A DNA stretch of 11,064 nt from Dethiosulfovibrio sp. (lineage in GTDB: Bacteria > Synergistota > Synergistia > Synergistales > Dethiosulfovibrionaceae): contig JAQUTB010000031.1 of assembly GCA_028709985.1 (NCBI GenBank), forward strand, positions 1-11,064, read 5' to 3'. The translations under genes were made by a program, and so were the position numbers. The notes under the pieces were generated by a model. That model searched no databases, had not been told where the DNA came from, and saw nothing but the letters and a program-made list of their open reading frames with translations. Of the stretch, positions 1-11,064 are shown piece by piece (the stretch's first letter is position 1; every line of letters begins with the position of its first letter).

Positions 1-350
1 GGGGTAGAACTGTAGCGTCCGTAGTTGGCTATAGCTCGCTCGATCGATCTCCTGATACTGTTCATGTGGTCTATCTGCTGATCCAACCTATCTTTCTGGA
101 TGAAAAGCAAATCCTCCATAGCGGAGACGTCCTGTCTTTCCAGCTGTTCCTTGATCTCCTTTAGGGACATACCTAAAGTCTGGAGGTTTTGGATCATGTC
201 CAGCCTTGCGGACTGCTTGACGTCGTAATACCTGTACATATTGGAGTCGATAAACTGGGGAGTTAACAGTCCCATCCTATCGTAGAGCCGGAGGGTCTGA
301 ACCGACACCTGGTTGATCTTTGCCATCTCGCCGATGGATAGCATGTCCAT
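1..350 (-). CDS. MerR-family transcriptional regulator, BmrR/BltR-like, partial (C-terminus outside window)
   Basis: The minus strand encodes 116 codons starting MDMLSIGEMAKINQVSVQTL and leaves the window without a stop. Residues 4-73 form a MerR winged helix-turn-helix: SIGEMAKINQVSVQTLRLYD is the HTH, and YRYYDVKQSARLDMIQNLQ with LGMSLKEIKEQL is the wing and second helix pair. Residues 76-110 form the long dimerisation helix. The pattern resembles Bacillus BmrR, so a GyrI-like effector-binding domain may follow; this is inference, since that part is not in the window. There is no cysteine in the visible part, which argues against a metal- or redox-sensing MerR. The start at 350 is preferred because GAGGTG lies about 7 bases upstream; an ATG two codons later is possible. 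The gene is divergent from the ABC operon and may regulate it, itself, or both. Confidence 0.9.
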   Translation of the reverse strand, partial: MDMLSIGEMAKINQVSVQTLRLYDRMGLLTPQFIDSNMYRYYDVKQSARLDMIQNLQTLGMSLKEIKEQLERQDVSAMEDLLFIQKDRLDQQIDHMNSIRRSIERAIANYGRYSST

Positions 351-379
351 TAAAACACCTCTTTATGGTATAGTTTTAC

Positions 380-394
380 CGTCACCTTGTGACG
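380..394. promoter_or_regulatory. Perfect dyad CGTCAC-CTT-GTGACG in the divergent promoter region; candidate MerR operator
   Basis: The 77-bp gap between the MerR gene and the ABC operon contains a perfect 6+3+6 inverted repeat. It is flanked by TTTTAC on the left and TAAAGC on the right, 18 bases apart, so the dyad fills the spacer of a poor but possible plus-strand promoter. The other strand reads TTTAGA and TAAAAC 17 bases apart. MerR proteins typically bind dyads lying between the -35 and -10 boxes, which fits this position. Neither promoter matches consensus well, so the dyad is solid and its role is inferred. Confidence 0.5.
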
Positions 395-427
395 CTCTAA
401 AGCATCTTATGAGGAGGAGTTTAGGTT

Positions 428-1429
428 ATGTTATCTAAAGTACGGTCTTTAGTTCTGTTGATTTTGGCCTGTATGTGTACAGGTGCCTTTGCGTCGGAAA
501 GGTCGTTGGTGGTCTACTCCAGCGTGGACGAGGAAAACGCCTCCGCTATCCTCAAGGCTTTCACCGAGGACACAGGCATAAAGGTCAACATGGTGTTTCT
601 CTCCTCCGGCCCTGCTATGAGCCGTATCGAGGCGGAGAAGGCTAATCCTCAGGCGGACCTATGGTTCGGAGCTCCAAACGAGAACCACATAGTCGCCAAG
701 ACCAGAGGGCTCACCGAGCCCTACGTCTCCCCTGAGGCGGTGGATCTGGCCGATAACTTCAAGGACTCGGAGGGCTTCTGGCACGCTTTCTACATGAACC
801 CCCTGGGATTTGGGATACTGTACAAGGATCTTGAGAAGGCCGGGGTAGCTGAGCCACTTTCCTGGGCTGACCTGACCAAGGCCGAGTATAAGGGGCTTAT
901 CCAGATGCCCTCCCCTCAGTCCTCCGGCACGTCTTACGCCCTCATACAGACCTTGATAGCTATATTCGGCGAGGACAAGGCTTTCTCCTACATGAAGGAA
1001 CTCAACGCCAACGTTCAGACCTACACCCAGAGTGGCACAGGCCCCAGCCAGAACCTGGCCATAGGGGAGACCTCGGTTGCCATACAGTTCACCCCCGCCT
1101 TCCTCAAGCTGGTGGACCAGGGATTCCCCGCCAAGGTGGTCTTCCCCAAAGAGGGAGTTGGCTATGAAGCAGCCGCCATGTCCATCATAAAGGGCAGCAA
1201 GAACCTGGACGAGGCCAAGGCCCTGGTGGACTGGATGGTCTCCAGAAGAGGGCAGGAGGTCCTGAGCCAGGCCAAGACCTATTTCTTCCCCGTCCGGCCC
1301 GACGTCTCCGCCGGTGAGGGAGTTCCCTCTCTGTCGGAGATAAAACTGGTGGACTACGACAGAGAAAAGGCCGCAGCGGACAAAAAGCGGATCGTCGATC
1401 GCTGGGTCACAGAGGTTCTGGGACAGTAG
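428..1429 (+). CDS. ABC transporter periplasmic substrate-binding protein, iron(III)/AfuA-like family (COG1840 type)
   Basis: A 333-aa secreted binding protein that would capture a solute outside the membrane and deliver it to the permease encoded downstream. Residues 1-22 are a signal peptide (basic start, hydrophobic LVLLILACMCTGAFA) with a good signal peptidase I site after AFA. C15 in ILAC is a weak lipobox alternative. The mature protein opens with SLVVYSSVDEENASAILKAF and continues with TGIKV, ADLWFGAP and a C-terminal KALVDWMVSRRGQEVL helix, a layout typical of the FbpA/AfuA/PhnS-like group. No YY pair occurs anywhere, although classical ferric-binding FbpA uses adjacent tyrosines as iron ligands, so iron is not assured; phosphonate, polyamine or another small anion complex is possible. 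GGAGGAG 413-419 supports the start. The gene is separated from its permease by a 288-bp gap holding a repeat and a hairpin. Confidence 0.88.
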   Translation: MLSKVRSLVLLILACMCTGAFASERSLVVYSSVDEENASAILKAFTEDTGIKVNMVFLSSGPAMSRIEAEKANPQADLWFGAPNENHIVAKTRGLTEPYVSPEAVDLADNFKDSEGFWHAFYMNPLGFGILYKDLEKAGVAEPLSWADLTKAEYKGLIQMPSPQSSGTSYALIQTLIAIFGEDKAFSYMKELNANVQTYTQSGTGPSQNLAIGETSVAIQFTPAFLKLVDQGFPAKVVFPKEGVGYEAAAMSIIKGSKNLDEAKALVDWMVSRRGQEVLSQAKTYFFPVRPDVSAGEGVPSLSEIKLVDYDREKAAADKKRIVDRWVTEVLGQ

Positions 1430-1447
1430 GATCGAAAATCTGTTTTA

Positions 1448-1655
1448 AGGGCATCTCTAAAAGCGTTGCTCCTCGGAGAGATCGTTCCGACGAAGCCCAT
1501 TTGAGCCCGTATACTCGACCGAAACAGGGCACAGGACGTGCCCTCAGAGGCGGTTCGTACGGAACAGGCAGGTCGAGTATACGCTCGGGCGAAACAGGGC
1601 GCAGACGGGACGATCTCTCCGAGGGGACTCGAGTGTGAGTTTTTAGAGATGCCCT
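1448..1655 (+). repeat. Palindromic repeat element, copy A (208 bp, ERIC/MITE-like), inside the ABC operon
   Basis: The ends form a perfect 15-bp inverted repeat, AGGGCATCTCTAAAA at 1448-1462 and its complement ending at 1655. Inside it, an 18-base arm (CCTCGGAGAGATCGTTCC, 1471-1488) pairs with 1607-1624, and GTATACTCGAC (1509-1519) pairs exactly with GTCGAGTATAC further right. The centre holds a small hairpin, GGGCAC and GTGCCC around loop AGGAC (1527-1543), then GTTC and GAAC around GTACG. The dinucleotide TA flanks both ends (1446-1447, 1656-1657), as a short target duplication would. Related copies lie at 4459-4689 (same orientation) and 9328-9577 (inverted). Copy A lacks 46 bases that copy B has at 4512-4557. 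No transposase is encoded; open frames through the element are by-products of the palindrome. Confidence 0.92.
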
Positions 1656-1659
1656 TAGT

Positions 1660-1691
1660 ACGAAGGGTCCGGGCCCTCCCGGACCCTTCGT
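1660..1691 (+). promoter_or_regulatory. Intercistronic stem-loop between binding-protein and permease genes
   Basis: ACGAAGGGTCCGGG pairs perfectly over 14 bp with CCCGGACCCTTCGT around the loop CCCT. No T-run follows, so it is not a classical intrinsic terminator. Hairpins directly behind a binding-protein gene commonly protect the upstream mRNA or reduce read-through, so that binding protein is made in excess over permease; that role is inferred here. It sits just upstream of the permease ribosome binding site, immediately to the right of repeat copy A. Confidence 0.75.
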
Positions 1692-1703
1692 CATACCTGG
1701 AAT

Positions 1704-1712
1704 AAGGACGTG
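1704..1712 (+). promoter_or_regulatory. Ribosome binding site that supports the TTG start of the permease
   Basis: AAGGACGTGA differs at one position from the ideal AAGGAGGTGA and stands about 7 bases before TTG 1718. A GTG at 1710 is in another frame and meets a stop two codons later, so TTG is the likely start. Confidence 0.65.
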
Positions 1713-1717
1713 ATTAC

Positions 1718-3400
1718 TTGAGAAAAAGCCTTAGGGAGCTGAGACTGCTCTGTCGAGATCCACTGGTGGCTTTTTTGGTGCTATCCGTGGCGGTGGCCCT
1801 GATACTGTTCGTGGTCTACCCTCTGGGGATGGTTTTGGTGAAGAGCTTTCAAAACGTCGAGGGAGCCTTCTCCGTCGAGAACTACAGCCGTTTTGCCCAG
1901 TTTAAGTATCTCAAAAGCGCGCTGCTGAACAGCCTATCGGTAGGTGTCCTCACCGGCGTCATAGGGGTTTTGGTCGGCTACACCGCCGCCCTGACCATGG
2001 TCAGGACCAACCTGCCGTATAAGAGGTTTCTGCACCTGGTCTTCATACTGCCCATTATAGCCCCTCCCTTCACCAGTGCCCTCTCGGTGCTCATGCTCTT
2101 TGGCTCCAACGGTCTCATAACCAGAGGGCTTTTGGGGATAAGAAATTACTCTATCTACGGTTTTAAAGGGGTCTTAATATCCCAGGTCTTCACCTTCGCC
2201 CCTGTGGCCTATCTCACCCTCAGGGGAGTCCTGGAGTCGCTGAATCCCACGCTGGAGGACGCCGCCATGAACGTCGGGGCCTCTCGGTGGCAGACCTTCT
2301 GGAAGGTGACCTTCCCCTTGAGCCTTCCGGGGATAGCCAGCGCCTTTTTGGTGGTCTTCATAGAGTCTCTGGCGGACTTCGGAAACCCCCTTGTGTTGGC
2401 CGGGAGCCGCTTCCCTATGCTGGCCACCCAAGCCTACCTTGAGATAACCGGATCCTTCAATCTCCCACTTGGTGCCGCTCTGGCGGTGGTGTTGCTCGTT
2501 CCATCTGTGACCGCCTTCGTCATCCAGAGATACTTTATCCAGAGGCGACAGTACACCACCGTGACCGGCAAGCCGGTGGACTCCACCTCCAAGCTAATAG
2601 GCCCTGGGGCCAAGGTGGTCCTCCACGGCTTTTTGGTCCTATTCGCCCTGTCGGTGGCGCTGTTCTACGGTGTTATAGCCGTAGGGGCCTTCACCAAGGT
2701 CTGGGGTTACGACTTCACCTTCACCGCCGCCCATCTGCTCTACGCCTTCAAGGTAGGAGGCCAGACCATAAAGGACACCCTTATCATAGCGGTGCTCGCC
2801 ACACCCATCTCGGGGATAATGGGTATGCTCATAGCCTTCATGATAGTCCGGCTGTCCTTCCCTGGAAAGGGCCTTTTGGAGTTCGGCTCTATCCTCAACT
2901 TCGCCGTTCCAGGCACGGTGGTGGGAATCGGCTATATACTGGCCTTCAACCGACCCCCTGTGGTCTTGGTCGGAACCCTGACCATACTGGTGCTGAACTT
3001 CGTGTTCAGGTATATCCCTGTCGGGATCCAGTCCGGCGTGGCGGTCCTTCGGCAGATAGACCCATCAATAGAGGAGGCTGCTCAGAACCTTGGAGCCGAC
3101 GGAGTGACCACCTTCCGAAAGGTCACCTTGCCCCTGATAGCTCCGGCGTTCTTCTCGGGATTGGTGTTCGCCTTTGTCAGGGCCATGACCGCCATAAGTG
3201 CCGCCATATTCTTGGTCTCAGCCAACTGGAACCTCCTGACGGTCCAGATACTCAACCAGGTGGGGTCCGGCAGGCTTGGGGTCGCCGCGGCGTTTAGCGT
3301 CATACTGGTGTCCATAGTCCTGGTCGCCATAGGGATTATAGGAAAGCTCGTTCCGGGAAGGACCGGAGGAGCGTCAGCCATTCAGGTTCGAGAGGGGTAG
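1718..3400 (+). CDS. ABC transporter permease, fused two-domain type (FbpB/ThiP-like)
   Basis: A 560-aa inner-membrane protein that forms the whole translocation channel of the importer. It carries two binding-protein-dependent permease domains in one chain, each with several hydrophobic segments: the first at about residues 17-41 then 70-95, 105-127, 150-172, 205-232 and 250-272, the second beginning near 300. Both EAA loops, which dock onto the ATPase, are clear: EDAAMNVGAS through PGI at 180-206, and EEAAQNLGAD through PAF at 452-478. The fusion is normal for FbpB, ThiP and PhnV-like permeases. Translation probably starts at TTG. The next gene begins five bases after the stop codon, so the two are likely translated together. 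Confidence 0.9.
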   Translation: MRKSLRELRLLCRDPLVAFLVLSVAVALILFVVYPLGMVLVKSFQNVEGAFSVENYSRFAQFKYLKSALLNSLSVGVLTGVIGVLVGYTAALTMVRTNLPYKRFLHLVFILPIIAPPFTSALSVLMLFGSNGLITRGLLGIRNYSIYGFKGVLISQVFTFAPVAYLTLRGVLESLNPTLEDAAMNVGASRWQTFWKVTFPLSLPGIASAFLVVFIESLADFGNPLVLAGSRFPMLATQAYLEITGSFNLPLGAALAVVLLVPSVTAFVIQRYFIQRRQYTTVTGKPVDSTSKLIGPGAKVVLHGFLVLFALSVALFYGVIAVGAFTKVWGYDFTFTAAHLLYAFKVGGQTIKDTLIIAVLATPISGIMGMLIAFMIVRLSFPGKGLLEFGSILNFAVPGTVVGIGYILAFNRPPVVLVGTLTILVLNFVFRYIPVGIQSGVAVLRQIDPSIEEAAQNLGADGVTTFRKVTLPLIAPAFFSGLVFAFVRAMTAISAAIFLVSANWNLLTVQILNQVGSGRLGVAAAFSVILVSIVLVAIGIIGKLVPGRTGGASAIQVREG

Positions 3401-3405
3401 TTGAG

Positions 3406-4461
3406 ATGGAGTTACGCATATCGGAGGTATCCAAGGTCTTTCCGAGCCACGACGGAGGAGCGGTCGTTCGGGCGGTTGACTCGGTGGACCTGACCGTGGC
3501 CGATGGCGAGCTGGTTACCTTGCTCGGCCCCAGCGGCTGCGGAAAGACAACCTTGCTCAGGATGATAGCGGGATTTGAGGACCCATCGGAGGGGGATCTT
3601 TACTTCGGAGACAGGCGGGTTAACAACGTGGCCCCGAACAGGAGAAACGCCACCTTGGTATTTCAGTCCTACGCCATATTCCCCCATCTGAACGTCTTCG
3701 AGAACATCGCCTTCGGTCTCAGGCTAAAGGGCCTGAGGGAGGGGGATATTCGGTCCAAGATGGAAAAGGTGGTCCATATGGTGGGCCTAGGTGGCATGGA
3801 GACCCGTCGTCCCTCCCAGCTGTCCGGTGGGCAGCAACAGAGGGTGGCTCTCGCAAGGGCCATAGTGATGGAGCCAGAGCTGCTGCTTTTTGACGAGCCT
3901 CTGTCGAACCTGGACGCCAAGCTCAGAGAGCAGATGAGGATAGATATCCGCCGCCTCCAGAAGGCTTTGGGCATAACATCGGTCTACGTCACCCACGATC
4001 AGGCGGAGGCTATGAGCATCTCCGACAGGGTCGTGGTCATGAAGGATGGCCGTATAGAGCAATCCGGCTGCCCTGTGGAGCTCTACGCCAGGCCCAGAAA
4101 CCGTTTCGTCGCAGACTTTATAGGCAAGGCAAACTTCCTGGAGGGAACGGCCTCCGAGGGTGGGATTCTTCTGGGAGGGAAGTCCTATCCTATGGATACA
4201 GCTCCCTCGGAGGTCGGAGAGGTCCAGGTCGTCGCCCGTCCTGAGGCTGTGGTCCTTTCCCGGGACGAGGGCCATTTCCACTGCGATATAGTGAGGACCA
4301 CCTTCCTGGGAAATCTGGTCGAGTACGAGGTGGAATGCCCAAACCTGGGAACCCTGACGGTACACCAGGTCAACCCCATGACAGGAGAGCTCTTCCGTCC
4401 CGGAGAGTCCATCCAGGTCTCCCTGCGCCCAGAGACCCTGCATATACTGGAAAAAGAGTGA
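3406..4461 (+). CDS. ABC transporter ATP-binding protein (FbpC/PotA/UgpC-like, with TOBE domain)
   Basis: A 351-aa ATPase that would power the importer from the cytoplasmic face. All nucleotide-binding motifs are intact: Walker A GPSGCGKT (41-48), Q-loop Q87, signature LSGGQQQRVALARA (139-152), Walker B LLLFDEP (159-165), D-loop SNLDA and switch histidine H197 in VTHDQAEAM. Residues from about 240 onward form the TOBE-type regulatory extension typical of the CysA/PotA/FbpC group, ending LRPETLHILEKE. The start is preceded by GAGGGG, which lies within the end of the permease gene. The stop codon (4459-4461) touches the left edge of repeat copy B, so the last codons or stop could derive from that insertion; the protein is still of normal length for the family. 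Substrate cannot be told from the ATPase. Confidence 0.93.
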   Translation: MELRISEVSKVFPSHDGGAVVRAVDSVDLTVADGELVTLLGPSGCGKTTLLRMIAGFEDPSEGDLYFGDRRVNNVAPNRRNATLVFQSYAIFPHLNVFENIAFGLRLKGLREGDIRSKMEKVVHMVGLGGMETRRPSQLSGGQQQRVALARAIVMEPELLLFDEPLSNLDAKLREQMRIDIRRLQKALGITSVYVTHDQAEAMSISDRVVVMKDGRIEQSGCPVELYARPRNRFVADFIGKANFLEGTASEGGILLGGKSYPMDTAPSEVGEVQVVARPEAVVLSRDEGHFHCDIVRTTFLGNLVEYEVECPNLGTLTVHQVNPMTGELFRPGESIQVSLRPETLHILEKE

Positions 4462-4689
4462 CCCTCGGAGAGACCGTCCCGACGGAGCCCATTCGAGCCC
4501 GTATAGTCGACATGCCGTTGTGTAGTACGAATGGGGCGACAGGACGTCGCCCCAAGCCGAGGGGCACAGGAAGTGCCCTCCGAGGCGGTTCGTACGGAAC
4601 AGGCAGGTCGAGTATACGGTTGGGCGAGACAGGGCTCAGGCGGGACGGTCTCTCCGAGGGGACTCGAAGGTAAGTTCACGGGAAGCCCT
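4459..4689 (+). repeat. Palindromic repeat element, copy B (about 230 bp), between the convergent ATPase and pepT genes
   Basis: Same orientation as copy A. The 18-base arm CCTCGGAGAGACCGTCCC (4463-4480) pairs perfectly with 4642-4659. The inner arm GTATAGTCGAC (4501-4511) pairs with GTCGAGTATAC with one G-G mismatch. The centre carries two pentaloop hairpins: GGGGCGAC and GTCGCCCC around AGGAC (4533-4553), and GGGCAC and GTGCCC around AGGAA (4562-4578). The outermost arm seen in copies A and C is degraded: only fragments of similarity remain on the left, in the last ATPase codons, and CCCT at 4686-4689 on the right. The exact ends are therefore uncertain. A run of six T follows at 4692-4697, so the element could act as the plus-strand terminator of the ABC operon. 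Confidence 0.88.
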
Positions 4690-4700
4690 GGTTTTTTGAT

Positions 4701-5918
4701 TTAGGGTTTTACCGCCAGCTTAGCTATGGATATGATCGTCTCGGTGGCCTTCTCCATGGACTGGACCGGTATAAACTCGTACTTGCCGTGGAAGTTGTGC
4801 CCGCCGGTGAAGATATTAGGACAGGGCAGCCCCATATAGGACAGCCTGGCCCCGTCGGTGCCGCCCCTTATGGGCTCTACCGACGGGGGTATGCCGATCT
4901 CCTCCATGGCTTTTTTCGCCAGGTCCACGATGTCCATCCTGTCCCGGATCTTCTCCTCCATGTTGTAATATTGGTCCTTTATCTCGAGGGTGATCCTGTT
5001 TCCGAACTCCCGGTTTACCTGGGCCACCGCTCTTCTCACGAAATCCTTTTTATCCTCGAAGAGCTTTCTGTCGTGGTCCCTTATGATGAACTTCATGACG
5101 CTTTCCTCCACGAGGCCCTTGAAGGTGTGGAGGTGGATAAAGCCCTGGTAGCCCTCGGTCTTCTCCGGGACGTCCGTGGAGGGCATCAGCTCCGCCAGCC
5201 TCATGCCTATCTGGATGGAGTTGATCATCTGATCCTTGGCTGTCCCTGGGTGGACGCTCCTGCCCTGTATATTCACGGTGGCGGATGCTGCGTTGAAGTT
5301 CTCGAACTCCATCTGTCCGAGCGGCCCGCCGTCGACTGTGTAGGCCCAGTCGGCGTCGAAGCCCTTAACGTCGAAGCGATCCGCCCCCCTGCCTATCTCC
5401 TCGTCGGGGGTGAACCCTATTCTTATGGTGCAGTGGGGTATCTCGGGATGGTCCTTCAGGTAGGCAACCGCGGAAAGGATCTCGGCGATACCGGCCTTGT
5501 CGTCGGCCCCAAGGAGCGTAGTCCCGTCGGTGACTATGAGGTCCTGGCCTACGTAGTTCTTCAGACAGGGAAAATCCGAAGGGGACAGGGCCATTTTCCC
5601 TGCCTTATCCAGGATGACGTCTCCCCCGTCGTACCTTTCGACTATTCTGGGAGACACGTTCTTTCCCGATACGTCAGGCGCTGTGTCCATATGGGCTATG
5701 AAGCCTATCACCGGCCCGTCGGAGTTCCCGGGGAATGTGGCTGTGACGTAGCCGTTTTCGTCCACCGAGGGGTCTTTAAGCCCCATATCCTCCATCTCTT
5801 TGACCAGCATCCTGGCCAGGTCCCACTGACAATCGGTGCTGGGACAGGTCTTGGACGATTCGTCCGATGTGGTGTGTACCTTTGCGTACCTCAGAAAGCG
5901 ATCCACTACGTCGTACAT
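4701..5918 (-). CDS. pepT: Peptidase T (tripeptide aminopeptidase)
   Basis: A 405-aa M20-family metallopeptidase, close to the 408 aa of E. coli PepT. It removes the N-terminal residue from tripeptides in the cytoplasm using two metal ions, probably zinc. Metal and catalytic residues stand where expected: H76 and D78 in HMDTAPD, D139-D140 in GADDKAG, E173-E174 in TPDEEIG, D196 in TVDGG, and the distal histidine in GGHNFHGKYEF (374-377). The dimerisation lid lies between about 205 and 320, and RGGTDGARLS at 351-360 is the late conserved loop. The frame is open to an ATG at 5963, but the start at 5918 matches family length and has AAAGGAAGGG just upstream. The gene stands alone, convergent with the ABC operon and divergent from two small genes, which suits a general peptide-catabolism role. 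Confidence 0.96.
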   Translation of the reverse strand: MYDVVDRFLRYAKVHTTSDESSKTCPSTDCQWDLARMLVKEMEDMGLKDPSVDENGYVTATFPGNSDGPVIGFIAHMDTAPDVSGKNVSPRIVERYDGGDVILDKAGKMALSPSDFPCLKNYVGQDLIVTDGTTLLGADDKAGIAEILSAVAYLKDHPEIPHCTIRIGFTPDEEIGRGADRFDVKGFDADWAYTVDGGPLGQMEFENFNAASATVNIQGRSVHPGTAKDQMINSIQIGMRLAELMPSTDVPEKTEGYQGFIHLHTFKGLVEESVMKFIIRDHDRKLFEDKKDFVRRAVAQVNREFGNRITLEIKDQYYNMEEKIRDRMDIVDLAKKAMEEIGIPPSVEPIRGGTDGARLSYMGLPCPNIFTGGHNFHGKYEFIPVQSMEKATETIISIAKLAVKP

Positions 5919-5923
5919 AAAAT

Positions 5924-5933
5924 CCCTTCCTTT
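5924..5933 (-). promoter_or_regulatory. Ribosome binding site of pepT
   Basis: On the minus strand AAAGGAAGGG stands five bases before ATG 5918. It decides in favour of this start rather than the in-frame ATG at 5963, which would add 15 residues without family support. Confidence 0.7.
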
Positions 5934-5954
5934 CCTCAAAAAAACATCCCCTCT

Positions 5955-5985
5955 ATAATACACCTGACTCCGTCGATAGTATAAT
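5955..5985. promoter_or_regulatory. Candidate overlapping divergent promoters for pepT and the small-gene pair
   Basis: On the plus strand TATAAT (5980-5985) is a perfect -10 box about 38 bases before the ATG at 6024; at 17-base spacing its -35 would be AATACA (3 of 6 to consensus). On the minus strand TATTAT (5960-5955) is a good -10 box about 37 bases before pepT; at 17-base spacing its -35 would be TATACT (3 of 6). Each weak -35 overlaps or touches the other promoter's -10. The -10 boxes are clear, the -35 boxes are poor. Confidence 0.35.
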
Positions 5986-6023
5986 GGAGGCAGCGATGGT
6001 TTTTTGCGAAGGGGGGGCGGTTT

Positions 6024-6215
6024 ATGGGAAAACTGATATCTCCTGACCCGGATATGTGGGGAAATCCGGTCCGTAGGGGAGCTGTCGAGGAGAAGCTTAG
6101 GGATAGACAGGATACAGCCCGCTACGACCGGAAAAGGTATCTCCTCACTGTGGCGGTCGTGGCGGTCCTTCTGTCGCCTTTTGTCGTAATAGCGTTTAAG
6201 ATGCTTCTGAGCTGA
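6024..6215 (+). CDS. Small single-span membrane protein of unknown function (63 aa)
   Basis: I do not recognise this protein. It has a charged, hydrophilic front (MGKLISPDPDMWGNPVRRG, then VEEKLRDRQDTARYDRKR) and one C-terminal hydrophobic segment at about 40-61 (YLLTVAVVAVLLSPFVVIAF), ending KMLLS. With arginines and lysine directly before the span, the front should face the cytoplasm, giving a tail-anchored-like topology. A purine-rich AAGGGGGGGC stretch stands about 5-10 bases upstream. The next gene follows after 14 bases, so the two probably form a small operon. No cysteine, histidine or enzyme motif is visible. Confidence 0.72.
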   Translation: MGKLISPDPDMWGNPVRRGAVEEKLRDRQDTARYDRKRYLLTVAVVAVLLSPFVVIAFKMLLS

Positions 6216-6229
6216 AAGGAGAGGTTAGG

Positions 6230-6472
6230 ATGTCTATAAGAGGATTTCAGATGATGATGCAGGTCCACATCCCAGTCACAGAGCACCACGTTATCTCCAG
6301 GGATATCGTCCGCAACTACGGTGATAGAGAAGAGATGGAGATGAATATGATAAACTACATTAACAATATAAGAGAGAACGACCAGATAGGCTTTGGCGAC
6401 GATATTATTTTCCTCCCCTCTGGAATGGGCAAAAGAGCGGTTGTGGAGTTCACCTATAAGGTCACGGACTGA
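6230..6472 (+). CDS. Small soluble protein of unknown function (80 aa)
   Basis: I do not recognise this protein. It is acidic, methionine-rich and free of cysteine, with no membrane span or signal peptide. The front MSIRGFQMMMQVHIPVTEHH looks like a beta strand, residues 22-52 are probably helical (ISRDIVRNYGDREEMEMN and on), and the end alternates as strands (IIFLPSGMGKRAVVEFTYKV). This would give a compact alpha/beta fold. AAAGGAGAGG lies just upstream. It shares an operon with the small membrane protein before it, so the two may work together at the membrane; that is inference. A hairpin starts four bases after the stop codon. Confidence 0.75.
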   Translation: MSIRGFQMMMQVHIPVTEHHVISRDIVRNYGDREEMEMNMINYINNIRENDQIGFGDDIIFLPSGMGKRAVVEFTYKVTD

Positions 6473-6475
6473 CGT

Positions 6476-6518
6476 TTAAACGGCGAGGAGAGGGATCAGC
6501 CCTTTTCTCGCCGTTTAA
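6476..6518. terminator. Hairpin terminator shared by two convergent genes
   Basis: TTAAACGGCGAG pairs perfectly over 12 bp with CTCGCCGTTTAA, and GGG with CCC inside the loop can lengthen the stem. It starts four bases after the 80-aa gene's stop. The convergent regulator gene ends inside the loop (stop at 6496-6498), so the right arm is also its last coding bases. There is no strong T-run on either side, so termination efficiency is uncertain. Confidence 0.65.
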
Positions 6519-9291
6519 GTAATTGATCCTCTATGGAGTCCAGAAAATCCATGGACCGATCTCTCTTGACGAGCCACGTGCCGGAGAAACGGGCCCTCTT
6601 GATATGTCCTGTCGCCCCATCCATATCGCCTTTTCCGTGGCAATCGTAGGCGCAGAGGGCGTTGAAAATGACCCCTAGGTTGCCGAAGATAACCCCGTCC
6701 TTATGCGTCTTGACCTGGGAGAGGCTCTCCGACAGGCCGTTGAAATCCTTTTTTAGCCACATGAGATAGGCCATCATTATGTGGATAACCCACCTCCCCT
6801 GGTGGATCTCCCCCTTTTGTAACCAAGTCAGTGCCCTCTTTAGATGGACCTCCGCCGAAACAGTATCTTCGCTGTCGAGGGCGATCTTTCCCATGGAGCT
6901 CTCCACCATGGCTGAGAGGGAGCTGTATCTCTGCCCCAGGTTCCTGAGGTCCTCCAGAATCTCAAGGGATAGAGAGAGGTTCTTTCGCCCCTCTTCGATG
7001 GAGCCCTTTCGGGCCATGGCTACCCCCTTCATCCTCAGTGCGATGGATCGGCTAAGCTGATCTCCTTCGCAGAAACGCTCCATATCCTCCCCGTAGCGAG
7101 CCAGGAGGTCCTCGTCCCCTGTCCTGATGGCCAGAAGGCAGAGCCCATGAAGGCACTCGGTCGCCAGAGCCGAGTCTCGGCGTTCCTGGCATTCCTCCAG
7201 TGTCTTGGTCAAGTGCCTTTTGCCTCTCTCCAGATCCCCTGTCCACAACCAGTGGAACCCCGTAAGGGCCTGGAACCGGCTCTCCAGGGGGCGAAGCGAA
7301 ATGCGATCCCCTACGAACCTATGAAAAAGAGCCTGTATCTGAACCGTCAGCCTTTCTATCTCTTTCGTCCAGGTCCCAGTCTGCTCGACCTTTTTAAGGA
7401 CTCCGTCCTCTATCGGGGGAAATCCCTCACATCTTGATCTAACCAGTAACCTTAGGTAGCGTATATGGATCTCTATCTGCTGCTCAAGGGATCCTCCTTC
7501 TTTGCCCCTGGTTATGTCTCTGAGGCAGAGGGTTGGCGAATAAAATCCCTGAGGGTCTCTCTTAAGGGATTTAGCCAGCATCCTCTGGGAGACAAAGTGC
7601 CTCTTGAGTTGAGGCGCAGACCTACGAAAAAAGGCCCTTATCTGAGGATGGACCACCGCTAGTGCTGCGTTGCCATCGAAGGATATATCCGCCTTCAATA
7701 GGTCCATCCTCTCCAGTGTTACCAGCTCTTTCTCCAGGTCTTTATCCTTTATGTGCTCTTTGAGCGTATTTAGTGAAATTGGCTCGTCTATAATAGACAG
7801 TATTTCCATCAGCTCTATTTGAAGGGGTGAAAGTCTGTTGGATATTGCCCTTATGGAAAACTCCAGCCTGTCACCTAAATGTTCAAGTCCCTTTCCCAGG
7901 GCATAGAGCTCCGAAAGGGCCGACAGACATACGGGCAAGCCCAGGGTCTCCTCGTATATAAGTTCGTCCTCGTCGGGCAAAGGTCCATCCTCAGCGATAC
8001 CGAGTACATGACGACAGAATATTCCGCACTCTCTTGCCCCGAAGGGTAGGATTTTTATGGCTTTGTATCTTATCCTGCCTTCCGCAGCCATGGCACCAAG
8101 CCATCTTTCGTTGCTGCCGAAGGTCTCCGGGTGGTCCACCATCAGGACTGTGAGGTTTTCTGGGTTTGACGACAGAACTTTCTTCATTATTACCATGTCA
8201 TCTTGTCCTATAAACCTCATCTCGTCTAGAAAAAAGGTCATCCTTCCCTCTTGAGCTCTTATGGATATAAAGTTGGCTATCTCTTTGCTCTGTTCCTTTA
8301 AGGGGACGTCCTCCTTCAGGTTCAGGCCGTATCTTCTTGCCACCTGGTAGAGATCCTGCCATGGGTTGTCCCTGTTTTGGTGGGATATCCTGCACACTAA
8401 AGATTTACCCATCATGTCGCTGTGGTCCCTCAATATCCGATTCAGAATCGCGGTCCTGCCGCTTCCCTCCGCCCCCCAAAGGGAGATACAAAGTGGTCTC
8501 TCGTCCTGTTCCGCTATAAGCTTCAATATCTGGGCCTTCTCGTTGTCCCTACCCCAGAGGTCCTTCGATGGATCCCTCCTTTTATGGGTTGGCATCGAGT
8601 CCAGCCTTTGGAATATAGACTTATAGAGGTCGGTCGTCTCAGGAGAGGGATCTATCCCCATCTCGTTTCTCAGCCTGGCTGATAGGGCCGCGTAGGTCTC
8701 GACTATTCGGGACAGGTTTCCCTGCTTTTCCAGAGCTCCCATAAGTTTTTTGGCGATCTCCTCGTCCCAAGGGGCGAGAGAGATCGCGTTGGTCAGCAAA
8801 GCTATCGTACGCTCGTCTTCGCCGGACAGACTTGCTTTTTCCGCCTGTGAGATCAGCTTTTTAACGTAGAGCTCCCTGAAATGATCCCTTTGTGTCTGGA
8901 CCCATTGATTGAACTCCTCCATACCGTCCAGGTAAAAACCCTCCAGGAACGGCAGCCCTAGCCTCTTCAGATCTCTGTCCCCTAAGACTCCCATATCGGG
9001 AAGAAAGTCCAGGTCGCTTCTTATCTTACCCTGCGCTATGGATATGCGGCTGTTGTTCGACAGTATCGTCGAGCGGTCCAGGGCGGACCTCAGCTGATAG
9101 AGGGCGTTTCTGAGGTTTTTGGCCCCAGATCTCTCGTCCTTGTCGGGCCACAGATGCTGGGCCAACCAGCTCCTGGACACGGATTCCTCAACTATCAACA
9201 TATAGGCCAGGGCTTCCACTTTTTTAAACGAAAAGGTTACAGGTTCACCTCTGAAACTCAACGACGGTGGTCCAAAAAGCCTAGCGTACAT
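6496..9291 (-). CDS. Large BTAD-domain transcriptional regulator with STAND/AAA-like ATPase core and TPR-like tail
   Basis: A 931-aa one-protein sensor-regulator with the SARP/AfsR-like order of parts. Residues 1-95 are an OmpR-type winged-helix DNA-binding domain (LAQHLWPDKD then AKNLRNALYQLRSALD). Residues 96-232 are the bacterial transcriptional activator (BTAD) helical domain, ending RLRNEMGIDPSPETTDLYK. Residues 245-460 are a P-loop ATPase: Walker A-like GAEGSGRT (273-280), Walker B TFFLDE (353-357), LTVLMVDHPET (380-390) as sensor 1, and GLPVCLSAL (451-459), matching the GLPL motif of STAND proteins. A second winged helix lies near 490-545, and TPR-like helical pairs fill roughly 660-931. 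The Walker A lysine is arginine (R279), which is unusual. STAND regulators normally switch on by binding a ligand and nucleotide; the signal and targets are unknown. GAGGTGAT supports the start. The nearest candidate target is the divergent chemoreceptor gene. Confidence 0.9.
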   Translation of the reverse strand: MYARLFGPPSLSFRGEPVTFSFKKVEALAYMLIVEESVSRSWLAQHLWPDKDERSGAKNLRNALYQLRSALDRSTILSNNSRISIAQGKIRSDLDFLPDMGVLGDRDLKRLGLPFLEGFYLDGMEEFNQWVQTQRDHFRELYVKKLISQAEKASLSGEDERTIALLTNAISLAPWDEEIAKKLMGALEKQGNLSRIVETYAALSARLRNEMGIDPSPETTDLYKSIFQRLDSMPTHKRRDPSKDLWGRDNEKAQILKLIAEQDERPLCISLWGAEGSGRTAILNRILRDHSDMMGKSLVCRISHQNRDNPWQDLYQVARRYGLNLKEDVPLKEQSKEIANFISIRAQEGRMTFFLDEMRFIGQDDMVIMKKVLSSNPENLTVLMVDHPETFGSNERWLGAMAAEGRIRYKAIKILPFGARECGIFCRHVLGIAEDGPLPDEDELIYEETLGLPVCLSALSELYALGKGLEHLGDRLEFSIRAISNRLSPLQIELMEILSIIDEPISLNTLKEHIKDKDLEKELVTLERMDLLKADISFDGNAALAVVHPQIRAFFRRSAPQLKRHFVSQRMLAKSLKRDPQGFYSPTLCLRDITRGKEGGSLEQQIEIHIRYLRLLVRSRCEGFPPIEDGVLKKVEQTGTWTKEIERLTVQIQALFHRFVGDRISLRPLESRFQALTGFHWLWTGDLERGKRHLTKTLEECQERRDSALATECLHGLCLLAIRTGDEDLLARYGEDMERFCEGDQLSRSIALRMKGVAMARKGSIEEGRKNLSLSLEILEDLRNLGQRYSSLSAMVESSMGKIALDSEDTVSAEVHLKRALTWLQKGEIHQGRWVIHIMMAYLMWLKKDFNGLSESLSQVKTHKDGVIFGNLGVIFNALCAYDCHGKGDMDGATGHIKRARFSGTWLVKRDRSMDFLDSIEDQLLKRREKG

Positions 9292-9327
9292 GGATCATCA
9301 CCTCAAATATGGGGTCTTGCGAACTAT

Positions 9328-9577
9328 AGGGGATCTCTAAAAACTCACATTTGAGTCCCTCGGAGAGACCGCTCCGCCTGCGCCCTGTTTCGCCCAAACA
9401 TATTTTCGACCTGCCTGTTCCGTACGAACCGCCTCGGAGGGCACGTCCTGTGCCCCCTCGGCTTGGGGCGACGTCCTGTCGCCCCATTCTACTACACGAC
9501 GGCATGTCGAAAATACGGGCTCAAATGGGCTTCGTCGGAGCGATCTCTCCGAGGATCAGCGTTTTTAGAGGTCCCCT
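9328..9577 (-). repeat. Palindromic repeat element, copy C (250 bp), inverted relative to A and B
   Basis: The terminal arms AGGGGATCTCTAAAAAC (9328-9344) and its near-complement ending at 9577 pair with one mismatch. The dyad extends outward as TATA on both sides, so the exact ends and the duplication (AT, or TA with one extra base in the element) are uncertain. The 18-base arm at 9358-9375 pairs with 9537-9554 apart from one position. Both pentaloop hairpins are present: GGGCAC and GTGCCC around GTCCT (9439-9455), and GGGGCGAC and GTCGCCCC around GTCCT (9465-9485); on the minus strand the loop reads AGGAC. The inner arms are AT-rich (ATATTTTCGAC with GTCGAAAATAC) where copy A has GTATACTCGAC with GTCGAGTATAC. 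The copy separates the regulator and chemoreceptor start regions. Confidence 0.92.
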
Positions 9578-9726
9578 ATAATATCTCACAAATCATCTGA
9601 CAATGTCAAATCGCGTCAAAAAGATCGTCCATAGGCAGAAGACGCCAATTTTATACTTTGGTTGTAAAGTTATACATAAAGCGGTTCTGAGACAATGCAG
9701 GTCCGTATTGAAGGGAGTGAAGGTGA
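9578..9726 (+). promoter_or_regulatory. Leader region of the chemoreceptor gene; candidate promoter, no clear consensus
   Basis: This stretch is AT-rich compared with its surroundings. It holds the dyad TGACA-A-TGTCA (9598-9608), a second dyad ACTTT-N6-AAAGT (9655-9670) and a -10-like TATACA (9671-9676) without a good -35 box. TATAAT at the very edge of repeat C (9577-9582) also lacks a -35 partner. I see no convincing sigma-28 flagellar promoter. AGGGAG (9712-9717) is the ribosome binding site of the gene at 9727. Confidence 0.3.
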
Positions 9727-11064
9727 ATGGGGTTTCTCAACTATATGAGGAGGATTTCAATCCGAGCTAGGCTGGTAATTCTTGTGTTTCTCATGATAGC
9801 CTTTTCAGGCCTGACCTCGTTCATACTGGTGGAGGCCCTTAACTCGGTTTCGGCCATGGTAGGAGATCTCTACGGTAGGGGCTCTAAAGCTGCCGTCACC
9901 GCCTACGAGGCTGCGGACGGCATGAACCAGGTCGCGGTTAACCTCTACAGGGCATTGAACGCGTCGGAGTCTGACGTCAGGAAAAAGTATGGCAGGATGG
10001 TTATGGAGGGACACAAGGCTCTGGGAGGCGCTCTGGACCGCTTTGGAAAGCTGGACCTCAGCGCGAACGGCAGGTCCTTGTACGAAAAGTCGTTCAAGCT
10101 CTACAAGGAATGGAGCCCTATGACCGATTCCTTGGTCTCAGTCCTTGAAAGAGGGGGCTCTCACCAGGAATTTATGGCTATAGCCTCTTCCGGCTCAAGC
10201 ATGACCGTAAAGCTGGATGAGTCCCTGAAAGAACTGGTTAAGGCCGCCTCGGCCAGCATAGAGCAGGTCTACGGAAACATCCTTGTCAGGAGGGATTCAA
10301 CGAAGAGGGAGGCTATATGGATAGTCGTCTCGATGACAGCCCTGTCTATCCTGCTATCAGCGCTGGTGGTTCTGTCGATCTCTCGCCCCGTGGGGGCTAT
10401 CGTCAAGGCTATCCGAACGGTCGCGGATAGTATGGACCTTTCCCACAGAGGCTCTGGTGCAGGTAACGATGAGATCACCGTTATATCAAACGCACTGAAT
10501 TCCCTGTTCGACGCCTTCGAGGGCGCCATGATAAAGGTCAAAGACATGTCCTGCGAGCTATCCGGGTATGCCCAGACCTTTTCAGCCACAGCTGAGGAGG
10601 CCAACGCCACTGTGGAGGAGGTTATGGCCCAGGTCGACCGCACCGGAGACATGGTCGGGAACCTGGCTGCCAGCACCGAGGAGATAAACGCAAGCGTGGA
10701 GGAGGTCGCCGCTGGGTCCCAGTCCGCGGCCAACAGAAGCGTGGATGTAGCCAGCCAGGTCGAGGACGCGCGGAGATCGGGGCAGGAGGGGCTGCTGTCG
10801 GTCAAAAAGGCGGTTCAGGCGGTAATAAAGGTGGCGGATGAGTCTAGAAGCTCCATGCACAGGGTGAGGGACCTCGGAGTGAGAGCTCAGGAGATTCAGG
10901 CCTTCGTCAGCGATATCGGGTCTATAGCAGATCAGACCAACCTGCTGGCGCTGAACGCCGCCATAGAGGCGGCCCGCGCCGGAGAGGCGGGGCGCGGATT
11001 CGCGGTCGTAGCCGACGAGGTAAGAAAACTGGCCGAGTCCTCCAGCCAGTCCGCCGAGAAGATC
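9727..11064 (+). CDS. Methyl-accepting chemotaxis protein, partial (C-terminus outside window)
   Basis: 446 codons are visible, running off the window end without a stop. The start ATG follows an in-frame TGA (9724-9726), so the start is certain among the ATG choices near it. Domains in order: a basic N-terminus, TM1 at about 16-36 ([20 protein letters not shown]), a mostly helical periplasmic four-helix-bundle-like sensor at 37-195, TM2 at about 197-219 ([20 protein letters not shown]), a HAMP domain at 219-275 ([20 protein letters not shown]), then the long coiled-coil signalling domain. The highly conserved hairpin tip that binds CheA and CheW is complete: [20 protein letters not shown], then [18 protein letters not shown] (400-439). 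EE/AA-rich heptads such as [13 protein letters not shown] and [12 protein letters not shown] look like methylation-type helices. It would sense an extracellular signal and control the flagellar motor; the ligand is unknown. Confidence 0.95.

Follow-up and report, generated by a model that had tools for sequence, protein, structure and literature searches.

The TwoAYGGAY RNA (Rfam RF01731) was reported by Weinberg et al. in 2010 from human gut sequences, gamma-Proteobacteria and Clostridiales (PMC2864571). It is predicted to bind CsrA (PMC4333381), and it belongs to the same Rfam clan (CL00106) as E. coli CsrB. In the literature consulted, its function is so far predicted and undemonstrated. 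Among short mobile elements, the Coxiella MITEs QMITE1 and QMITE2 (about 50 copies) give rise to the structured small RNAs CbsR3, CbsR13 and CbsR16 (PMC5896051), and Pseudomonas fluorescens contains dispersed intergenic repeats (R0, R2, R200 and others) that are partly MITE-like (PMC2718517). We found no earlier report of TwoAYGGAY RNA as transposon cargo in the literature searched. Here we describe a repeat for which this combination is the likely explanation: mobile elements that scatter putative CsrA-binding RNA modules, their cargo being a structured TwoAYGGAY-type RNA. The support lies at the level of sequence and consists of marks of mobility, a conserved fold, an RNA signature on one strand and the retention of GGA in the loops.

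Three copies of a mobile element

The window, which is the whole stretch of 11,064 nucleotides that was analyzed, contains three copies of the repeat. Their existence had been proposed in a preliminary description, and the arm sequences quoted there are indeed found in the DNA. Copies A and B form a direct repeat (115 nt, 90% identity); the inverted pairs B/C and A/C are 91% and 90% identical, each over about 100 nt. The features are as follows.

1445–1448 and 1655–1658: flanks of copy A, TTAA and TTAG, a decayed 4-bp duplication
1449–1654, plus strand: copy A, a MITE that has terminal inverted repeats at both ends and has lost the first hairpin by internal deletion
1527–1543, plus strand: sole remaining GGA hairpin of copy A (hairpin 2), loop AGGAC at 1533–1537
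4462–4660, plus strand: core of copy B, no left terminal repeat; right end decayed, fading to about 4689
4533–4553, plus strand: hairpin 1 of copy B, GGGGCGAC-AGGAC-GTCGCCCC
4562–4578, plus strand: hairpin 2 of copy B, GGGCAC-AGGAA-GTGCCC
9325–9328: left target duplication of copy C, TATA
9329–9576, minus strand: copy C, complete MITE of 248 bp
9439–9455, minus strand: hairpin 2 of copy C, loop AGGAC at 9445–9449
9465–9485, minus strand: hairpin 1 of copy C, loop AGGAC at 9473–9477
9577–9580: right target duplication of copy C, TATA
9580–9609, minus strand: TTGACA-18-GATATT, a promoter-like match directed, in the structured orientation, into copy C and towards the BTAD regulator gene

The preliminary description had presented the copies as long palindromes with a common stem plan. 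The repeats are real. In correction, A is without the first hairpin and B without the left terminal repeat, and the terminal inverted repeats and flanking duplications of A and C had been left undescribed. The suggested ERIC-type behavior is supported in a loose sense, in that the elements are short, palindromic and dispersed; the likeness lies at the level of this description.

By the marks in their DNA, the three copies belong to a family of non-autonomous mobile elements (MITEs) of about 250 bp in a Synergistota genus, probably Dethiosulfovibrio. The elements are short, carry terminal inverted repeats and target duplications, occur in many copies and have no coding capacity as judged from the open reading frames of the window. 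Exact 4-bp target duplications flank 33 of 71 copies, compared to a mean of 4.2 and a maximum of 11 after shuffling. The site of copy C is empty in two relatives (G003 and G004), which contain a single TATA. The place of copy A is occupied by a 263-bp copy in relative G004, and in G001, G002, G005 and G006 it measures 89–123 nt between flanking matches as opposed to 301–325 nt in the window. The core of copy B starts directly after the stop codon (4459–4461) of an ABC ATPase gene.

Dozens of copies of the family occur both in this bacterium and in some relatives. When the 2.04-Mb draft genome of this bacterium was queried with 231 nt from copy B, 40 of the 67 candidate stretches were scored and at least 40 places matched, with a best non-self E of 6.7e-93, well outside chance expectation. 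Matches to RF01731 in genomes G000 to G005 numbered at least 24, 9, 4, 46, 36 and 7, respectively, with 51 candidates scored per genome. For a three-contig genome of 2,576,359 bp, closure has been reported to be prevented by the large number of repeats (PMC3035263). A search for an autonomous partner gave no inward-facing pair of ends 0.8–3 kb apart in G001 (36 ends, one mismatch allowed) and no such pair in G004 among 100 of the 123 ends (two mismatches). Orientation relative to neighboring genes showed no clear bias (47:32 upstream, 40:39 downstream) on the basis of crude gene calls that left 14 of 93 cases undecided. In two relatives, the empty site of copy C retains the promoter-like block. 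Since the window contains six promoter-like matches where 5.2 are expected, which is chance level, we treat this block as a lead only.

An RNA core with two GGA hairpins

The family had not been recognized in the preliminary description, and covariance model analysis now identifies it as RF01731 (gathering score 43 bits). Copy C matches at 9385–9537 on the minus strand with 60 bits, and copy B at 4480–4632 with 43.5 bits, detected only with laxer filters because the fast filters missed it. Both matches extend over the full model length; copy A was absent from the matches even when E values as high as 1 were allowed. Because the loops in the window are pentaloops (AGGAC or AGGAA), one base short of the hexaloop AYGGAY, we refer to these elements as a TwoAYGGAY variant. 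Hexaloops of the form ANGGAN are present in a second element, g20 (see below), and in the G168 copy. Partial matches in G018 and G035 cover model positions 45–113 only (G035: 40.4 bits, below the cut-off) and seem to represent another relative, with less certainty. Of 60 viral stretches with the test pattern, 39 were scanned with Rfam and four contained RF01731; one of these contigs (L273) resembles Pseudomonas records. The Pseudomonas-type copy was found at one place in phages, one in plasmids and none in E. coli.

The two GGA hairpins, which had not been singled out before, are among the best-conserved parts of the element. GGA is kept in hairpin 1 of 134 and in hairpin 2 of 133 of the 136 distinct copies (61 and 59 of 62 among the copies from DNA-match lists). 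In the 136 cores, non-majority bases amount to 1.2–1.6% in the hairpins versus 6.6–8.5% in the P1, P2b and P3 arms. As in CsrB-type RNAs, GGA loops occur at two or more sites, copy A having one, and CAGGA(C/U/A)G, found among the frequent forms of the loop, is identical to the CsrB repeat CAGGA(U/A/C)G. All 12 genomes that match RF01731 with an E value of 0.001 or lower encode CsrA, as do 116 of 185 genomes of the phylum; counted by genus, the association does not reach significance (4 of 4 versus 36 of 62 genera, p 0.11; element-negative genomes are those with no match among the candidates listed). The CsrA protein encoded here retains L4 and R44.

The RNA of the element looks to be under selection. 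The paired changes noticed in the window hold across the genus: in 41 sequences, 98.5% of cells are paired and 25 of 67 pairs have changed on both sides, compared to 5–13 if the partners are slid by 1–3 columns and to 0 of 500 shuffles reaching this number. The fold used for this test was derived from the same 41 sequences, which favors the pairing result. With 136 distinct cores, 28 of 67 pairs have changed on both sides. The proposal that A/B orientation is the RNA strand is supported by an excess of G·U over A·C events in the core (60:29, p 0.0013; 96:51 with 136 cores) that is absent from the terminal repeats (34:37; core versus terminal repeats, Fisher 0.016). The outermost arms, which are the ends of the transposon and are flanked by its 4-bp duplications, carry no RNA-strand signature. 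Paired changes therefore count as evidence for RNA in part only. Since the copies are related, these counts are not independent.

A second MITE, the g20 element, comes from a different genus. Its ends are unrelated to those of the first, its duplications measure 5 bp, and it has the same fold. In 40 copies from a DNA-match list, all 80 loops read ANGGAN, with only N varying. The two genomes of this genus that do not encode CsrA gave no element match. With a count of 2:2, the strand test has no power for g20, and both sides have changed in just 1 of 33 pairs. The g20 pattern was also observed in 11 stretches of one Synergistaceae MAG, LM3-B4.3.

Alternative explanations and a possible mechanism

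Paired changes in a palindrome can also come from DNA template switching or arm correction. Such processes could have shaped a purely DNA-level MITE, in which the palindrome is needed by the transposase or for cruciform formation or replication, while the hairpins would be conserved because a few source copies gave rise to the others recently. The terminal repeats and duplications are real, and the terminal repeats lack a strand signature, as this explanation would have it. We nevertheless find it improbable in view of the RNA-strand signature of the core, the high conservation of the internal hairpins, and a fold common to two elements with unrelated ends, in one of which (g20) the ANGGAN loops vary only at N.

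A structured 3′-UTR or terminator-like element that acts on mRNA ends or stability without CsrA, as has been argued for other dispersed palindromes, would agree with the very stable fold, with the start of copy B right at a stop codon and with the Coxiella MITE insertions in 3′ untranslated regions (PMC5896051). A simple terminator scan, however, calls none of the three window copies, no clear 3′-side orientation bias is seen, and an invariant A-GGA with a free N is not predicted by this function, which makes it a very unlikely one. We give similarly little credence to a resident CsrA-binding sRNA gene of the genus with inert debris as dispersed copies. Divergent copies in G002 (L034) and in G001 and G005 (L035, L036), with strongly diverged yet complementary outer arms and no recognizable terminal repeats, are consistent with such a gene, but GGA and pairing are kept in 136 distinct dispersed copies, an observation that recent transposition could explain in part.

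If the elements do scatter CsrA-binding modules, as we favor, an insertion would be transcribed, usually from a neighboring promoter. In the predicted fold of the cargo RNA, a long paired stem opens into a junction that bears two hairpins in tandem, the loops of which present GGA. Cleavage of the long outer stem by RNase III might free the core from its host transcripts. The two hairpins would bind the two faces of the CsrA dimer, so that the copies, dispersed as they are, may serve as CsrA sinks with a CsrB-like effect or, alternatively, as CsrA-responsive sites within host mRNA. Expression, CsrA binding and sponge action of the copies are inferences. The occurrence of the same double GGA hairpin in at least two families with different ends and with 4-bp or 5-bp duplications suggests a broader idea, which we advance tentatively and would not yet back: CsrA-binding modules might be standard cargo of unrelated bacterial MITEs. 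Transposition would then disperse CsrA sinks and CsrA-responsive sites and reset the dosage of a global regulator, and the elements would persist only where CsrA exists.

Comparison with known systems

The finding of TwoAYGGAY as putative MITE cargo, with ANGGAN kept while N varies, points to CsrA as a concrete candidate partner of this RNA and to a route by which it spreads. The finding also supplies candidate CsrA-binding RNAs for the phylum Synergistota and, if true, would reveal another means by which mobile DNA can draw on a global regulator that acts after transcription. Like RF01731, the elements have a long stem, two tandem GGA hairpins, an AG linker and CGG after hairpin 2; unlike it, they reside on a MITE in dozens of copies and, in this genus, present the pentaloop AGGAC instead of AYGGAY. 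The Pseudomonas fluorescens R repeats are likewise dispersed and partly MITE-like, and TwoAYGGAY also occurs in viral contigs, including the Pseudomonas-like one. The Coxiella QMITE1 and QMITE2 are similar by description, as multi-copy MITEs that give rise to structured small RNAs, and differ in that the word CsrA is absent from the main text of the report (PMC5896051). CsrB-type sponge RNAs share the GGA in hairpin loops, the CAGGA(U/A/C)G repeat (PMC7652899) and the Rfam clan. In contrast to these RNAs, which combine many sites on one regulated gene, the elements described here have two sites per copy and many mobile copies, which would usually be transcribed from a neighboring promoter.

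Copies of the repeat in the window and their marks of mobility

The three repeat copies of the preliminary description are present in the window; they belong to a ~250-bp MITE and lie at the following positions:

1449-1654, copy A
4462-4660, core of copy B
9329-9576, minus strand, copy C
9580-9609, minus strand, promoter-like TTGACA-18-GATATT that immediately precedes copy C, in the same sense as its structured orientation

The genes of the window encode an ABC transporter (solute-binding protein, permease, ATPase), an M20-type peptidase, a BTAD-domain regulator, and a chemotaxis receptor. Copy A is flanked by the binding-protein and permease genes, copy B starts directly after the ATPase stop codon, and copy C separates the divergent regulator and receptor genes. 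An 80-aa open frame (6230-6472, plus strand) matched nothing in Pfam at E up to 0.001. In two members of the genus (G001:C1:770730-770993, locus L094; G002:C7:6697-6957, locus L099), the gene pair around copy B likewise encloses an element, but in the opposite orientation, which suggests repeated insertion at this place.

Complete copies end in GGGCAYCTCTAAAAAC, inverted at the other end. An exact 4-bp duplication flanks 33 of the 71 non-redundant copies in which both ends are present, as compared to an average of 4.2 and a maximum of 11 for shuffled flanks; exact duplications of 2, 3, 5, or 6 bp stay at background level in the same copies. With one base of slip allowed, 4-bp matches number 36 (shuffled: 6.8) and 3-bp matches, which include parts of the 4-bp ones, 52 (shuffled: 17.9). 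G003 and G004 have an empty site in place of copy C, with a single TATA instead of the two in the window. For copy A, the interval between flanking matches is 89-123 nt in G001, G002, G005, and G006 versus 301-325 nt in the window; the joined-flank alignment is cleaner for copy C than for copy A in G002. Since G003 and G004 have a nearly identical promoter-like block at their empty site, copy C may have inserted into the 5' leader of the BTAD regulator gene, though promoter-like matches of this kind are at chance level in the window. No autonomous partner transposon was found among the places listed in terminal-repeat searches.

A structured RNA as the mobile core

Copy C was identified by cmscan as Rfam family RF01731 (TwoAYGGAY) with 60 bits. 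Copy B scored 43.5 bits against a cut-off of 43 under laxer filters only, and copy A gave no RF01731 match by cmscan. That the MITE core is a mobile structured RNA is well supported. PMC2864571 lists TwoAYGGAY as a probable RNA that is probably not cis-regulatory, unlike the Rfam type of RF01731, which is cis-regulatory. Among the TwoAYGGAY papers listed, no title deals with mobile elements.

DNA similarity to copy B picks out at least 40 sites in this draft genome (40 of 67 candidate stretches scored). With 51 candidates scored per genome, RF01731 places in G000 to G005 number at least 24, 9, 4, 46, 36, and 7; the same search of the seventh genus member, G006, gave no match, and diverged copies with the ends of the MITE are present there. 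In G004, three very short inverted-end pairs of 50-74 bp with the same terminal repeats (C1:775689-775738, 96744-96817, and 308612-308684) are probably deletion derivatives. Three loci in G002, G001, and G005 (L034, L035, L036) have no recognizable terminal repeats, and their outer arms are strongly different yet complementary; these are possibly resident, non-mobile genes.

The paired arm changes of the preliminary description recur in a diverse set of 41 sequences (selected from 82 distinct cores at <96% identity, minus four truncated or rearranged rows, plus copy C and two G006 copies), in which both sides have changed in 25 of 67 pairs and 98.5% of 2733 cells are paired. Sliding the partners by 1-3 columns reduces these values to 5-13 pairs and 35-45% of cells, a comparison that favors the actual structure since it was derived from these same sequences. 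Because palindromes can also be corrected at the DNA level, we applied a strand test: on the RNA strand G·U is tolerated and A·C is not, while DNA-level processes are blind to the difference. Counting every pair, type, and genome once and excluding the commonest type per pair, we found a G·U:A·C ratio of 60:29 in the core (p 0.0013) and of 34:37 in the terminal repeats (58 rows; Fisher 0.016 for core versus repeats), where p-values serve as guides because copies share ancestry. These counts support the A/B orientation as the RNA strand. Among 136 distinct cores the ratio is 96:51, with both sides changed in 28 of 67 pairs. From these patterns, the fold of the core looks selected as RNA.

Both GGA hairpins are under strong constraint. 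In the 136 full-length cores (fetched loci from seven genomes, 20 partial places excluded), non-majority bases make up 1.2-1.6% of both hairpins versus 6.6-8.5% of the P1, P2b, and P3 helix arms; the short helix P2a is conserved like the hairpins (1.3%). GGA is retained in 134 and 133 of the 136, some of which were located via RF01731 and are thus biased towards intact hairpins. The 62 distinct copies from DNA-match lists gave 0.7-1.6% for the hairpins versus 5.0-6.7%, with GGA kept in 61 and 59.

Occurrence with CsrA and in viral sequences

Two screens combined found RF01731 matches (E up to 0.001) in at least 12 of 185 phylum genomes; the stricter-filter screen alone (14 candidates scored per genome) found 11 and missed G000. 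CsrA is encoded in all 12 positive genomes versus 116 of 185 in the phylum (p 0.003 by genome, 0.11 by genus), where the negatives may include misses since only scored candidates counted. Within another genus, g20, the genomes lacking CsrA (G055, G056) gave no element match with every candidate scored, and three with CsrA contain 29-56 matching stretches. In the Dethiosulfovibrio sp. genome, the gene directly ahead of csrA is presumably fliW. The encoded CsrA can be aligned to solved CsrA structures and retains L4 and R44, both marked as RNA-binding in PMC7652899.

TwoAYGGAY also occurs in 4 of 39 viral stretches scanned:

L273:2821-2940
L292:4591-4710
L269:465-584
L278:7875-7939

The loops in L273 read AUGGAU. 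Its DNA matches one Pseudomonas phage record and one Pseudomonas plasmid record, and we take an open frame in it to be MutS-like. C4 antisense RNA matches are also present in L273 and L292.

A probable CsrA-binding cargo and its relatives

TwoAYGGAY was predicted in PMC4333381 to act as a CsrA-binding sRNA, and Rfam clan CL00106 is common to TwoAYGGAY and the yardstick E. coli CsrB. Judged by sequence, the core is a probable CsrA-binding RNA. In copies B and C, the loops of the two hairpins start at a distance of 27-28 nt from each other, and a CsrA dimer could clamp both hairpins. Copies transcribed from neighboring promoters might sequester CsrA or bring the host mRNA under CsrA control; the outer stem might further be cut by RNase III. 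Copies show no clear orientation preference relative to genes, which fits a transposon as well as a module whose sole requirement is to be transcribed. Among the CsrA papers listed, no entry describes a CsrA-binding RNA carried by a transposon.

The g20 genomes G053, G054, and G057 contain an unrelated MITE that carries the same cargo. It ends in CCTAAATCCGCAGG and is flanked by 5-bp duplications in 13 of 16 elements (each read once, clear-ended loci only; the raw 35 rows comprise both strands and two boundary variants). Its two hairpins have hexaloops and stems unlike those of the genus MITE. The family is too uniform for the strand test (G·U:A·C 2:2; both-side change in 1 of 33 pairs). A further relative occurs at one place in G168 (64.9 bits) and, less surely, others in G018 and G035, the latter under the family cut-off. 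In G018, which represents another family, two inverted copies of a GC-rich palindromic repeat (C2:75716-75783 and 77697-77764; loops AGGAU and AGGGA) may represent a third type of element.

CsrA proteins recognize the pattern ANGGA. The g20 loops conform to it, reading ANGGAN in 80 of 80 cases (40 distinct copies from the DNA-match list, two of which, L323 and L325, are also RF01731 places): A, G, G, and A are invariant, while in each hairpin every one of the four bases occurs at position 2 and two or three occur at position 6. According to PMC7652899, CsrA recognition involves a GGA presented by a hairpin loop. Hairpin 1 of the genus MITE contains ACA, GGA, and GU, which are conserved in the SELEX consensus given there, although the consensus spaces ACA and GGA one base further apart. 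Among the 136 cores, this hairpin reads ACAGGACGT in 121, ACAGGATGT in 3, and ACAGGAAGT in 3, with seven rarer forms in 8 copies and one gap; the three named forms equal the CsrB repeat CAGGA(U/A/C)G given in that source.
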